Part shown: positions 1 to 64,000 of the stretch, one piece after another
Position numbering within the stretch: the stretch's first letter is position 1
How the letters are laid out: each line of letters begins with the position of its first letter
NCBI GenBank assembly: GCA_021792135.1
Contig: JAJYVF010000001.1
Location: 248,001 to 312,000 of the forward strand
Source of the DNA: Acidobacteriota bacterium
GTDB lineage: Bacteria > Acidobacteriota > Terriglobia > Terriglobales > Acidobacteriaceae
DNA length: 64,000 nucleotides
Direction of reading: 5' to 3'
Notes under the pieces: generated by a model
Told to the model about the DNA's origin: nothing
The model's database searches: none
What the model saw: the letters and a program-made list of their open reading frames with translations, nothing else
Made by a program: the position numbers and the translations under genes

Positions 1-2
1 GT

Positions 3-1283
3 TGCTGGTTCACAAAAGACCTGCGAATGCCCGACGGCTCGGAACGCGACCTCAAAGACACGGTTCCTTTCCGCGAGGTGTACATCCACGCCCTGGTACG
101 CGACGCCGAGCGGCAGAAGATGTCCAAGACGAAGGGGAATGTCATCGATCCCATCGAGATCGTAAAGCGCTACGGCACGGATGCTGTCCGCTTCACGCTG
201 GCCTCGATGGCTTCGCCGGGCACGGATATAGCCTTCAGCGAGGGGCGAACCGAAGGCTATCGCGCCTTTGCCAACAAGATCTGGAACGCTGCGCGTTTCA
301 TCTTCATGAATGTGGACAAGTGGCTCGCTGAAACCGGCGGCCACCCTGGTTCCGGCTCCCTGGATCTCCGTGACGTTAACCGTCGCAATGCCGTATTTCT
401 GGGCTACCCCGCAAATCCAGCTGCCGACGCGCATGGCTCCGCCAATGCAGGGCCGCTCGAACATCGCTGGATTGTGTCCCGCCTCTATGGCACGGCTGCA
501 GGTGTGAATTCCGCGCTGCAAAACTACCGCTTCGATGAGGCGGCAGGCTTGCTCTATCAATTCTTCTGGGGCGATTTCTGCGACTGGTATCTGGAAATCG
601 TCAAGCTGTCTCTCGATTCCGGGGATCCGGCGAAGAAGACGATGGCGATGCTCGTTCTTCTCGCGGTCTTCGAGTCCGCGCTGCGGATGCTGTCACCCTT
701 TATGCCGTTTCTCACGGAAGAGCTTTGGCAGGCTTACTACCAGGGAAGGCCCGCACCAGCCAGGTCCATTGCGCTGATGCCGTATCCGTACACCGAAGAC
801 CAGGTCCGCGATCAGGAGGCCGAAACCCAGATGGAGATCCTCCAGTCCGCCATTACCTCTGCGCGCGCGGCCCGCAAGGATCTGGGAGTCGAGGAGAAGG
901 CCTCCGTACCGCTTCGCGTGCGAGCTCACGGCGAAGCGCGCTCAGTGATCAGCGAGAATCAGCCAATCATCGCGAGGCTGGCTCGCCTCTCCCGCATCGA
1001 CGTGATCGACCAGGCTCCCACTGGATCCGGTATTCGCTCCACACCGCAGTTCGATGTCCAGGTGATCTACGAAAAGAAGATCGACGTGGTGGCCGAGCGG
1101 GAGCGCCTCGGCAAGGAAATCGCGAAGCTGGAGAAAGTGATCGCATCCGCAGAACGGCAGTTGCAGAACTCCGCGTTTCTGGCAAAGGCTCCGGCGGCCG
1201 TTGTCGATGGTCTGCGCAGGCAGGAGGCAGACGCGCGGTTGCTGTTGGACAAGACGCGCAAAGGGCTTGAGGAGCTGGGGTAG
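3..1283 (+). CDS. valS: Valyl-tRNA synthetase, C-terminal part (5' end outside window)
   Basis: Class I aminoacyl-tRNA synthetase that charges tRNA-Val in the cytosol. The reading frame is open from the first complete codon, so the gene starts before the window. The KMSKTKGNVIDP segment (DNA about 117-152) is the KMSKS ATP-binding loop in its ValRS form. It is followed by the helical anticodon-binding domain, with WYLEIVKLSL and MLSPFMPFLTEELWQ typical of ValRS. The last 65 residues form a charged coiled coil (from IDVVAERERLGKEIAKLEK to the stop), the tRNA-binding arm found in ValRS and absent from IleRS/LeuRS. nadC follows 5 bp later, so the two are probably cotranscribed. Only about 427 codons of an expected 870-950 are visible. 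Confidence 0.95.
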   Translation, partial: CWFTKDLRMPDGSERDLKDTVPFREVYIHALVRDAERQKMSKTKGNVIDPIEIVKRYGTDAVRFTLASMASPGTDIAFSEGRTEGYRAFANKIWNAARFIFMNVDKWLAETGGHPGSGSLDLRDVNRRNAVFLGYPANPAADAHGSANAGPLEHRWIVSRLYGTAAGVNSALQNYRFDEAAGLLYQFFWGDFCDWYLEIVKLSLDSGDPAKKTMAMLVLLAVFESALRMLSPFMPFLTEELWQAYYQGRPAPARSIALMPYPYTEDQVRDQEAETQMEILQSAITSARAARKDLGVEEKASVPLRVRAHGEARSVISENQPIIARLARLSRIDVIDQAPTGSGIRSTPQFDVQVIYEKKIDVVAERERLGKEIAKLEKVIASAERQLQNSAFLAKAPAAVVDGLRRQEADARLLLDKTRKGLEELG

Positions 1284-1288
1284 AGCAC

Positions 1289-2173
1289 ATGGACTGGAAG
1301 AGCAGGCGCATTGAGGCGATTCTGGAGCAGGCTCTTGTTGAGGACAAGGCCACCAGCGACGTAACCACGGCGGTGACGATCGACCCGGCGCTGCGGGCAA
1401 CAGCGACGGTGATTGCGAAGGAAGAGTGCGTGCTCTCCGGGGTGGGCTCTATTCCGCGCTTCCTCGAGATTTTTGCGCGGCTCGACGGCCGGAACAGCGG
1501 CCGCTACGAGGTGGTGAGCCATCCTGAGATCTTCGACGGAGTGCGGGTTCGCAAGGGCCAGGCAGTGGCCGTGATTCGTCACAACGCGCGTGTCGTTCTC
1601 GCCTGTGAACGGGTGATCCTGAACCTGATGCAGCGCATGAGCGGCATTGCAACGCTGACGCGGCGCTATGTGGACGAGGTGGCGGAAACGGGGGCCAGGA
1701 TTCTGGATACACGCAAGACAATCCCGGGATTGCGCATTCTCGACAAGTATGCGGTCTGCTGCGGCGGCGGGGAGAACCACCGGCTCGATTTGTCCGACGG
1801 GATTCTGATCAAGAACAATCACATTTCCCTGGGCGGCGGAATCGAGAAGGTGCTGGAAAACGCGAAGCAGCGGCGCAAACCGGGACAGACCATTGATATT
1901 GAGGTCCGCAACATGCAGGAGCTGGAGGTGGCTCTGGAGCACGGCGCCGAATCTCTGCTGCTGGATAACATGACGCCGGCCGAGGTGAAGACCGCAGTTG
2001 GGCTCGTGCGCGAGCGCGGCTTCGATATTCCCATTGAGGCTTCCGGCGGCATCACGCTCGAGAATGTCCGGAAATATGCGCTGGCGGGGCCCGATTACAT
2101 TTCCGTCGGCGCCCTGACGCATTCAGCTGCAGCCGTGGACCTCTCCATGAGGATCACGGCGGAGATTTACTGA
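1289..2173 (+). CDS. nadC: Nicotinate-nucleotide pyrophosphorylase (quinolinate phosphoribosyltransferase)
   Basis: Cytosolic enzyme of de novo NAD synthesis: quinolinate plus PRPP gives nicotinate mononucleotide, CO2 and PPi. The 294-residue length is normal for the family. Signature segments are all present: the RMSGIATLTRRYV helix, DTRKTIPGLR with the quinolinate-binding Arg/Lys, the glycine-rich GGGENHRLDLSD, IDIEVRNMQELE, and the C-terminal EASGGITLENV phosphate-binding strand-loop. The ATG at 1289 is 5 bp after valS and the stop is 3 bp before birA, so valS-nadC-birA-coaX looks like a tight cofactor operon. nadA and nadB are not in the window. Confidence 0.96.
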   Translation: MDWKSRRIEAILEQALVEDKATSDVTTAVTIDPALRATATVIAKEECVLSGVGSIPRFLEIFARLDGRNSGRYEVVSHPEIFDGVRVRKGQAVAVIRHNARVVLACERVILNLMQRMSGIATLTRRYVDEVAETGARILDTRKTIPGLRILDKYAVCCGGGENHRLDLSDGILIKNNHISLGGGIEKVLENAKQRRKPGQTIDIEVRNMQELEVALEHGAESLLLDNMTPAEVKTAVGLVRERGFDIPIEASGGITLENVRKYALAGPDYISVGALTHSAAAVDLSMRITAEIY

Positions 2174-2176
2174 ACG

Positions 2177-3001
2177 GTGTCGGACCTGTATCAGGATTCC
2201 TTCGATCCGGCTGAGACAGATGCTGCCCTCGCGGGTTCGCGCTTCGCGGGCAAGCTGCATTTTTTTTCGAGTATCGCGTCGACCAACAGTTATGCGATGC
2301 AGCAGGCCGATGGCGGCGCTGCTGAGGGGAGCGTCTACTTTTCCGATGAGCAGACGGAAGGTCGCGGACGCGGCGCGCACACGTGGGTTTCATTGCCGGG
2401 CTCGGGGCTGTATGTCAGCGTACTGCTGCGCCCGCGCATTCCCCCTGCCGATGTGCTGTGGCTGTCGCTGGCGGCGGGGCTGGCGGCGCGGAATGCGATT
2501 CACGCTGTGACTTCACTCGAACCGGATCTGCGCTGGCCCAATGATCTCCTGCTGGGGAAGAAGAAATTCTGCGGCATCCTGACCGAACTGAACGCGGAAG
2601 TCACGCGCGTGCGCCACGCGGTGGTGGGGATTGGGATCAATGTGCATCAGCCGCGGTTTCCCGACGGGCTGAGCGAGATTGCCACTTCGCTGGCGATGGA
2701 GACGGGGCGGAACTGGCCCCGGCAGGAGCTTCTTATCGCGCTGTTGCGGGCTCTGGATGCCGAGGTGAATGCGCTGACCAGCGCCTCCGATCCTCGGAAG
2801 GCGGCACGCGCGATACGGGAGCGGCTCGAAGCGGGGTCCACCTGGGTTCGCGGCAAGCGCGTTGTGGTCGGAGACGGCGAGGGATTCCGGGGAACGACGG
2901 AAGGACTGGATGCCCGCGGATTTCTGCGGGTGCGCACATCCGCGGGACTGCGCACAGTTCTTTCCGGCAGTGTGCGGGAAGCAAGGAACGGAGAACTTTG
3001 A
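2177..3001 (+). CDS. birA: Biotin--[acetyl-CoA-carboxylase] ligase, catalytic type without HTH
   Basis: Activates biotin to biotinyl-AMP and transfers it to the biotin carboxyl carrier protein. The 274-residue protein has the ligase motifs GRGRGAHTWVSLPGSGLY (adenylate-binding loop; family GRGRxGRxW), RWPNDLLL with GKKKFCGILTEL (catalytic Lys region) and GIGINVHQ. A small C-terminal SH3-like domain follows. The N-terminal winged-helix repressor domain of E. coli BirA is absent, so this is a monofunctional ligase without operator binding. The start is GTG at 2177, 3 bp after the nadC stop. The stop shares a base with the coaX start (TGATG), indicating coupled translation. Confidence 0.95.
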   Translation: MSDLYQDSFDPAETDAALAGSRFAGKLHFFSSIASTNSYAMQQADGGAAEGSVYFSDEQTEGRGRGAHTWVSLPGSGLYVSVLLRPRIPPADVLWLSLAAGLAARNAIHAVTSLEPDLRWPNDLLLGKKKFCGILTELNAEVTRVRHAVVGIGINVHQPRFPDGLSEIATSLAMETGRNWPRQELLIALLRALDAEVNALTSASDPRKAARAIRERLEAGSTWVRGKRVVVGDGEGFRGTTEGLDARGFLRVRTSAGLRTVLSGSVREARNGEL

Positions 3002-3825
3002 TGCTGCTGGTGCTCAACGTCAACAATACGAACACGGTCATCGCACTGTACGCTTTGACAGCGGAAGGGCTGACCGGCGACCTGCGCGCGACCTGGCGTA
3101 TCAGCACCCGGCACGGGCAGACGGCCGACGAGTACGGAATTCTGATCCGCAGTCTTTTGCAGAACGAGGGCGTGGAGAGCGGTTCGATCCGCGGAATCGT
3201 GATCGCGTCCGTGGTGCCGCCGGTGGACTGGATCCTGCGCCAGTTCTGCGAACGGTATTTCGGTCAGAAGCCGCTGTTCATCGAGCCAGGCGTGAAGACC
3301 GGCCTGCCGATCCTGACCGACAATCCGGGCGAGGTCGGCGCGGACCGGGTCGCCAATTGTGTCGGCGCCTATCACAGATACGGCGGCCCCACGATTGTCG
3401 TCGACTTCGGCACGGCAACGAATTTTGATGTTGTGTCGCGCAGGGGTGAGTTCCTGGGAGGGGCGATTGCTCCGGGGCTGAACATATCCGCGGAGGCGCT
3501 GTTTGCCCGGGCGGCGCGCCTGCCGCGCGTGGAGATCCGGCGGCCGGCAAAGATTATCGGGACCAATACAGTCGATAATCTGCAGATCGGCCTGTTCTGG
3601 GGCCACATCGGACTTGTGGACTCAATCCTGGATCGGATGGTTGCGGAGCTGGGACAGGACACAAAGTGTGTGGCCACGGGCGGGCTGGCGAACCTGATCG
3701 CGCGGGAGTCGAAGTACATCTCTGAGGTGAATGAGATGCTGACGCTGGAGGGGCTGCGGCTGATCTACGACCGCAATCGCACGGCGCGGCACCAGGCCCA
3801 TGCGGGGCATGCTTCGGGCAATTGA
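3001..3825 (+). CDS. coaX: Type III pantothenate kinase, with Asn at the usual first-motif Asp
   Basis: Phosphorylates pantothenate in the first step of CoA synthesis (ASKHA-fold type III enzyme). The family motifs DFGTATNFD (residues ~138-146) and GGAIAPGLNIS, and the C-terminal ATGGLANLI, are visible. I use the ATG at 3001, which overlaps the birA stop by one base; a TTG one codon upstream is possible. The first phosphate-binding motif, usually D-x-G-N-T, reads N-V-N-N-T here (codons AAC GTC AAC AAT ACG), so the Asp that usually helps bind metal/phosphate is Asn6. The rest of the protein is well conserved and in operon context, so I still call it coaX. Activity is less certain because of Asn6. 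Confidence 0.9.
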   Translation: MLLVLNVNNTNTVIALYALTAEGLTGDLRATWRISTRHGQTADEYGILIRSLLQNEGVESGSIRGIVIASVVPPVDWILRQFCERYFGQKPLFIEPGVKTGLPILTDNPGEVGADRVANCVGAYHRYGGPTIVVDFGTATNFDVVSRRGEFLGGAIAPGLNISAEALFARAARLPRVEIRRPAKIIGTNTVDNLQIGLFWGHIGLVDSILDRMVAELGQDTKCVATGGLANLIARESKYISEVNEMLTLEGLRLIYDRNRTARHQAHAGHASGN

Positions 3826-3828
3826 GAT

Positions 3829-4536
3829 TTGGAAAATTACTTCAACTACTTCACGGAAATCGAGGAGCGCTTCCAGCAGCGGCGAGGCTCGATTCTGCTG
3901 CTGTCCACGCTGGACTGGGCGCTGATTGAGACGTGGCGGGAGGCGGGCATTCCTCTGCAGGCGGTGCTGCGCGGGATCGATGCCGCCTTTGACCGCTACG
4001 ATGTGCGCAAGGCGAGGACGCCGCGGGTGAGGCACATTAATGGCCTCGCATGGTGCGCGCAGGAAGTGATGACGGCCGCCGAAGAGATGCGCGAGGCGCT
4101 GACGGGCACGGCGAAACCGCAAGCCGATGCGGATCGGGCCGGTCTGGAGGAGGAGCGAATCGCCAGATATCTCGAAGAGACGGCGACGAAGCTGAGGAGG
4201 GCTGACGTCGCCGGTCTGGCCGCGCAGACTGCGGCGGAGACCGCAGAGCGGATTGAAGGACTGGCGCGCTCTGTTCGCGAGCAACAGCCCAGCCTGGAAG
4301 AGCTGGAACGCACGCTGACGACGCTCGAAGAGAAGCTGCTGAGCGCGGTGACGGCGACGGCTTCTGAAGAAGAGCTTGCGGCGCTGCGGAAGCAGAGCGC
4401 AGAGGAGATCGCTCCGTACCGCGGGCGCATGCAGGCCCTGCAGATCCGGCAGATCGAACAGCAGTTCCTGCACAAGCGGCTGCTGGAAAAGCGCGGCGTG
4501 CCGCGGCTGAGCCTTTTCTATATGAGGCAGGAGTGA
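3829..4536 (+). CDS. Conserved hypothetical protein, helical
   Basis: I do not recognise a named family. The 235 residues are predicted cytosolic: no signal peptide, no membrane segment. The N-terminal ~90 residues are mixed (ENYFNYFTEIEERFQQRRG, then LLLSTLDWALIETWREAGIPL). From residue ~90 to the end the protein is almost entirely charged helix with heptad-like spacing, consistent with coiled coil. The start is a TTG at 3829, only 3 bp after coaX. The stop overlaps the GTG start of the next gene by 4 bases. The tight packing between coaX and the RNA methyltransferase supports a real gene cotranscribed with housekeeping genes. Confidence 0.85.
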   Translation: MENYFNYFTEIEERFQQRRGSILLLSTLDWALIETWREAGIPLQAVLRGIDAAFDRYDVRKARTPRVRHINGLAWCAQEVMTAAEEMREALTGTAKPQADADRAGLEEERIARYLEETATKLRRADVAGLAAQTAAETAERIEGLARSVREQQPSLEELERTLTTLEEKLLSAVTATASEEELAALRKQSAEEIAPYRGRMQALQIRQIEQQFLHKRLLEKRGVPRLSLFYMRQE

Positions 4537-5816
4537 GGCTGCGGATCGAGAAGGCGATCTACGGCGGGGCGGGACTGGCCCGCGCCGACGGTAAGTCTGT
4601 CTTCGTGCCGTTTGCCCTGCCTGGCGAGGTGGTGGAGGCTCATGCTGCCGCAGAGAGCAGCAGCTATACAACTGCGGAACTGGATGAGGTGATCGAGGCG
4701 GCTGCCCAGCGGACGGAGGCTCCCTGTCCGTATTTCGGGGCATGCGGCGGCTGCCACTATCAGCATGCGACCTACAGCGCACAGGTCCTGTTGAAGACGG
4801 CGATTCTGCGCGAGACGCTCGAACGCGGCCGGGTGCGGGGGATCCCGGAAATTGTGCCGGTTACAGGTGGACCGCTGGGGTATCGAAATCGCGTGCGGCT
4901 CCATGTGCGCGGAAAACCATTCTCTCTTTGTTACAAAATGCGGAATTCGCATGTGAATCTGCCGGTTTCGGCGTGTTCCGTCGCAGCGCCGGTGCTGCAG
5001 CGAACAATCACGGCGCTCAATGTCGAGGGGCAGCGGCTGGGGATTGGGCGCTGGGCGAGGGAGGTAGAGTTCTTCGCCAACGCGGACGAGTCGGCGATGC
5101 TGGCAGCGCTCTGGACTGACCTGCAGGCTCAGGATGCCAGGCAGAAACTGCAGCAGTGCTGGCCGGGTCTGCGGGAGTGCCTGCCAGCGATGGTCGGCGC
5201 AGGCGTCTTCTCGTCCGCGACGGGACGACGCGCCAGTTCCCTTCTGGCACAGATGGGCGAAGGCGCGCTGCAATATCGTTGCGGAGAGCGGTTGTACCGC
5301 GTCAGTCTGGGATCGTTCTTTCAGGTCAACCGATTTCTGATCGGCGATTTGGTGCGGCTGGTGACTGAGAATGAACGCGGTGGCGCTGCCTGGGATCTGT
5401 ACGCGGGCGCAGGCCTCTTTTCTGTGCCTCTGGGCGCGCAGTTCGAGCGGGTAACCGCCGTCGAGTCCGCCGCAGGCTCCGTGCGCGACCTGCGGGAGAA
5501 TCTGCACGGGAGCACGCATCGGGTAGTAGCCTCGGAGACAGCGGCGTTTCTGCGTCATGCGGTGGAGCGGCAGCAGACAGCGCCGGACCTGGTGGTGGTT
5601 GATCCGCCGCGGGCCGGGCTGGGGAAGGATGTCACTTCCCTGCTGGCAAAGCTGCGGCCGCGCAAGATTACTTACGTTTCCTGCGATCCGGCCACGCTGA
5701 GCCGTGACCTTGCCGCGTTGCTAGAATCCGGCTATCGCCTTAGAACTATGCATCTGGTGGACCTGTTTCCGCAAACCTTCCACCTGGAGAGCGTGACGCA
5801 TCTGCTCCTGGACTGA
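4533..5816 (+). CDS. rlmD: 23S rRNA (uracil-C5)-methyltransferase, RumA/RlmD type
   Basis: SAM-dependent RNA m5U methyltransferase with an N-terminal TRAM domain (residues ~1-55, KAIYGGAGLAR). The 4Fe-4S ligands C65-x5-C71-x2-C74 are followed by a candidate fourth Cys at 148. The C-terminal Rossmann domain has the SAM motif DLYAGAGLF, the VVVDPPRAGLG substrate loop and the catalytic Cys384 in YVSCDPATLSRDL. The iron-sulfur cluster points to the RumA/RlmD branch rather than TrmA. Which uridine (1939, or 1939 plus 747 as in RlmCD) cannot be told from sequence. The start is GTG at 4533, overlapping the previous stop. Confidence 0.9.
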   Translation: MRLRIEKAIYGGAGLARADGKSVFVPFALPGEVVEAHAAAESSSYTTAELDEVIEAAAQRTEAPCPYFGACGGCHYQHATYSAQVLLKTAILRETLERGRVRGIPEIVPVTGGPLGYRNRVRLHVRGKPFSLCYKMRNSHVNLPVSACSVAAPVLQRTITALNVEGQRLGIGRWAREVEFFANADESAMLAALWTDLQAQDARQKLQQCWPGLRECLPAMVGAGVFSSATGRRASSLLAQMGEGALQYRCGERLYRVSLGSFFQVNRFLIGDLVRLVTENERGGAAWDLYAGAGLFSVPLGAQFERVTAVESAAGSVRDLRENLHGSTHRVVASETAAFLRHAVERQQTAPDLVVVDPPRAGLGKDVTSLLAKLRPRKITYVSCDPATLSRDLAALLESGYRLRTMHLVDLFPQTFHLESVTHLLLD

Positions 5817-5846
5817 GCGCCGGATGCCGCTCTGAGGCGGCTCCCG

Positions 5847-8609
5847 ATGGCCGCGGTTGCCAATCCGCTGACGACTGAAGTTGCTGCCAGGCCGCGCGGC
5901 GATTTGTATCCATCATCGCAACAGAATGGGCTTGCTTTTCCGGCACTGCTGGCGGCGGTTTGCTTGGCGTGCGGCGATCTGGCAGCGCGCTGGATTTGGA
6001 TTCATCCTGGAATGCTGCTCGCGGGGCTGGTGGCGCTGCTGCTGACAGCCGTCGTGGCTGCTCTTCGCGCGGAGCGGGTGGCGTTCTTCGCCGCAGGAAT
6101 GGTTTGCGCGGCTCTGGGGACCTTTTGCGCCGAGGTTCAGCCGAGGCCGGCGCCCAGTACGCCGCTTGCTCACATCGCGGACTCCACCCCTCCGGCCACT
6201 CCCTCCTCCCGGAGGCTCGGCCTGCTGACCTCCCATGTTGTTGCGGGCCGCATTCTTCGAAAAGGCGCGATACAGCTGATCCAGTCTGCCGTACCGTATT
6301 CCGACAAGCTGCGCCTGGAACACAGCCAGCAGCTTGACCTTCAGGTTTCGGCAGTCGACGGCGCACGGCTGCCGGCGCCGGAGGGGCTGCGGCTTACGCT
6401 CTATGCTCCGGCGGAGGCGCGGTTCCCGAGGCTGCTCTGCGGTGAGCAACTGCGCGCCGCCGTCACCATACATACCGAGGAGCGCTACCTCGATCCCGGG
6501 GTCTGGGATGCGGGAGCGTGGCTGCGACAGCAGGGGATCAGCGTCCTGGGGAGTGCTCGCGCAGAGAACGTAACAGTGGCTGGGACACAGCAGAGTCCTG
6601 GCTTCACCTGCCGGCTGCACGACCTGCAGCAGGCGGCGGGGGAGAGGCTGGGAGCCCTCGCAGAACAGTCGTGGCCCTCCTGGATCCCCTCCGTGCTGCG
6701 GCTCTCGCGTGACGATACGGCAATGCTGATTGCGATGCTCACCGGCGACCGCAGAGCGCTGGGGCATCGGCTGCGTGTGGGATTCGAGCGCACGGGATCA
6801 TTTCATCTGCTGGTGGTCTCCGGCATGCACCTGGCGATCTTCTCCGGCGTGGTGTTCTGGATTGCGCGTCGCCTGTGGCTTCCTCGCATCGCGGCATCGC
6901 TGGTCACGATTGGATTGTCCTTTGGATATGCGCTGTTTACCGGATTCGGGCAGCCAGTGCAGCGGGCATTCTGGATGGTGAGCCTGTACCTGGTGGGGCG
7001 GATGCTGTGGAGAGAGCGGCGGCCGCTGAATGCCATTGGGTTCGCGGCACTGGTGATGCTGGCCGTGAATCCGCTGGCGCTGTTCGATGCCGGATTTCAG
7101 ATGACGCTGCTCTCGGTATTGGCCGTCGCGGGAATTGCCGTACCCGCAGCAGAACGGAGCTTCGGCCCGTATCTCGCCGCGACGCGGAACCTCTGGCTCC
7201 TGCCTCTCGATCCGGGGCTGGCCTCGCGGGCAGCGCAGTTTCGCGTCACGCTGCGTATGTTTGCTGAAAGCCTGCGGCCACTCACGGGGCGGCGGATCGC
7301 GCATTCCATCTTTCCCGCCTGCGTGCGCGTTGCGCTGCGCATCGCCGAACTACTGACGACCTCGCTGGCGATTGAGCTGCTGATGGTGTTGCCCATGGCG
7401 GCATACTTTCACCGGATCACGACAGCAGCCCTGCCCGTAAATATCCTGATCGTCCCGCTGCTTCTGGTTCTTCTGCCGCTGGCACTCACGATGCTCTTTG
7501 TAGCGATGACGGTGCCTAAGTTGGCGGTCCTTCCGGCTACGGGTGTCGCTCTGCTGCTGCACAGCGCCAGCCGCCTGGTTCATGCTTTTGGGGCGATGCG
7601 GTTCGGGGATGTGAGGATCCCTGCGCCGGAGGCGAGTGCAGCGGCGCTCGCGCTTCTTCTGATCGCGGCAGCGCTCTCCCTGGTGCGGGTGCGGCGCTTC
7701 GGATTGCCCATCGCTGTGGCCGTACTGGCGCTCGCCTCGGTGGCGACGGTCTATCCGCGGCCGGTGATACATCGCGCCGGGACGCTGGAGATTTCGACGA
7801 TCGACGTGGGCCAGGGCGATTCCCTGCTGGTGATCACGCCGCACGGCGGAACGCTGCTGATCGATGCGGGCGGCACGGTGGGAGGGGCGGGCCTGACCGG
7901 GGGCGCGCCCGCCGCCCGCGTGTCGAACTTCGACGTGGGCGAGGATGTCGTCTCGCCGGTGCTGTGGTCGCGGGGCATTCGGCGGCTGGATGCGGTGGCG
8001 ATCACCCATGCGCACGCGGATCACATCGGCGGAATGGCCGCGGTTCTGGCGAATTTCCGGCCGCGAGAACTGTGGGTGGGGATCAATCCGCATTCGGCGC
8101 TGTACGATGCGGTCCTGGCGGAAGCCCGGACGACGCAGACCCAGGTGATTCGTCACTGTGCCGGTGACGTATTCGAATTCGACGACGTGCGGGTACGGGC
8201 ACTCGCGCCCGAGCCGGATTACAAGCCGGCGGCGGCGCCGGAGAACAATGATTCCCTGGTGCTGCAAATGCGCTTTGGGCAGACAGCAGCGCTGCTCGAG
8301 GGAGACGCTGAGGCCGAGAGCGAGCGGCGGATGCTCGCCCGGGGCGGGCTGCATTCCGATTTTCTGAAGGTCGGACACCACGGAAGCAGAACATCGACGA
8401 CCCCGGATTTTCTGGCCGCGGTGACGCCTTCGTGGGCAGCAATTTCGGTGGGACGGCGGAACTTCTATGGGCATCCCCGGCAGGAGGTGCTGCAGGAACT
8501 TCAGGAGGGCCACATCCACACCAGCCGCACCGATCTGCTGGGGCTTTCGACTTTCTATCTGGACGGAAGCACGGTGAAGGCTGCTGTCTGGGCCGCCGCG
8601 GCGCACTGA
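5847..8609 (+). CDS. comEC: ComEC/Rec2 DNA uptake channel
   Basis: Inner-membrane channel that carries single-stranded DNA into the cytoplasm during natural transformation. The 920 residues show the full three-part layout. N-terminal hydrophobic segments (~35-95) flank an OB-like periplasmic region. A central Competence domain has many helices (FHLLVVSGMHLAIFSG, residues ~315-330; FDAGFQMTLLSVLAVAGI). A C-terminal metallo-beta-lactamase-like domain has DVGQGDSLLV (~652), THAHADHIGG (~720) and KVGHHGSRTS. The stop at 8609 is 1 bp from the stop of the convergent glycosyltransferase gene. No comEA or comF lies in the window, so competence cannot be concluded from this gene alone. Confidence 0.93.
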   Translation: MAAVANPLTTEVAARPRGDLYPSSQQNGLAFPALLAAVCLACGDLAARWIWIHPGMLLAGLVALLLTAVVAALRAERVAFFAAGMVCAALGTFCAEVQPRPAPSTPLAHIADSTPPATPSSRRLGLLTSHVVAGRILRKGAIQLIQSAVPYSDKLRLEHSQQLDLQVSAVDGARLPAPEGLRLTLYAPAEARFPRLLCGEQLRAAVTIHTEERYLDPGVWDAGAWLRQQGISVLGSARAENVTVAGTQQSPGFTCRLHDLQQAAGERLGALAEQSWPSWIPSVLRLSRDDTAMLIAMLTGDRRALGHRLRVGFERTGSFHLLVVSGMHLAIFSGVVFWIARRLWLPRIAASLVTIGLSFGYALFTGFGQPVQRAFWMVSLYLVGRMLWRERRPLNAIGFAALVMLAVNPLALFDAGFQMTLLSVLAVAGIAVPAAERSFGPYLAATRNLWLLPLDPGLASRAAQFRVTLRMFAESLRPLTGRRIAHSIFPACVRVALRIAELLTTSLAIELLMVLPMAAYFHRITTAALPVNILIVPLLLVLLPLALTMLFVAMTVPKLAVLPATGVALLLHSASRLVHAFGAMRFGDVRIPAPEASAAALALLLIAAALSLVRVRRFGLPIAVAVLALASVATVYPRPVIHRAGTLEISTIDVGQGDSLLVITPHGGTLLIDAGGTVGGAGLTGGAPAARVSNFDVGEDVVSPVLWSRGIRRLDAVAITHAHADHIGGMAAVLANFRPRELWVGINPHSALYDAVLAEARTTQTQVIRHCAGDVFEFDDVRVRALAPEPDYKPAAAPENNDSLVLQMRFGQTAALLEGDAEAESERRMLARGGLHSDFLKVGHHGSRTSTTPDFLAAVTPSWAAISVGRRNFYGHPRQEVLQELQEGHIHTSRTDLLGLSTFYLDGSTVKAAVWAAAAH

Positions 8610-8610
8610 A

Positions 8611-9885
8611 CTATCGGAGCTGCAGCACGGCTTCGAGGGCATCGCAGGCAGCCGCCGCTCCCTTCTCCGCTGCAACCTGAGCGGCCACTGCGGTGGCACG
8701 CGCCTGGTACGTGTGATCGGAAAGCAGCTGCCAGATGAGGCGGGCTGCCGGCCTGGCCCTGTAGCGACTGCGTCCCAGGACTTCGGCAACTCCCAGGCGG
8801 CGGACGCGGCGGGCATTGTCCGGCTGATCATGGCTGTACGGCATGACCAGCATAGGCCGGCCTGCCCGCAGGGCCTGGGCCGTGGTGCCGATGCCTCCCT
8901 GATGGATGAGCACCGAAGCGCGAGGAAAGATTTGCGAGTAGGGTGCATAACGGGCGACACAGATCGTGCCGGGTAGTTTGCGTTTCGGCAGATTGCGGTC
9001 GTCGGCGCCGATGAGCAGCACGGCGCGCTGGCCAAGAATTTCTGCGGCCTGCGCGCTTTGCTCGTAAAAGTCGCCGGCGTTCATGACGGCGGCGGAGCCG
9101 AGCGTGAATACCAGGGGCGGAGGACCGGACTCGATAAAGGCTGAAAGTTCGGCAGGCAGCCGACCATCATCGCCAGCCCCGTCATGGAAAGCGAATCCGG
9201 TGATCTTTGCCGAGGGTGGCCAGTCGGGCTGCGGCGCACCCATGACCGCGGAATAGAGCACGAGCGCCAGACGCTGCGAATGCTTGGCGTCGAAGATGGG
9301 GTCCTGGCCGCGCGGCAGACCCAGTTCACGCCGCAATGCATAGACCGGCTCCGGCCATTTGCGAGTGACCAGGCGCGCGAAGCGGGCCACGACATGGCCA
9401 AGGGCGGGGATGCGTTCCTGGACGCGGGCCAGCGTGGGATAGGGAGGAAGCACCGGCGGATCGTAGGCAGAGAAAAAGGAAAAGGGCGCGAGCACGTACG
9501 AGGCCCAGGGAATGCCGGTCTTGTCGGCGACGATGGGGCCGGCGTAGGCAAGCTCTCCGGTAACCAGAAGGTCCGCTCCGCCCTCGGCCTGGACGGCAGC
9601 GAGCAGGTCGTCGTAGCTCTGGCGCAAGGAGGGGAAGAGGAATTCGCGCAGGCCGGTTTCGGTCCCGTGCTTGATATCGTAGATCATCGCAATCAGGCGG
9701 GTATCCAGGGGGTCCTGATCGGGGCGCACGCGCGCAAAGCCGATGCCCAGCGGCTCGATCTTCGGCCGAAACATATCCGGAACCGCCAGCACAGGCCGAT
9801 GCCCGCGCCGCTTCAGTTCCAGAGCCACAGCGATGAGCGGATTCACATCGCCAAAGGTGCCATAGGTCGAAAAGACAATTCTCAT
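8611..9885 (-). CDS. GT1/UGT-type glycosyltransferase (sterol/macrolide glucosyltransferase-like)
   Basis: Predicted GT-B fold enzyme moving a sugar from an NDP-sugar to a small lipophilic acceptor. The 424 residues begin RIVFSTYGTFGDVNPLIAVA, the acceptor-domain start of the UGT/MGT family (GSxGDVxPxxAL). They carry the C-terminal donor-binding motif HQGGIGTTAQALRAGRPMLV-MPYSHDQPDNA, with the His/Gly and D-Q residues that contact the sugar nucleotide. No signal peptide is seen. It lies 7 bp downstream of the adenosine deaminase-like gene on the same strand, so the two are probably cotranscribed. The acceptor is unknown; macrolide, hopanoid/sterol or flavonoid-like substrates all fit the family. 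Confidence 0.88.
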   Translation of the reverse strand: MRIVFSTYGTFGDVNPLIAVALELKRRGHRPVLAVPDMFRPKIEPLGIGFARVRPDQDPLDTRLIAMIYDIKHGTETGLREFLFPSLRQSYDDLLAAVQAEGGADLLVTGELAYAGPIVADKTGIPWASYVLAPFSFFSAYDPPVLPPYPTLARVQERIPALGHVVARFARLVTRKWPEPVYALRRELGLPRGQDPIFDAKHSQRLALVLYSAVMGAPQPDWPPSAKITGFAFHDGAGDDGRLPAELSAFIESGPPPLVFTLGSAAVMNAGDFYEQSAQAAEILGQRAVLLIGADDRNLPKRKLPGTICVARYAPYSQIFPRASVLIHQGGIGTTAQALRAGRPMLVMPYSHDQPDNARRVRRLGVAEVLGRSRYRARPAARLIWQLLSDHTYQARATAVAAQVAAEKGAAAACDALEAVLQLR

Positions 9886-9892
9886 CGGCGGG

Positions 9893-11446
9893 TCAGAAGC
9901 TCGATTCGAAGGCGTGGAACCGGCGCTCCAGTTCCCATTCCTGCTGAGCCTTCTGGCTGGAGTTTACCAGGCGGGCGCAGGCGCCGGAAGGCTCTGCCTC
10001 TCCGACCTGTCCGCGGCAGGCCGCGACGGGAGGGTCGAGCTTCTCGGGCGTAGTGCGCTCCCAGAGGCTGGGGCCGGAAAGGAAGCTGTGCTCAATGGAC
10101 GTGCGGACCATCAGTTTCAGATCGTGGTAGCTGAGGGGATACGTATCCGCAGCACGCACATATTCATGGGTGAGATCGATCCGCGAGACGCCTTCGTCAT
10201 CGGTGGAAAGAGCCACCGGCACGCCCATGCGGCGGTAGAGCATGAACGGATGCTCGTCGCCTTTGATGTTCAGGATGACGTCGTTGCTGGTCAGATTGAT
10301 CTCCACCATCACATGCCGGTCGGCCATTTCCTTCAGCAACTGCCAGGGGCGGTCCTCATACATGACGTCGACCCCATGGCCGATGCGCTCCGCGTGTCCC
10401 TGCTCCACGGCGGAGCGGATGTGAAAGGTGAGCCCCTGCGGGGGAACCATGCCGGGAGCCAGTTCGCCGGCGTGGAGGCTGATGTGCACCCGCGGATACT
10501 GGCTGTGCAGGTAGTCGAGCATGTGCATCTGGAGCGCGTAGTCACGCATGGAGATGTAGCCGTCCTCGGGCATAACAAAGTTGATGCCCACCACATCGGG
10601 ATCGGCTGAGGCCACTTCGAAGCCGAGCAGGGTCTGCGCGAAGACCTGCTGCGGCGGATACCCCCGCAGCACCTGATAGAGGAATCGCACAGTGACGCCG
10701 CAGGCGCTGGCCGCATCGGGCTCTCCGCAATGCTCGACCTCATTGCGCCGCTGCAGCGCGCTGGTGAAGTAGTGCCGCGCGCTCTCCACGCCATCGCGAA
10801 ATTCAGACGAGGCCAACAGGCGATTGCGGAACTGCGACAGGTCGGGGTTCCATCCGATGCGGTCGGCCAGCACGCGGACGCCCCCGAAGGGTGGAGTCTG
10901 CATGAGCTCGAGATACTGCTCGTTCTGGGCTGCGGCGCGAGAGGCTACTTCGTCGATCCAGTCGCCGGTGTGGCGCTTGTCGTCGCCGAAGCGTCCGAAG
11001 GTGTCGAAGAAGTGATCGTGACCGGAGTCGCCGGTGACCGGGACGAAACTGCGCATGGAGAAGGCGTCAATCAGCTCGTCGTAAAGGTGCTGGTCGGCTG
11101 GGACAGCAGACGCCGGCGACTCACCCGCGGGGCAATCCGGCGCATGGTGATCGTCGTCCAGGCGGAGCTGGGTGGAGCTGACACAAACGCCATCCTCGAC
11201 GGCTTCGCGGATCCAGGTCTCGGCGTAAACCGCGCCGCCGAGATGGACATGCAGGTCGGCACCCTTGGGCATGGGGTACAGAAAAGCGCGCAGGGCCGGG
11301 GGGCCTTCGCGGCGGGCCTCCTGGAAAGCGCGAGCGGCGCGGGCCTCGTCGGGAAACGCCTGGGCGGCGAGGCCCGCAGTCAGGCAGGCCGCAAAGCAGA
11401 CGAAACTGAGCGCGGCAAAACCGCGGGAACGGCGGGTCAGGAGCAT
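9893..11446 (-). CDS. Secreted adenosine deaminase-like hydrolase
   Basis: Amidohydrolase-fold protein of the adenosine/AMP deaminase group. The ~517 residues start MLLTRRSRGFAALSFVCFAA, a clear signal peptide, so the enzyme is periplasmic or secreted. Zn-site motifs are present in order: KGADLHVHLGGAV (first HxH), SLHAGELAPG (His plus catalytic Glu), ERIGHGVDV (His) and ALSTDDEGVSR (Asp pair). The architecture resembles the ADGF/CECR1 extracellular group more than cytosolic Add (~340 residues). I chose ATG 11446 over the ORF start at 11473 because it begins the signal peptide and has a GGGGA about 10 nt upstream. A role in extracellular purine salvage is inferred. Confidence 0.88.
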   Translation of the reverse strand: MLLTRRSRGFAALSFVCFAACLTAGLAAQAFPDEARAARAFQEARREGPPALRAFLYPMPKGADLHVHLGGAVYAETWIREAVEDGVCVSSTQLRLDDDHHAPDCPAGESPASAVPADQHLYDELIDAFSMRSFVPVTGDSGHDHFFDTFGRFGDDKRHTGDWIDEVASRAAAQNEQYLELMQTPPFGGVRVLADRIGWNPDLSQFRNRLLASSEFRDGVESARHYFTSALQRRNEVEHCGEPDAASACGVTVRFLYQVLRGYPPQQVFAQTLLGFEVASADPDVVGINFVMPEDGYISMRDYALQMHMLDYLHSQYPRVHISLHAGELAPGMVPPQGLTFHIRSAVEQGHAERIGHGVDVMYEDRPWQLLKEMADRHVMVEINLTSNDVILNIKGDEHPFMLYRRMGVPVALSTDDEGVSRIDLTHEYVRAADTYPLSYHDLKLMVRTSIEHSFLSGPSLWERTTPEKLDPPVAACRGQVGEAEPSGACARLVNSSQKAQQEWELERRFHAFESSF

Positions 11447-11535
11447 GGGCTTCGATCCCCGGAAAAGATGCAACTGGGTGGGACAAGTGTATCCGAGGAG
11501 CGGGACGGTCCGCGCCAGGCGGCGAGAGCGCGTTT

Positions 11536-11543
11536 GTTATACT
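11536..11543 (+). promoter_or_regulatory. Extended -10 promoter element for tRNA-Phe (predicted)
   Basis: TGT-TATACT, an extended -10 (TGn plus TATACT), lies 80 bp upstream of the tRNA on the same strand. No good -35 hexamer is visible 17 bp upstream. It is the only strong -10 in the gap between the adenosine deaminase-like gene and the tRNA. Confidence 0.4.
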
Positions 11544-11623
11544 GGCTGAGGTTGTTGGACGGGCGCGGCTTCCCTGCTGCGCGGCTTCCGTCGCCTCCCC
11601 TAAACGCTGGATTTTTCTCCGGC

Positions 11624-11698
11624 GGCCAGGTAGCTCAGTGGTAGAGCGCGGCCCTGAAAAGGCCGGCGTCGGCGGTTCGATCCCGTCCCTGGCCACCA
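11624..11698 (+). tRNA. tRNA-Phe (anticodon GAA)
   Basis: A full cloverleaf can be folded by hand. The acceptor GGCCAGG pairs with CCTGGCC, and the D stem is GCTC/GAGC. The anticodon stem CGGCC/GGCCG closes the loop CTGAAAA with anticodon GAA at 11656-11658. The variable region is 5 nt. The T stem is GGCGG/CCGTC with one G-U pair and a TTCGATC loop. Discriminator A and an encoded CCA end at 11698. An integrase remnant begins 70 bp past the 3' end, pointing towards the tRNA, the usual arrangement for an element integrated at a tRNA. Confidence 0.97.
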
Positions 11699-11767
11699 CT
11701 CAAATCAACAACTTAGCGGATGCCAGAGACAGGGCATTTCAGTCGCGCGAACAATACGGGAACATCG

Positions 11768-12060
11768 TCAGCCTGCGTTCTCTTCCTTGCCCTGTTCCGG
11801 CTCCAGCAGCTTCCGGAGTTCCCGCGCCGTGTTGCCGGTTCTGGCGATATGCTGCCGACCCAGTTTTGGGTATGGCTCGGTCATATTTGATGTTTGCGTG
11901 TCCCGGAATTGTGGCGAGCTCGCAGAGATCGCTGCCGCTCATCATGTACCACGGCGCGAATGTGTACCACAGATCGTGAAACCGAAAGTTCCGGAGCTTC
12001 GCTCGCTTGAGCAGGTTCTCGAAGCTTCCTTCCAGCCTGCGTCGCGCACCGGAACGCGGA
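11768..12060 (-). pseudogene. Tyrosine recombinase/integrase remnant (frameshifted, catalytic residues lost)
   Basis: Read on the - strand, one frame gives SFENLLKRAKL, FRFHDLWYTFAPWYMMSGSD and IPGHANIK. This aligns by eye with the C-terminal catalytic part of phage-type integrases, whose usual form is FRFHDLRHTFASW...LGHANIKMTERY. After HANIK a one-base insertion (AAA-T-ATG) shifts the frame. The +1 frame continues MTEPYPKLGRQHIARTGNTA, then RELRKLLEPEQGKEENAG and a TGA at 11768-11770, the expected C-terminus. The catalytic R-x-x-H pair is W-x-x-Y (DLWYTF for DLRHTF), and the N-terminal two thirds are missing. It is therefore dead by truncation, frameshift and active-site loss. The tRNA-Phe 3' end is 70 bp away. 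Confidence 0.85.
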
Positions 12061-12175
12061 TCGAGGTTCTGTGGCAGCAGGCGATTTCCGTTCGCAGCCA
12101 CATTCAATTGAGCGGGAAAGCCCGGCAGCAGGCCGACGGCGCTCAACCGACGGCCCACCGGCGGGGTGACTGCGA

Positions 12176-15100
12176 TCAGAAGGCGAAACGAGCGCCGAAC
12201 TGGAACTGGCGCGGTGTATTCACATCGCTGGTGACCTGCCCGAAGGTCGCCGCCACCGAGGGCTGCGTCTGCACGGCCATGATCGACGGCACAGAAGGCA
12301 TTCCAAACTGCGCCGTGTTGGTCACGTTAAAGGAAGAAATATCGAAGCGCAGCATCCGGTCCTCGCCCATCGAAAAGGCCTTGTACAGCGAGAGATCCAG
12401 ATCCCGCGCTCCCATCGCTCGCACATGGTCCAGATACGCCGGCGCGTTGCCGGGCACGAACGGGCTGGACGGAATGACGAAGCAGTTTGGATTGAACCAC
12501 GTTGCCGCCGTGTGCGGAGGGTGTACGGACGGATCGCAGGTCAGGTTGGGCCGCTGATTGAAGTACGCGATCGGCGCGCCGACTACCGGCGAGGCGATCG
12601 GGATGCCGGTGCTCAGGTAGAGGATGCCGTTGGCCGTCCAGCCGCCCAGGATCGCATCGCCCACTCCGTGCAGATTCGCAGCCCTGCCCTTGCCGATGGG
12701 AAGATCATACGAGGCCTCCCCCGCGAACTGATACTTCACGTCCTGCGGGCTCACGGAGTGCTCATACTGCATGTCCTTCGTATCCTGGGGCGCGCCAAAG
12801 TGATCACCGACAAAGCCCAGCGGAGGATTGCCGTCGTCCGTCATCAGTTTGGCCCATGTAAAGCTGCTCAGCGTGGTGAAGTGGTTGGTCAAACGCTTCT
12901 GCAGCTTGGTCTGCAGCGAACTGTACTCGGAGTCGCCGCCTGGATATCCGTTCAGCAGGACGCCGTTGCCGGAACCGTAGCCGCCGTTGCCGAACTGCGG
13001 ATACTCCTGCAGCGATACCCACAGCGGCACCATCGGAGAGCCGTAATTGGCGTTGGTCCCCGGCTGGATGGGCGCCCAGGTGTTGGGCACCATCTGGCAG
13101 GCCGCGCTCGAGGTATTTACGCACAGCGAAGCCCCGTACTTCCCGATCGTCTGCAGGCTCAGGGTGTTGAGATCCATCCCCCCGAACGGAATAAAGAGTC
13201 CGCGGCTGCCCACATACGCCGCGCTCAGGATCAACTGATGCGGCATCTCCCACTCGAACCCGAAGTTGAAGTCATAGGTCGTGGGCGTGCGCTGGCTGTG
13301 CAGCACCGTGTTCAGTGTCGTGCCCAGATTGTTACCATAGCCGGACGGCGCGTTAATCAGCGGCACCACTCCGTTCGGAAAGGGATTGCTGAACGAATAG
13401 ATGCCCGTGACGCTGGGCGCGGGACTTCCAGGCGACGCTCCCACACAGCCCGATGTGCCGTTGTACACCGTGTTGCCGTCCGCGTTGTAGCAGGTGGCGT
13501 TCCAGTTCGTAAACGACGAATAGCCGTCGCTGTCCTGAAACGCGTTGGCCACCGCCTCCGGACTTGGACCATAGTAGAAACCCGCCCCGCCGCGGAAGAC
13601 CAGATTCGTCTGTGGCTGAAAGGCAAAGCCCAGCCGCGGCGCCACGTTTCCCAGGTTGGTCGCAAAGGGCGAGCGGTTGCTGCCGTTCACGTAGACCTCT
13701 GCGCCTTTGTAACTCACGCCGCCCACGGTGGAGGAAATCCCCGGATTGAAGTACTCCAGCCGGTTGTGGCGCTCCGTGCGCCCGCCGAAGATGTCCCAGC
13801 GCAGCCCGGCAGTGACGGTCAGCTTGGTCGCCGGGTGATACGCGTCCTGGAAGAAAGCTGCGTAATACGGGCTGGCCTCGGCGACAAAGAGATCTTTGCT
13901 GAAGTTGGCGCTCTCGCTGCCAGGCGCCTGGCCCATGCCGATCAGGAACGAGGCAAAGTCGCTGCCCCCGCCGCCGTTGGCCGTCGACTGATCGGTCGCG
14001 CTCACATCGAAGTAGTATCCTCCCGAAGGCTCGGGCGGCTGACCGGCGTTCATAAAGCGCTCCATGTATTCGAACCCTGTACTCAGTTCGTGTTTGCCCA
14101 TCACCCTGGTCAGGGTTGCGCTGGCATCGCTGTTCTCGCTGGCAAAAATGAAGGTGTCATAGTTCGTCGTGCCCCCCACGCCTCCTCCCACGTCGCTGAA
14201 AATCACCCAGGGAAGTGTTTTGTAGACTTCCTCGGCTGCGGTGGGGGTGACAAATCCAAGCGAGGCGAGATTGTCGAACTGGCTTTGGGCGGGGTCGCCG
14301 CCCTGATTCTCATAGTGCCGCGTGAAGGAGTAGCGCAGCTGCAGCGCGGTATTGGAACTGATCGTGTAATCGTCCGCCAGCAGAATATTCCGCCCGTTGG
14401 TGACGTTCTGGGCGTAGAAGGGATCCCATGCGTTGTTGAATGCATTGACCAGTGAGTTGAAGAGCCGATCGAACGAGAAGCGCCCGAAGATGTGCTGCTT
14501 ATCGCTCTTGTCCCAGTCCATGCGGACGTCGAACTTGTGCCAGGTGGTCGGGTCCACGCCCGGCACGTACAGATTGTTCAGCGCGCCATTGGTCGCCTGA
14601 TCGCAGGTGCTGGGGCTGGGCATGTTGCACTTCGGCATCATGGAGAGAAATTTCACGGCGATGGGATTGGGATTGGGGATGACGTTGCCGGCAAATGGCT
14701 GCCGCGTGCCGTCGGGATTATCCGGCAGCAGGGGATTGTAGATGGTGAAGTTATCCGCCGAAAAATTGCCCGTCCGCTCCGCGGAGGTGGGCACCGTAAA
14801 GATATTCGACCCGTCGAACAGATCCTGCTGGGTGTCCTCGTAGTCCGCGAAGAAAAACAGCTTCTGGTGCAGGATAGGGCCGCCGATCGATCCGCCCTCC
14901 TGATAGCGATGGAAGGACGGAGGCGTATTCGGTTGACCGCTGGACAACTGGCTTTGTTTATTGAAGTAGTCGTTGCCCGCCATTATGTCGGGGCGGAAGA
15001 CCCCGAAGATGTCGCCATGAAAATGGTCTCCTCCGGATTTGGTCACCAGGCTGATCACTCCCGCCCCTCCGCTCTGATAGGAAGCCGGCGTGTTCTGCGT

Positions 15101-15838
15101 TTCCATCCTGGTTTCCTGCACGTCGTCTTCGGGAATCATCATCGCAGGCATAATCGCCCCGGCGTTGTTCTCGGAAATTCCTATCGGGCTGCCGTCCACC
15201 ATGAAGTACACAGAGCCGACAACCGCGCCGTTGAACGTGTACGAGGAAACGTCGATTCCGGGGCGGCCGCTGGCGATGTTCACGGTTGCCGCGGAATTCG
15301 ACGAATTCGGCGTGCCATTGGAAGGCGTAACCCCTGGGCTGAGCTGCACCAGATCGTAAACGTCGCGATTGAGCAGCGGAACGCGATCGATGGTTGCGGC
15401 CGAAATCAGCTGGCCCACGGTCGAGTTGCTCGGTTCCACCAGGCTCTCGGTCGTGCTGACTTTGACCACCTGCTGAATGTTTCCGACCCGCAGCGCAATA
15501 TTGATGACAGTCGTCTGGTCCACGGTCACCGTTATGCCGCTGCGGACCACCGTGGCGAAGCCGCTGCTGCTGGCGGTCACCTCATACATGCCCGGATTCA
15601 GGGAGACGAACGCGTAGAACCCGGCGCCGCTGGAGGTCGTCTGCCGGGCTACACCGGTCGACGTGTTCACCAGCTTCACGGTGGCTCCCGGAACCACCGC
15701 CCCGCCCGGATCGGTGATGGTTCCATTGATGCTGCCGCGGCCGGCCTGAGCCAGAGCGCGGGGGGAGTCAGAAACAAGGAGCAGGAAAACGCTGAGGACA
15801 GTAAGGCCACTGGCGGCTTTCATCTTGCGTGAACTCAT
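12176..15838 (-). CDS. TonB-dependent outer-membrane receptor, Oar-like, with carboxypeptidase-regulatory N-domain
   Basis: A 1,220-residue outer-membrane protein, predicted to import a ligand using TonB energy. A signal peptide ends near ALAQAGRGS. An Ig-like carboxypeptidase regulatory domain follows (INGTITDPGGAVVPGATV, residues ~38-120), then a plug domain (~125-260) with VYFMVDGSPIG. The rest is beta barrel ending in the aromatic FGARFAF, the usual outer-membrane C-terminus. The layout is the Oar-like type abundant in Acidobacteriota. It is divergent from the LacI-family regulator, with a palindromic operator 33 bp upstream of its start. The neighbouring exo-glucosaminidase suggests an amino-sugar oligosaccharide ligand; this is inference. 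Confidence 0.93.
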   Translation of the reverse strand: MSSRKMKAASGLTVLSVFLLLVSDSPRALAQAGRGSINGTITDPGGAVVPGATVKLVNTSTGVARQTTSSGAGFYAFVSLNPGMYEVTASSSGFATVVRSGITVTVDQTTVINIALRVGNIQQVVKVSTTESLVEPSNSTVGQLISAATIDRVPLLNRDVYDLVQLSPGVTPSNGTPNSSNSAATVNIASGRPGIDVSSYTFNGAVVGSVYFMVDGSPIGISENNAGAIMPAMMIPEDDVQETRMETQNTPASYQSGGAGVISLVTKSGGDHFHGDIFGVFRPDIMAGNDYFNKQSQLSSGQPNTPPSFHRYQEGGSIGGPILHQKLFFFADYEDTQQDLFDGSNIFTVPTSAERTGNFSADNFTIYNPLLPDNPDGTRQPFAGNVIPNPNPIAVKFLSMMPKCNMPSPSTCDQATNGALNNLYVPGVDPTTWHKFDVRMDWDKSDKQHIFGRFSFDRLFNSLVNAFNNAWDPFYAQNVTNGRNILLADDYTISSNTALQLRYSFTRHYENQGGDPAQSQFDNLASLGFVTPTAAEEVYKTLPWVIFSDVGGGVGGTTNYDTFIFASENSDASATLTRVMGKHELSTGFEYMERFMNAGQPPEPSGGYYFDVSATDQSTANGGGGSDFASFLIGMGQAPGSESANFSKDLFVAEASPYYAAFFQDAYHPATKLTVTAGLRWDIFGGRTERHNRLEYFNPGISSTVGGVSYKGAEVYVNGSNRSPFATNLGNVAPRLGFAFQPQTNLVFRGGAGFYYGPSPEAVANAFQDSDGYSSFTNWNATCYNADGNTVYNGTSGCVGASPGSPAPSVTGIYSFSNPFPNGVVPLINAPSGYGNNLGTTLNTVLHSQRTPTTYDFNFGFEWEMPHQLILSAAYVGSRGLFIPFGGMDLNTLSLQTIGKYGASLCVNTSSAACQMVPNTWAPIQPGTNANYGSPMVPLWVSLQEYPQFGNGGYGSGNGVLLNGYPGGDSEYSSLQTKLQKRLTNHFTTLSSFTWAKLMTDDGNPPLGFVGDHFGAPQDTKDMQYEHSVSPQDVKYQFAGEASYDLPIGKGRAANLHGVGDAILGGWTANGILYLSTGIPIASPVVGAPIAYFNQRPNLTCDPSVHPPHTAATWFNPNCFVIPSSPFVPGNAPAYLDHVRAMGARDLDLSLYKAFSMGEDRMLRFDISSFNVTNTAQFGMPSVPSIMAVQTQPSVAATFGQVTSDVNTPRQFQFGARFAF

Positions 15839-15864
15839 GGCACCCCTTTAAAAGGCTGCAGCGA

Positions 15865-15893
15865 TTGACATTCAAACGTTTGAATGGTATACA
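15865..15893 (+). promoter_or_regulatory. Predicted sigma70 promoter for the LacI-family regulator
   Basis: TTGACA (15865-15870), a 17-bp spacer and TATACA (15888-15893) form a near-consensus promoter reading towards the regulator at 16005. A 14-bp palindrome fills most of the spacer, so a bound repressor would block RNA polymerase. This is a layout for negative autoregulation. Confidence 0.75.
15871..15884. promoter_or_regulatory. LacI-family operator 1 (TTCAAACGTTTGAA)
   Basis: A perfect 14-bp palindrome with the central CG typical of LacI-family sites. It sits between the -35 and -10 boxes of the regulator promoter and 33 bp from the start of the divergent TonB receptor gene. A near copy lies in front of the glucosaminidase gene. 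That these bind the adjacent regulator is inference from position and symmetry. Confidence 0.75.
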
Positions 15894-16004
15894 ATTCTGG
15901 CAGATTTCCAGCTACTGTCAAGAGGAAGATTTTTTCGGGCCCCCGGCTTTCGTTTCCCGGTCCTTCCGGATTTCTGCCGGAGGATCCGGCAGAAGGATCG
16001 CCCG

Positions 16005-17156
16005 TTGCTGCGCCGGGTGCAGAATGAACAGTTGAGCGGAGGTGCGGCTCTGGCAAAACAGGAACGCGGTCACGTAACGCTCTCGGACGTCGCCCGCGCC
16101 TGCCATCTTTCTGTTTCCACCGTATCGATTGTTCTGAGCCAGGCGCCCCTTTCGCTGCACGTCGCCGAGAGTACGCGCCAGCGCATCCGTGCCATGGCTG
16201 CGCGTCTGGGCTACCATCCCGACCTCCACGCGCGCTCGCTGCGCCGTCGTCGCACGCAGACGATCGGCGTTCTGGCCTACGACATGTCCGACCCGTTCTG
16301 CATCCCCGTGGTTCGCGGCATCGAGGAGGCCCTGCAGGAGGCGCAGTACTTTTCGCTGCAGGTGGACGCGCAGACCCAGCGCATGCTCTTCGATCGCTAT
16401 CTCCGCATGCTGCTCGAACGGCGCGCCGAGGGCGTCATCGTCATCGCCAGCTGGGTTTTTGAGGAGACCAATCTTCTGGCCGACATCGAAAAGAACAACG
16501 TCCCGGTCGTCATCGTCGGCCGCGACCTGACCGCGCGCCGCATCACGTCGGTCCTGGTGGACAACCAGGCAGGCGGCGCTCTGGCGATACGCCACCTGCT
16601 GTCGCTCGGCCATCGTCGCATCGCCGTCATCCGCGGCCCCGAGGAAATGTTCGACAGCGAGCCTCGCTGGCAGGGGATTCAGGAGGCCGCCAGTGCCGCC
16701 GGGCTCCGGCTGGATCCGCAGCTGATTTTTCAGCTGCCCAGTCAGGTCGATCCGCGATCGGGATTTGAAGGGGGTCTGCACTTCGCACGGGAGCTGCTGG
16801 CCTCGGGGCGCGATTTCACCGGGGTGCTGGCCTTCGACGATCTGACCGCGCTGGGGGTTGTGCGCGGGCTCTCTGAAGCCGGCCTGCGGGTGCCCGGGGA
16901 CTGCTCAGTAGTGGGCTTTGACGACATCCTGCCCGCCGCGGTCGCCACACCGGGAATCACCACGATTCGCCAGCCCCTGCACGAGATGGGCTTGCTGGCT
17001 GCTCAGCGGATGCTGGAAGCGGTAGAACGGCGGAACGGACGGGGGACCAAAGCGCGCCTCCACAAGCTCGCGCCGGAACTGATCGTGCGCACCTCGTCGG
17101 CATCGCCTCGTGCAAAGGCAGACGGAAAGGGAGCGGGGAGAAATCTGTCCCGCTGA
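16005..17156 (+). CDS. LacI-family transcriptional regulator
   Basis: DNA-binding repressor. The N-terminal LacI helix-turn-helix reads VTLSDVARACHLSVSTVSIV (residues ~24-43) with hinge RLGYHPDLHARSLRRRRTQT. The rest is a periplasmic-binding-protein-like effector domain (IGVLAYDMSDPF, GVLAFDDLTALGVVRGL, VVGFDDILPA). Coordinates use the TTG at 16005. In-frame TTG 16032 and CTG about 16053 (8 nt after a GGAGG) are alternatives, so the true N-terminus is uncertain. The ligand is probably a sugar released by the downstream GH2 enzyme. Matching palindromes in both flanking intergenic regions suggest control of the TonB receptor, itself and the glucosaminidase. Confidence 0.93.
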   Translation: MLRRVQNEQLSGGAALAKQERGHVTLSDVARACHLSVSTVSIVLSQAPLSLHVAESTRQRIRAMAARLGYHPDLHARSLRRRRTQTIGVLAYDMSDPFCIPVVRGIEEALQEAQYFSLQVDAQTQRMLFDRYLRMLLERRAEGVIVIASWVFEETNLLADIEKNNVPVVIVGRDLTARRITSVLVDNQAGGALAIRHLLSLGHRRIAVIRGPEEMFDSEPRWQGIQEAASAAGLRLDPQLIFQLPSQVDPRSGFEGGLHFARELLASGRDFTGVLAFDDLTALGVVRGLSEAGLRVPGDCSVVGFDDILPAAVATPGITTIRQPLHEMGLLAAQRMLEAVERRNGRGTKARLHKLAPELIVRTSSASPRAKADGKGAGRNLSR

Positions 17157-17183
17157 CAAACGATGGGATTGGGAATATTGTAA

Positions 17184-17197
17184 TTCAAACGATTGAA
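17184..17197. promoter_or_regulatory. LacI-family operator 2 (TTCAAACGATTGAA)
   Basis: Differs from operator 1 by one base (T to A at position 9) and keeps the central CG. It lies 28 bp after the regulator stop and 85 bp before the exo-glucosaminidase start. A weak promoter (TTGGGA, 17 bp, ATTGAA, 17169-17197) overlaps it. Confidence 0.7.
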
Positions 17198-17281
17198 AGA
17201 GCCGCTTTGGGCAGCGTTTCCTGCGTCAGCCGCAGACAACAATCCCGCACAGCTTCACCGTGCGAACTGGAGAGCCAGCCG

Positions 17282-19951
17282 ATGAACCGCCACTTCTTTT
17301 TCTGTCTTGTCGCCTCCGCACTGCTGATCCCGCCGCTGCCTGCGGCCACCATCACGCCTCTGCACAACGGCTGGCGCCTGCAATCGGCGTGCAAGCTGAG
17401 CGTCGCCGGCGAGGCTATCTCCTCAGCGGGTTTTTCCACCGAGGGCTGGATCTCCGCCACCGTGCCCACGACGGTGCTCGCCGCGCAGGTGGCGGCCGGC
17501 CTTCTGCCCGATCCTTACTTCGGCGATAACCTGCGCAAGATTCCCGGAACCTCCTATCCTATCGGCCGCAACTTCTCCAACCTGCCCATGCCGGCGGACA
17601 GCCCTTATCACTGTGGCTGGTGGTACCGCGATGAGTTCACCGCTCCCGCCGCGGCCGGGAAGGCCGCGCAATTCTGGCTGCACTTCGGCGGCATCAACTA
17701 CCGCGCCGATATCTGGCTCAACGGCCATCGCATTGCCGATTCGACCCGGATCGCTGGCGCCTATCGCACCTATGACCTCGACGTCAGCGGCGTTCTGAAG
17801 CCAGGGGGACGCAATGTGCTCGCCGTCGAAACCTTCGCTCCCACGGAGAAAGACCTCGGCGTGAACTGGGTCGACTGGAATCCCGCGCCCCCGGACAAGG
17901 ACATGGGCCTGATTGGCGAGGTCCACCTCGTCGGCACCGGACCGGTAACCCTGCGCTCTCCGCTGGCTGTCACCCACTTTCCCGGCGACGATCTCAGCAC
18001 GGCCGATCTGACCGTGTACGCGGAAGTGGAGAATGGAACCGACAATCCCGTCCAGGGCACCGTCTCCGGCTCCGCCGCCGGCGTGACCTTTGAGCAGCCG
18101 GTCCAGCTCGCCGCTCACGAACAGCGAACCGTCGTCTTCACACCGGAACAGTTCCCGCAGCTGCGCCTTCACAATCCAAAGCTCTGGTGGCCGCGGCAGA
18201 TGGGCGACCCGCATCTCGAACCGCTCACCATGCGCTTTCGCACCCAGAATCAGGTCAGCGACGAGCAAACCGTTCTCTTCGGAATTCGCGAAATCACATC
18301 CGAACTGACCGGCAAAGGCGCCCGCCTGTTTCGCGTGAATGGCAAGCCGATTCTCATCCGCGGAGGCGGGTGGTCGCAGGACATGATGCTTCGCCCCGAT
18401 CCCAAACGTCTGCGCGAGCAGTTCCAGATGGTGCGCGATCTGAACCTGAATACAATTCGCCTCGAAGGCAAGCTCGACACCGACGACTTTTTCCGGCTTG
18501 CCGACCAGAACGGCATCCTCGTAATGCTGGGCTGGTGCTGCTGCGACCACTGGGAACGCTGGAAGTCCTGGACGCCGGAGGACCTGACCATCGCGACTGC
18601 TTCTCTCCGTTCGCAGATGCTGCGCCTGCGCTATCACCCCAGCCTGCTGGTATGGCTCAACGGCAGCGACAATCCTCCACCGGCCAGCGTGGAGAGCGCG
18701 TATCTGAATGTGGAGTCGCAGACGCACTGGCCCAATCCCACCCTCTCCTCGGCTTCCTCCACCGCGACCACCGTCAGCGGCGAGAGCGGCGTCAAGATGA
18801 CCGGGCCGTACGATTACGTTGAGCCCAGCTACTGGTATGTCGATCACACCCACGGGGGCGCCTGGGGCTTCAATACCGAAACCAGTCCCGGCCCGGCCAT
18901 CCCCTCGCGCGCCAGCCGCGCGAAATTCCTCTCCGATCCTGATGCCTTTCCGGCTTCACCCGACTGGCAGCTGCACTACGGCGGCGGCGGATTCGAGACC
19001 CTCAGCGTCCTCGATGATGCCATGGATGCGATCTACGCCAGACCTGCTTCCGCCGCCGACTACACGCGTCTCGCGTCCACCATGGAGTACGACTCCGAAC
19101 GTGCCATGTACGAGGCGTACAGCCGGAACAAATACGATTCCACCGGCGTCATCCAGTGGATGCTGAATAACGCCTGGCCCTCGATGATCTGGCACCTCTA
19201 CGATTACAACCTTGAAGCCGACGCCGGCTACTTCGCTGTCAAAAAAGCCTGCCAGCCACTGCACATCCAGTACTCCTACGATGACCAGTCCATCGTGGTC
19301 GTCAACAGCACCTACCATCCGGCCGAAGGTCTGCATGCCACCGTCGACGTCCACGGCATCCACTGGAACGAGCTTTACCACGGCACGGCGGTCGTCAACG
19401 CGCCTGCCGACAGCTCTCAGCAGATCCTGCGCCTGCCCGGGACACTGTACAACGGCACTGAGCGGATCTTTCTCATCGATCTCACCCTCGCGGATCCTGC
19501 GGGCCACGTCGTAAGCCGCAACTTCTATTGGGTTCCCTACACTCTCACAAGCTTCGACTGGGGTGCGACTTACTACACCCATACCCCCGCTGAACGCTAC
19601 CCGGACCTGACGGCACTTACCCATCTGCCGCCCGCCACTGTCGCCGCCCATGCCGAGATGCAGACGACAGCGCAGGGTCGCGAGATTGTGCTCCATCTCG
19701 ACAACCACTCCGGCGCGCTGGCCTTCCAGGTCGAGGCGGCGGTGCGCACCCAATCCGGAGACCTGATCGCCCCGGTCCTGTGGTCGGATAACTGGATCGA
19801 GCTTGTCCCCGGCGAGTCTCGAACGCTCACCGCGCAGCTCCCGGACGACGCTCCGGCCAATCCCGTGGTGAAGGTGGGGGGATGGAATATCGAACCCGCG
19901 ACCCTGACGCCGACGACCGGGGCGGGCTCCGCCGGAGCGGACCAGCGCTAA
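17282..19951 (+). CDS. GH2 exo-beta-D-glucosaminidase (CsxA-like), secreted
   Basis: Glycoside hydrolase family 2 enzyme, predicted to remove glucosamine from the non-reducing end of chitosan oligomers. The signal peptide begins MNRHFFFCLVASALLIPPLP; the longer ORF from 17207 adds 25 residues before it and was not used. The GH2 sugar-binding domain (GWWYRDEF, FGGINYRADIWLNG) and Ig domains lead to the TIM barrel. The acid/base is Asp463 in WLNGSDNPPP rather than the Asn-Glu of most GH2 enzymes, and the nucleophile is Glu533 in FNTETSPGP. This Asp/Glu pair is the hallmark of CsxA (D469/E541). It ends ~889 residues later, matching the family. Beta-mannosidase is the main alternative. Confidence 0.88.
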   Translation: MNRHFFFCLVASALLIPPLPAATITPLHNGWRLQSACKLSVAGEAISSAGFSTEGWISATVPTTVLAAQVAAGLLPDPYFGDNLRKIPGTSYPIGRNFSNLPMPADSPYHCGWWYRDEFTAPAAAGKAAQFWLHFGGINYRADIWLNGHRIADSTRIAGAYRTYDLDVSGVLKPGGRNVLAVETFAPTEKDLGVNWVDWNPAPPDKDMGLIGEVHLVGTGPVTLRSPLAVTHFPGDDLSTADLTVYAEVENGTDNPVQGTVSGSAAGVTFEQPVQLAAHEQRTVVFTPEQFPQLRLHNPKLWWPRQMGDPHLEPLTMRFRTQNQVSDEQTVLFGIREITSELTGKGARLFRVNGKPILIRGGGWSQDMMLRPDPKRLREQFQMVRDLNLNTIRLEGKLDTDDFFRLADQNGILVMLGWCCCDHWERWKSWTPEDLTIATASLRSQMLRLRYHPSLLVWLNGSDNPPPASVESAYLNVESQTHWPNPTLSSASSTATTVSGESGVKMTGPYDYVEPSYWYVDHTHGGAWGFNTETSPGPAIPSRASRAKFLSDPDAFPASPDWQLHYGGGGFETLSVLDDAMDAIYARPASAADYTRLASTMEYDSERAMYEAYSRNKYDSTGVIQWMLNNAWPSMIWHLYDYNLEADAGYFAVKKACQPLHIQYSYDDQSIVVVNSTYHPAEGLHATVDVHGIHWNELYHGTAVVNAPADSSQQILRLPGTLYNGTERIFLIDLTLADPAGHVVSRNFYWVPYTLTSFDWGATYYTHTPAERYPDLTALTHLPPATVAAHAEMQTTAQGREIVLHLDNHSGALAFQVEAAVRTQSGDLIAPVLWSDNWIELVPGESRTLTAQLPDDAPANPVVKVGGWNIEPATLTPTTGAGSAGADQR

Positions 19952-19994
19952 CGGCCTGCGGCAGGAGTCGAGAGTTCGTGAAGTGCGTCCCTCA

Positions 19995-20048
19995 GGGGCT
20001 AAAGCCCCATTGATTATTGGGAATTTATGGCACGGCTGAAGCCGTGCC
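19995..20048. repeat. Paired-hairpin intergenic repeat (REP-like)
   Basis: Two hairpins lie side by side downstream of the glucosaminidase gene: GGGGCT-AA-AGCCCC (19995-20008) and GGCACGGCT-GA-AGCCGTGCC (20029-20048). The GGGGCTAAAGCCCC/GGCACGGCTGAAGCCGTGCC pairing looks like a dispersed acidobacterial intergenic repeat I recall, but copy number in this genome cannot be tested here and only one copy is in the window. It could also terminate the preceding transcript, though no T-run follows. The 380 bp gap from 19952 otherwise holds only the arsC promoter region. Confidence 0.5.
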
Positions 20049-20159
20049 CCTTCAAAACAGCGGACCGGGCCGGACTCTGATCGGCTCTGGCCCGGGCCGT
20101 GCAAAGGTCGCATGAATATCCCGCAGCCACTACAGGCCCGGGAAATCGATCCACGTATT

Positions 20160-20199
20160 GCATATATGCCTTGACACATATTTCCGCCCGGAATACATT
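20160..20199 (+). promoter_or_regulatory. Predicted arsC promoter with adjacent palindrome
   Basis: TTGACA (20171-20176), a 17-bp spacer and TACATT (20194-20199) form a good sigma70 promoter reading towards arsC, giving a leader of about 125 nt. The 10-bp palindrome GCATATATGC (20160-20169) abuts the -35 box and is a possible operator. No arsR gene is in the window. Confidence 0.55.
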
Positions 20200-20331
20200 C
20201 GTGTTAACGCATGCGACAGACGACAGCCTGGCGATGTTGACGGACAGCGCCTCCATCCGGAGCGCCACAGTCAGAGGTCGCTCCTGCGTCGAGCGGTTGC
20301 ATGCCGATCAGATTTGAGGAGCAGCACACTC

Positions 20332-20823
20332 ATGCCGAGTCCCTATAACGTCCTGTTCCTTTGTACCGGCAACTCGGCGCGATCCATTATGGCCGAAGCG
20401 ATTCTGAACCATAAGGGCAGGGGCCGATTCAGGGCTTATAGTGCGGGCAGCTATCCCTCCGGTCACCCGCGTCCTGAAGCACTCGCGCAGATTGCGTCTG
20501 CCGGCCTCTCAACGGAGGGCCTCCGCAGCAAGTCCTGGGACGAGTTCGCCGCCCCGCACGCCCCCACAATGGATTTTGTTTTTACGGTTTGCGACAACGC
20601 CGCCCGGGAAGTTTGCCCCGTCTGGCCGGGCCAGCCCATGACCGCGCACTGGGGCATCCCCGATCCCGCTGCCGCGAAGGGCAGTCCGGGGGAGATTGCG
20701 CGGGCATTTCGCGATGCGTTCGTGATCCTGGACCGAAGGATAGGTTTGTTTCTCGCGTTGCCGCTCAGTAGCCTCGACAGGCTCGCCATCAGGCACGAAA
20801 TCGATAATATCGGCCGCTGTTAG
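20332..20823 (+). CDS. arsC: Arsenate reductase, LMW-phosphatase-like type
   Basis: Reduces arsenate to arsenite in the cytosol so that it can be exported. The 163 residues have the low-molecular-weight phosphatase P-loop LFLCTGNSARS with nucleophile Cys11, and redox partners Cys87 (FTVCDNA) and Cys95 (EVCPVWPG). The GIPDPA segment is typical of thioredoxin- or glutaredoxin-linked ArsC proteins. The start is ATG 20332 with GAGGAG upstream; the ORF could extend to 20158 but that part resembles no ArsC. acr3 follows 24 bp downstream. The usual arsR repressor is missing, so regulation is by a distant gene or none. Confidence 0.93.
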   Translation: MPSPYNVLFLCTGNSARSIMAEAILNHKGRGRFRAYSAGSYPSGHPRPEALAQIASAGLSTEGLRSKSWDEFAAPHAPTMDFVFTVCDNAAREVCPVWPGQPMTAHWGIPDPAAAKGSPGEIARAFRDAFVILDRRIGLFLALPLSSLDRLAIRHEIDNIGRC

Positions 20824-20847
20824 TCAGAGCGTGTCAGGAGGACTCCG

Positions 20848-21933
20848 TTGAAAACCAAAAGCCGCCTTTCATTCCTTGACCGCTATTTGACGGCCTGGAT
20901 CTTCGGTGCCATGGCTGTCGGTGTGCTGCTCGGCTGGCTCGCTCCCGGAGTTGTACCGTTTCTCAACCGCTTCAGCGTCGGCACAACGTCCATCCCCATC
21001 GCTGCCGGCCTGATCCTTATGATGTATCCGCCCTTCACGCGGGTGCGCTACGAGGAGCTGCACGAGGTGTTCCGGAACAAGCGTGTCCTGGCGCTTTCGC
21101 TTGTGCAGAACTGGCTGATTGGACCGGTCCTGATGTTTGGCCTGGCCGTGATCTTCCTGCGCGGATACCCGCAGTATATGGCCGGACTGATCATGATCGG
21201 GCTTGCCCGCTGTATCGCCATGGTCATCGTGTGGAATGAACTGGCCAGGGGCGACACCCAATATGCCGCCGGTCTGGTTGCCTTCAATTCCCTCTTCCAG
21301 GTCTTCTTCTATTCGGTCTATTCCTGGGTATTCATCACCGTGCTGCCTGGCTGGTTTGGGCTGCGCGGCGCCGTGGTGAACGTCTCCATCGGAGAAATTG
21401 CCCGCAGCGTCTTCGTTTACCTCGGCGTCCCGTTCATCGCCGGATTTCTTACTCGCGCCATTCTCATTCGCGCCAAAGGCCGTGTGTGGTACGACAGGAG
21501 CTTCGTTCCACGGGTAAGCCCGATGACACTGGTAGCTCTGCTCTTCACCATCGTACTGATGTTCTCCCTGAAAGGCGGCTATATCGTGCGCCTGCCGCTC
21601 GATGTGCTGAGGATCGCCGCTCCGCTGCTGGTTTATTTCGTCCTGATGTTCCTCGTCTCGTTTTATATGGGCCGAAAGCTCGGTGCGGATTACTCGAAGA
21701 CGACCACCCTCTCCTTCACCGCCGCTTCGAACAATTTCGAACTGGCGATCGCGGTTGCAGTTTCGGTCTTCGGCATCGACTCAGGTGCGGCTTTCGCCGC
21801 GGTCATTGGGCCGCTGGTCGAGGTGCCTGTGATGATCGCCCTCGTCAACCTGGCGCTCTGGTTCCAGCGCCGGTATTTCGCAAACCCCACCGCAGGTGAG
21901 GTGGAAAGCGTCTGCCTCTCGACGGCTCGGTAA
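20848..21933 (+). CDS. acr3: Arsenite efflux transporter, ACR3 family
   Basis: Inner-membrane permease that exports arsenite. The 361 residues contain about ten hydrophobic helices with the ACR3 signatures [33 protein letters not shown] (the conserved Cys-containing helix needed for arsenite transport) and [20 protein letters not shown]. The length and the Cys motif separate it from the ArsB family. The start is a TTG at 20848, 7 bp after AGGAG. It forms a two-gene unit with arsC. The ~200 bp up to thiM (convergent) contain no gene. Confidence 0.95.
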
Positions 21934-22129
21934 TGCACGGTTGCAACTTCTCCGGCCGCTGCCTGAGCACCCCGCCATCGAGGGGCGAATCCTGTTTGGG
22001 GGGATGAGAGCATCCTGATCTTCGACGGACAGGCATGCTCCGTATACCTTCACTGGTCTGTTCGACCGGCTACCCAAACGCCCGCAGCGGGATCTTTCCA
22101 TCTCCCGCGCAGCGCACCGGGCGGGTCTG

Positions 22130-22942
22130 TCAGAGCGTTTCCTGCACCATGCGCCCATCCTTACGAACAACTTCCTCCGTGAGCCCGGCCAGGGCGTCGA
22201 ACAGGTGCATCTGGAAGGTGCCAGGTCCCTGGGCGCGTTCGGCTGCGGCCTGGCCGGCCACGCCATACATCGCAAGCGCCGATGCCGCCGCCAAAACCGA
22301 GTCTTTCTCAACAGCGGCGCAGGCCGCGACGACAGAAGTCGCCATGCAGCCGGTCCCGGTCACCCGGCCCATCAGGGGATGGCCGTTTGCGATACGCAGG
22401 AGGACGCGCCCGTCTGTCACGATGTCCACAGCGCCCGTTACGGCAGCCACGCAGGAATGCCTGCGGGCCAGTGCCAGCGCGACCGCTGCCGCATCCGGGC
22501 TGGTGCCTGTTGCTTCGACCCCGCGGATGCTCGCGCCCAGCCCCGCCAGAGTCGCAATTTCCGCCGCATTGCCGCGCACCACAGCGATCGAGAGTTCGCG
22601 CAGCAATCTCTGGGCGCTTGCCGTGCGGAGTGTCGATGCGCCCGCCCCAACCGGGTCGAGAACAATCGGTATGCCTTTCTCGTTTGCCCTGTGGCCCGCC
22701 AGTAGCATGGCCTCCACCTGCTCCGGCCAGAGCGTGCCCAGGTTCAGGACCAGCGCGTCGGCCGCTCCGGCCATCTCCTCGACTTCTTCCCGGGCGTGCG
22801 CCATGACCGGCAGGGCACCGCAGCACAGCGTGATATTCGCGGTGATGTTCATGACCACGAAGTTGGTGATGTGATGGACCAGCGGTCGTCCGGACCGCAC
22901 AGCTGTCAGAATCTGTGCTGCCACCCTGGCTGGGTCGGTCAT
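22130..22942 (-). CDS. thiM: Hydroxyethylthiazole kinase
   Basis: Phosphorylates 4-methyl-5-(2-hydroxyethyl)thiazole in thiamine salvage; cytosolic, ribokinase-like fold. The 270 residues contain the ThiM start PLVHHITNFVVMNITANITL, the LVLNLGTL strand, IVLDPVGAGAS, VRGNAAEI (anion-hole region) and AVTGAVDIVTDG with MGRVTGTGCM near the catalytic Cys loop. It stands alone: thiD, thiE and a thiamine transporter are not adjacent. I read the upstream ~100 bp for a TPP riboswitch and did not find the conserved CTGAGA and ACCTGATCTGG elements. Convergent with acr3. Confidence 0.94.
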   Translation of the reverse strand: MTDPARVAAQILTAVRSGRPLVHHITNFVVMNITANITLCCGALPVMAHAREEVEEMAGAADALVLNLGTLWPEQVEAMLLAGHRANEKGIPIVLDPVGAGASTLRTASAQRLLRELSIAVVRGNAAEIATLAGLGASIRGVEATGTSPDAAAVALALARRHSCVAAVTGAVDIVTDGRVLLRIANGHPLMGRVTGTGCMATSVVAACAAVEKDSVLAAASALAMYGVAGQAAAERAQGPGTFQMHLFDALAGLTEEVVRKDGRMVQETL

Positions 22943-23046
22943 GGTTCGATCTCGGCATCCTTCCGGCAGGATACTGAATCCTGCGGCGGCAAAGCGTCCT
23001 TTCCGTTGCCTCGTTCGGCAATTTGCTCGCAGACTCCCGGCTCAAC

Positions 23047-23628
23047 TCACCTCTTTGAACCCACCACGAGCCAGGAGTAATGACCGATGCGCGATACATG
23101 GTTCACCTGAAAACCGGACCGCGACATCGTGTCGGCTGCCGCCAGTTCCGAAATGCGGTGATGAGGTGGAGGTCCGTGCTCCGGCTCCACGTCAGCGCGC
23201 CAGTCGAGAATCGCAATGTGGCCGCCAGGCTTCAGAATGCGGGCGGCTTCAGCGAGAACCGCGGCAAGATCGTCGAACTCATGCCAGACATTCGCCATGA
23301 AGACGAAATCACAGGCTTGCGACCCTATGCCGGTGGCAGAGGCTTCACCCTCAAGGCAATCGACGTTCTGCAGGTTTAACTCGGAGAGTTTGGCGCGGAT
23401 CCGGTCGAGCATTTCCGGTGCGACATCGACCGCAAATACGCGGCCCCGGCTGCCGATGCTGCGGGCGATGGGAACGGTAAAGTAGCCGGTGCCGGCTCCA
23501 ATGTCTGCCACCGTCCAGCCCGGTTTGAGACGAAGGACCGCAAGAACATCATCCGGAGGCAGCCATCGTCTGCGCTCGGGGCTATCGAGTTTGTGAGCCT
23601 GCGAGGGATGGAATCGGCGTTCGTGCAT
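23047..23628 (-). CDS. Class I SAM-dependent methyltransferase (UbiE/Methyltransf_11-like)
   Basis: Rossmann-fold methyltransferase of about 193 residues. Motif I is VADIGAGTGYFTVPIA. The acidic residue of motif II is in VFAVDVAPEMLD, followed by VFMANVWHEFDD and RILKPGGHIAILDW. The N-terminus MHERRFHPSQAHKLDSPERR has the HRLDDPER-like start of a bacterial subgroup often annotated only as methyltransferase; substrates are unknown. I chose ATG 23628 (GGGAG upstream) over the ORF start at 23673. It is the last gene of a - strand run after the RND operon, 38 bp after the 97-aa gene. No direct link to arsenic or thiamine is shown by sequence. Confidence 0.88.
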   Translation of the reverse strand: MHERRFHPSQAHKLDSPERRRWLPPDDVLAVLRLKPGWTVADIGAGTGYFTVPIARSIGSRGRVFAVDVAPEMLDRIRAKLSELNLQNVDCLEGEASATGIGSQACDFVFMANVWHEFDDLAAVLAEAARILKPGGHIAILDWRADVEPEHGPPPHHRISELAAADTMSRSGFQVNHVSRIGHYSWLVVGSKR

Positions 23629-23666
23629 GGCATTTGCTCCCGCGGGCAGAGGCCGCTCTCCTGATT

Positions 23667-23960
23667 TCAGCATGGGTTCCCGGATTCATCCGGATGGGGT
23701 GCGCACGGGCACCCCGGACTCCGGGTACGAAGGGCCTCAATCATACGGAGGCACAGCGGGCAGATCGCTCGCAGCCACCGCCGTGGCTCGCTGTTCGCCG
23801 GCTGCTGCTCCAGCGCCACCCAGGCCCGCAGAAGCGCAACGGCCAGGAGCAGGTCCGCGGCAGGCCGCTCCGCCTCCAGACGGAACATCTGCCGGTAGAC
23901 CTCATCCTTGAGCCGGTTGGCTGTACGTGCTGAAACCTGCTTCTGCGCCATAGCTGCCAT
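23667..23960 (-). CDS. Small hypothetical protein
   Basis: A possible 97-residue protein that I do not recognise. It has a helical N-terminus (ANRLKDEVYRQMFRLEAERP) and an Ala/Leu-rich stretch (AADLLLAVALLRAWVAL). Several Cys residues lie near the C-terminus (CPLC and CPC). It fits the gap between the DUF2892 gene (12 bp upstream) and the methyltransferase, with GGCGG just before the ATG. Support is positional only. The short length and lack of known relatives keep confidence moderate. Confidence 0.45.
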   Translation of the reverse strand: MAAMAQKQVSARTANRLKDEVYRQMFRLEAERPAADLLLAVALLRAWVALEQQPANSEPRRWLRAICPLCLRMIEALRTRSPGCPCAPHPDESGNPC

Positions 23961-23972
23961 CCGCCGGAAACT

Positions 23973-24175
23973 CTACCGCTTCACCGCGACCGCACAGGGC
24001 AGTCCCATCCACTTGAAAATGGTCATGGCCGGGCACCAGTTGGTAATACCAGACTGCAGCAGGTTCAGCCCCACGAAGGCTGTCAGCCACAGCCAGGCAG
24101 GCGAAACCCAGTAAGCAAGAGCCAGCGACGTCAGCACCACAACGCCGGCCAGCAGGCGAACCGCACGTTCAACGG

Positions 24176-24179
<4 letters not shown>
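23973..24179 (-). CDS. DUF2892 (YgaP transmembrane-domain-like) small membrane protein
   Basis: A 68-residue inner-membrane protein with two hydrophobic segments ([20 protein letters not shown] and [20 protein letters not shown]). The ending [14 protein letters not shown] matches the DUF2892 family (NLLQSxFTGFCPxxxxLKKLG). These modules occur alone or fused to rhodanese domains and are often found beside sulfur or metal genes; their function is unknown. The start overlaps the RND pump stop by 4 bases (ATGA), so it is translated with the efflux operon. Confidence 0.88.
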
Positions 24180-27411
<3,232 letters not shown>

Positions 27412-27415
<4 letters not shown>

Positions 27416-28518
27416 TGCTGGGCCTCAATCTGCTTTCCGGCCAGATCGCGGTCGCCCGGATTGTCCACCAGGTTCTCGCCCGGCGCAAGACCGGAGAGGA
27501 TCTCCACCTGATCCCCGTGCCGATTCCCGAGCGTCACGTATCGCAGCTGCGCAAGGCCGTTCTGATCCACCGCATACACGCATGCGAGCGATCCTCGCAT
27601 CACTACCGCCGACTGCGGCGTCAGCACCATCGACCTGGCCGCGCCGGGAAGGCCCACAGTCGCGTACATTCCCGCGTGCAGCCCTTTCGCCGATGGCAAA
27701 TCCACCTTCACAAGAAAGCTGCGGCTGGCGGGATCGGCGGCGGGAACGATCTCCGAAACCGTGCCGTTCAGGTCATCCGTGCTGAGCCCTTCAATCTCCA
27801 CCGGCAGCTTCATCCCCGGCCGCACGGTGCCGATCAGCGACTCATCCACCGTCGTATAGACCTGCAGCGGCCCGTCCCGGTCCACCTGGAGCAGCGGCAC
27901 TCCGGGAGCGGCAAGACTCCCGGGATCGGCCATCCGCGCCGTGACAATGCCGTCGAAGGGCGCGTGCAGTTCGGTATATCCAAGCTGCGTTTGCGCGCCT
28001 GCGACGGCGGCCTGGGCCTGTTTTCTCTGCGCCAAATACGATTCCACCCGCAGCTGTGCCGCCTCGGAGCGCCTCTGCACTTCATCGAACTCCTGCGGGC
28101 TCACGCTCTTTTCGTTCTTCAGGATCTGATATCGGGCCAGCGTCTCAGCCGCCAGCGATGCCTCGGACTGCGCGGCCATCTGCTGCTTCGCTGCCGCGCT
28201 TTCGGCGGCTTCGGCCTGGTTCACCGCCGAGCGCATCGCCGAGTCATCCAGCGTTACCAGCAGTTGGCCCTTGCGAACGCCATCTCCCGCCTGCACCAGC
28301 ACCTGGCGGATATGCCCCGGAACCTGCGGCGAGATCACCGCGGTCTCCCTGGCATGAAGCGTTCCCGTCGTGCGGATGATCTGCGGAACCTGCTCCGCCT
28401 CACTCTTCACGATATGTGCCTGCGCTTTGGGCGGAGGCGCGGCGGCGGGTGCTTCGCTGCGCGAGCATCCCAGCGGCAGCAGAGTGAGAAGAAGGGAGAT
28501 GGACAGGGCGGTTTTCAT
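27412..28518 (-). CDS. RND efflux periplasmic adaptor (membrane fusion protein), lipoprotein
   Basis: Links the inner-membrane pump to the TolC-like channel. The 368 residues start with a lipoprotein signal peptide: [12 protein letters not shown] gives a lipobox L-P-L-G-C with Cys ~18. The family layout follows: lipoyl-like half ([20 protein letters not shown], then [12 protein letters not shown]), an alpha-helical hairpin (~85-155), the second lipoyl half ([20 protein letters not shown]) and a beta-barrel domain. The stop overlaps the pump start and the start overlaps the TolC-like stop by 4 bp each, so the three subunits are translationally coupled. Confidence 0.93.
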
Positions 28519-29870
28519 TGCAGGCTCTCCGCGGAATCAGGTGTAAGTTGTCCCGTTGCGTACAGCAGCGCGGCGTACGCAACAGTATTTCCATAAGCGG
28601 CATGCCAGTAGTCGTTCTGGCTTTGCCGCTGCGCGTCTTCGGCGCGCAGCAGATCGGTCATCGTGGCGAGTCCCGCATCGTAGCGGTTGCGCAGGATCCG
28701 CAGGGCCTCCGCCGACTGCTCCATCGAGGCACGCGCCGTCGACACCATCCGCTCCGCGGTCTGGTGTCCGGTCCACGCCTGGCTCACGGCAAGGCGGATC
28801 TGATCCTCGGTGGACCGCTCCTGGGCTTCGGCTTTCTGCCGAGCCGCCTCGGCCTGCCTCAGCCGCGCGCGTTTGGCCACGGGAAAAATGTCCAGGTTCA
28901 GCTGGGCTCCGGCAACCCAGTTATTGCCGCCATTTCCAGCGAAAGTCTGGCGATCCATCTCCCAGTTGCCGTAGGCGCTGATCTGCGGAAGCAGATCCGA
29001 GCGCGCTGCCCTGACCTGCTGCTGCTGTGCTGCGGTCTGCTGCCGCAGGGCCTTCAGGTCCGGCCTGGCCTTGAGGCCACTGGCGATATCGTCTTCCAGA
29101 ACCCCGTCCGCAAAGCTCTTCACCTCGATAGGACTGAGAGCAGGTCGCGGAGAGGGCCGTGTGCCCATCGCGGCCTCCAGTTCCGCCCATGCATTGTCGA
29201 ATGCCCCCTGCGCTGCAATCAGCTCCTGCTGCCGCTCGGAAACATTGACCTGAGCCTGCAGCAGATCCGAATCGATGGCCAACCCCGCCTTCACCCGCGT
29301 CTGGGCGTCGTTCCGCAGGGCCTCCGCGGTCTGCTGCTCGTGCTGCGCCACCTCGATCTGCCGCTGCGCGTACAGCACCGCCTGGTAAGCCTCGACGACT
29401 CCGAGCACAACTCCCTGATTCACCTGGCTGCTCATCGAGACTGCGCTTTCTGCGCCCAGTTTGGCCCCCCGGATCTGCTGATTGGTTTCAAACCAGTTGA
29501 AGAGCATCCATGAACCATTGAACCGAGTGGCAAAGTTGCCGACCGGCGTGGGGCGGTTCAGCGAATCGAGCGAGAAATCGGTCTGGGTGAAGCGCTGCTG
29601 GCGGAGCTTGGTCCCGAACACATAGACCGGATCGTTGCCGCGCGAGATGTCTTCCGCAAAATTCAGGTGCGGCAGCAGCGCCGTTCGCGCCATCCCCACC
29701 CCGGCTTCCGCGGCATTCCGGTCTGCCTGCGCTGCCTCCGTCTGGGGATTATGTCCCAGGGCAAGATCGATTGCCTGCCGGAGCGTCAGCGTTGCCCCCT
29801 GCGCGAAACCAGCCATTGGCGCAACCGCCAGCAGCAGCGTAATCAACAACCTTCGAGGAACTTGCGCCAT
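28515..29870 (-). CDS. TolC-family outer-membrane efflux channel
   Basis: Outer-membrane exit duct of the tripartite pump, about 451 residues. The start at 29870 opens a signal peptide (MAQVPRRLLITLLLAVAPMA). The ORF extends 80 codons further upstream but that part is not protein-like for this family, so it was excluded. Two repeats of the OEP domain can be seen, each with long helices (LTLRQAIDLALGHNPQTEAA and TEDQIRLAVSQAWTGHQTAE) and the RYDAGLATMTDLLRAEDAQ segment typical of TolC-like proteins. First gene of the operon; any regulator is elsewhere. Confidence 0.92.
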   Translation of the reverse strand: MAQVPRRLLITLLLAVAPMAGFAQGATLTLRQAIDLALGHNPQTEAAQADRNAAEAGVGMARTALLPHLNFAEDISRGNDPVYVFGTKLRQQRFTQTDFSLDSLNRPTPVGNFATRFNGSWMLFNWFETNQQIRGAKLGAESAVSMSSQVNQGVVLGVVEAYQAVLYAQRQIEVAQHEQQTAEALRNDAQTRVKAGLAIDSDLLQAQVNVSERQQELIAAQGAFDNAWAELEAAMGTRPSPRPALSPIEVKSFADGVLEDDIASGLKARPDLKALRQQTAAQQQQVRAARSDLLPQISAYGNWEMDRQTFAGNGGNNWVAGAQLNLDIFPVAKRARLRQAEAARQKAEAQERSTEDQIRLAVSQAWTGHQTAERMVSTARASMEQSAEALRILRNRYDAGLATMTDLLRAEDAQRQSQNDYWHAAYGNTVAYAALLYATGQLTPDSAESLQ

Positions 29871-30526
29871 GCCTGTCGACCTCAAACGAATCGCAATCGC
29901 GCCGGACGCAGGTCCGTGCTGGCTCGAAGGGCCATACCTCAGCCGCAGCCCCGAGCAGGCCTCATTCCTGGCAGCGCCGGTTTTCGATGCTTTCACTCCC
30001 CTAAACGCCGGCAGACGCGGGTTTGTTACAACCGGGAAGATTTTTCTTTCAACAAACGGAGACATTCCGCAGCGGCCGTCGGGGCGTTTCATCGAACCAT
30101 GACCCTCCATCAGAGCTCAATCAGGGTGACCAGCACGAAGAATCGGGTACCAGGGCAAGCAGCAGACCGGCTCCAAAGGCCACATCCCGTACGGGGTAAT
30201 TGATAGCCCTCCCGTGCGCGGTGACAGCTTTGCAAAGAGATGGAAACAAAGCGCGATCGACGCCGTAAACCGGGGGCGCGCTTCTCCGGGACCTTCCATC
30301 GTGATCCTGGGTACCGGACCGCTGCTGTGACGGCGATCACAGAGCCTCAGAGCAGCACAAAGTACACCTCCTCCGCCTGACGCGCGGTTCGTGATCTCGC
30401 TTGCCGGTATCCCTGGATTCCGGCGGCACGAGCTCAACTTTTCTGTAACGTCTGGGCCTCTCGCGGCATTTATCCCAATTGAACGCGTCTGACTGCTTCA
30501 GCAGACGGTTTGGGGGGCGAAAGATT
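29871..30526. other. 656-bp divergent intergenic region (efflux operon / usp)
   Basis: No convincing coding region on either strand. It holds a widely spaced 7-bp inverted repeat, GTTTGTT (30021-30027) and AACAAAC (30051-30057), about 150 bp upstream of the TolC-like start. It also holds a perfect CRP/FNR-type palindrome at 30326-30341. The rest shows nothing I can name. Confidence 0.6.
30326..30341. promoter_or_regulatory. CRP/FNR-family binding site (TGTGA-CGGCGA-TCACA)
   Basis: A perfect TGTGA-N6-TCACA palindrome, extending to CTGTGA/TCACAG, 186 bp upstream of the usp start. A weak -10-like sequence (AGTACA/TACACC, 30361-30368) lies at the distance expected for class II activation towards usp. 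A second perfect site precedes glgP. The protein that binds is not in the window. Confidence 0.65.
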
Positions 30527-31444
30527 ATGGCGTCATTTGCGCCGAAAAGAATTCTGTGTCCGATTGACCTGAGTTCCTCGTCGAGGGCCGTACTGGGCTG
30601 GGCAAGGCTCTTTGCGCAGGCCTTTGGCGCAACGGTCGAGGTTCTTTACGCCGAATGGGCGGAGATGCCGCGATATTTCACGGAAGAACAAATCTCCCGG
30701 TTGCGCTCCGATGAAATGAAAGGACTGCGTGTCATCGAGAGAGAGCTTCACTCCGTTGCCGAGGAGATTCTGGGGCCCACCGTGCCCTTCGCAACCTCTG
30801 TGGTGACAGGGCACGCCATCGAGGTCATCCTGAAACGGCTGCAGACGGCTGCGCCCGATCTGGTGGTGATGGGAAGCCACGGACGCAGCGGAGTCGCCCG
30901 CCTCCTGCTCGGATCCGTGGCCGAAAACGTCAGCCGCGAGGCTCGTTGTCCCGTGCTCATTGTCAGAGGTCCGGTGGTTCCGGCGGCGCAGACTCATCTC
31001 AACAGCGTGCTGTGCCCGGTGAATCTGACGGGCGCAGCCCGCTCCTGCGCCCAGACGGCAGCCGATGTCGCCGGAGCGATGGGCGCGCAGTTACAGGTGC
31101 TGCACGCGGCTGAGGAACCGGCATCCGAAGGCGCAGTTCCCGCTGCCGGCTTCTGTGACTGGATTCCGGAGGATGTACGAAAGAGCTGCCATCTCTCGGA
31201 AATCGTAGTGAAAGGCAACGCCGCCGAACAGATTATCCTCTTCGCCCGGCGCGAGAAGACCGATCTGATCGTCCTGGGAGCTGCGCACCGCACCTTCCTT
31301 GAGACCAGCACACTTGGTTCGACAACCGTGCGCGTGATGCGGCACAGCTCGTGTCCGGTTCTTCTGGTTCCTCACGGAAATGAGGCGCGGAAACAGAGCA
31401 CAGAGACACAGGAGGGGACGATCCCGCACAGAGCAGGCTCGTGA
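30527..31444 (+). CDS. Tandem universal stress protein
   Basis: Cytosolic stress protein of 305 residues made of two Usp domains. Domain 1 (~4-150) begins KRILCPIDLSSSSRAVLGWA and ends with the ATP-binding consensus VVMGSHGRSGVARLLLGSVA. Domain 2 (~165-295) has VLCPVNLTGAARSCAQ and a less conserved phosphate loop, VLGAAHRTFLETSTLGSTTV. The second domain may thus bind ATP weakly. ATG 30527 follows GGGGGGCGAAAG; an upstream TTG at 30479 is less likely. A perfect CRP/FNR-type site 186 bp upstream suggests oxygen- or starvation-linked control. The stop overlaps the next ORF, but that gene probably starts at 31504. Confidence 0.92.
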   Translation: MASFAPKRILCPIDLSSSSRAVLGWARLFAQAFGATVEVLYAEWAEMPRYFTEEQISRLRSDEMKGLRVIERELHSVAEEILGPTVPFATSVVTGHAIEVILKRLQTAAPDLVVMGSHGRSGVARLLLGSVAENVSREARCPVLIVRGPVVPAAQTHLNSVLCPVNLTGAARSCAQTAADVAGAMGAQLQVLHAAEEPASEGAVPAAGFCDWIPEDVRKSCHLSEIVVKGNAAEQIILFARREKTDLIVLGAAHRTFLETSTLGSTTVRVMRHSSCPVLLVPHGNEARKQSTETQEGTIPHRAGS

Positions 31445-31503
31445 AGGATGACGGGCGGATGGGCGAATGCGGCGGCTGCAAAGCCGTCTCGGAGGGCCTG
31501 GCA

Positions 31504-32511
31504 ATGCATGCAAAACGGATCTTCTGGATTCTTTCCCTGTCGATGGTTGTTGCCATTCCATCTTTCGGGCAACCGGCAGTAACACCCGACCCGCAGACAG
31601 CGAATATCAGCGGCACCGTAACCGACGCGGAGAACGACATTGTTCCGGGCGCGAAGGTTGTGCTCGATGCATCCGGCTCCGGGGAGATCCGCACGGTCCT
31701 CTCCAGCGACAACGGAGCCTTTGCCTTTGAAAATGTGCCTGCCGGAAACACGTATCACATTACGATCACCGCCGCCGGATTTGCGGACTGGACGTCACCC
31801 AGTCTCGCTGTTCAGCCGGGACAGTTTCTTCTGGTTTCCAACGTCAGGCTGGTTCTTGCCGGAGGCGTGACTTCGGTGACGGTTTACGCGTCCTCCGAGC
31901 AGCTCGCGACCGAACAGGTACACCTCGAAGAAAAGCAGCGCGTCCTGGGTGTGATCCCCAATTTCTGGGTTGTTTACGATCCGAATGCAGCGCCTTTGAC
32001 TGCGAGGCTGAAGTTCCGGCTTGCTCTCAGAACAAGTCTTGATCCGGTGACCTTTCTCGGTGCGGCCCTGGTTTCAGGGATGGACCAGGCCGGGGACACG
32101 CCAGATTTCCAGCAGGGAGCGAAAGGTTACGGGCAGCGCCTCGGCGCAAATTACACAACCGGAGTCACCGATGTCATGCTGGGCGGTGCGATTCTCCCGT
32201 CTCTGCTGCATCAGGATCCGCGGTATTTCTACCAGGGAACCGGCACAACAGGGTCCCGCCTGCTCCATGCCCTGTCGAGCCCGTTCATCTGCAAGGGCGA
32301 CAACGGGCGCTGGCAGCCGAACTTTTCGAGCGTGGGCGGCGATCTGGCCACCGGGGCCATCTCGCAGACCTGGTTTCCTGACACAGATCGGGACAGCGGC
32401 CTGGTTTTCGAGAACGTCCTGATTACGACGGGTGGCCGCATGGCCAATGGTGTGATTCAGGAATTCGTTCTGCGCCGCTTCACATCGGGGGCAGGCAGCC
32501 GGGACCACTAA
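31504..32511 (+). CDS. Secreted protein with carboxypeptidase-regulatory-like domain
   Basis: A ~335-residue protein of unknown role. The signal peptide (MHAKRIFWILSLSMVVAIPS) is followed by a beta-sandwich carboxypeptidase regulatory-like domain: ISGTVTDAENDIVPGAKVVL and NGAFAFENVPAGNTYHITIT, residues ~35-125. The C-terminal ~200 residues (NFWVVYDPNAAPLTARLKF, then VTDVMLGGAILPSLLHQDPR and YFYQGTGTTGSR) form a domain I have seen only as unnamed in acidobacterial proteins. The longer GTG start at 31441 would put 21 residues before the signal peptide, so 31504 is preferred. It lies 59 bp after usp and may share its transcript. Confidence 0.8.
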   Translation: MHAKRIFWILSLSMVVAIPSFGQPAVTPDPQTANISGTVTDAENDIVPGAKVVLDASGSGEIRTVLSSDNGAFAFENVPAGNTYHITITAAGFADWTSPSLAVQPGQFLLVSNVRLVLAGGVTSVTVYASSEQLATEQVHLEEKQRVLGVIPNFWVVYDPNAAPLTARLKFRLALRTSLDPVTFLGAALVSGMDQAGDTPDFQQGAKGYGQRLGANYTTGVTDVMLGGAILPSLLHQDPRYFYQGTGTTGSRLLHALSSPFICKGDNGRWQPNFSSVGGDLATGAISQTWFPDTDRDSGLVFENVLITTGGRMANGVIQEFVLRRFTSGAGSRDH

Positions 32512-32517
32512 GAAGCT

Positions 32518-32538
32518 GCCCGCCGGAAACCCGCGGGC
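32518..32538. terminator. Possible bidirectional hairpin terminator
   Basis: GCCCGC-CGGAAACCC-GCGGGC, a 6-bp GC stem with a 9-nt loop, lies just past the stop of the secreted protein and before the convergent NifX-like gene end. There is no T-run, so intrinsic termination is uncertain. Confidence 0.35.
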
Positions 32539-32648
32539 CAACCCCGCACGCATTCAGCAGTGCGTGATGCGGCACACATCGGAATGGCAGAAAGCCATAT
32601 CTGCTGAGCGTGAGAGTCGCTCGGCGCAGACCGCGGAGATCTTCTCTG

Positions 32649-33092
32649 TCACTCGTTGCGGGTCTCCGGCACCCTGCGGCATTGGCAGCCCTCTGCCCTT
32701 CCCTGATGGGCAGCTGGCCCGGAATGTTGCTTTTCGGTGGCGCAGTGCGACGACATCGATCCCGGCTCCGGCGCCCGCGCGCGGATCAACTCCCCGCGAT
32801 CGAGAAGCGCCGCGAGCTGCGGCACAGGCGTCCTGGCAGGTCCAATCCACCCTCGGATCCCCGCCTGTTCGAGGTGCATGAATGCGCCAGGCCCAATCTC
32901 AGTAAAGACGGCATCGGTGCAGCCATGCTTCCTCATAATATCGACCACGGCTCGCCCATTCAGGACCGTGTTCTGCTCAAATATGCTCCGGCCACTCTCG
33001 TCCCGGATCAGCACCCATTTCCCTTTGCCAAAATGGGGTGACAGGGCTGAATCCTCGCGATTCAGCAGCGTGATAAATGCGGCCTTGCTCAC
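32649..33092 (-). CDS. Orphan dinitrogenase iron-molybdenum cofactor (NifX/NifB-like) domain protein, Cys-rich tail
   Basis: A 147-residue protein whose first ~95 residues match the DiNase_FeMo-co fold: LSPHFGKGKWVLI at the position of the PHFGxxxxF motif, then NGRAVVDIMRKHGCTDAVFT and the loop TEIGPGAFMHLEQAGIRGW. Members bind iron-sulfur or FeMo precursors in nitrogen fixers, but no nif gene is near. The tail (~100-147) carries extra Cys/His (SSHCATEKQHS, GCQCRR). The start is GTG 33092 with AGGAGG 6 nt upstream; an ATG at 33122 would lie inside the operator. A perfect TAGGTGTA-N3-TACACCTA repeat sits 15 bp upstream, linking it to the PadR regulon. Confidence 0.82.
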   Translation of the reverse strand: MSKAAFITLLNREDSALSPHFGKGKWVLIRDESGRSIFEQNTVLNGRAVVDIMRKHGCTDAVFTEIGPGAFMHLEQAGIRGWIGPARTPVPQLAALLDRGELIRARAPEPGSMSSHCATEKQHSGPAAHQGRAEGCQCRRVPETRNE

Positions 33093-33106
33093 TTTCGCCT
33101 CCTGAC

Positions 33107-33125
33107 TAGGTGTAGTATACACCTA
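33107..33125. promoter_or_regulatory. PadR-regulon operator A (perfect)
   Basis: TAGGTGTA-GTA-TACACCTA is an 8-bp perfect inverted repeat with a 3-nt spacer, immediately upstream of the ribosome-binding site of the NifX-like gene. Read on the - strand it contains TATACT, a good -10 hexamer, so binding would block transcription. The GGTGTA-N3-TACACC core recurs at 38446 and 41176. That PadR (37965-38381) is the binder is inference. Confidence 0.75.
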
Positions 33126-33509
33126 CAGGATCCCCCGATACCAGGCAATCCGCATTCTGTCCGGCTGGGTTTGGACCCATGCCCACCAGGCGACAACGGC
33201 GGCGCTGCATGCGCCTCCTGAACCCTCAGAGAAAGCGTCCCTTACCGGGCTGGCAGATCGGCCTTCTTCATGCGCCCCTCCTGCCTTCCATTCCGGATCG
33301 AATGGCGTGTATGGTTCGGCCGGGCCCCGAAAAGGAGGCACGAAAACGAGCTCCGTACGAAGCGTGCTGCGCCAGCCTGCGCCTCAGGATTCTTCTGCCC
33401 CGATCGGATCGCGTTCCCGCTCTCTCAGGAGCGTGAATTCCGGTCCTTAGCGGCGGCCTTTCTGAACCATTCCTCGCGGATCGCGCGGCCGTCCCGGTAG
33501 ACGCAGCTT
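33126..33509. other. Intergenic stretch with no convincing full gene
   Basis: No domain-bearing ORF was found. On the - strand, a strong AGGAGGGG precedes a nine-codon frame (33242-33271) encoding MKKADLPAR then TAA. It resembles only the first residues of DUF2256 proteins and may be a decayed start. Nothing else can be named. Confidence 0.4.
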
Positions 33510-34001
33510 TCATTCCTCCCTGCTCCCGGAACACGCGCGGCAGATCCGGGCAGCCATGGTCTCGCCTGTCGGGTTCCTGGCATCGGTCAGCTGCTCAATG
33601 CACGTCATGAACCCTGTCGGGAAAGCCGCGGGAAGCAGGCGATCGTCGTACAGTGCGTCATCCAGAGATTCATCCTGCGAGCGCACGACCAGGATTCTCG
33701 CCTGGGGCCAGCGATGGCGAATGAATTGGCAGGCATCCTCGAGTTCGAAGGGGAAGAGTGTGGAATGGAGAAGTGCGACGTCAATGGTCTGGCTTGCGGG
33801 AAAGACCCAAAGTTCCCTGTAGTCGGTCGCTATGCTCAGCGTACAGTTCTTTCGCGCCATCATGACATCGCGCACCATGTTGCTCAGGGCGATCGGCCCG
33901 ACAGAGAGAACATGCACCATGGGCGAAGGCTTGCCGGGCCCCGGCCGATTCGCTTTGATCAGATACGGGCCCGGCTTATGGGCATTCTGCGCGTGATTCA
34001 T
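33510..34001 (-). CDS. Receiver-like (CheY-fold) domain protein lacking a clear phospho-acceptor
   Basis: About 163 residues with a response-regulator-like pattern: VLSVGPIALSNMVRDVMMAR, then IDVALLHSTLFPFELEDACQ and RILVVRSQDESLDDALYDD. The usual acidic pair after strand 1 is absent (VLSVGP) and the usual Asp at the end of strand 3 reads ALLHST, so phosphotransfer is doubtful. The C-terminus (ICRACSGSREE) has two Cys. The start ATG 34001 overlaps the rhodanese-like stop by 4 bp; the ORF's longer start at 34139 runs back into that gene. Likely a cotranscribed partner of the rhodanese-like protein. Function unknown. Confidence 0.7.
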   Translation of the reverse strand: MNHAQNAHKPGPYLIKANRPGPGKPSPMVHVLSVGPIALSNMVRDVMMARKNCTLSIATDYRELWVFPASQTIDVALLHSTLFPFELEDACQFIRHRWPQARILVVRSQDESLDDALYDDRLLPAAFPTGFMTCIEQLTDARNPTGETMAARICRACSGSREE

Positions 34002-34474
34002 GCTGCTTCCACTCCGGCACGATCCTCCTGCAGCAGATAGAACGGGGCCGTACCGCACAGACCGGGGCTCGTCTCGATCATGAATGCGGCAAGTCCGGAC
34101 ACACCGCAGAATGCCGCGCTCTGTGTCGGCGGAAGCCATTCCAGAATCTCCTGGAGGTCTTCCGGGCCAATGCGAAGAACACGCGCGGGCGGGAGCTGGA
34201 GAGGCTGCGTCACCTGCTTCCGAAGATCGATCACGAGCAGATCGTCGGTGTCCTGAACAAGAATGGCTCTGAGCTCAGACGTGGAAATCCATCGGATCGG
34301 CCGATTGCCCTGTCCGGCGGAATCGTTGGGTGAACTCCGTAACGGAACAGATGGCCGGCCAATACCATCTGCCGCCGCACGAAAGGCGCGGCGCGCAAAC
34401 CGCAGGACCTGCCATTCCGGAATAACAAGGACTACGATGGTGGCCGTTGCCGCCAGGAGCCAGAGAACATACAT
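33998..34474 (-). CDS. Membrane-anchored rhodanese-like protein
   Basis: A 158-residue protein with one N-terminal membrane helix (VLWLLAATATIVVLVIPEWQ) and a C-terminal rhodanese-like domain. WISTSELRAIL, then DDLLVIDLRKQ corresponds to the family VIDVR. PTQSAAFCGVSGLAAFM places a Cys at the active-site loop position. The match is by pattern, and the loop is shorter than in classical rhodaneses, so sulfurtransferase activity is uncertain. It is coupled (4-bp overlap) to the receiver-like gene, in a block rich in thiol enzymes. Confidence 0.7.
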   Translation of the reverse strand: MYVLWLLAATATIVVLVIPEWQVLRFARRAFRAAADGIGRPSVPLRSSPNDSAGQGNRPIRWISTSELRAILVQDTDDLLVIDLRKQVTQPLQLPPARVLRIGPEDLQEILEWLPPTQSAAFCGVSGLAAFMIETSPGLCGTAPFYLLQEDRAGVEAA

Positions 34475-34560
34475 GTTTTACCCTCACCGCGGAAAGTTTC
34501 AGAGGCGGCCTCATCCGCAGGGCAGATGCGAACCGCCCGGACGAACGGCCCGAGTATCGG

Positions 34561-34914
34561 CTAGCTTTGGAGAACCGGTGAGGGAGGAGAACGCGAACAG
34601 GAATGAGACTGATCTGTGCCGGCTTCATACACCTCGAATGGCACGGTGCCGCTCAGGAAGCGAAGAAGGGGACACTGCGACCGGTGAAACAGGAGAACCT
34701 GTGAATCCTGGGTCAGACGGGAGGTATTGGCGGGAGTCGCTGCGATGGGTGGATGTCGCTGTTCGATCCAGAGCCTGGCCACGAAATGGCGCGACGAGCT
34801 GCGATGACTGTGATAGAACCACAACCTTGCACCAAGTCCACCCAGGAATACGGCAAGCGCCAGCGCGGGGAGACTGAGTGCCAGGGCTCCGGGGACCGGA
34901 CCCCTCGAAGGCAT
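34561..34914 (-). CDS. Hypothetical single-pass membrane protein
   Basis: Possible 117-residue protein beginning MPSRGPVPGALALSLPALAL, with one strong membrane helix followed by a basic loop (FYHSHRSSSRH) and a Ser/Pro-rich end. I do not recognise it. An upstream in-frame ATG at 34998 is also possible. It precedes the rhodanese-like gene by 86 bp on the same strand, which would make a three-gene unit. The membrane helix and position are the only support, and other frames are also open here. Confidence 0.4.
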   Translation of the reverse strand: MPSRGPVPGALALSLPALALAVFLGGLGARLWFYHSHRSSSRHFVARLWIEQRHPPIAATPANTSRLTQDSQVLLFHRSQCPLLRFLSGTVPFEVYEAGTDQSHSCSRSPPSPVLQS

Positions 34915-34998
34915 GCCGGGACAGGTCCTGTTTTGCACGATGGATTGGTACTGCTGTGCGGCACCAAATGCGATCCGGGCTGGGGTACTGCCATCCAC

Positions 34999-35322
34999 AG
35001 GATTGGGTAGCTGTTGCTGAGCCGGTGGGATAGGGTCTGAAATTTAGACGCACTGCCCTGCCAGAACGTTGCAGAAGTCCCGGACTGCGGGAATGTGACC
35101 CGGATCACAGATTTGCCTGCCAACCAGGCATAAACTAATCGCCCTCCTTTCGCGCCACCGGCTGACAGGAGGCCCTTCAACGGGGTTTCGGCCGGCCTGA
35201 GCCGCGGCAGAATCCGATATCTATCGATAACTCAGTTGCCCTTCGTAACTATTGCATCCCGGCAGGCGTCTGAGGGATTGGAGGCCTCGGCTGACGAAAG
35301 CGGAGGCGGTACGGGTTTATGC
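34999..35322. other. Intergenic region upstream of glgP
   Basis: No gene. It carries a perfect CRP/FNR-type site (35094-35109) and a -10-like box (35131-35136) at class II distance. The 35236-35322 part continues the glgP frame but lies before the preferred ATG. Confidence 0.6.
35094..35136 (+). promoter_or_regulatory. CRP/FNR-family site with class II promoter for glgP
   Basis: TGTGA-CCCGGA-TCACA at 35094-35109 is a perfect palindrome centred at 35101.5. A centre at -41.5 predicts a start near 35143 and a -10 starting at about 35131, where TAAACT (4 of 6 matches to TATAAT) is found. There is no -35 box, as expected for an activator-dependent promoter. The arrangement points to activation of glgP; the regulator is not in the window. 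Confidence 0.7.
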
Positions 35323-37839
35323 ATGACTGAGAATCTGTTGGCCGGAATTGATCCCACCGATGTCCTGAGAGAAATCGCGCTCAATCTGCGCTGGTCCTGG
35401 AACCATACCGCCGATGAGCTGTGGGGCCAGATTGACCCGGAATTATGGGAGACGACTCAAAACCCCTGGGTGATGCTGCAGACCGTGTCGCGGGAGAAAC
35501 TGAAGGCCGCCACCGCGGACCCGCAGTTTGTGCAAAAGCTCAATCAGGTCATGCAGAGAAAGCAGCGGCGCGAGCAGGCAGCCAGCTGGTTTCGTCAGTC
35601 CTGGGCGCAACCCCCGTTCGCGCGCATCGCGTACTTCAGTATGGAGTTCATGCTCAGCGATGCCCTGCCCATCTACTCAGGCGGTCTCGGCAATGTCGCC
35701 GGGGACCAACTGAAGGCGGCCAGCGATCTGGGAGTTCCGCTGGTGGGGATCTGTCTGCTGTATCAGGTGGGCTATTTCCGGCAGCGGATCGACGGGGATG
35801 GCCGGCAGCAGCCGCTCTATCCCTTCAATGATCCCGGACAGCTCCCCATACAACCGGTACGGCAGGCAAACGGAGAATGGCTGCGCATTGCGCTCGATCT
35901 GCCAGGATTCCGGATGTGGGTCCGGGTCTGGCAGGTCGAGGTCAGCCGGGTAAAGCTCTACCTGCTCGATACCAACGATCCGGCCAATCTTCCCGAGTAT
36001 CGGGGCATTGCCAGCGAACTGTACGGCGGCGGACCGGAGGTCCGCATTGCCCAGGAGATGGTGCTCGGCATTGCGGGTTGGAGGCTGCTGCGCGCCCTGG
36101 GGACCCCGCCCGAGGTGTGCCACCTGAACGAGGGTCACGCGGCCTTTGCTGTCCTTGAGCGGGCGCGCGACTATATGACCGAAGCCAGAGTGTCCTTCGA
36201 GACGGCATTGACCGTGATCCGCGCCGGCAATCTCTTTACCACCCACACCCCCGTGGCCGCGGGCTTCGATCGATTTGCTCCGGATCTGGTGGAGCGGCAC
36301 TTCCGGCATTACGCCCGGAACGCGCTTCATATTTCCATGCAGGATCTGCTGGCGCTGGGGCGGCAAAATCCCGCCGATCCCTCGGAACCCTTCAGCATGG
36401 CTCTGCTCGCCATGCGCGGCAGCGGCGCCGTTAACGGCGTGAGCCGCCTGCACGGCCAGGTGAGCCGGCGAATCTTTCAAAATAGCTTCTCCCGCTGGCC
36501 GGAGGCTGAAGTGCCCATTGGACACGTCACCAACGGCGTGCATGTTCCCATCTGGGACTCTGCAGAGGCCGACAATCTGTGGACCGAGGCCTGCGGGCGG
36601 CAGCGCTGGGACAGCGATCTGAAGAAGCTGGAAGAAGATATCCGTCGGGTCCCCGACGAGCATTTGTGGCAAATGCGCGCAGCCGCGCGGAAATCATTCG
36701 TTGAATACATCCGCCGCAGGCTGGCCCGCCAGATCGCGGGACATGGCGGGTCGGCGGAAGAGATCGCAGCGGTGGAGCGAATTTTCGATCCCGATACGCT
36801 GACCCTCGGCTTTGCCCGGCGGTTCGCCACCTATAAGCGGCCCAATCTGCTGCTGCACGACCGTGAACGCCTGCTGGCGATTCTGACCGGCGCCGACCGG
36901 CGCCCCGTGCAGCTGGTGATCGCCGGTAAAGCGCATCCGCAGGATACGGCCGGGCAGGAGATGGTGCGCCAGTGGATTGAATTCATCCGCCGCACGCCGG
37001 CCCGCACCCGCGCCGTCTTTCTCAGCGACTACGACATGCGTCTCTCCGAACATCTGGTGCAGGGGGTGGACCTGTGGCTGAATACTCCGCGCCGTCCCTG
37101 GGAAGCCTGCGGCACCAGCGGCATGAAAGTGCTGGTGAACGGCGGACTGAATCTCTCCGAGTTAGATGGATGGTGGGCGGAAGCCTATTCGCCCGACGTG
37201 GGCTGGGCGCTCGGCGACGGCATGGAGCACGGCGATGATCCCGACTGGGACGCCGCGGAGGCTGAGCAGTTATACACGCTGCTGGAGCAGCAGGTGATCC
37301 CGGAATTTTACAACCGCGACGCGAACGGCATTCCAACCAGCTGGATTCGCCGCGTGCGGGAAAGCATGGCGCGGCTGACAACCGCGTTTTCGGCCACCCG
37401 ATGCGTGCGCGAATACACGGAGAAGTATTATGTTCCGCTTGCCGCCGCGTACAGGAAAAGAAGCTCCGATGAAAACAAAACGGCCGAAAGCCTGCTGCGC
37501 TGGCGGCAGGAACTCTCCGATCAGTGGCCCAGGGTTCGCTTCGGGTGCGTGCGCGTGGAGACCAACGCGCACCGGCACCGGTTCGAGGCCGACGTCTACC
37601 TGAACGAGCTCCGCCCTGAGGCGATTCGCGTCGAGCTCTACGCCGAGGCATCCGGGAGCCACAAGCTGGTTCGCGAGCCGATGGTTCGCGGTAAGTCACT
37701 GATCGGCCAAAACGCCTGGTGCTACTCTGCCACCGTCGGTGCGGATCGGCCGGCGGACGACTTCACTCCACGGGTCATTCCGTCGCATCCCGAGGCATTC
37801 GTCCCGCTGGAGGCACCGCAGATTCTCTGGTACCGCTGA
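35323..37839 (+). CDS. glgP: Alpha-glucan (glycogen/maltodextrin) phosphorylase, GT35
   Basis: Releases glucose-1-phosphate from storage glucan with a PLP cofactor. The ~838 residues show the bacterial alpha-glucan phosphorylase start (NLRWSWNHTADELW), AYFSMEFMLSDALPIYSGGL, CHLNEGHAAFAVLERARDYM, GHVTNGVHVP, RRFATYKRPNLLL and the PLP-lysine region EACGTSGMKVLVNGGLN. The family is the shorter glgP branch with a DUF3417-type N-terminus, not the E. coli MalP type. I use ATG 35323. A class II CRP/FNR-type site upstream suggests induction under oxygen or energy limitation, fitting the stress genes around it. No glg synthesis genes are adjacent. Confidence 0.93.
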   Translation: MTENLLAGIDPTDVLREIALNLRWSWNHTADELWGQIDPELWETTQNPWVMLQTVSREKLKAATADPQFVQKLNQVMQRKQRREQAASWFRQSWAQPPFARIAYFSMEFMLSDALPIYSGGLGNVAGDQLKAASDLGVPLVGICLLYQVGYFRQRIDGDGRQQPLYPFNDPGQLPIQPVRQANGEWLRIALDLPGFRMWVRVWQVEVSRVKLYLLDTNDPANLPEYRGIASELYGGGPEVRIAQEMVLGIAGWRLLRALGTPPEVCHLNEGHAAFAVLERARDYMTEARVSFETALTVIRAGNLFTTHTPVAAGFDRFAPDLVERHFRHYARNALHISMQDLLALGRQNPADPSEPFSMALLAMRGSGAVNGVSRLHGQVSRRIFQNSFSRWPEAEVPIGHVTNGVHVPIWDSAEADNLWTEACGRQRWDSDLKKLEEDIRRVPDEHLWQMRAAARKSFVEYIRRRLARQIAGHGGSAEEIAAVERIFDPDTLTLGFARRFATYKRPNLLLHDRERLLAILTGADRRPVQLVIAGKAHPQDTAGQEMVRQWIEFIRRTPARTRAVFLSDYDMRLSEHLVQGVDLWLNTPRRPWEACGTSGMKVLVNGGLNLSELDGWWAEAYSPDVGWALGDGMEHGDDPDWDAAEAEQLYTLLEQQVIPEFYNRDANGIPTSWIRRVRESMARLTTAFSATRCVREYTEKYYVPLAAAYRKRSSDENKTAESLLRWRQELSDQWPRVRFGCVRVETNAHRHRFEADVYLNELRPEAIRVELYAEASGSHKLVREPMVRGKSLIGQNAWCYSATVGADRPADDFTPRVIPSHPEAFVPLEAPQILWYR

Positions 37840-37964
37840 CGACCTCCTGTGCGAACTTGTCTTCCCGGCGCCATTCGGCCCGATGGTGTCCCCCGGCCCC
37901 GTGAAATCTGATATCGCTATCCGCGTTCCGCCTTCCTGCCGCCGTCCCCCTCCCGGCCGGTACT

Positions 37965-38381
37965 TCAGGCAGACTTCTTTCTCATGGACGGCTGGCGAAG
38001 AGATTCCCTCGTGTCCCGAACGAATCGGCTCATTGACTTCGAAAGATGCTCCAGCACCTCAGACCATTCCTCCAGGTGCTGCTCGCCCTTCGCAGTAAGC
38101 CTGTAAACGCGCCGCGCCGGCCCGCCCCCGTCGGTCTCCCATTCGGATTTCACATTGCCATTCATCTCGAGTTGTCGAAGCGTCCGATATAACGCCCCCT
38201 TCTCGATCTCCGCGTCGGTCAGAGCGTGCTCGGCGAGATCCGACGCGAGGTCATAACCATACGAATGCCCCTTCTTCTTCAGCAGCAGAAGGACCACCGG
38301 CTCGACAAAACGGTAGAGATTGCCCATCCCGCATGTGCAGGGATAATTTTTGCCATGTCGCTGACAGATCCTTCGTGGCAT
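37965..38381 (-). CDS. PadR-family transcriptional regulator with N-terminal cysteine cluster
   Basis: Winged-helix repressor of about 138 residues. The PadR core starts LYRFVEPVVLLLLKKKGHSY and includes the recognition region KGALYRTLRQLEMNGNVKSE, then the wing RRVYRLTAKGEQHLEEW and a C-terminal dimer helix. Before the core lies a short extension with Cys6, Cys15 and Cys17 (ICQRHGKNYPCTCGMGN), a candidate metal, Fe-S or thiol-redox sensor. ATG 38381 lies 9 nt from AGGGGG, against 3 nt for ATG 38387. Inverted repeats at 38444 and 38501 lie in its promoter region, suggesting autoregulation. The same repeats precede two other genes or operons. Confidence 0.88.
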   Translation of the reverse strand: MPRRICQRHGKNYPCTCGMGNLYRFVEPVVLLLLKKKGHSYGYDLASDLAEHALTDAEIEKGALYRTLRQLEMNGNVKSEWETDGGGPARRVYRLTAKGEQHLEEWSEVLEHLSKSMSRFVRDTRESLRQPSMRKKSA

Positions 38382-38443
38382 TCGCATTGCCCCCTGGTGA
38401 TTGCGTTCAGCCGGACCCGTTTTCCATCATAGCATTTCGCAAA

Positions 38444-38462
38444 TAGGTGTACGATACACCCC
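38444..38462. promoter_or_regulatory. PadR-regulon operator B
   Basis: TAGGTGTA-CGA-TACACCCC keeps the GGTGTA-N3-TACACC core, with two mismatches at the right outer end. It lies 63 bp upstream of the padR start and 130 bp upstream of the divergent NifX-like gene. A TATGAT -10-like box for padR is at 38426-38431 on the - strand. Confidence 0.72.
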
Positions 38463-38500
38463 TTGTGCCGAATCCAGCTCCACACAGTGTTAGTCTAATA

Positions 38501-38519
38501 TAGGTGTTAGTCACACCGT
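38501..38519. promoter_or_regulatory. PadR-regulon operator C (degenerate)
   Basis: TAGGTGT-TAGTC-ACACC keeps GGTGT and ACACC half-sites, but with a 5-nt gap and no outer match on the right. It lies 73 bp before the NifX-like gene at 38592. It may be a second, weaker site for that promoter. Confidence 0.45.
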
Positions 38520-38591
38520 TCAGGGAGGGCTGCACGGACATTCCCTGCATGATGTGGTACTCCGAGTTCTTTCCGAGAAAGGAAACGCTGC

Positions 38592-38930
38592 ATGCGCATT
38601 GCCATTCCGATCGCAGACGGCCGTCTTCATCCCCACTTTGGACACTGCCAGAGCTTCGCTCTCATCGACATCGACCCCAATACCAGTACCATCCTTGCAG
38701 CCTCTGAAATCGCCGCACCGGAACACCAGCCCGGCCTGCTGCCGCCCTGGCTGAAGGAACGCGGCGTCGATCTTGTCATCGCCGGCAACATGGGTTCACG
38801 TGCCCGGTCGCTGTTCGCGACCGTCTGTATCGAAACCATCACCGGAGCGCCGCCGGAGGACCCCACGACGATTGCACGGCATTACCTGGCCGGTACCCTC
38901 GTAACCCGCGAAAACACCTGCGATCACTGA
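38592..38930 (+). CDS. Orphan dinitrogenase iron-molybdenum cofactor (NifX/NifB-like) domain protein
   Basis: A 112-residue single-domain protein. The start MRIAIPIADGRLHPHFGHCQ contains the family PHFGHC motif, followed by FALIDIDP, WLKERGVDLVIAGNMGSRAR and the C-terminal ITGAPPEDPTTIARHYLAG. Stand-alone members without nitrogenase genes are common in anaerobes and are thought to handle Fe-S or metal clusters; their role is unproven. It is divergent from padR with two operators between them. The CoA-disulfide reductase gene follows 42 bp later, so it leads the regulated operon. Compared with the paralogue at 32649 it keeps the Cys in PHFGHC and lacks the Cys-rich tail. Confidence 0.9.
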   Translation: MRIAIPIADGRLHPHFGHCQSFALIDIDPNTSTILAASEIAAPEHQPGLLPPWLKERGVDLVIAGNMGSRARSLFATVCIETITGAPPEDPTTIARHYLAGTLVTRENTCDH

Positions 38931-38972
38931 GGTCTCGGCGGAAGCGCCCATACTGAGGTCGATGGAGAGATC

Positions 38973-40649
38973 ATGGAGACAAAACGAGTCGTCATTGTTG
39001 GCGGTGTGGCTGGAGGCGCGACCTGCGCGGCCCGCCTCCGGAGGCTTGACGAGAGCGCAGAGATCGTCGTCCTGGACCGCGGCGAGTATGTATCCTTCGC
39101 GAACTGCGGCCTTCCCTATTACGTCGGTGACGTGATCCGCGATGAGGAGAAGCTTCTGCTCGCCTCTCCCCCCCTGTTTCGTGAGCGCTTCAATATCGAC
39201 GTCCGCACACGGCATGAGGTGCTTGCGATAGACCGGGTGGCCGGCGAGCTTGTGGTCCGGGACCTTGCCACCGACAGCGAATATCGTGAACCGTACGATG
39301 CCCTTGTCTTGTCGCCGGGGGCCGCTCCGGTTCGCCCGCCTCTGCCGGGTGTCGACCTGCCCGGTATCTTTACCCTGCGTTCGATTCCGGACAGCCGCGA
39401 CATCCGCAGCTGGATCGCCTCCCGCAAGCCGCGGCGGGCCGTGGTGGTGGGGGGCGGTTTCATCGGTCTCGAAATGGCGGAGAATCTTGCGAACCGAGGC
39501 ATCAAAATCACGATCGTCGAGATGATGAATCAGCTGATGCCCCCGCTGGATATGGAGATGGCGGAGTATGTGCACGAGCATCTCTACGCGTGCGGGGTTC
39601 GTCTTCATATGGGCGACGGCATTGCGGGATTTGAGCTCTCGGACCGCGGCGATCTCGTCGTACGTACGCAGGCGGGGGCGGCCATTGAGTCGGACCTCGT
39701 GATCCTCGCCATGGGCGTGCGTCCGGAAACGAAGCTCGCGCGCGAAGCAGGCCTGGAGATCGGAGAACGAGGCGGCATTCGCGTCGACGCGCAAATGCGG
39801 ACCAGCGATCCCCGCATCTGGGCTGTCGGAGACGCGGTGGAAGTCCGGAATGCCGTTACCGGTCTGTGCGAGCTGATCCCGCTTGCCGGCCCCGCCAATC
39901 GACAGGCGCGTGTCGCTGCCGACGCCATCTGTGGCCGGACCACCCGCTTCCGCGGCGTCGAGGGGACCGCGGTCTGCGGCACGCTGGGTCTGACGGTCGC
40001 GCTTACGGGCGCCACCGAAAAGGCGCTGCATCGATCCGGCATGAAGGGCTTCAGGGCTGTTTGGCTGCACGCCAGTCAGCATGTTGGGTATTATCCCGGA
40101 GCACAACCGATCCATATGAAGCTCCTGTTTCGCGCTGCGGACGGCCTCGTACTTGGCGCCCAGGCGGTAGGCCGGGAGGGGGTTGAGCGCCGCATCGACG
40201 CGATTGCCCTGGCGATCCAGATGAAGGCGACAGTATTTGACCTTGAGGAAGCCGAACTTTGCTATGCCCCTCCGTACGGTGCCGCCAAAGATCCTGTGAA
40301 TCTGGCGGGGATGGTCGCGGCCAACGTGCTGCGCGGCGACGTAGATCTGGCGCCATGGGGCGAGCTCGGTGCCACCGACGCATTCCTGCTCGACGTGCGT
40401 GACCCCCAGGAGTTTCTCGCCGATTCCGTCGACGGCGCCGTTAACATCCCGCTGGGCGAGCTGCGAGCCAGGATTGCGGAGCTGCCGCAGGACCGGGAGA
40501 TCTGGATCAGCTGCGGGGTCGGACAGCGCGCCTATTACGCCTGCCGAATTCTGACCCAGCACGGATTGTCTGCCCGCAACCTCTCCGGAGGCTACCAGAC
40601 ATATCGGGTCCTTTATCCGGAGGGTGTCGCCCAGCCGTGCGTGTGCTGA
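38973..40649 (+). CDS. CoA-disulfide reductase / NADH-dependent persulfide reductase with rhodanese domain
   Basis: A 558-residue flavoenzyme. The N-terminal FAD domain starts RVVIVGGVAGGATCAARLRR. The single redox Cys45 is in SFANCGLPYY, the mark of the CoADR/Nox/Npsr group. The NAD-binding motif VVVGGGFIGLEMAENL is near 150 and the FAD motif IWAVGDAVEV near 275. The C-terminal rhodanese domain (~460-558) has LLDVRDPQEF and active Cys514 in SCGVGQRAY. The fusion (CoADR-RHD) reduces CoA disulfide, CoA-persulfide or polysulfide with NAD(P)H in characterised relatives. It sits between the NifX-like and thioesterase genes in the PadR-linked run. Confidence 0.93.
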   Translation: METKRVVIVGGVAGGATCAARLRRLDESAEIVVLDRGEYVSFANCGLPYYVGDVIRDEEKLLLASPPLFRERFNIDVRTRHEVLAIDRVAGELVVRDLATDSEYREPYDALVLSPGAAPVRPPLPGVDLPGIFTLRSIPDSRDIRSWIASRKPRRAVVVGGGFIGLEMAENLANRGIKITIVEMMNQLMPPLDMEMAEYVHEHLYACGVRLHMGDGIAGFELSDRGDLVVRTQAGAAIESDLVILAMGVRPETKLAREAGLEIGERGGIRVDAQMRTSDPRIWAVGDAVEVRNAVTGLCELIPLAGPANRQARVAADAICGRTTRFRGVEGTAVCGTLGLTVALTGATEKALHRSGMKGFRAVWLHASQHVGYYPGAQPIHMKLLFRAADGLVLGAQAVGREGVERRIDAIALAIQMKATVFDLEEAELCYAPPYGAAKDPVNLAGMVAANVLRGDVDLAPWGELGATDAFLLDVRDPQEFLADSVDGAVNIPLGELRARIAELPQDREIWISCGVGQRAYYACRILTQHGLSARNLSGGYQTYRVLYPEGVAQPCVC

Positions 40650-40691
40650 CCGAGCCCGATATCGATTCGCCGGTTCGGAGGAGGAAGATCG

Positions 40692-41144
40692 ATGCTGCAG
40701 GAACAAGCGGTGAAAGCAAAAGAAGCGGACACGCCATTGCACGCCCGGCCTGGCTCCGCCTGCTTCGCCTGCGGAAAGGACAACCCACAGGGCCTGCGAA
40801 TCCGGTTCCATCGCACAGGCAATGGCGATATGGCCGCCGTCTGGACTCCGGAGACTGTCTGGGAAGGTTTCAATGGAATTATCCACGGGGGCGTCATCAG
40901 CACGGTTCTCGATGAAGCGATGTCCAAAGCCATGGCCGCAGCCGGTGTTGAAGCCCTCACCGCCGAGCTCCGTGTGCGATTTCGCCGGCATGTCGTCGCA
41001 GGCCAGGCGATGCGCCTTCGGGGCTGGATCATCTCGCAAAACCGTCGCCTGGCCCGAGCGGAAGCGACCCTGACCGGAGACGGAGAGGCCGAATATGCTC
41101 ACGCATGGGCGACATTTCTGACGCTGAAAGACAGAACGAGCTAG
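40692..41144 (+). CDS. PaaI-type hotdog thioesterase
   Basis: A 150-residue single-hotdog protein. It has the CFACGKDNPQGLRIRFH start of a subgroup with a Cys pair (C-x2-C, possibly a metal site) and GFNGIIHGGVISTVLDEAMS, the HGG catalytic loop with a following Asp. LTAELRVRFRRHVVAGQ completes the fold. Predicted to hydrolyse an acyl- or aryl-CoA; the substrate is unknown. It has a strong GGAGGAAGATCG ribosome site and follows the CoA-disulfide reductase by 42 bp. The neighbourhood makes a CoA-thiol housekeeping role attractive but unproven. Confidence 0.88.
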   Translation: MLQEQAVKAKEADTPLHARPGSACFACGKDNPQGLRIRFHRTGNGDMAAVWTPETVWEGFNGIIHGGVISTVLDEAMSKAMAAAGVEALTAELRVRFRRHVVAGQAMRLRGWIISQNRRLARAEATLTGDGEAEYAHAWATFLTLKDRTS

Positions 41145-41173
41145 AAGGTCGCTGGACCTGCCTTCGGCCGATT

Positions 41174-41192
41174 AGGGTGTATGATACACCTA
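41174..41192. promoter_or_regulatory. PadR-regulon operator D
   Basis: AGGGTGTA-TGA-TACACCTA holds the GGTGTA-N3-TACACC core (41176-41190), with mismatches in the outermost left bases. A TATGAT -10-like hexamer (41180-41185) lies within it, reading towards the DsbA-like gene at 41306. It is the third core-perfect copy in 8 kb. Confidence 0.72.
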
Positions 41193-41305
41193 AATGCTGT
41201 TTACAGCTCCACCGGCCCGGCGCGCCGGGAGATCCTTCCGCAGGAGCGGTTGGATCTTCGACACAGAGTGTGCGCATCAGGGCAATCGGCGACAGGAGGT
41301 GGCAA

Positions 41306-41701
41306 TTGAAAGTAGCCCGTTTTGCGCTCTGGCGGCCCGCTCGCCGAGCCACTTTGTGTCTGCTCGTCGCTGCTTCATTTCTCGGCCTTCCGGCAACTGC
41401 CCAGGATTCCGGACAGACAAAGCTCGATGCCTTTGCCAAATGCCTTACCCAAAAGAAAGCCACGCTGTACGGCAGCTTCCTGTGCCCTCATTGTGATGAC
41501 CAGCGCAAAGTCTTTGGCCAATCCTTTGCCTGGGTGCCCTACGTGGAATGCTCGATGGTCGGTTCCCGGCAGGAAACCTCCAGCTGCCAGGCAGCCCATA
41601 TACGCTATACGCCGACCTGGGTTTTTGCCGACGGCGACCGCTATGTTGGCGTGCAGTCTCTGAAGCAGCTCAGCGTCAAGACAGGATGCCCTCTTCCATG
41701 A
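41306..41701 (+). CDS. Periplasmic thioredoxin-fold protein, VKOR partner (DsbA-like)
   Basis: A 131-residue exported thioredoxin-fold protein. A signal peptide (residues ~1-32, LCLLVAASFLGLPATA) precedes a domain with LYGSFLCPHCDDQRKVFG: the redox pair Cys60/Cys63 as CPHC, like DsbA-type oxidases. It also has a second Cys pair (82, 94), and RYTPTWVFADG with the cis-Pro. This form is the thioredoxin domain often fused to or paired with bacterial VKOR. The start is TTG 41306, 5 nt after AGGAGG, not the ORF start at 41105 inside the previous gene. The ATGA overlap with the VKOR gene shows coupling. Confidence 0.87.
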   Translation: MKVARFALWRPARRATLCLLVAASFLGLPATAQDSGQTKLDAFAKCLTQKKATLYGSFLCPHCDDQRKVFGQSFAWVPYVECSMVGSRQETSSCQAAHIRYTPTWVFADGDRYVGVQSLKQLSVKTGCPLP

Positions 41702-42165
41702 AGACCGCGATCCGCCTCCTGTTCATTCTCCTTTGCCTGTGCGGCATCGCGTTATCCGCCGTGTCGCTTTACAACCACTACGCCGTTGCGGCTACCGAAT
41801 ACTGCGACTTCGGACAAACGTTCAACTGTGACATCGTGAACCGGAGCCGATACTCCGTATTCCTGGGACTTCCCGTCGCCCTCATCGGATTGTGCGGCTA
41901 CGCCGCATTGCTCGGACTGACGCTGTCCGGCAATCGGTGGGCCAGGATTGCAAGGTTCGGATTCGCCATCCTGGGCTTCGCTTATTCCCTCCGTCTGACC
42001 TGGATTGAGGCCAGAGTGCTCGGAACCTGGTGCGTGCTGTGCCTCGGATCGCTCCTGGCAATCGCCGGCATCCTCCTGCTGTCGGCAATCGATCTCCGCG
42101 ATTCCCCGAAGTCGATTCCCGAACATCCGGGAGTAAGAGACGCCAGTCTCAATGAACTCGGGTGA
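41698..42165 (+). CDS. Vitamin K epoxide reductase (VKOR) family membrane oxidase
   Basis: Inner-membrane enzyme that reoxidises the periplasmic disulfide catalyst using quinone, replacing DsbB in some bacteria. The 155 residues have four membrane helices and all four diagnostic cysteines: Cys36 and Cys44 in the periplasmic loop (EYCDFGQTFNCDIVNRSRYS) and the active pair Cys112-x2-Cys115 (GTWCVLC). The start ATG 41698 overlaps the DsbA-like stop by 4 bp; an in-frame ATG lies 12 bp upstream. Together with its partner and the upstream operator it forms a disulfide-forming pair probably controlled by PadR. Confidence 0.92.
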   Translation: MKTAIRLLFILLCLCGIALSAVSLYNHYAVAATEYCDFGQTFNCDIVNRSRYSVFLGLPVALIGLCGYAALLGLTLSGNRWARIARFGFAILGFAYSLRLTWIEARVLGTWCVLCLGSLLAIAGILLLSAIDLRDSPKSIPEHPGVRDASLNELG

Positions 42166-43549
42166 AATGATTCACATCGTGCCGATCGGGAAAGTTCGGC
42201 CTGCCGCACAATCGCTGGTCCGACGCTTGTTCGCGATTGCGGCCCTCTTGCTGATAGGCGGCGTGCCCGCCAGCCTGCAGGCTCTGCCCGTCTCCGGCAT
42301 AGTGACGGATCGCACGACCGGTAAGCCGGCGGCCGCTGATACCGTCGCCCTTCTCGGCACCGGCCAGGGACTCCCCGAGCTGGTGCACACCACGACCGGC
42401 GCAGCAGGATCTTTCTCTTTCGACATCGCCGATCGCGGCACACATCTGATCCGGGTAGACCATGACGGGGTTGGATACTATACCGAGGTTTCCGCAAATT
42501 CCGGGACTCTCCATATCGACGTTTACGATGCCGCGTCTGCCGTGGCCGGGCTGAAAGTGGAGTTCGATGTGATTCGTATTGAGGCGGATCGGCATGCGCT
42601 GCGCATGGTTGAAAGCTACTTTGTCAGGAATGATTCCCGTCCTCCTCGCACACAGCTGAGCGCGCAGGGCTTTGAGATATTCCTGCCGCCGGGATCCGAG
42701 GCCGGCGACGCGGCCGCCACCGATTCTGCAGGGGTGACAGAGATGTTGTCCCCCGTTCGCCGCGGCCGCAACGGCCGTTACTCCCTCGTCTATCCGCTCC
42801 GGCCGGGAGGGACTCAGCTGGAAGTGCAATACTCGATCCCTTATGCCGGCAGCTTTGCATTCGACAGCCGGGTCACATTACCCACCGACAATCTGGCCAT
42901 TATGCTGCCAGAGAGCATGACTTTGCGCGGCCCGGCATTCACAGCCGTTGATGGGGATCCGAGCTATCAGACCTTCCTGAGAAGATCCGTCCCCCCATGG
43001 CAGTCCGTGTCCTTTATGGTCGCCGGAACCGGCTCGATCCCGGCAAAGGAACAAGATGCCGCACAGGACTCGGGTGCGGCATCGGACAGCATGCGGGACC
43101 AGTCTGCCGAAGCAGGCGATCAACCCGGCGGCGGCCTTGGGGCGCCGATCGAGACGCCCGATCCCCTGCAGAAGTATAAGTGGGTGATCCTCGCAGGTCT
43201 GTCCCTGATGCTTGTGGCTGCGGCTGCCCTCGTCGCGCGTCGCAGACCGGGCCCGATGCCTTCCGGCCGTTCGGCAGTTTATTGGGGTGAGCCATCGGCC
43301 CCGCGGCTCTCGCTGGATCTCGCGTCGATACCGGATGGGAAAAATCGGCAGCAGGCGGTCAAACAGACCATCCGCCAGGCTGAACCGAAGAGCGCCTTGC
43401 TGGCAGCTCTCCGGGAAGAGATGCTGATTCTGGAAGGCGACCGCGTTGCCGGAAATCTCAGCGAATCGGAGTACGCCGAAGCCAGGACCGCGCTGGAAAC
43501 GGCGCTTCGGCGAGCCCTTTCTGTTCAGAGCACCGTCGAAAAGACATAA
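42152..43549 (+). CDS. Exported membrane protein with carboxypeptidase-regulatory-like domain
   Basis: A 465-residue protein of unknown function. The signal peptide or first helix (RRLFAIAALLLIGGVPASLQ) leads to an Ig-like fold (SGIVTDRTTGKPAAADTVAL, residues ~48-125) and a further extracytoplasmic beta region. A linker rich in Asp/Gln/Gly precedes one membrane helix (YKWVILAGLSLMLVAAAALV, ~345-365). A cytoplasmic tail ends in two helices (SALLAALREEMLILEGDRVA). Type I membrane topology is inferred. Such proteins are frequent beside cytochrome c maturation genes in Acidobacteriota, but none is here. The start overlaps VKOR by 14 bp; ATG 42167 is an alternative. Confidence 0.8.
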   Translation: MNSGEMIHIVPIGKVRPAAQSLVRRLFAIAALLLIGGVPASLQALPVSGIVTDRTTGKPAAADTVALLGTGQGLPELVHTTTGAAGSFSFDIADRGTHLIRVDHDGVGYYTEVSANSGTLHIDVYDAASAVAGLKVEFDVIRIEADRHALRMVESYFVRNDSRPPRTQLSAQGFEIFLPPGSEAGDAAATDSAGVTEMLSPVRRGRNGRYSLVYPLRPGGTQLEVQYSIPYAGSFAFDSRVTLPTDNLAIMLPESMTLRGPAFTAVDGDPSYQTFLRRSVPPWQSVSFMVAGTGSIPAKEQDAAQDSGAASDSMRDQSAEAGDQPGGGLGAPIETPDPLQKYKWVILAGLSLMLVAAAALVARRRPGPMPSGRSAVYWGEPSAPRLSLDLASIPDGKNRQQAVKQTIRQAEPKSALLAALREEMLILEGDRVAGNLSESEYAEARTALETALRRALSVQSTVEKT

Positions 43550-43603
43550 GCCCCGAGGAGCCCTGCTGCCTGCGCAAAAGACGGAGCGCTCCGGCGCAAG
43601 CTG

Positions 43604-44002
43604 TCAGATCTCGTTCAGAGCTTCTGCGAGATGGCGTCCCGCCTCCGATGCGATTGCGGCGAGCTCCGGGTTCCCTGTGAGGCCCACAAGCGCCTCCGGG
43701 TTTGCTGCTGCTATATGAACACCACTGGCTGTCTCCCGGAGCGTGACATTGCACGGAAGCAGGACCGTAATCCCTGGTTCTGCCTGAATAGCCCGATAAG
43801 CCAGGGCGGGATTGCATACCCCGAGAATCACTTCGCGAGGCGTTTCAACTCCAAGCTTCGCTTTGAGGGCCTCAGAGATTTTGATCTCCGCCTGCACCCC
43901 GAAGCCATGGCGCGCCAGAATCTCCTTCGTGCGATTCAGCGCCTCGTCGAAATCCAGCGGCAACTCCCCCGCCGAACCAAATCCGAACGATGTCACCTGC
44001 AT
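43604..44002 (-). CDS. DUF302 domain protein
   Basis: A 132-residue cytosolic protein of the DUF302 family. The pattern LDFDEALNRTKEILARHGFG, IKISEALKAKLG and REVILGVCNPALAYRAIQAE, then ITVLLPCNVTLRE matches the family core (xxGFGVLTEID...LGACNPxxAxxAL...LPCNVxV). The two Cys in GVCNP and LPCNV are conserved in the family. Function is unproven; relatives often occur with redox and anaerobic-stress genes. It follows the thioredoxin 2 gene by 27 bp on the same strand. Confidence 0.9.
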   Translation of the reverse strand: MQVTSFGFGSAGELPLDFDEALNRTKEILARHGFGVQAEIKISEALKAKLGVETPREVILGVCNPALAYRAIQAEPGITVLLPCNVTLRETASGVHIAAANPEALVGLTGNPELAAIASEAGRHLAEALNEI

Positions 44003-44029
44003 AACTCCGCTCCCCCTGTGCGATGGCTG

Positions 44030-44455
44030 CTAAGCAGCACGTGCGAGCCAGGTCTTCATGGTATCCGCATCGACCAGGCCTGCCTGCTGGAACCGGAGGC
44101 GGCCGCGCGCAAAAACTGCGAAATTCGGAATGCCCTGGACGTTATACTTCCAAGCAAGTTCCGGGAAGCTCTCGGTGTCGACCTTGAGCACGACAGCCTG
44201 GCCTGCGAGGTCGCGAGCGACCTGTGCAACGTGCGGCGCGGCCATGCGGCAGGGACCGCACCACGAGGCCCAGAAATCGACCAGGACAGGAACTGTGCTG
44301 TCACGAACAATTTCGTCGAACTCCTCGGGGCTGACTTCGATGGGTTCTGCCATCGCCGGCAGAGGCGCCTTGCACGCGCCGCACTGGCCGGCATCAGCAA
44401 GATGTCTGGATGGAATTCGGTTTGGCTTACCACACGCGGGGCAATTTCTGATCAT
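44030..44455 (-). CDS. trxC: Thioredoxin 2 with N-terminal zinc ribbon
   Basis: A 141-residue cytosolic disulfide reductase. The N-terminal zinc site is Cys5/Cys8 (CPAC) and Cys25/Cys28 (CGAC). The thioredoxin domain carries FWASWCGPCRMAAP with Cys66/Cys69 and the cis-Pro loop VQGIPNFAVFARG. The four zinc cysteines separate TrxC from Trx1 and in E. coli tune it to oxidative stress. ATG 44455 begins the conserved MIRNCPACGK; ATG 44470 adds five residues. It leads the trxC-DUF302 pair. Divergent from the holin-like gene with ~290 bp between them; I see no PadR or CRP/FNR site there. Confidence 0.94.
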   Translation of the reverse strand: MIRNCPACGKPNRIPSRHLADAGQCGACKAPLPAMAEPIEVSPEEFDEIVRDSTVPVLVDFWASWCGPCRMAAPHVAQVARDLAGQAVVLKVDTESFPELAWKYNVQGIPNFAVFARGRLRFQQAGLVDADTMKTWLARAA

Positions 44456-44742
44456 GGCGGTATATGTCATCTCCCCGGGGTCGGACCCCGAAATGTGTCT
44501 TCGTCTGAACGAACAGGCTGCGGACCCGTGGCCGGGATCGCTCCTCTCGTGTGCGCATCCGTCGATCGCGCCGGGAGGCTCCGGATAATCGCTCCCGGGA
44601 GCGCCCGTCCGTACCACAGCCGTGCCGGCCGTATTGATCCCTCAGATGTAAAACGCCGGGAGCGCCAGAGGCGTTACAGAAAGAGTTGAAACCCGGACAG
44701 CCTCTTTGTCCGGCGGAAGCCAAAGAACGGAAAGGAGAAAGC

Positions 44743-45006
44743 ATGCGAATCTCAGCAAAGGCGCTTGCACTTGCATCGGCTCTTCTGTGGGGAGGGGGCG
44801 TCGCCTTCACGGCATTGATCCATCTGGCCGTGCCCTCCTATGGCGCTGCCTTCCTGAATTTTGTCGGTTCCATCTATCCCGGATTCCATGCGGGGCGCAG
44901 TTTTGGCGATGCGCTCGTGGGCGTCGGATATGCTCTGCTTGACGGGTTCGTCGGCGGCCTGATCTTCGCCTGGCTCTACAACCTGTTTGTTCCGCAATCC
45001 CAGTAA
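44743..45006 (+). CDS. Small holin-like membrane protein
   Basis: An 87-residue protein with an N-terminal hydrophobic helix (ALALASALLWGGGVAFTALI) and a C-terminal one (ALLDGFVGGLIFAWLYNLF). The pattern IYPGFHAG...GDALVGVGYALLDGFVGG is shared with small proteins databases call bacteriophage holin although they are chromosomal. No lysis or phage genes are near, so a lytic role is not supported. ATG 44743 follows GAAAGGAGAAAG. The likely role is an unknown two-helix membrane protein in the stress block. Confidence 0.75.
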   Translation: MRISAKALALASALLWGGGVAFTALIHLAVPSYGAAFLNFVGSIYPGFHAGRSFGDALVGVGYALLDGFVGGLIFAWLYNLFVPQSQ

Positions 45007-45229
45007 CCCGGCGTCCCGATCGAGTTCCGGAGTCAGGAGAGAAGAAACACGGTGTTCGCAGCCATCTCAGGTGCAATGCGCGGATACCCTTCGGCTCACG
45101 GACATGGATTTGACATTTACGGCTGGCCCGCTAAGACGAGGAAACTGCAGCCGCGCCATCGGCAAAGACACCGCGAGCCGCAGGACCGCCCAGCGCTCCG
45201 ATGAGCGGTTCCTGTCTCTCCGGCATCCC

Positions 45230-46660
45230 TCATGCGGCCTGCTCTCCTGCGGCGGAATTCTCGCTCTCGACACCGGCAGGATCATGCCAGCCGCCCGAAG
45301 GAACCAGCGACCCGGTTGCAGCCGATGGACCCCACGTGAATTTCTCGTACTCGTGGACCGGGGTGGGGTCTTTCAAAATGGGATCGACAATGCGCCATGC
45401 TTCCTCGACGTAATCCTCGCGGGCAAAGTGGCTGGAATCCCCCGCCATCGCGTCACCCAGCACACGTTCGTAAGCTTCCATCTCTTCGGGACAAGGCCGG
45501 CGGCTGGCCACCATTTCCACGGCCTGCCCCTCCATCGACTCGCGCTCTCCCATCACGATGGTGCCAACCGCGATCGCCATCTCGGGACTGATCCTGAACC
45601 GGAGATAATTGCGGGTCGGAGCCTTTCCCTGGAGAAAGGTCGGCGGTTTCCGGAATCTTGCCAGGACCTCCGTGCAGGTAACGGGCAGGCATTTCCCCGC
45701 CCGGATAAAGAACGGTACGCCCTTCCAGCGCCACGAGTCGACCTCCAGACGAAGCGCCGCAAACGTTTCCGTCGTCGAATTCTCCGAGACCCCTTTCTCC
45801 TGGCAATACCCCCGAAACTGTCCGCGAACCACGTCCCGCGGCTCAACGGCTCGTGCCGCCTTGAGAACCTTGACCTTTTCATCGCGGATCGACTCTGCGT
45901 CGTTGCGCACCGGGGGCTCCATCGCGAGATTGGAGACAATCTGGAAGAGGTGATTCTGGATGACGTCGCGCACCGTGCCGGTCTGGTCGTAAAAGGCTCC
46001 CCGCCCTTCGACACCGAAGTTTTCGGCCATCGTGATCTGCACGCTTTCGATATAGTTCCGGTTCCAGAACGGCTCCATGAAGGCATTCGCGAACCGAAAG
46101 ACCACGACGTTGTTCACCGGGCGCTTGCCCAGATAGTGATCGATGCGGAAGATCGCTGACTCGGGAAAAACATGGTGCAGGATCTCGTTGAGGTGCCGCG
46201 CCGATGCCTGATCGTGGCCAAAGGGTTTCTCAACGATGACACGAGCCCCTCCGGAGCAGCCCGGTCCCGCGGCACACTCCTCTTCTGCCAGCTGATTCAC
46301 CACCGTCTCAAACAGTGCCGGGGGGATCGCCAGATAGTGCGCGGGCCGCTGCGCCGTCCCCAGTTCCCCGCGAATGGCCTTAAAGGTTGCGGCGTCCTGA
46401 TAATCACCGTCGACATAACGCAGCAGGGAGCTCAGGCGTTCGAAGGCTTGCGGATCGATTCCTCCGTGTTTCTCAATGCTGTCCCTGGCCCTCGCGCGAA
46501 GATTCTCCAGGTTCCATCCCGATTTGGCCACTCCGACTACCGGCACATCCAGATGGCCGCGTTTCACCATGGCCTGCAGGGCCGGGAAGATCTTCTTATA
46601 GGCCAGGTCGCCTGTCGCGCCGAAAAATACCAGCGCGTCGGAGTGGGTATTGCTCATCAT
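45230..46660 (-). CDS. zwf: Glucose-6-phosphate 1-dehydrogenase
   Basis: Oxidises glucose-6-phosphate to 6-phosphogluconolactone, making NADPH. The nucleotide-binding start is [20 protein letters not shown]. The active-site segment [20 protein letters not shown] and the conserved [20 protein letters not shown] follow. It ends about 476 residues later, slightly short of the usual 490-510. The open frame extends to 48379 antisense to the ADOP gene; I rejected that and start at 46660 (or 46657), where AGGGGGG precedes ATGATG. Its NADPH would feed thioredoxin and other thiol reductases nearby. gnd and pgl are not adjacent. Confidence 0.94.
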
Positions 46661-46924
46661 TGCCCCCCTTTGAATCGCATTTTGGCCCGGTGATCTTTTG
46701 ATTCTCGCAGGCAACCTGCCGTCTCGCGAATATTTCCGCAGTGTACCCATATCGTTCTGCTCGTAACAGCCGATGCACCCTCCTCCGGTCCCGGGCGGCG
46801 CTGCGGAGGACGGTGGTGAATCCCGACAGAGACGCTGCGGGGCGAGCAGGCATTTCCGGATGCGCGGACAATCCGCGAGGTGTACCCTGCGGCTGAGCGA
46901 AAGAGCTGGTACATTCGCGGGGAG

Positions 46925-49399
46925 ATGTCGCAGATGATGAGCCTCATGTGGGTGGAGGGCCTGGGCCGGGATTTCCGCTTTGCGCTGCGCCAGATCCTGC
47001 GCAGCCCGGGATTCGCAGCGGTTGCGATCCTTACTCTGGCGCTCGGCATCGGCGCCAATGCGGCGATCTTCAGTCTGTTGGATGCCATCATTCTGCGGCC
47101 GTTGCCCTACCCGAGCCCGAAGGAACTGGTGGGGCTGGGGCAGTGGAGGAACCAGCGGGGCGAGGGCTACGTGCAGACCGGCGTATCCGCGCCCAACATG
47201 GCGGACATCGCGAAAGAAACAAAGATTTTTCAGCAGACCGGCTGCTACCGCTGGTCCGGGTTCAATATCACGGAAGGCGCGCGGCCGGAGAGCATCGACG
47301 GGATCGAGGCTTCTGTCGGTCTGCTGCCCATGTTCGGCATTCAGCCGCTGATGGGGCGTTTCTTCACTCCGGACGAGATGCAGCCCGGCCATGATCAGGT
47401 GGCAATAATTGGTCACCAGCTGTGGCTGACGCGCTACGATGCCGACCCGGCGATTCTGGGCAAAACGATCGACCTCAATGAGAGGCGCTACACCATTGTG
47501 GGCGTGATGCCGGCTCGCTTCCGCTTCACGTGGGACCAGCAGATGGACGTGTTTGTCCCGCTGGCCCTGACGCCCGACGAGCTCAGCGAAGCCGGACGCG
47601 CTACCTCGCGCGATCTGCAGGCTCAGGCACGCCTGCAGCCCGGGGTAAGCGTGCAGCAGGCGCAGTCCGCCATGGATGCGCTGTCCGCGAATCTGGCGGC
47701 GCAGTATCCCGACGCCGACAAGGGCTGGGGCATTAAGGTTGAGCCGCTTCATGCCGCCTACCACCGGCAGATGGAAGCCCCTCTGCTGATCATGTCGGGA
47801 GCGGTCCTGTTCGTCCTGCTGATCGCCTGCGCCAACGTCGCCAATCTCCTGCTGGCGCGAGCCACGGGGCGAAGACGCGAGATCGCCGTTCGCGTGGCCA
47901 TTGGGGCGAGCCGCTGGCGGCTGGTCACGCAGCTGCTGACAGAGAGCGTGGCGCTGGCCGCGATCGGCGGGGCACTGGGTCTGGCGCTCGCATACGCGGG
48001 CGACCGTCTGCTCACGCTGGAGATAACCCGGTACCGGCGCTTCAGCGTGCCGAACGCGAGCGTGATCGGGATCGACTGGCGTGTCCTGCTCTACTGCCTG
48101 GGAGTGACGGTCGCCACGGGAATCGTCTTCGGACTGGCGCCCGCACTGACCGCATCGAAGACCGACCTGAACAACTCGCTCAAAGAGGGCGGTTTGACAT
48201 CGAGTGCGGAATCCGGGCGGCGCCGCCTGCGCAATGGACTGGTAGTCTGCGAAACCGCTTTGGCGCTGGTGCTGCTTGCCGGCGCGGGGTTGCTGGTGCG
48301 GACGTTTCTGCGGCTGATGCAGGTCGATCTGGGTATCGATCCCACCAACGCGGTAACCATGGAGATCGACCTGCCGCACTACAAGTACCCCACGGCCGTT
48401 GAGCAGACGCTGTTCTATCGCCTGTTGCTGGAGCGCGTGCAGTCGACGCCCGGCGTGACGGCGGCCGGGATCGAGCAGCCGGGATCGACCGTGTTCTTCC
48501 GGCCGGAAGGGCAGCCGCCGGCGCCGCCGGGACAGGAACCGACTGCGGACTTCAATGTGGTTTCACCGGGAGACTTCAAAGCCATGGGGATTGCTCTGCT
48601 GTCCGGGCGGGAGTTCTCTGCGAGTGATGCCGCCGGTTCAGCTCCCGTAGCTCTGATCAGCGAGATCGTGGCGCGCCGCTACTGGCCGCACACGAATCCT
48701 TTGGGCCGTCACCTGACCCTTCTGGCGCGGGTCTACTCGGGGCAGAGTGCCGGAACCGCGCAGTCACTCGAGGTTGTGGGCGTGGTCAAGGACCGTCGCG
48801 GCTACGATCTGTGGGAGCCGCGCGCGGATATCTATGCGCCCTTCGCGCAGCACCCTGTTTCGTGGGCTTATCTGGATGTCCGCACGTCCGTGCCGCCGAT
48901 GACCGTGATTCCCTCGATTCGCGATGCGCTGCGCGCGGTGGACAGGGAGCAGCCCCTCAATGGCGTGAGGCTGCTCAGCGAGATGGTGGCGCAAACCTAT
49001 GGGACGCTCCGCTTTCCTATGATGCTGGTGTGGATCTTCGCCGCGCTGGCGCTGGTGTTGTCGGCGGTCGGCATTTTCGGCGTAATGTCGTATACCGTGA
49101 GCCGGCGCACGCAGGAGCTTGCCATCCGCATGGCTCTGGGCGCGGACCGGCCGGTGGTCCTGCGCCTCGTGCTGCGCGAAGGCCTGGCGGTTACCCTGAC
49201 CGGCGTGGGCATCGGGCTGGTGGCCTCGCTGGGCCTGAGCCGCGTGATGGCGGGCTACGTCTACGGCATTCGCGCGACCGATCCGCTTACCTACGCCGGA
49301 GCAACAACGCTGCTGATTCTTGTGGCCCTGGCTGCCTGCTACATTCCGGCGCGGGCTGCCATGCGGCTGGAACCGGTGAAGGCTCTGCGCATCCAGTGA
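46925..49399 (+). CDS. ABC transporter permease of the acidobacterial orphan type (ADOP, MacB/FtsX-like)
   Basis: Inner-membrane protein of about 824 residues with no ATPase gene beside it. The start [20 protein letters not shown] is the ADOP signature. A MacB-type periplasmic domain follows, then three membrane helices of the first FtsX domain ([20 protein letters not shown], then [19 protein letters not shown]). A second periplasmic and FtsX half duplicates it, ending [23 protein letters not shown] 46925 directly follows GGGGAG; ATG 46934 has better spacing and is equally likely. Substrate and role are unknown. Confidence 0.9.
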
Positions 49400-49739
49400 C
49401 CATCGGCATGCGGCTGCCTCAGCCTCCGTGCTGAAACAGCCCGCGCCACGCGGATCGAGGGCGAGCCACCGCGGGCTGCGGTTCCGGTTCGACGGCGACT
49501 TTTTTAGTATCATCAGGCGTCCGGATTTCTTGCGGGCGGCTGCGTGTTCGCATCACCGTGGTTTGGGAAGCGTCACGGATCGGCCCTCTGAGCGAAATGT
49601 CCGGTCGGCCGCTGAACCTTGTGACGATGCAAACTGGAATCCCGCCCCCGAGACGACCCTCGACTCAAGTTCGCTCCGGCGATTTTCCGGATGCATTCCC
49701 ACTCAGCCACCGGAATAACGAAGAAAGGATGACGCAGAG
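49400..49739. other. 340-bp intergenic stretch
   Basis: No gene, tRNA or clear promoter recognised. A TTTTTTT run (near 49499-49505) lies downstream of a short GC stem (ACCGC-GGGCT-GCGGT) but too far from it to be a textbook terminator. Confidence 0.4.
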
Positions 49740-51299
49740 TTGATCACCCGCAGACAAGCTCTGGCAGGCCTGGGCAGCGCCGCTTTGGGGTCCGCGCTGA
49801 GTCCCGGTCTCTTTTCGGCTGAGACCCCGCAGAGTGCGGCCCCACTGCGCAGGGGCAGCCCCTCGGGCGCCCAAAAGCCAAACATCCTCTGGATCACGAC
49901 GGAAGGCGTGCCCCTGAAGGCGCTCAGCTGCTACGGAAGCCATCTCATCAAAACTCCGAACATCGACCGCATTGCCAATGAAGGGATGCGGTTCGAGAGC
50001 AGCTTTACCACCAATGCCCTGTGCGCGCCCAGCCGGGCGACTCTGCTGACCGGCAAGTACGACCACCTGAACGGAATGCTCACCAATCCGGGGGAGACCA
50101 CCGGAGGGGTGACCCACTCGACCTTTGACCCGGCGCAGCAGACACTCCCGAAGCTTCTGCGCCGGCATGGCTACCAGACCGGAATGGTTGGGAAATGGCA
50201 CCTGCCGGCCAATCCCGGAGAAGCAGGTTTCGATTACTTCGTCTTCAAACGGGGCGCGGGCGGCCCTTACTACGCCCCCGGAGGTTATCTCCGGAACACA
50301 GAACTGGGCAGCACAACCACCGTGGAGAAGAGCTACCCCGGATACATCACCGACAATGTTACGGATTTCGCGATCGAGGGAATCAGGGAGTTCCGGCAGC
50401 CATTCTTCATGATGGTGCAGTTCTTCAATGACCATCGTCCCTTCGATCCGCCGCACAAATACGAACATATCTACGACGATGTCAGGATCCCCGAGCCGGG
50501 CACGTTTTACGATGACTACTCCATGCGCGCCGCGCCCGCCCGCGAAGCGCGGATGCGCATCGCGGATATGCCGGACTTCCATCCCCCGGACGATTTGACG
50601 GAGCGTCAGCGCAAACAGTGGAACTACCAGAAGTTCATGGCCCACTTCCTCGGAACTCTTCGGGCGCAGGACGACAATGTGGGGCGCCTGCTCGATCACC
50701 TCGACAAGAGCGGCCTTGCAGAGAACACCATCGTGATTTTTACGGGCGATCATGGGTTCTTCCTCGGAGACCACGGCTGGTTCGACAAGCGATTCATGTA
50801 CGAACAGGCACTGCGTGTGCCATGGATGATCCGATACCCCGGTGTGGTGAATGCCGGATCGGTCAGCAAAGACTGGGTCGTGAATATCGATAATGCTCCG
50901 ACGGTGCTCGATCTGGTCGGAATACCAGTGCCTGAGGAGATGCAGGGGCGAAGCCTGGTCCCCATCTTCCGCGGCAATACGCCATCGGACTGGCGCACAA
51001 CGATGTACTACCACTACTACGAATTTGCTCCGCCGCACTGGGTTCTTCCCCACTACGGCATTCGCACAGAGCGATACAAGCTGATTTACTACTACACCGT
51101 CAACGAATGGGAGTTATTCGACCTCGCGAAAGATCCGGATGAGATGGAGAGCCTCTTCGAGTGGGCAGGATATAAGGTGCACCCGGATTACGAATCCATT
51201 GTTCCGGACCTGGTCAACCAACTCGAAGCATTGCGGGAGAAATACAAAGACGATACCGGTCTTCCCGTCAGAATGTGGCCAACGAGCAGCTATGACTAG
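49740..51299 (+). CDS. Tat-exported sulfatase (S1 family), with altered metal-binding Asp pair
   Basis: Predicted to remove sulfate from glycans outside the cytosol. The 519 residues start MITRRQALAGLGSAALGSAL, a twin-arginine-like signal. The formylglycine site is Cys95 in CAPSRATLLTGKY, followed by TGMVGKWHLP and FTGDHGFFLGDHGW (Asp/His ligands). Similarity by eye is to N-acetylglucosamine-6-sulfatase/arylsulfatase-like S1 enzymes. The first metal motif, normally DD after the N-terminal strand, reads Glu55-Gly56 (WITTEGVP), unusual for an active sulfatase. The start is TTG 49740. No sulfatase-maturing enzyme gene is in the window. Confidence 0.88.
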   Translation: MITRRQALAGLGSAALGSALSPGLFSAETPQSAAPLRRGSPSGAQKPNILWITTEGVPLKALSCYGSHLIKTPNIDRIANEGMRFESSFTTNALCAPSRATLLTGKYDHLNGMLTNPGETTGGVTHSTFDPAQQTLPKLLRRHGYQTGMVGKWHLPANPGEAGFDYFVFKRGAGGPYYAPGGYLRNTELGSTTTVEKSYPGYITDNVTDFAIEGIREFRQPFFMMVQFFNDHRPFDPPHKYEHIYDDVRIPEPGTFYDDYSMRAAPAREARMRIADMPDFHPPDDLTERQRKQWNYQKFMAHFLGTLRAQDDNVGRLLDHLDKSGLAENTIVIFTGDHGFFLGDHGWFDKRFMYEQALRVPWMIRYPGVVNAGSVSKDWVVNIDNAPTVLDLVGIPVPEEMQGRSLVPIFRGNTPSDWRTTMYYHYYEFAPPHWVLPHYGIRTERYKLIYYYTVNEWELFDLAKDPDEMESLFEWAGYKVHPDYESIVPDLVNQLEALREKYKDDTGLPVRMWPTSSYD

Positions 51300-51373
51300 G
51301 AGCAGACGAGACACGATGCGCCCTGCCCACCGGCGGTCGCGCGGCTCGGCCTCGCAGCCGGTACTTCGAACAG

Positions 51374-52477
51374 TCACCTTCTCCGTTCCAGATAAGCCGC
51401 GCTGATGATGGCATCGAGCGCGGAACTCTGGCTGCCGGCGTCAGGCGCATCAAACGGGCCCGACCAGACCTGGCCGAACTGGTTGCCGGGACCGCGAGAC
51501 TTGTCCCAGGCAGCATTCGCGTTCGTGATGATAAACGATCTGTACGCCGCCTCCGGCTGGACCTGATCGAGAGCGGTCAGGTTACGGACGAAGATCCCCT
51601 TGAACTGCACACCGTCGGCTCCGCACCCGGGCTCGCAGGGATCATGCAGAACGCCGGCTTTGTCGACCAGCCTTGTGATCGCCGCTGTGGCAATCTCCTG
51701 GGCAATGCGCAGCAGTGAGGGATCGGAATCGAACTTCGAGAATTCCGCGAGACCGCCCAGCACAACCCCCTGATTGTAGCTCCAGGTGGTTTGGCCGTTA
51801 TTCCTGCACCTCTCGCCGGCCGTTTGCCCCTGACCAGCGGTGAGTCCGTCATTGATCAGGTTCTGATCGTTCATCATGCCCGAATGCAGAAACCAGTTCC
51901 ATTCCCTGCTGGCCCAGCCGCCATATTCGGCGCTGCTGGACGAATCGCGATTGGCCAGGTGGGCAGCGACCGAGAAAAACAGTTCATTGGCGATGGCATT
52001 CTTGTATCTGCGATCCTTGTTCCACCAGATCCCTCCGCCGCACGTATCGTCCCATCCCCCCGCCATGTCCGCAAAGATCGACTTCGCCATGGCGAGGTAT
52101 GCCCTGTTCCCCGTCAGGTCGTAGGCATCGATCCAGGCCAGAGCCCACCAGCCTTCGTCATCGTAGTAGCGGTTCAGGAATCCGAAACCCTTGTTCTGCG
52201 CGGCGACAAAGGTATTCGCGATCTGAAGGTTGTACGGGTCCGACTTTGTGAGGCGGGCGTAGTCGATCACGACGGTGAGAGCATTGGCGGAATTCCACCA
52301 CCCTGTGGTGCGATAAAGCCCGGTCGCGGGATCGTACCAGCGTTGCAGGGCCTGAATGCCGTCGGCCGCACGCTGCAACTGAGTTCCGGCGGCGGCCGCA
52401 CTCCTGCAGATCGTCGCCCCGAAGAGCAGCAGAACCGCAGCCGGAATAACTTTGAATCTGCGCATGTACTTCGCCAT
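51374..52477 (-). CDS. GH76 family glycosidase (alpha-1,6-mannanase-like), secreted
   Basis: Predicted endo-acting enzyme on alpha-1,6-linked mannan. The signal peptide is RRFKVIPAAVLLLFGATICR. The (alpha/alpha)6 domain has the Asp-Asp catalytic pair in RYYDDEGWWALAWIDAY, then GGGIWWNKDRRYKNAIANEL and TWSYNQGVVLGGLAEF. These are hallmarks of GH76, known from fungal cell-wall mannan degradation in gut Bacteroides. About 367 residues. The open frame extends 88 codons upstream to 52741 across the divergent gene; I start at 52477 (52465 is possible). It is divergent from a secreted protein of unknown type. Confidence 0.9.
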   Translation of the reverse strand: MAKYMRRFKVIPAAVLLLFGATICRSAAAAGTQLQRAADGIQALQRWYDPATGLYRTTGWWNSANALTVVIDYARLTKSDPYNLQIANTFVAAQNKGFGFLNRYYDDEGWWALAWIDAYDLTGNRAYLAMAKSIFADMAGGWDDTCGGGIWWNKDRRYKNAIANELFFSVAAHLANRDSSSSAEYGGWASREWNWFLHSGMMNDQNLINDGLTAGQGQTAGERCRNNGQTTWSYNQGVVLGGLAEFSKFDSDPSLLRIAQEIATAAITRLVDKAGVLHDPCEPGCGADGVQFKGIFVRNLTALDQVQPEAAYRSFIITNANAAWDKSRGPGNQFGQVWSGPFDAPDAGSQSSALDAIISAAYLERRR

Positions 52478-52604
52478 CGGATCGATCCGTATCTCATCTC
52501 CGGCTGATGCTGAGGACATATTAGCTGACATAGACAACACTTGTCCTGGACGGTGTCGCATCGGCCGCTCAACCTTCAGTCTTATGCCCGCTATAATGGC
52601 CCGG

Positions 52605-53639
52605 ATGGAGAACCCAGCGATAAACCGGAGCACCTGGCTGCTTGCAGCGATCCTCGCGGTGATCTCATGTGCAGGCGCCGCATCCGCACAGGTATCTTCA
52701 CCGTGTAATTCGATTCCCCACCTCGACCATCCCCACGTCATCCTGTCCCGCGGCGCGCTGCGCGTGGTGGTGTTTCTTCCCGATGCAGAGAATGGCTACT
52801 ATCGCGCCGAACGATTTGACTGGTCGGCCGTGATCGGATGCGCCTCTTATCGGGGACACACGTACTGGGGCCAGTGGTTTCGGCATTACGACCCTCTGGT
52901 GAATGATTCCATTACCGGTCCGGTGGAGGAGTTCCGCCCTGCTGACGGAGCACAGGGCTATGACGAGGTGCAGGCAGGAGGGCTGTTCGTCAAAATCGGG
53001 GTAGGAGTACTCCGTAAGGTCGCCGACGTTCCCTATAAGTTTGGAAACAGCTATCCCATTGTCGATGGCGGCCAGTGGAAGGTGCGCGCCGGCAGAGACT
53101 CGGTGGTCTTTCAGCAGAGGCTGGTGCTGGCCGGTAGTACCAGTTATCTCTACACCAAGCGACTCGTTCTCGGTCGAAAGGGAGACAGTCTGAAGCTGGA
53201 GCACACCCTGAAGAATCTCGGCGCCCGTCCGCTGGTAACCGACGTCTACGATCACGATTTCTACATGCTCGATGGCCGCCCGACGGGGCCTGGCTTCGTG
53301 GTCCACTTCCCCTTTGCGCCAAAGCCGGCAACTCCCCTGGAACCTGATGCCGCGGTCCAGGGCAACGACATCGTGTATCTGCGAGAGCTTGGCCCGGGCG
53401 CAACGGTAGCATCCTATCTGACCGGTTATGACAATCGGGCTTCGGGATATTCGCTTAGCCTGCGGAACACGCAGCTTCACGTCGGAATTGAACAGAAGGC
53501 CAACGTTCCATTATCGCGTTTGTATCTGTGGTCGATCCGGACCACCATCTGCCCCGAGGCCTACGTCCACCTGGACATCCCCCCGGGCAGGAGCGGGCGA
53601 TGGACGATTGAGTATCGATTCCTGGCGCCTGACCGCTGA
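52605..53639 (+). CDS. Secreted hypothetical protein, beta-rich
   Basis: A 344-residue exported protein (signal peptide STWLLAAILAVISCAGAASA) rich in beta strands. Segments such as HVILSRGALRVVVFLPDAEN and YRAERFDWSAVIG, then VTDVYDHDFYMLDGRPTGPG resemble galactose-mutarotase-like folds, but I could not confirm a family. The longer ORF from 52452 overlaps GH76 and lacks a signal at its start. A TATAAT at 52592-52597 lies only 8 bp before the ATG, which could mean a leaderless transcript. The setting among GH76 and GH27 genes suggests a glycan-related role. Confidence 0.78.
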   Translation: MENPAINRSTWLLAAILAVISCAGAASAQVSSPCNSIPHLDHPHVILSRGALRVVVFLPDAENGYYRAERFDWSAVIGCASYRGHTYWGQWFRHYDPLVNDSITGPVEEFRPADGAQGYDEVQAGGLFVKIGVGVLRKVADVPYKFGNSYPIVDGGQWKVRAGRDSVVFQQRLVLAGSTSYLYTKRLVLGRKGDSLKLEHTLKNLGARPLVTDVYDHDFYMLDGRPTGPGFVVHFPFAPKPATPLEPDAAVQGNDIVYLRELGPGATVASYLTGYDNRASGYSLSLRNTQLHVGIEQKANVPLSRLYLWSIRTTICPEAYVHLDIPPGRSGRWTIEYRFLAPDR

Positions 53640-53693
53640 TCGGCGCGGGACTTCACCCCGTGCCGCCGGATCACAGGAGATCGAGATGCGGCC

Positions 53694-54839
53694 TCAGCGA
53701 ATCCTGACGAACACACCGCTGTGTTCGGGCACGTCGACCGTGTAGCGGCCGTGGAACCGCCCGAGATCCCTGCGCAGCCACAGATCGCGCACGCTGGCTT
53801 CTTCCGGAAGCCCGATGTCCCGGAAATTCACTGAAATCGTCACCACGCCCTGTTCGCGATTGAACAGACCTACGGCCCTGCTGCCGTCTGCGAGCGGCTT
53901 CATCATGACGGCGATCGGGCCCTGCTGATAAACGATGCGACCCTCAGTGCCTGCCGGATCCTGATCCACGGCAATCACCTCGGGATTGGTCAGGATGGTG
54001 CGGGTCTCAGGCGTCATCGTTCTCAGATCGTTGCCCGCCAGCAGCGGGGCCGCCAGCAGGCACCACACGCTCATGTGCATCCGGTATTCGTTGTCCTTCA
54101 TCCCCCCATTGCCGACTTCCAGCATGTCCGGATCGTTCCAGTGACCCGGTCCGGCGAATGTCTCCAGCCCCTGCTGCGCGAAGCCGATCGCCAGCATGCG
54201 CGCATAACTGTCTCGGATGTCTCCGGTGGTGCGCCACAGATTGGCGCCCTCTGCGGCAGCGTAGTCCCAGACCGCTCCGCGCCCGTGAAAGCTGTACACC
54301 ATCGGCCTGCCCGCGTGCGCCAGGGCAACCGCCATCTTGTGCAGGACCTCGGGGTACTGGCTGCGCTCATAGACCGACCCCGCACTGCACCAGTCGTACT
54401 TCAGATAGTCCACGCCCCAGGAGGCAAACAACTTTGCGTCCTGTTCCTCGTGGCCATAGCTGCCCGCAAAGCCGCCGCACGTCCTGGGCCCCGGAGACGA
54501 ATAGATGCCGAGCTTCAGACCCTTACTGTGGACATAGGCTGCCAGGGCTTTCATGTCGGGGAATTTGTTGTTCGGCGTCAGGTTCCCCTCGGAGTCCCTC
54601 TGGCCCTCCCAGCCATCGTCGATATTCACGTACTCGTAACCCGCAGCTTTCATCCCGCTGGACACCATCGCGTCCGCCTCCGCGCGGATGATGCTGTCAT
54701 CGATCTTCGTCCCGAACCTGTTCCAGCTGTTCCAGCCCATCGGCGGGGTTCTTGCAACGGTCGGGGAGCTCTGGGCTCCGCTGTGTACCAAAGCTCCTCC
54801 CAGGAGTGCAACCCACAAAAGACCGGCAGCATGCTTCAT
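53694..54839 (-). CDS. GH27 alpha-galactosidase, secreted
   Basis: Retaining exo-glycosidase predicted to remove terminal alpha-galactose. The 381 residues have a signal peptide (MKHAAGLLWVALLGGALVHS) and the GH27 start PPMGWNSWNRF. The nucleophile is Asp149 in YLKYDWC and the acid/base Asp207 in LWRTTGDIRD; GPGHWNDPDMLEVGN follows, then a short C-terminal beta domain. The start 54839 was chosen for the signal peptide; the ORF opens upstream at 54977. A perfect 15-bp palindrome lies about 54 bp upstream of the start and may be an operator. The second GH27 gene nearby is divergent and longer. Confidence 0.93.
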   Translation of the reverse strand: MKHAAGLLWVALLGGALVHSGAQSSPTVARTPPMGWNSWNRFGTKIDDSIIRAEADAMVSSGMKAAGYEYVNIDDGWEGQRDSEGNLTPNNKFPDMKALAAYVHSKGLKLGIYSSPGPRTCGGFAGSYGHEEQDAKLFASWGVDYLKYDWCSAGSVYERSQYPEVLHKMAVALAHAGRPMVYSFHGRGAVWDYAAAEGANLWRTTGDIRDSYARMLAIGFAQQGLETFAGPGHWNDPDMLEVGNGGMKDNEYRMHMSVWCLLAAPLLAGNDLRTMTPETRTILTNPEVIAVDQDPAGTEGRIVYQQGPIAVMMKPLADGSRAVGLFNREQGVVTISVNFRDIGLPEEASVRDLWLRRDLGRFHGRYTVDVPEHSGVFVRIR

Positions 54840-55295
54840 CGGCTTAGTCCCTCTTGTAATGGCAGCTGATCTGCGAATTACGACAATAAATGAATGGGAC
54901 TCCCATTGGAAGCGAACTGACATCGTCAGGAACCGGTGACAGTCGAATGAGCAATGGATACGCCCCGGCAACACCATGCAGGCGACTCTGGTCTCTTATG
55001 GCAATCTGAACGATCTGCTCAGTGGCGGAGAAGCACGGAAATCGTTTGCCCGTTTGCGGGGTCCGGCCCGGTGAAGGACATGATCGAATCTCTGGGCGTC
55101 GTCCTCTTTCACTGTGCCCCGCCAGGCGAGCCCCGCGCCGCAGCTTTCCAAACCAAATCGTTCCCTCGTCCGTCTGGTGCGGACGCCCCGGGCTCGGTGT
55201 ACTGAAGTAATAGTTCCGAATAGCCATTGCTTCTGCCCCGGTAACTCAAGCTAATCTGGCGGAACAAAAGGATAATCACTCAGGAAAGGAAGACC
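54840..55295. other. 456-bp divergent intergenic region
   Basis: No gene of its own. Besides the palindrome at 54893-54907 it includes a GGATAAT-like -10 near 55270 before the zinc-ribbon gene. The small open frames in it look like chance. Confidence 0.45.
54893..54907. promoter_or_regulatory. Perfect palindrome upstream of GH27 gene (candidate operator)
   Basis: AATGGGA-C-TCCCATT, 7-bp arms around a single C, 54-68 bp upstream of the alpha-galactosidase start. No regulator gene is adjacent. I saw no second copy in the window. Confidence 0.45.
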
Positions 55296-55712
55296 ATGGA
55301 AATGTCGCAAGACGGCGAGCATTTGCCCGAACCTGCATATCCTGACTCCATCACACTTTCAGCTGGCATCGAGAGGTGGCAGGAGATCAGGGACCAGGTA
55401 AGAGTAGACAGCGAACCCGCGATTCTCAAAGCGCTGAGACGCCTCCTCGGTTCGTCAAAGCCACGTGCGAAGAGTGGACCCCAACGACCTCCTCACCGGT
55501 TCTGGGTCGCGGACTGCAAACATTGCCGCGTGAGATCCGTGTTGGGCAGGGTAGAGCCGAATGAAACGGAAAAGATGCCCGCTGCCGGCAGAACACTCTC
55601 CACGTCCTGCATTCATTGCGGGTTCAGGAATGAGTTCTCCGCTGATGATCTGCGCGTGGAAATCGTAGCAAGCGCGGCGTCCCAGGAAGACAGGACCCGG
55701 ATGCGGCTGTGA
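55296..55712 (+). CDS. Hypothetical protein with two CxxC knuckles
   Basis: A 138-residue cytosolic protein with an acidic helical N-terminus (ITLSAGIERWQEIRDQVRVD) and a C-terminal half containing DCKHCRVRS and STSCIHCGFRN, spaced about 30 residues apart. These make a four-Cys zinc-ribbon-like site. I do not recognise a family. A purine-rich AGGAAAGGAAG ribosome site precedes the ATG. It stands alone between two GH27 genes. No enzyme signature is visible, so nucleic-acid or protein binding is only a possibility. Confidence 0.65.
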   Translation: MEMSQDGEHLPEPAYPDSITLSAGIERWQEIRDQVRVDSEPAILKALRRLLGSSKPRAKSGPQRPPHRFWVADCKHCRVRSVLGRVEPNETEKMPAAGRTLSTSCIHCGFRNEFSADDLRVEIVASAASQEDRTRMRL

Positions 55713-55946
55713 AGCCGCATTTGCAGTCATCCGCTGCGTTCCCCAGTTGAAACGAAACGCCGCAAATCGCTCCCCGTTTCCTCCCGCTCGTCCGGCCCCG
55801 GGCCGAAAGTGCTGGTGGTGCGGTCACGGACAGTTTTCGGCAGCTTCCGCAGGAACATGGAAGCTACCAGCGGCAGCGCCTGCCCGCACTGGTATGATGT
55901 TCGTCGAAGTTGTGGAGCATATCCCAGATTCGCGGGGCGGGCAGAA

Positions 55947-57605
55947 ATGACGACAGCGCGCGTACCGAGGATGGGCAGCCGGGCTGTCCTGATTTCAATC
56001 GTCGTTTTCACGGCAATGCTGAGCCATCAAGCCGCCGTGGCACAGAGCGCGGTCAGGCTGATCCCCGTTCCGCCGCCCCCGATGGGGTGGTCTTCCTGGA
56101 ACAGCTTTTCGAACACGGTGGATTCCCGGATCGTCATGGACCAGGCCCGGGCGATGATCTCCTCAGGTCTGCACAAGGCCGGGTACGAGTACGTCAATAT
56201 CGATGAGGGCTGGTGGCTCGGAAAGCGCGATGCCCAGGGGAACATCGAGGTTGACCCGAAGGCCTGGCCGGCGCTGGCGCCGGGGGAGCGCGCGGGCGAT
56301 ATGGCCAACATCGTCCGCTTCATCCACGGCCTCGGCTTGAAAGCGGGCATCTACACCGATGCGGGCGAGAGCGGCTGCAGCATGTATCCGGACCTGGGGC
56401 CGAAATACTTCCACGCCGGCAGCGAAGGGCACTATGAGCAGGATTTTCTCCAGTTCGCGAAGTGGGGCTTCGATTACGTAAAGGTGGACTGGTGCGGCGG
56501 CGATAAGGAGAACCTCGACCCGGCCGTGCAATATGCGGAGATCGCGCGCGCCATCGCCCGAGCCGCCGCCATCACCGGGCACAGGCTCTATTTCTCGCTG
56601 TGCGAATGGGGCAAGCAGAGCCCGTGGACGTGGGCGCCCAACGTTGGAGGATCACCGGCAGATATCTGGCGCACCAGCGGCGATATCGTCGCTCCCATCG
56701 TGGCGGGCAACATCCACGCCAACCGTAAGGCCAGCTTCGCGAAGATGCTGTCGAACTTCGATCAGGGCATTCATCCTGAAGCCGAGCACACCGGCTACTA
56801 CAACGATCCCGACATGATGGTTGTGGGCATGCCGGGTCTGGAAGATGAACAGAACCGCGTGCACATGGCTCTCTGGGCGATGTCGGGGGCGCCGCTGATC
56901 GTCGGCGCCGATCTGACGAAGCTCACCCCAGCAACCCTGGCGACGCTGACGAATCCCGCTGTGCTGGCCGCGGATCAGGATTCAGCGGGGCTCCAGTCCG
57001 TGAAGGTCGCCGAACCCGCGGAGGGCCTCCAGGTCTGGTCGAAGGCGCTGGCTGAGCCGGGGAGGCGCGCCGTCCTGCTGCTCAACCGCACTGCTTCCCC
57101 ACAGCAGATTTCTGTACGCTGGAGCGATCTGGGGCTTTCTGAGGCTTCGGCCACGGTTACCGATGCGTGGACGGGTAAACAGCTCCACACCTCAGGCACT
57201 TCGTACAGTGCAGGCGTACCAGCCGGGGATGCAGTCATGCTCCTGGTTGCAGGAACGGACGCACCGATGACCGCCTATACACCATCCGGTACGGAGGAAA
57301 CATCGGGAAACAACGGCGCCGTTCTCGATCACCATCCGGTCCGCTTCACCGGCGTGCGATCGCATTCTCATATGGCCCGGGTACGCATTACGTACAGCAA
57401 TCCCGGCCTCGCTCCCCGCTACGCGGAACTGCGCATCAACGGCCAGGCCGCAACGCGGATCGCCTTCCCGCCCACCGGGAACGGCAATGGCGCGGGGGCG
57501 ATCTGGATTCAGGCAACGCTTGACGAGACCAGCGCGAACAACGTCCTGACGTTTTCAGCCGTCTGCGAGCCGGGACCGGTTATTCAGTCCATCTCGATTC
57601 AGTAA
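55947..57605 (+). CDS. GH27 alpha-galactosidase with C-terminal CBM35/6-like domain, secreted
   Basis: A 552-residue relative of the GH27 gene on the other strand. It has a signal peptide (AVLISIVVFTAMLSHQAAVA), PPMGWSSWNSF, nucleophile Asp181 in YVKVDWCGG, acid/base Asp246 in WRTSGDI and YNDPDMMVVGMPG. A beta domain is followed by about 120 extra residues (HHPVRFTGVRSHSHMARVRI ... AELRINGQAATRIAF) resembling a carbohydrate-binding beta-sandwich of CBM35/CBM6 type. The EWGKQSPWTWAPNVGGS insert is typical of one acidobacterial/plant-like branch. ATG 55947 is chosen; the ORF opens at 55809. Convergent with the esterase gene. Confidence 0.92.
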   Translation: MTTARVPRMGSRAVLISIVVFTAMLSHQAAVAQSAVRLIPVPPPPMGWSSWNSFSNTVDSRIVMDQARAMISSGLHKAGYEYVNIDEGWWLGKRDAQGNIEVDPKAWPALAPGERAGDMANIVRFIHGLGLKAGIYTDAGESGCSMYPDLGPKYFHAGSEGHYEQDFLQFAKWGFDYVKVDWCGGDKENLDPAVQYAEIARAIARAAAITGHRLYFSLCEWGKQSPWTWAPNVGGSPADIWRTSGDIVAPIVAGNIHANRKASFAKMLSNFDQGIHPEAEHTGYYNDPDMMVVGMPGLEDEQNRVHMALWAMSGAPLIVGADLTKLTPATLATLTNPAVLAADQDSAGLQSVKVAEPAEGLQVWSKALAEPGRRAVLLLNRTASPQQISVRWSDLGLSEASATVTDAWTGKQLHTSGTSYSAGVPAGDAVMLLVAGTDAPMTAYTPSGTEETSGNNGAVLDHHPVRFTGVRSHSHMARVRITYSNPGLAPRYAELRINGQAATRIAFPPTGNGNGAGAIWIQATLDETSANNVLTFSAVCEPGPVIQSISIQ

Positions 57606-57639
57606 GGACTCCGGTAAGCCAGCGGCTCGATTGACTGAT

Positions 57640-59673
57640 CTAAGGAGACACTTCGCTGACAACCGAAACCCTATCCGGAGCTGCCAGAGCACTTAGGGAA
57701 TCGATATCGAAGTACTGGTAAAGATCCAGACAAAACAACTCCGGAGCGTCGCGGAAAGGCACAGGCTTGTCGATCAGGTATTCGAGGCTCCTCATTGCAT
57801 CTCGGCTTACGACAGTGGAGAAATCCGCGGGCGCCAGCGCCGCAGCGGTCAGCGCGACAACCTGGCTGCGTATGCCATATGTCTGTACCTCGACGGGTCT
57901 CCCCGTTGCAGCGTGCAGCCATCTGGCGATCGCAGTCAATTGCGCAGCTTCCAGCCCCAGAGGGCGATTGCCGCTGCTGTCTGCCAGCAGGGCCCAGGAT
58001 ACGGGATGTGGCAAAGCCGGCTCCTGGAAAAGGAGATCGAGCGCCAGTACCTGTTCTCCCCGATCGACGTGCTGTGACACAACATCAGCATCGGCCTGGT
58101 GTCCGCGGTCATCGAGCACAATCGTCGCCGGCGCGTTCTCGGGAGCAATATCTTCCCGGAACCAGATGCCGCTCGCACTGAGCCCATTGGACAAATCGAA
58201 CCGATAAGTCAGGGTCCGAAAATCCAGACCCTTCCCATTGCTGGTTCGCAGCGCATTCTCAACAGAAACGGGCTCATAACGAATCACTGACTCCAGCTTG
58301 TGCCGCTGGGCATGAGTCCATGCGCCCCGGCCTGCATCCTGTGCAGGGATCGGCTGGTGCTGAATTAGGCGCGCCAATTCTCTCGCCACACCCAGAATCG
58401 TCAGATTGTCCGGTGGCAGACCGACTGCCAGTTCCTGGGGTGTGCGAATCTCCTCATCGCTGTAGATTTCGTGGTCGGCCACCGGAAGGTTGAAATGAGA
58501 AGTAAAGAAGCGGTAAGCCTGCTGTCGGTTATCCAGCTGATAGTTATGGGTCCCCGGATCGCGGTTCTCGTGCCACGCGAGCGCGTCAGCCGCGCCGAAC
58601 AGCTCAAAGAAGGGTTTCACCGCGTTGTATAAGCAGGGCTTCACCAGCGGCGCACGGAAACAACAGTCGTCCGTCTGGTTATGAATCAGCAGCGTCGGTC
58701 GCGGAGCCCGCAGCGCAATCAGCTCCGGGTAATCCGCCATGTGCATCAGATCCGGAGCATCTTCCTCGATTTCGTTGGTATCCGCCGGGCGCGTGACATT
58801 GGACTGCCGCGATCCGACGCCCGCAACCTCCACCGCAACGGCGACCCGGGGATCGAGAGCACTGAGAACGACGGTCTGCCAGCCCCCGCCCGAGAGGCCG
58901 GTCACACCCAGACGGCTCGTATCGACCTGTTGCAGACTGGCAAGATAATCCAGACCACGCCTCATGGAAAGATAGAAGAGCCCCACTCCATTGGCGCCGA
59001 CGAGGCTCAGATCGGCGGCGTAATCATGCGCATTGTGCGGCTGCGACAGCTCACCGAAGCCCATCCACCCCAGATCCAGCGCAATGATCCCGCGCTTGGC
59101 GAAGTTAATGCACCTCTTTTGTTCATATTCCACCCCGATGGCGCCCGGTTCATGCCCGAGGAGGTTCAGAATCGCGGGAGCTTTGCCGCTCAGCGTGGTT
59201 GGCTCGTAGAGAAGCGCCGTCGATGCAAAGCCCGGAACGATTTCGTAGCGGAGCTTTCGAATGCGGTATCCATGGCTGGTTTCAATGACTCCTGCCTGCT
59301 CGAATTTCGGAGCCGAATCCACCCATGCGGCGGGCCATCCGTGAAAAATTACGCCCTCCAGAATATGTCGGCGCAGCCGGGCCTCTTCAGCCCGCCACAG
59401 CTCCGGCGTCTTCGGCGCTGTGGGCAGCGCCGGGATGCGGCGCAGAAGAAACTGCTGCAGCTCGAACTCCGTCGCCGTGAATTCCGGCAAAGGCTGCGCC
59501 AGCTCCCGCTCCACAGAAGGCCGGCTGGTCTGTGCGGGAAGCAGAACCACCGTGGCTTCGAGGATCAGGACGAGGAGCGCGAGGAACCGATGCTGATGCC
59601 GGCAGCCACGCGCGTCTGAAGTATGACTCCTGAGATGAGGCATTGAGGTCGTTCCGCCATCCGAAGTTTTCAC
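57640..59673 (-). CDS. Secreted alpha/beta-hydrolase (acetyl-xylan esterase-like), large two-domain form
   Basis: A 677-residue exported hydrolase with an N-terminal hydrophobic helix (FLALLVLILEATVVLLPA). The first domain is an alpha/beta hydrolase with Ser261 in VTGLSGGGWQTVV, AILNLLGHEPGAIG near the oxyanion region and HENRDPGTHNY contributing the likely His. Residues ~430-677 form a second, hydrolase-like half without a clear nucleophile. Sequence style fits the acetyl-xylan esterase/dienelactone hydrolase-like proteins. The start is GTG 59673, overlapping the oxidoreductase stop by 4 bp, so the pair is translationally coupled. Substrate unknown. Confidence 0.8.
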   Translation of the reverse strand: MKTSDGGTTSMPHLRSHTSDARGCRHQHRFLALLVLILEATVVLLPAQTSRPSVERELAQPLPEFTATEFELQQFLLRRIPALPTAPKTPELWRAEEARLRRHILEGVIFHGWPAAWVDSAPKFEQAGVIETSHGYRIRKLRYEIVPGFASTALLYEPTTLSGKAPAILNLLGHEPGAIGVEYEQKRCINFAKRGIIALDLGWMGFGELSQPHNAHDYAADLSLVGANGVGLFYLSMRRGLDYLASLQQVDTSRLGVTGLSGGGWQTVVLSALDPRVAVAVEVAGVGSRQSNVTRPADTNEIEEDAPDLMHMADYPELIALRAPRPTLLIHNQTDDCCFRAPLVKPCLYNAVKPFFELFGAADALAWHENRDPGTHNYQLDNRQQAYRFFTSHFNLPVADHEIYSDEEIRTPQELAVGLPPDNLTILGVARELARLIQHQPIPAQDAGRGAWTHAQRHKLESVIRYEPVSVENALRTSNGKGLDFRTLTYRFDLSNGLSASGIWFREDIAPENAPATIVLDDRGHQADADVVSQHVDRGEQVLALDLLFQEPALPHPVSWALLADSSGNRPLGLEAAQLTAIARWLHAATGRPVEVQTYGIRSQVVALTAAALAPADFSTVVSRDAMRSLEYLIDKPVPFRDAPELFCLDLYQYFDIDSLSALAAPDRVSVVSEVSP

Positions 59674-61088
59674 AGTGAATCGACGATCTCCTCATGGGTC
59701 GGATCCCAATACAGTCGCTTGCCGCTCCAGTACGACTGGGCAGCCATGATGCACACAATGGCATGCGAGAAGCCGTTGTCGACCGTCGCGTTCGGCTGCC
59801 TGCGGCTGCGCATCGCATCGAGCCAGTTGACCAGGTGCTCCACATCGTCGTCGTCCGGTCCCAGCGAATTCGGCGCTGGAGCCCCGGGAACCGTCACTGT
59901 GCTCGCGTCATCCGCGGCGGGCCCAATCAGCGGCGTCTGGCGGTAGACAGGACCAGAATCCGAAGGGTCGAATTCTCTCCTTCCACCTTCCTTCGTCGTC
60001 ACGAAGAGCGATGCGCCCTCGCCCCCGTAGTTCTCGATCGTCCCGTCTCGCCCGCAGATCCGTGAGAAGCTCCGGTAGCTGTTACCAAACGTCGTCTTGT
60101 AGGTGTAGAGGAATCCGCTGGGATAAGTCACGGCGGCGACACACGTATCCGGATTTTCCCGATCGTCGTTCCACACGAAGATGCCGCCGGTCGCCATCAC
60201 GCTCACCGGATGCGCCTCGTCTGTCCAGAGATGAACCAGATCGCTGCCATGGCTGAGCCATTGGTCGAAAATCCCCGACGAAAACTCCTTATAAAGCCTG
60301 AACTCCAGATAGACATGCGGGTTGAATGGCCTGTCCGGCTTGCCAAGAAGCCAGCGTTTCCAGTCGGTGTCCTCTTCGCGAAGCTGCGATCTGCGCCCGT
60401 AGAGCCAGCTCTTCCACTCCATCGCTTCATCTTTCAGCATCTCCGGCGAGATCCCGGTGTCATAGGGAACGAAACGCCAGCGCTCCTCGTTCACATTCCA
60501 CTCCTGTTCGATATGAACGATCTTGCCGATCTTTCCTGAGCGGATGATGTCTCTGACCGCCAGCGGATAAGGCTGGCTTCGGTGCTGGGTCCCCATCTGC
60601 ACGACCTGCTTTGAAGCCTTCACTGCCGCGCGAGCCTCCTTGGCCTCAGTCAGCACATTGGCAAAGGGCTTCTCGACGTAGCAATCCTTCCCTGCCTGAA
60701 CGACAGCCGTACAGAGTTTCGCGTGCTGAAAATCGCCGGTCGCGATCATCACACCGTCAATATCGTCTCGAGCCAGCATCTCCTCTGAATACTGATAGGA
60801 TCGCGGCTCAATGCCAAAGACCTCCTTCACCTGTGCGGCGCGGCGCTCTCTCGCCATGCTCCACAGATCGCACACGGCAACGGTTTCCACCCGCGTCTGC
60901 TTTGCGGCGAGCTGCACCATGTGCACATGACCTTGGCTTCTGTCCCCGCATCCGAGCTGCCCGAGCCGGATACGATCGTTCGCCCCGAGAATCCTGGCGT
61001 AAGAACTCGCGTCCACTCCCCCAGCCACCAGCATGCTTCCTGTCCCTCTGAGAAAAGTCCTGCGATCAATCCCCTCTTTCTCGCCCAT
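59670..61088 (-). CDS. Tat-exported Gfo/Idh/MocA-family oxidoreductase
   Basis: NAD(P)-dependent sugar or polyol oxidoreductase of 472 residues. The N-terminus GIDRRTFLRGTGSMLVAGG is a twin-arginine signal, so it is folded with cofactor and exported. The Rossmann motif is RLGQLGCGDRSQGH. The conserved EKP (139-141, CYVEKPFANV) carries the catalytic Lys, and QMGTQHRSQPYPLAVRDII plus the substrate-domain residues HGSDLVHLW follow. Periplasmic members of this family are common in Acidobacteriota and Bacteroidota; some act with glycosidases by an oxidation mechanism. First gene of the pair with the esterase. Confidence 0.9.
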   Translation of the reverse strand: MGEKEGIDRRTFLRGTGSMLVAGGVDASSYARILGANDRIRLGQLGCGDRSQGHVHMVQLAAKQTRVETVAVCDLWSMARERRAAQVKEVFGIEPRSYQYSEEMLARDDIDGVMIATGDFQHAKLCTAVVQAGKDCYVEKPFANVLTEAKEARAAVKASKQVVQMGTQHRSQPYPLAVRDIIRSGKIGKIVHIEQEWNVNEERWRFVPYDTGISPEMLKDEAMEWKSWLYGRRSQLREEDTDWKRWLLGKPDRPFNPHVYLEFRLYKEFSSGIFDQWLSHGSDLVHLWTDEAHPVSVMATGGIFVWNDDRENPDTCVAAVTYPSGFLYTYKTTFGNSYRSFSRICGRDGTIENYGGEGASLFVTTKEGGRREFDPSDSGPVYRQTPLIGPAADDASTVTVPGAPAPNSLGPDDDDVEHLVNWLDAMRSRRQPNATVDNGFSHAIVCIMAAQSYWSGKRLYWDPTHEEIVDSL

Positions 61089-61605
61089 TGGTTTCTCCTG
61101 GGTGTTACCCTCGTTGGCCGGTAGCTCCCGGACCGCGTCAACGGAGCCGGAGCCGTTGATCCCGGGCAGGCTTACTGATGTTTTGCGTCAGGATGAGCAC
61201 ATGAATCTGATGAATAAACTGCCTCAGCCTGAACGCGGTTCTGGTTTGCAGGTTGACCATCCAAAGCAAAAGGATATACTCTTTCCCGAAAGTCGCTGCT
61301 GCGGTCCCGGAGAGACCGACTTCACGCACCCGCTGGCCGTCACGAGCGAATTATGGTTCCGATGAACACCCCGTGTGGCAACACCGGATCACGCATGAGG
61401 CTCCCGCCTCTGCCGCCTGGCCGAAGGGCAAAACAGCATTGCGGTTGACTCAGCTGCCCCGGCCTGTCGCCACGGGACTCGATAAGTCCTGAATGGATGG
61501 TCAATTCTGCACAAACCGATCTTACGGCGTGGCCAATCGCGGCGCACTGCCAGATAGGGATTGCCTGCAATGCAACAGTGACGGATGCCAGCCGCGGGAG
61601 GCGTG
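61089..61605. other. 517-bp divergent intergenic region
   Basis: No gene could be supported. It includes the predicted promoter at 61253-61280 and a leader of about 320 nt before the DUF5107 gene. I read the leader for known riboswitch cores and saw none. Confidence 0.45.
61253..61280 (+). promoter_or_regulatory. Predicted promoter for the DUF5107/TPR gene
   Basis: TTGACC (61253-61258), a 16-bp spacer and TATACT (61275-61280) form a good sigma70 promoter reading towards the gene at 61606. Confidence 0.5.
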
Positions 61606-64000
61606 ATGGACTGCGATTTTGGTGAAGAAGAGAGGGAAACCAGAACACCTGCTGGCAAACGGTCGAATTGCCGGCGTCAGGGCACAGCACGGATCCTGTC
61701 CGCTCTTGCCTCTCTCGTCCTCCTCATGATTCCCTCAGCGCTGAATGCGCAACCCGTTCAGGCATGGCGCGGCTCAATCACGATACCCACTTACGAACTC
61801 GGACCTCCTGATCCCGACCCCGCTTTTCCGCTGAACAGCTCAAAAGACGTCTATCCGTATGCGATGCTCGATGACCTGACGGACGCGCGTACCCCAAAAA
61901 TATGGCAGGCAATCTACCTCGAGAACCAGTACCTCAAAATGACGATCCTGCCTCAGTTAGGCGGACACGTTTACTCCGTTTACGACAAAATCGATCATCG
62001 CGAGGTGCTTTATCGCGATCATGTCATCAAGTATGGTCTGGTTGGCCCGCGCGGCGCCTGGGTATCAGGCGGGATGGAATTCAGCTTTCCCTATGCGCAC
62101 ACCATGGACACCGTGTCTCCCGTGGAGTCGGTCCTCCGTCATAATCCGGATGGCAGCGCTACGGCCATCGTCGGGGCCCTCGACTGGGTCTCCAACATGC
62201 ACTGGGAGATTGCGCTGACCCTGAGTCCACATACAGCCAGAGTGCAGGAAGATGTAACTCTCTTCAATTCCACCCCGCAGGAACACCTCTACCTGTTCTG
62301 GACGAATACGGCGGTGAAGGCCACAAATGACCTTCAATATATCTACCCGATGCGCGAAACCATCAGCGATGATCCTTTTGCCATCGTGCAAAGCTGGCCG
62401 GTCTGGCATGGTGTCGATCAAAGCTGGTACAAGAACGTGGCCCCGGCCATGGCAATCTTCGGGCGCGACGTTCAGCGCAATTTCTTCGGCGTCTATTACC
62501 ACCAGGCCGATTATGGCGTGGTCCATGTCGCCAATTACCGTCAGGATCCCGGCAAGAAGCTATGGAGCTGGGGGACGGCTCCCAGCGGAAAGATCTGGGA
62601 TAACATCCTGAGCGATAACGACGGTTCCTATAACGAGATCCAGAGCGGGCGCTTTTACACACAGGGTTTTCGCGAATTCATGGAGCCGAGGCGAGTAGAG
62701 CGCTGGACGGAGTACTGGTACCCTGTCCGCGGCCTGAAGAGCGGCTTTGTCGAGGCGACCCGTGCCATGGCTCTCAACGTCGTCTATCCGGACGAGGGCA
62801 GTAACGCCAGCCGCGCCCTTGTCGCCATCAGCCCCGTCCAGGACGTCTCGGATGCAAACCTCATCGTCAGGGACAGCAACAGGATCCTGGGCCAGTGGCA
62901 CGGGCTCCATTTCGTCCCTCTGCACGCCGCCACCTATACCGTAACGCTGCCTGACATCGTGGAAGCAAAAAGGAACCTGCAGACGGAGATCACGACGGCC
63001 AGCGGAAAGGTCCTGCTGCACTGGTCCGCTGCAGCCCCCCTGGATGGCAACCCCGATTTCACGCCTCGCGCAGGAACCCAACTCCAGACCGAGATCCCGG
63101 ATTCACCGCAGACACCCACGCAGGCACTTTTTCTCCGCGGAGAATTCCTGCAGAAGACCGGCGACCTTCACGGAGCGATGCAGACCTATGATCAGGTGCT
63201 GCAGCGCGATCCGGATTACACCCCCGCCCTGCTCAGGGAATCCTGGTACCATTACCGGGCTGAAGATTTCGAAGGCGCCCGGCGACTGATCGAGAGGGCC
63301 CTGCACCGCGATGACAATAATCCGTCGCTCGAATATGCTGCCGGCGTCATCGACCGCGCTGCCGGGCACCTGAATCTTGCCAAAGACGCTTTCTGGGCGT
63401 CCATCCACTATGGCGGGCGCCCAGCCCCTTCCTTTGTTGAGCTGGGCGAAATTGAGATTCAGCAGGAGAACTACAGCGAAGCCGCCGCGATGCTGAAGCG
63501 CGTGCTCGACGATAACCCGCTCGATGCGTTTGCTCTTGCCGATCTCGCGGTTGCCGAGCGCCTCAGCGGCAATCTGAAGGATGCAGCCCGGGATTCCGCC
63601 CAGTCGGCCGATATCATGCCGCTGCTGCCCTACGCCCTCGCTGAAGAGGCACAAGACAACCAGGCATCGCAACCAGCAACGCCTGCTGCCGAGCTATCGG
63701 ACCTCACCTGGGCCAGGGTCCTCAATTCTGATCCGCAGAACTATCTTGCGGTTGCCGCCTGGTATCATAGTCTTGGCGCATGGCAATCTTCCGACGCGGT
63801 TCTGAAGACGGCCCAGGCCAATCTCTCCGGCGATCAGCAGTCGCCGATGATCGATGCCTATCTCGCTTCCAGCGCCTGGCACGAAGGACGCGCGGCACAG
63901 GCAGCGGAATATAGCAGAAGAGTTGCCGAATCCACAGCTACCTGGAGTTTTCCGAATCGGCTCACCGACGTGGCAGTCCTTCGCGACGTGCTTCAGCACG
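61606..64000 (+). CDS. Secreted DUF5107 domain protein with TPR repeats (runs past window end)
   Basis: The frame stays open to the window end (about 798 codons seen). ATG 61606 follows CGGGAGG. A longish basic N-region leads to a signal peptide (RILSALASLVLLMIPSALNA). The DUF5107 region follows: YLENQYLKMTILPQLGGHVY, then MEFSFPYAHTMDTV and LFWTNTAVKATNDLQYIYP. DUF5107 is related to mutarotase-like beta-sandwich domains. From DNA ~63110 there are TPR-like repeats (GDLHGAMQTYDQVLQRDPDY; NYSEAAAMLKRVLDDNPLDA). Such DUF5107-TPR proteins sit in glycan-utilisation clusters, but their biochemistry is unknown. No stop is visible. Confidence 0.88.
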   Translation, partial: MDCDFGEEERETRTPAGKRSNCRRQGTARILSALASLVLLMIPSALNAQPVQAWRGSITIPTYELGPPDPDPAFPLNSSKDVYPYAMLDDLTDARTPKIWQAIYLENQYLKMTILPQLGGHVYSVYDKIDHREVLYRDHVIKYGLVGPRGAWVSGGMEFSFPYAHTMDTVSPVESVLRHNPDGSATAIVGALDWVSNMHWEIALTLSPHTARVQEDVTLFNSTPQEHLYLFWTNTAVKATNDLQYIYPMRETISDDPFAIVQSWPVWHGVDQSWYKNVAPAMAIFGRDVQRNFFGVYYHQADYGVVHVANYRQDPGKKLWSWGTAPSGKIWDNILSDNDGSYNEIQSGRFYTQGFREFMEPRRVERWTEYWYPVRGLKSGFVEATRAMALNVVYPDEGSNASRALVAISPVQDVSDANLIVRDSNRILGQWHGLHFVPLHAATYTVTLPDIVEAKRNLQTEITTASGKVLLHWSAAAPLDGNPDFTPRAGTQLQTEIPDSPQTPTQALFLRGEFLQKTGDLHGAMQTYDQVLQRDPDYTPALLRESWYHYRAEDFEGARRLIERALHRDDNNPSLEYAAGVIDRAAGHLNLAKDAFWASIHYGGRPAPSFVELGEIEIQQENYSEAAAMLKRVLDDNPLDAFALADLAVAERLSGNLKDAARDSAQSADIMPLLPYALAEEAQDNQASQPATPAAELSDLTWARVLNSDPQNYLAVAAWYHSLGAWQSSDAVLKTAQANLSGDQQSPMIDAYLASSAWHEGRAAQAAEYSRRVAESTATWSFPNRLTDVAVLRDVLQH

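Follow-up and report, generated by a model that had tools for sequence, protein, structure and literature searches.

A PadR regulator and its shared palindrome in an acidobacterium: apparently an undescribed sulfur or iron-sulfur control circuit

Genes and palindromes around padR

The window, by which we mean the whole 64-kb stretch of acidobacterial DNA analysed here, encodes a PadR regulator of 140 aa (37965..38387, minus strand; PF03551, 5e-18), the sole member of its subfamily in the genome. Divergent from it lies the gene of a NifX/ORP-like protein with HFGHC and C-terminal CDH motifs (38592..38930, plus strand; PF02579, 1.1e-16), which matches the C-terminal domain of NF041136 (MrpORP) at 1.5e-31 with 110 bits, below the cut-off of 450. 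The same strand carries a CoA-disulfide/CoA-persulfide reductase-rhodanese fusion (CoADR-rhodanese, 38973..40649; TIGR03385, 1.9e-141, with 471.8 bits under the curated cut-off of 578.8). The domain search places the CoADR domain and rhodanese in one protein, and the best solved relatives include 3icr, 3nta and 8a56, nearly full length; the translation contains FANCGLPYY and CGVGQRAY, whose cysteines are candidates for the active sites of CoA-persulfide reductase. A hotdog-fold (4HBT) thioesterase (40692..41144, plus strand; PF03061, 8.1e-10) is encoded next.

Further along the plus strand lie the genes of a secreted thioredoxin-like CPHC protein, the VKOR partner (41306..41701), and of a VKOR family disulfide-forming membrane protein (41698..42165, within a longer ORF at 41548-42165; PF07884, 8e-21), joined by an ATGA overlap. 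The former has no Pfam match, and residues 43-129 of the 41309-41701 translation match 3kp8, a VKORC1/thioredoxin domain protein, at 1e-19; it begins with TTG after GGAGG and has a signal peptide by eye, a longer ORF from 41105 being unlikely. On the minus strand, a second NifX-like (Nitro_FeMo-Co) protein of 147 aa begins with GTG at 33092 (32649..33092; PF02579, 2.6e-7). Its C-terminal tail bears Cys and His, and family members with a similar start were found by BLAST clustering at L063/L027, L079 and L103. The NifX-type domain is found in both window proteins, and the tails of window-type NifX_c proteins carry, by eye, Cys, His and Gly.

An earlier note on this DNA had reported three perfect copies of GGTGTA-N3-TACACC and one degenerate copy; the pattern scan recovers the former at 33109-33123, 38446-38460 and 41176-41190, places the latter, with two mismatches, at 38503-38517, and finds no further match with up to two mismatches in the window, for which the note had reported no other core copy. 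The gene contexts given there, just 5' of a NifX-like gene, a padR/NifX-like pair and a DsbA-like/VKOR pair, hold as well. Operator 1 (TAGGTGTAGTATACACCTA, 33107..33125; no strand is assigned to any of the sites) has a perfect core, 25.2 bits and 0 mismatches to the broad consensus, and is placed 5' of the minus-strand NifX-like gene with 14 bp between the operator end and the GTG at 33092. Operator 2 (TAGGTGTACGATACACCCC, 38444..38462; perfect core, 12.0 bits) and, 57 bp from it, the degenerate operator 3 (TAGGTGTTAGTCACACCGT, 38501..38519; 2 mismatches, 9.8 bits) share the padR/NifX-like divergent region, and operator 4 (AGGGTGTATGATACACCTA, 41174..41192; perfect core, 15.5 bits) stands 5' of the thioredoxin-like/VKOR pair. 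A weak tandem copy (TAAATGCTGTTTACAGCTC, 41191..41209; 9.6 bits) lies exactly 17 bp from operator 4; it was absent from the earlier site list.

Window shuffles and genome-wide counts of both consensus forms rule out chance palindromes. Shuffled windows hold a mean of 0.57 matches with up to two mismatches, and 0 of 100 reach four. Across the whole genome (5.11 Mb, 77 contigs) the three perfect copies in the window are the only ones, so that further perfect copies, whose random spread inside genes had been named beforehand as grounds against the reading, did not appear, genic or otherwise; with 0-1 mismatch the pattern occurs at 8 places, vs 2 for a backward control pattern. The longer form TAGRTGYA-N3-TRCAYCTA, allowing 0-2 mismatches, occurs genome-wide only at the three perfect-core places, and with 0-3 mismatches at 20 places vs 43 for its backward control, so the three-mismatch places are at chance level.

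All three perfect copies are likely to lie at promoters. The -10-like hexamers that had been placed inside the repeat, TATACT (minus strand) and TATGAT (plus strand), are present, but the repressor layout read from them is weakened by the promoter scan, which finds no sigma-70 promoter at the sites in the window; its two matches equal chance (mean 2.1), and a sigma-70 promoter inside the repeat gains no support from it. Some operators of relatives, such as TAGATGCAACTTGCATCTA, are by eye without a -10-like hexamer.

The PadR protein and the site in related bacteria

The winged-helix domain of PadR scores 65.3 bits against a gathering score of 27, and the protein has 12 matches in its own genome, the next-best being only 31% identical. 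Its predicted structure (pLDDT 83.4) has a long C-terminal helix at 99-131, and the best 50 PDB matches listed for the model are mostly PadR-family or LmrR-based structures. The nearest named models are PhaQ (TIGR02719; 68.8 vs a cut-off of 139.35) and the acidobacterial PadR model TIGR03433 (53.6 vs 101.8), and the window protein falls far below both cut-offs. A candidate sensor or metal site is the N-terminal motif C8-x2-H11-x5-C17-x-C19 (38331..38366, minus strand): H11, C17 and C19 never vary, and C8 reaches at least 90% conservation, among 64 aligned proteins (of 80, the window plus 79 loci; 13 were left out and L069, L076 and L097 dropped), and the CxxH...CxC pattern recurs in 83 of the 94 members of the PadR cluster. 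Residues 1-30 are modelled with block means of 53, 67 and 76, a low-to-middling confidence at the motif.

The repeat is kept beside orthologous padR genes, as the regulon reading would have it: of 79 distinct loci, obtained from 80 retained among 100 relatives, 49 have TAGRTGTA-N3-TACAYCTA (at least 13 of 16 positions) in the 350 bp that precede padR, vs 0.1% of shuffles and 1.1% of 1373 other stretches from the same loci. A position weight matrix (PWM) scan of 85 loci (1.297 Mb) gives 166 sites of at least 10 bits vs 3 in one shuffle, with one or more sites of at least 14 bits in 78 of the 85; the count upstream of padR is partly circular, because the matrix was trained on padR-upstream sites. 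Sites are often paired exactly 17 bp apart, the dominant pair spacing in these loci, and double operators spaced 57-80 bp recur as with operators 2 and 3; of the 166 sites, 25 are intragenic by the gene calls. Four of nine extra regions duplicate named loci, as judged from contig and length (L026=L056, L027=L063, L028=L079, L031=L088), and stand outside the 85-locus set and inside the set of 89.

Six of the 85 loci (L045, L062, L087, L096, L098, L099) have no site of at least 11 bits, and four of these are Geobacteraceae by title; a separate Geobacteraceae operator was considered, and no convincing shared palindrome was seen there. L045 is also one of four sulfur-island loci. The same site stands beside relatives of this PadR in many Acidobacteria and in some other bacteria.

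Site and regulator also occur together across genomes. Among 120 related genomes, the motif with 0-1 mismatch is present in 7 of 9 with this PadR vs 3 of 111 without it (Fisher p 7e-8), "without" meaning no match at E up to 1e-20 in a set that includes several incomplete genomes; the backward control appears in 20 of 120 (2/9 with and 18/111 without). A stricter count gives 6 of 9, since the match in G013 lies on another contig inside a reading frame, and the two genomes missed at this threshold (G056, G117) have weaker sites, with maxima of 19.3 and 17.4 bits. The idea of a generic acidobacterial PadR site was rejected on seven of the eleven other PadR matches in the same genome, none of which has a site above 5.9 bits. 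As for spread on mobile elements, a scan of viral contigs returned 37 pattern stretches and no relative, and plasmids have only distant PadRs (in 7 of 72,556 records), whose coverage always stays under 80% of the query; both origins were rejected.

Genes behind the sites

With padR set aside, most prominent behind the sites are genes of NifX/IssA/ORP type, followed by hotdog thioesterase, CoA-persulfide reductase-rhodanese and VKOR. PF02579 is found in 35 of 108 downstream proteins vs 9 for rhodanese and 7 for 4HBT, and of 151 sites with 12 bits or more, 47 have a NifX-like gene; the 166 sites and 108 proteins take in two-sided divergent neighbours and home-made gene calls, so some of these targets are wrong. 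Among the 50 sites of at least 12 bits and more than 1 kb from padR, 12 precede a NifX-like gene vs 1.1% of random positions, 4 precede a 4HBT gene vs 0.5%, and none precedes CoADR. CoADR in relatives occurs only at padR-divergent promoters (six loci), which makes its control indistinguishable from padR autoregulation. For CoADR near padR we prefer the BLAST cluster count, 13 of 89 loci, because the HMM counts (CoADR 20/85; ParA/ferredoxin 15/85) include other flavoproteins (L045, L096).

The palindrome is strongly supported by sequence comparison as the operator of this PadR with NifX-like and 4HBT genes among its targets, and the case for CoADR-rhodanese and VKOR outside the window is weaker. 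Of the thiol/persulfide and Fe-S-like gene set proposed earlier, the NifX/ORP/IssA-like part stands, as the commonest target besides padR, and the thiol and persulfide enzymes are less general ones. The PadR regulon reading itself is supported, by the lack of further perfect genomic copies and by the repeat kept at padR. In L045, L047, L050 and L051, the neighbours of padR include DsrE-like, TusA-like and Hdr-like genes (by BLAST clusters, with Pfam for L050 only).

Regulatory circuit, rival readings and known systems

PadR very probably regulates its own gene and a few others for sulfur handling and metal-sulfur binding through the shared mirror-image site. Since that site recurs beside PadR relatives in many Acidobacteria and some other bacteria, the circuit seems genuine and, as a system of sulfur or iron-sulfur control, apparently undescribed. 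A PadR dimer with the N-terminal C-x2-H-x5-C-x-C site would bind TAGrTGyA-N3-TrCAyCTA at its own promoter and at those of the NifX/IssA/ORP-like, CoA-persulfide reductase-rhodanese and thioesterase, and thioredoxin-like/VKOR units, and would repress them. Release might follow a change at the Cys/His site, either thiol persulfidation or the uptake or loss of a metal or Fe-S cluster. With rising sulfide or persulfide, the induced proteins could then store or buffer metal-sulfide, clear CoA-persulfide, free CoA from acyl-CoA and re-form extracytoplasmic disulfides. We put the whole reading, a locally acting, autoregulated one-component repressor sensing reactive sulfur or the Fe-S/metal state, at roughly two in three; its ligand and its sign, repression, are inferred. 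A bolder version stands at a little short of even odds: a previously undescribed PadR sensor class of Acidobacteriota, Armatimonadota and relatives, in which a short N-terminal Cys3His site would bind an Fe-S cluster or accept sulfane sulfur and cooperative 17-bp operator arrays would couple NifX/IssA-like metal-sulfide storage to CoA-persulfide clearance and disulfide repair.

The same pair of PadR and operator could instead respond primarily to the metal or Fe-S state, with ORP/NifX-like trafficking of Fe-S or Mo/Cu-S clusters at its core and the thiol enzymes as accessories. A site of three Cys and one His is likened to that of IscR or YqjI, NifX-like proteins are the commonest targets, and within 5 kb of padR there are Mrp-like HMM matches in 11 of 85 loci and ParA/ferredoxin-like ones in 15 of 85, the latter inflated by at least one Hdr-like protein; moreover, the Di-Nase domain of MrpORP, with CXHFGHCE and CDH motifs, binds Fe-S (PMC6345978). 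We nevertheless consider this rather unlikely, as CoA-persulfide reductase, rhodanese, thioesterase, VKOR and the DsrE/TusA-like neighbours have sulfur and not metal functions. Less probable still is that PadR acts as an activator or dual regulator: the distance from some sites down to the called start does exceed 100 bp, and promoter elements could not be placed in the window, but PadR proteins are mostly repressors, and operator 1, so close to its GTG and containing TATACT, is in a position suited to blocking. That the palindrome belongs to another regulator, for instance of ArsR or CRP/FNR type, and merely lies beside padR is very improbable. Two sites precede an ArsR-type gene in L050, others an ArsR-like-by-eye gene in L092, and three of the 111 genomes without this PadR carry the motif; against this, the motif is rare in relatives lacking this PadR, co-occurs with it and lies directly upstream of padR in most of the loci scanned, and the matches in L130 and L137, unlike that in L129, are enclosed by reading frames of 80 aa or more, with no recognised target by eye in any of the three.

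Among known systems, CstR is a CsoR-family protein with an all-helical fold and a different operator, whereas the window regulator has a PadR domain and fold. In Enterococcus faecalis, CoAPR is under CstR control and increases with sulfide, as do two thioesterases; the cst-like operon with coaP of E. faecalis and Staphylococcus aureus resembles our case in that a reactive-cysteine repressor governs CoA-persulfide reductase and rhodaneses, and differs in that NifX-like and VKOR targets are absent from the available part of that account (PMC9405070). The NifX-domain protein IssA/SipA of Pyrococcus furiosus, whose sulfur response also features a CoA-dependent sulfur oxidoreductase, is strongly induced by sulfide when iron suffices (PMC5524996). 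IssA, which stores thioferrate, has a cationic Gly-rich tail; the window proteins share its NifX-type domain. That response belongs to an archaeal host and is regulated by SurR. The text of PMC5524996 does not contain SurR.

YqjI (NfeR) of E. coli and Salmonella is a metal-responsive repressor, also of the PadR family, with an N-terminal metal-binding extension, two sites in a divergent region and a single target, a ferric reductase. The window PadR has instead a short N-terminal CxxH-CxC and a different regulon, with no yqjH-type ferric reductase among the window targets or the best 25 of 133 target families. The gene under YqjI repression, yqjH, plays a part in iron homeostasis when nickel is in excess (PMC11255904). 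In Desulfovibrio, the NifX-domain proteins Orp8 and MrpORP are also encoded in divergent operons, which use a sigma-54 promoter and a cognate regulator (the latter by a cited title), PadR being absent from the available part of the account (PMC6345978). Among the titles and abstract openings listed, a coverage that mostly excludes subscription literature, none concerned NifX-like, CoADR or persulfide genes under the control of a PadR.

Most of the ligands known for PadR proteins are phenolics and drugs. If the reading is true, this PadR subfamily, with its links to persulfide clearance and NifX-domain proteins, would be an additional class of sulfur or Fe-S sensors, and would provide a regulatory handle on many NifX-domain proteins outside nitrogen fixation. 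With so conserved an operator, members of the regulon could also be predicted from sequence in phyla of soil and sediment that are poorly cultured.

A conserved operator that follows the regulator

The window holds three perfect copies of the inverted repeat GGTGTA-N3-TACACC and a degenerate fourth, placed as the earlier note had claimed and in a number far above chance, and a scan of the 5.11 Mb host genome returned no perfect copy beyond these three. With up to one mismatch the repeat occurs at 8 places in the genome, against 2 for a reversed version of the motif (backward control), and a wider consensus allowing up to two mismatches recovers only the same three window places. At up to three mismatches this consensus matches 20 genome places and the backward control 43, so these weakest matches are attributable to chance.

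In relatives, the repeat is kept beside orthologous padR genes. A genome scan gave 79 padR loci, judging by record titles mostly from Acidobacteriota, but also from Armatimonadota, Geobacteraceae and a few other groups; in 49 of them the 350 bp upstream of padR contain a match of at least 13/16 to TAGRTGTA-N3-TACAYCTA, which was found in 0.1% of shuffles and in 1.1% of 1373 other stretches from the same 79 loci. A weight matrix built from these 49 sites describes a broad operator, TAGrTGyA-N3-TrCAyCTA; applied to 1.297 Mb, it scores 166 sites at 10 bits or more (3 in one shuffle). At least one site of at least 14 bits is present in 78 of 85 loci, although the padR matches are partly circular because the matrix was trained on padR promoters. 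Sites of at least 11 bits were absent from the Geobacteraceae loci L087, L096, L098 and L099 and from L045 and L062, where either the operator differs or padR is not self-controlled.

Across 120 related genomes, this PadR was called present in 9 (E up to 1e-20). With up to one mismatch, 7 of these 9 genomes contain the operator, as do 3 of the remaining 111 (Fisher p 7e-8). The backward control shows no such link: the 20 genomes that it matches comprise 2 of the 9 PadR carriers and 18 of the other 111. The match lies inside a reading frame in one of the seven (G013) and in two of the three (G096, G104), which makes 6/9 the stricter count. The window's genus is represented by 11 further genomes. 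G001, which alone among them encodes this PadR, also contains the operator; in the remaining ten no copy is present at up to one mismatch. The palindrome thus tracks the protein and not the lineage.

Sites also occur in arrays. Pairs of sites (at least 8 bits, up to 130 bp apart) are spaced by exactly 17 bp in 19 cases, the next commonest spacing being represented by 3, which suggests that neighbouring dimers would occupy contiguous 17-bp units. A looser group at 57-80 bp comprises double operators, mostly at divergent padR promoters.

Genes behind the operators

The gene sets next to the window repeats proved to be those that the earlier note had named. Operator 1 (33107-33125) ends 14 bp upstream of the GTG start (33092, minus strand) of a NifX-like Nitro_FeMo-Co protein (32649-33092). 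Operator 2 (38444-38462) and the degenerate operator 3 (38501-38519) lie between padR (37965-38387, minus strand) and a divergent unit consisting of a second NifX/ORP-like protein (38592-38930), a CoA-disulfide/persulfide reductase-rhodanese (CoADR; 38973-40649) and a 4HBT thioesterase (40692-41144). Operator 4 (41174-41192), accompanied by a weak copy at a spacing of 17 bp (41191-41209), precedes a CPHC thioredoxin-like gene (41306-41701) and the VKOR gene that overlaps it (41698-42165). A scan for sigma-70 promoters placed none at the operators of the window.

The CPHC protein, whose N-terminus looks like that of a secreted protein, has no Pfam match; it resembles the thioredoxin domain of 3kp8, a VKORC1/thioredoxin protein (E 1e-19). 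Its likelier start is a TTG behind GGAGG, over a longer ORF from 41105 that would have operator 4 inside. In the NifX/ORP-like protein at 38592-38930, HFGHC was read in the translation, and 13/38 members of its cluster carry it. The NifX kind at 32649-33092 (relatives in loci L027, L032 and L103) is without HFGHC; by eye, its C-terminal tail contains Cys, His and Gly and may bind metal. Just past the VKOR pair, the minus strand at 43604-44617 encodes a DUF302 protein along with a thioredoxin 2-like one that combines a Zn ribbon with thioredoxin; no operator of at least 8 bits accompanies these genes.

In relatives, 142 of 151 sites of at least 12 bits lie near a called gene start, compared with 32% of random positions. 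Among site-gene pairs, the called downstream gene is padR in 82, one of three NifX-like kinds in 25, 18 and 6, a thioesterase in 12, CoADR-rhodanese in 10 (from six loci, each divergent from padR) and VKOR in 2, with many single cases. The 108 downstream proteins include 35 Nitro_FeMo-Co, 9 rhodanese and 7 4HBT proteins, and two each of VKOR, AhpC/TSA, molybdopterin oxidoreductase and TrmO_N. A more independent test than the padR-upstream sites is offered by 50 sites of at least 12 bits more than 1 kb from padR: a NifX-like gene follows 12 (random positions 1.1%), a 4HBT gene 4 (0.5%), a TrmO-like gene 2, and MBL and VKOR genes 1 each, while CoADR follows none of the 50. MBL-fold, TrmO-like and NifX-like genes also recur close to the operator or to one another in L036, L037, L068, L078 and L090.

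Sulfur islands with DsrE-like, TusA-like and Hdr-like genes adjoin padR in four acidobacterial MAGs (L045, L047, L050, L051), identified by Pfam for L050 alone and by BLAST cluster for the others; L045, although it has the island, lacks a site of at least 11 bits. Pfam assigns DsrC, two DsrE-like, TusA, ArsR-type and Fe-S/flavin proteins to L050, the last of which we take to be Hdr-like. DsrC-like, flavoprotein and ArsR-type genes are also seen in the L047 and L050 islands, and the islands lie at about 10-17 kb in locus coordinates. Two operators (17360-17378 and 17434-17452) precede the ArsR-type gene of L050, and a site in L092 (13643-13661) precedes a regulator judged ArsR-like by eye; a second regulator may thus act in a cascade with this PadR.

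The regulator and a possible response to reactive sulfur

Profile and fold both identify the regulator as a PadR, but its scores fall far short of what the named PadR models require; the host genome has 12 PadR matches, the next best being 31% identical to it. Its N-terminal motif, C8-x2-H11-x5-C17-x-C19, has H11, C17 and C19 invariant and C8 conserved in at least 90% of 64 aligned relatives. The CxxH...CxC pattern fits 83 of 94 BLAST-cluster members and the looser C...CxC fits 7; of the 4 that fit neither, by eye, two retain the cysteines with LG instead of MG and two are unrelated PadRs. This segment is modelled at low to middling confidence, and we make no claim on metal geometry.

The case for the regulon rests on sequence comparison throughout, and on that footing the PadR-operator system is real and conserved; judged from the open-access literature, the regulon is apparently undescribed. 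One parallel comes from Enterococcus faecalis, for which a study places the CoA-persulfide reductase under CstR control, reports that sulfide raises this reductase and two thioesterases, and suggests that the thioesterases may free CoA (PMC9405070). A further one is the NifX-domain protein IssA/SipA of Pyrococcus furiosus, which is induced by sulfide when iron is sufficient (PMC5524996).

Most likely, this PadR is an autoregulated repressor, and what releases it would be either reactive sulfur or an altered Fe-S or metal centre in its Cys/His motif. A rise in sulfide or persulfide would be sensed there through thiol persulfidation, or alternatively through an Fe-S/metal site. The induced proteins may then store or traffic metal-sulfide, clear CoA-persulfide and refill free CoA, and, outside, keep disulfide formation running.
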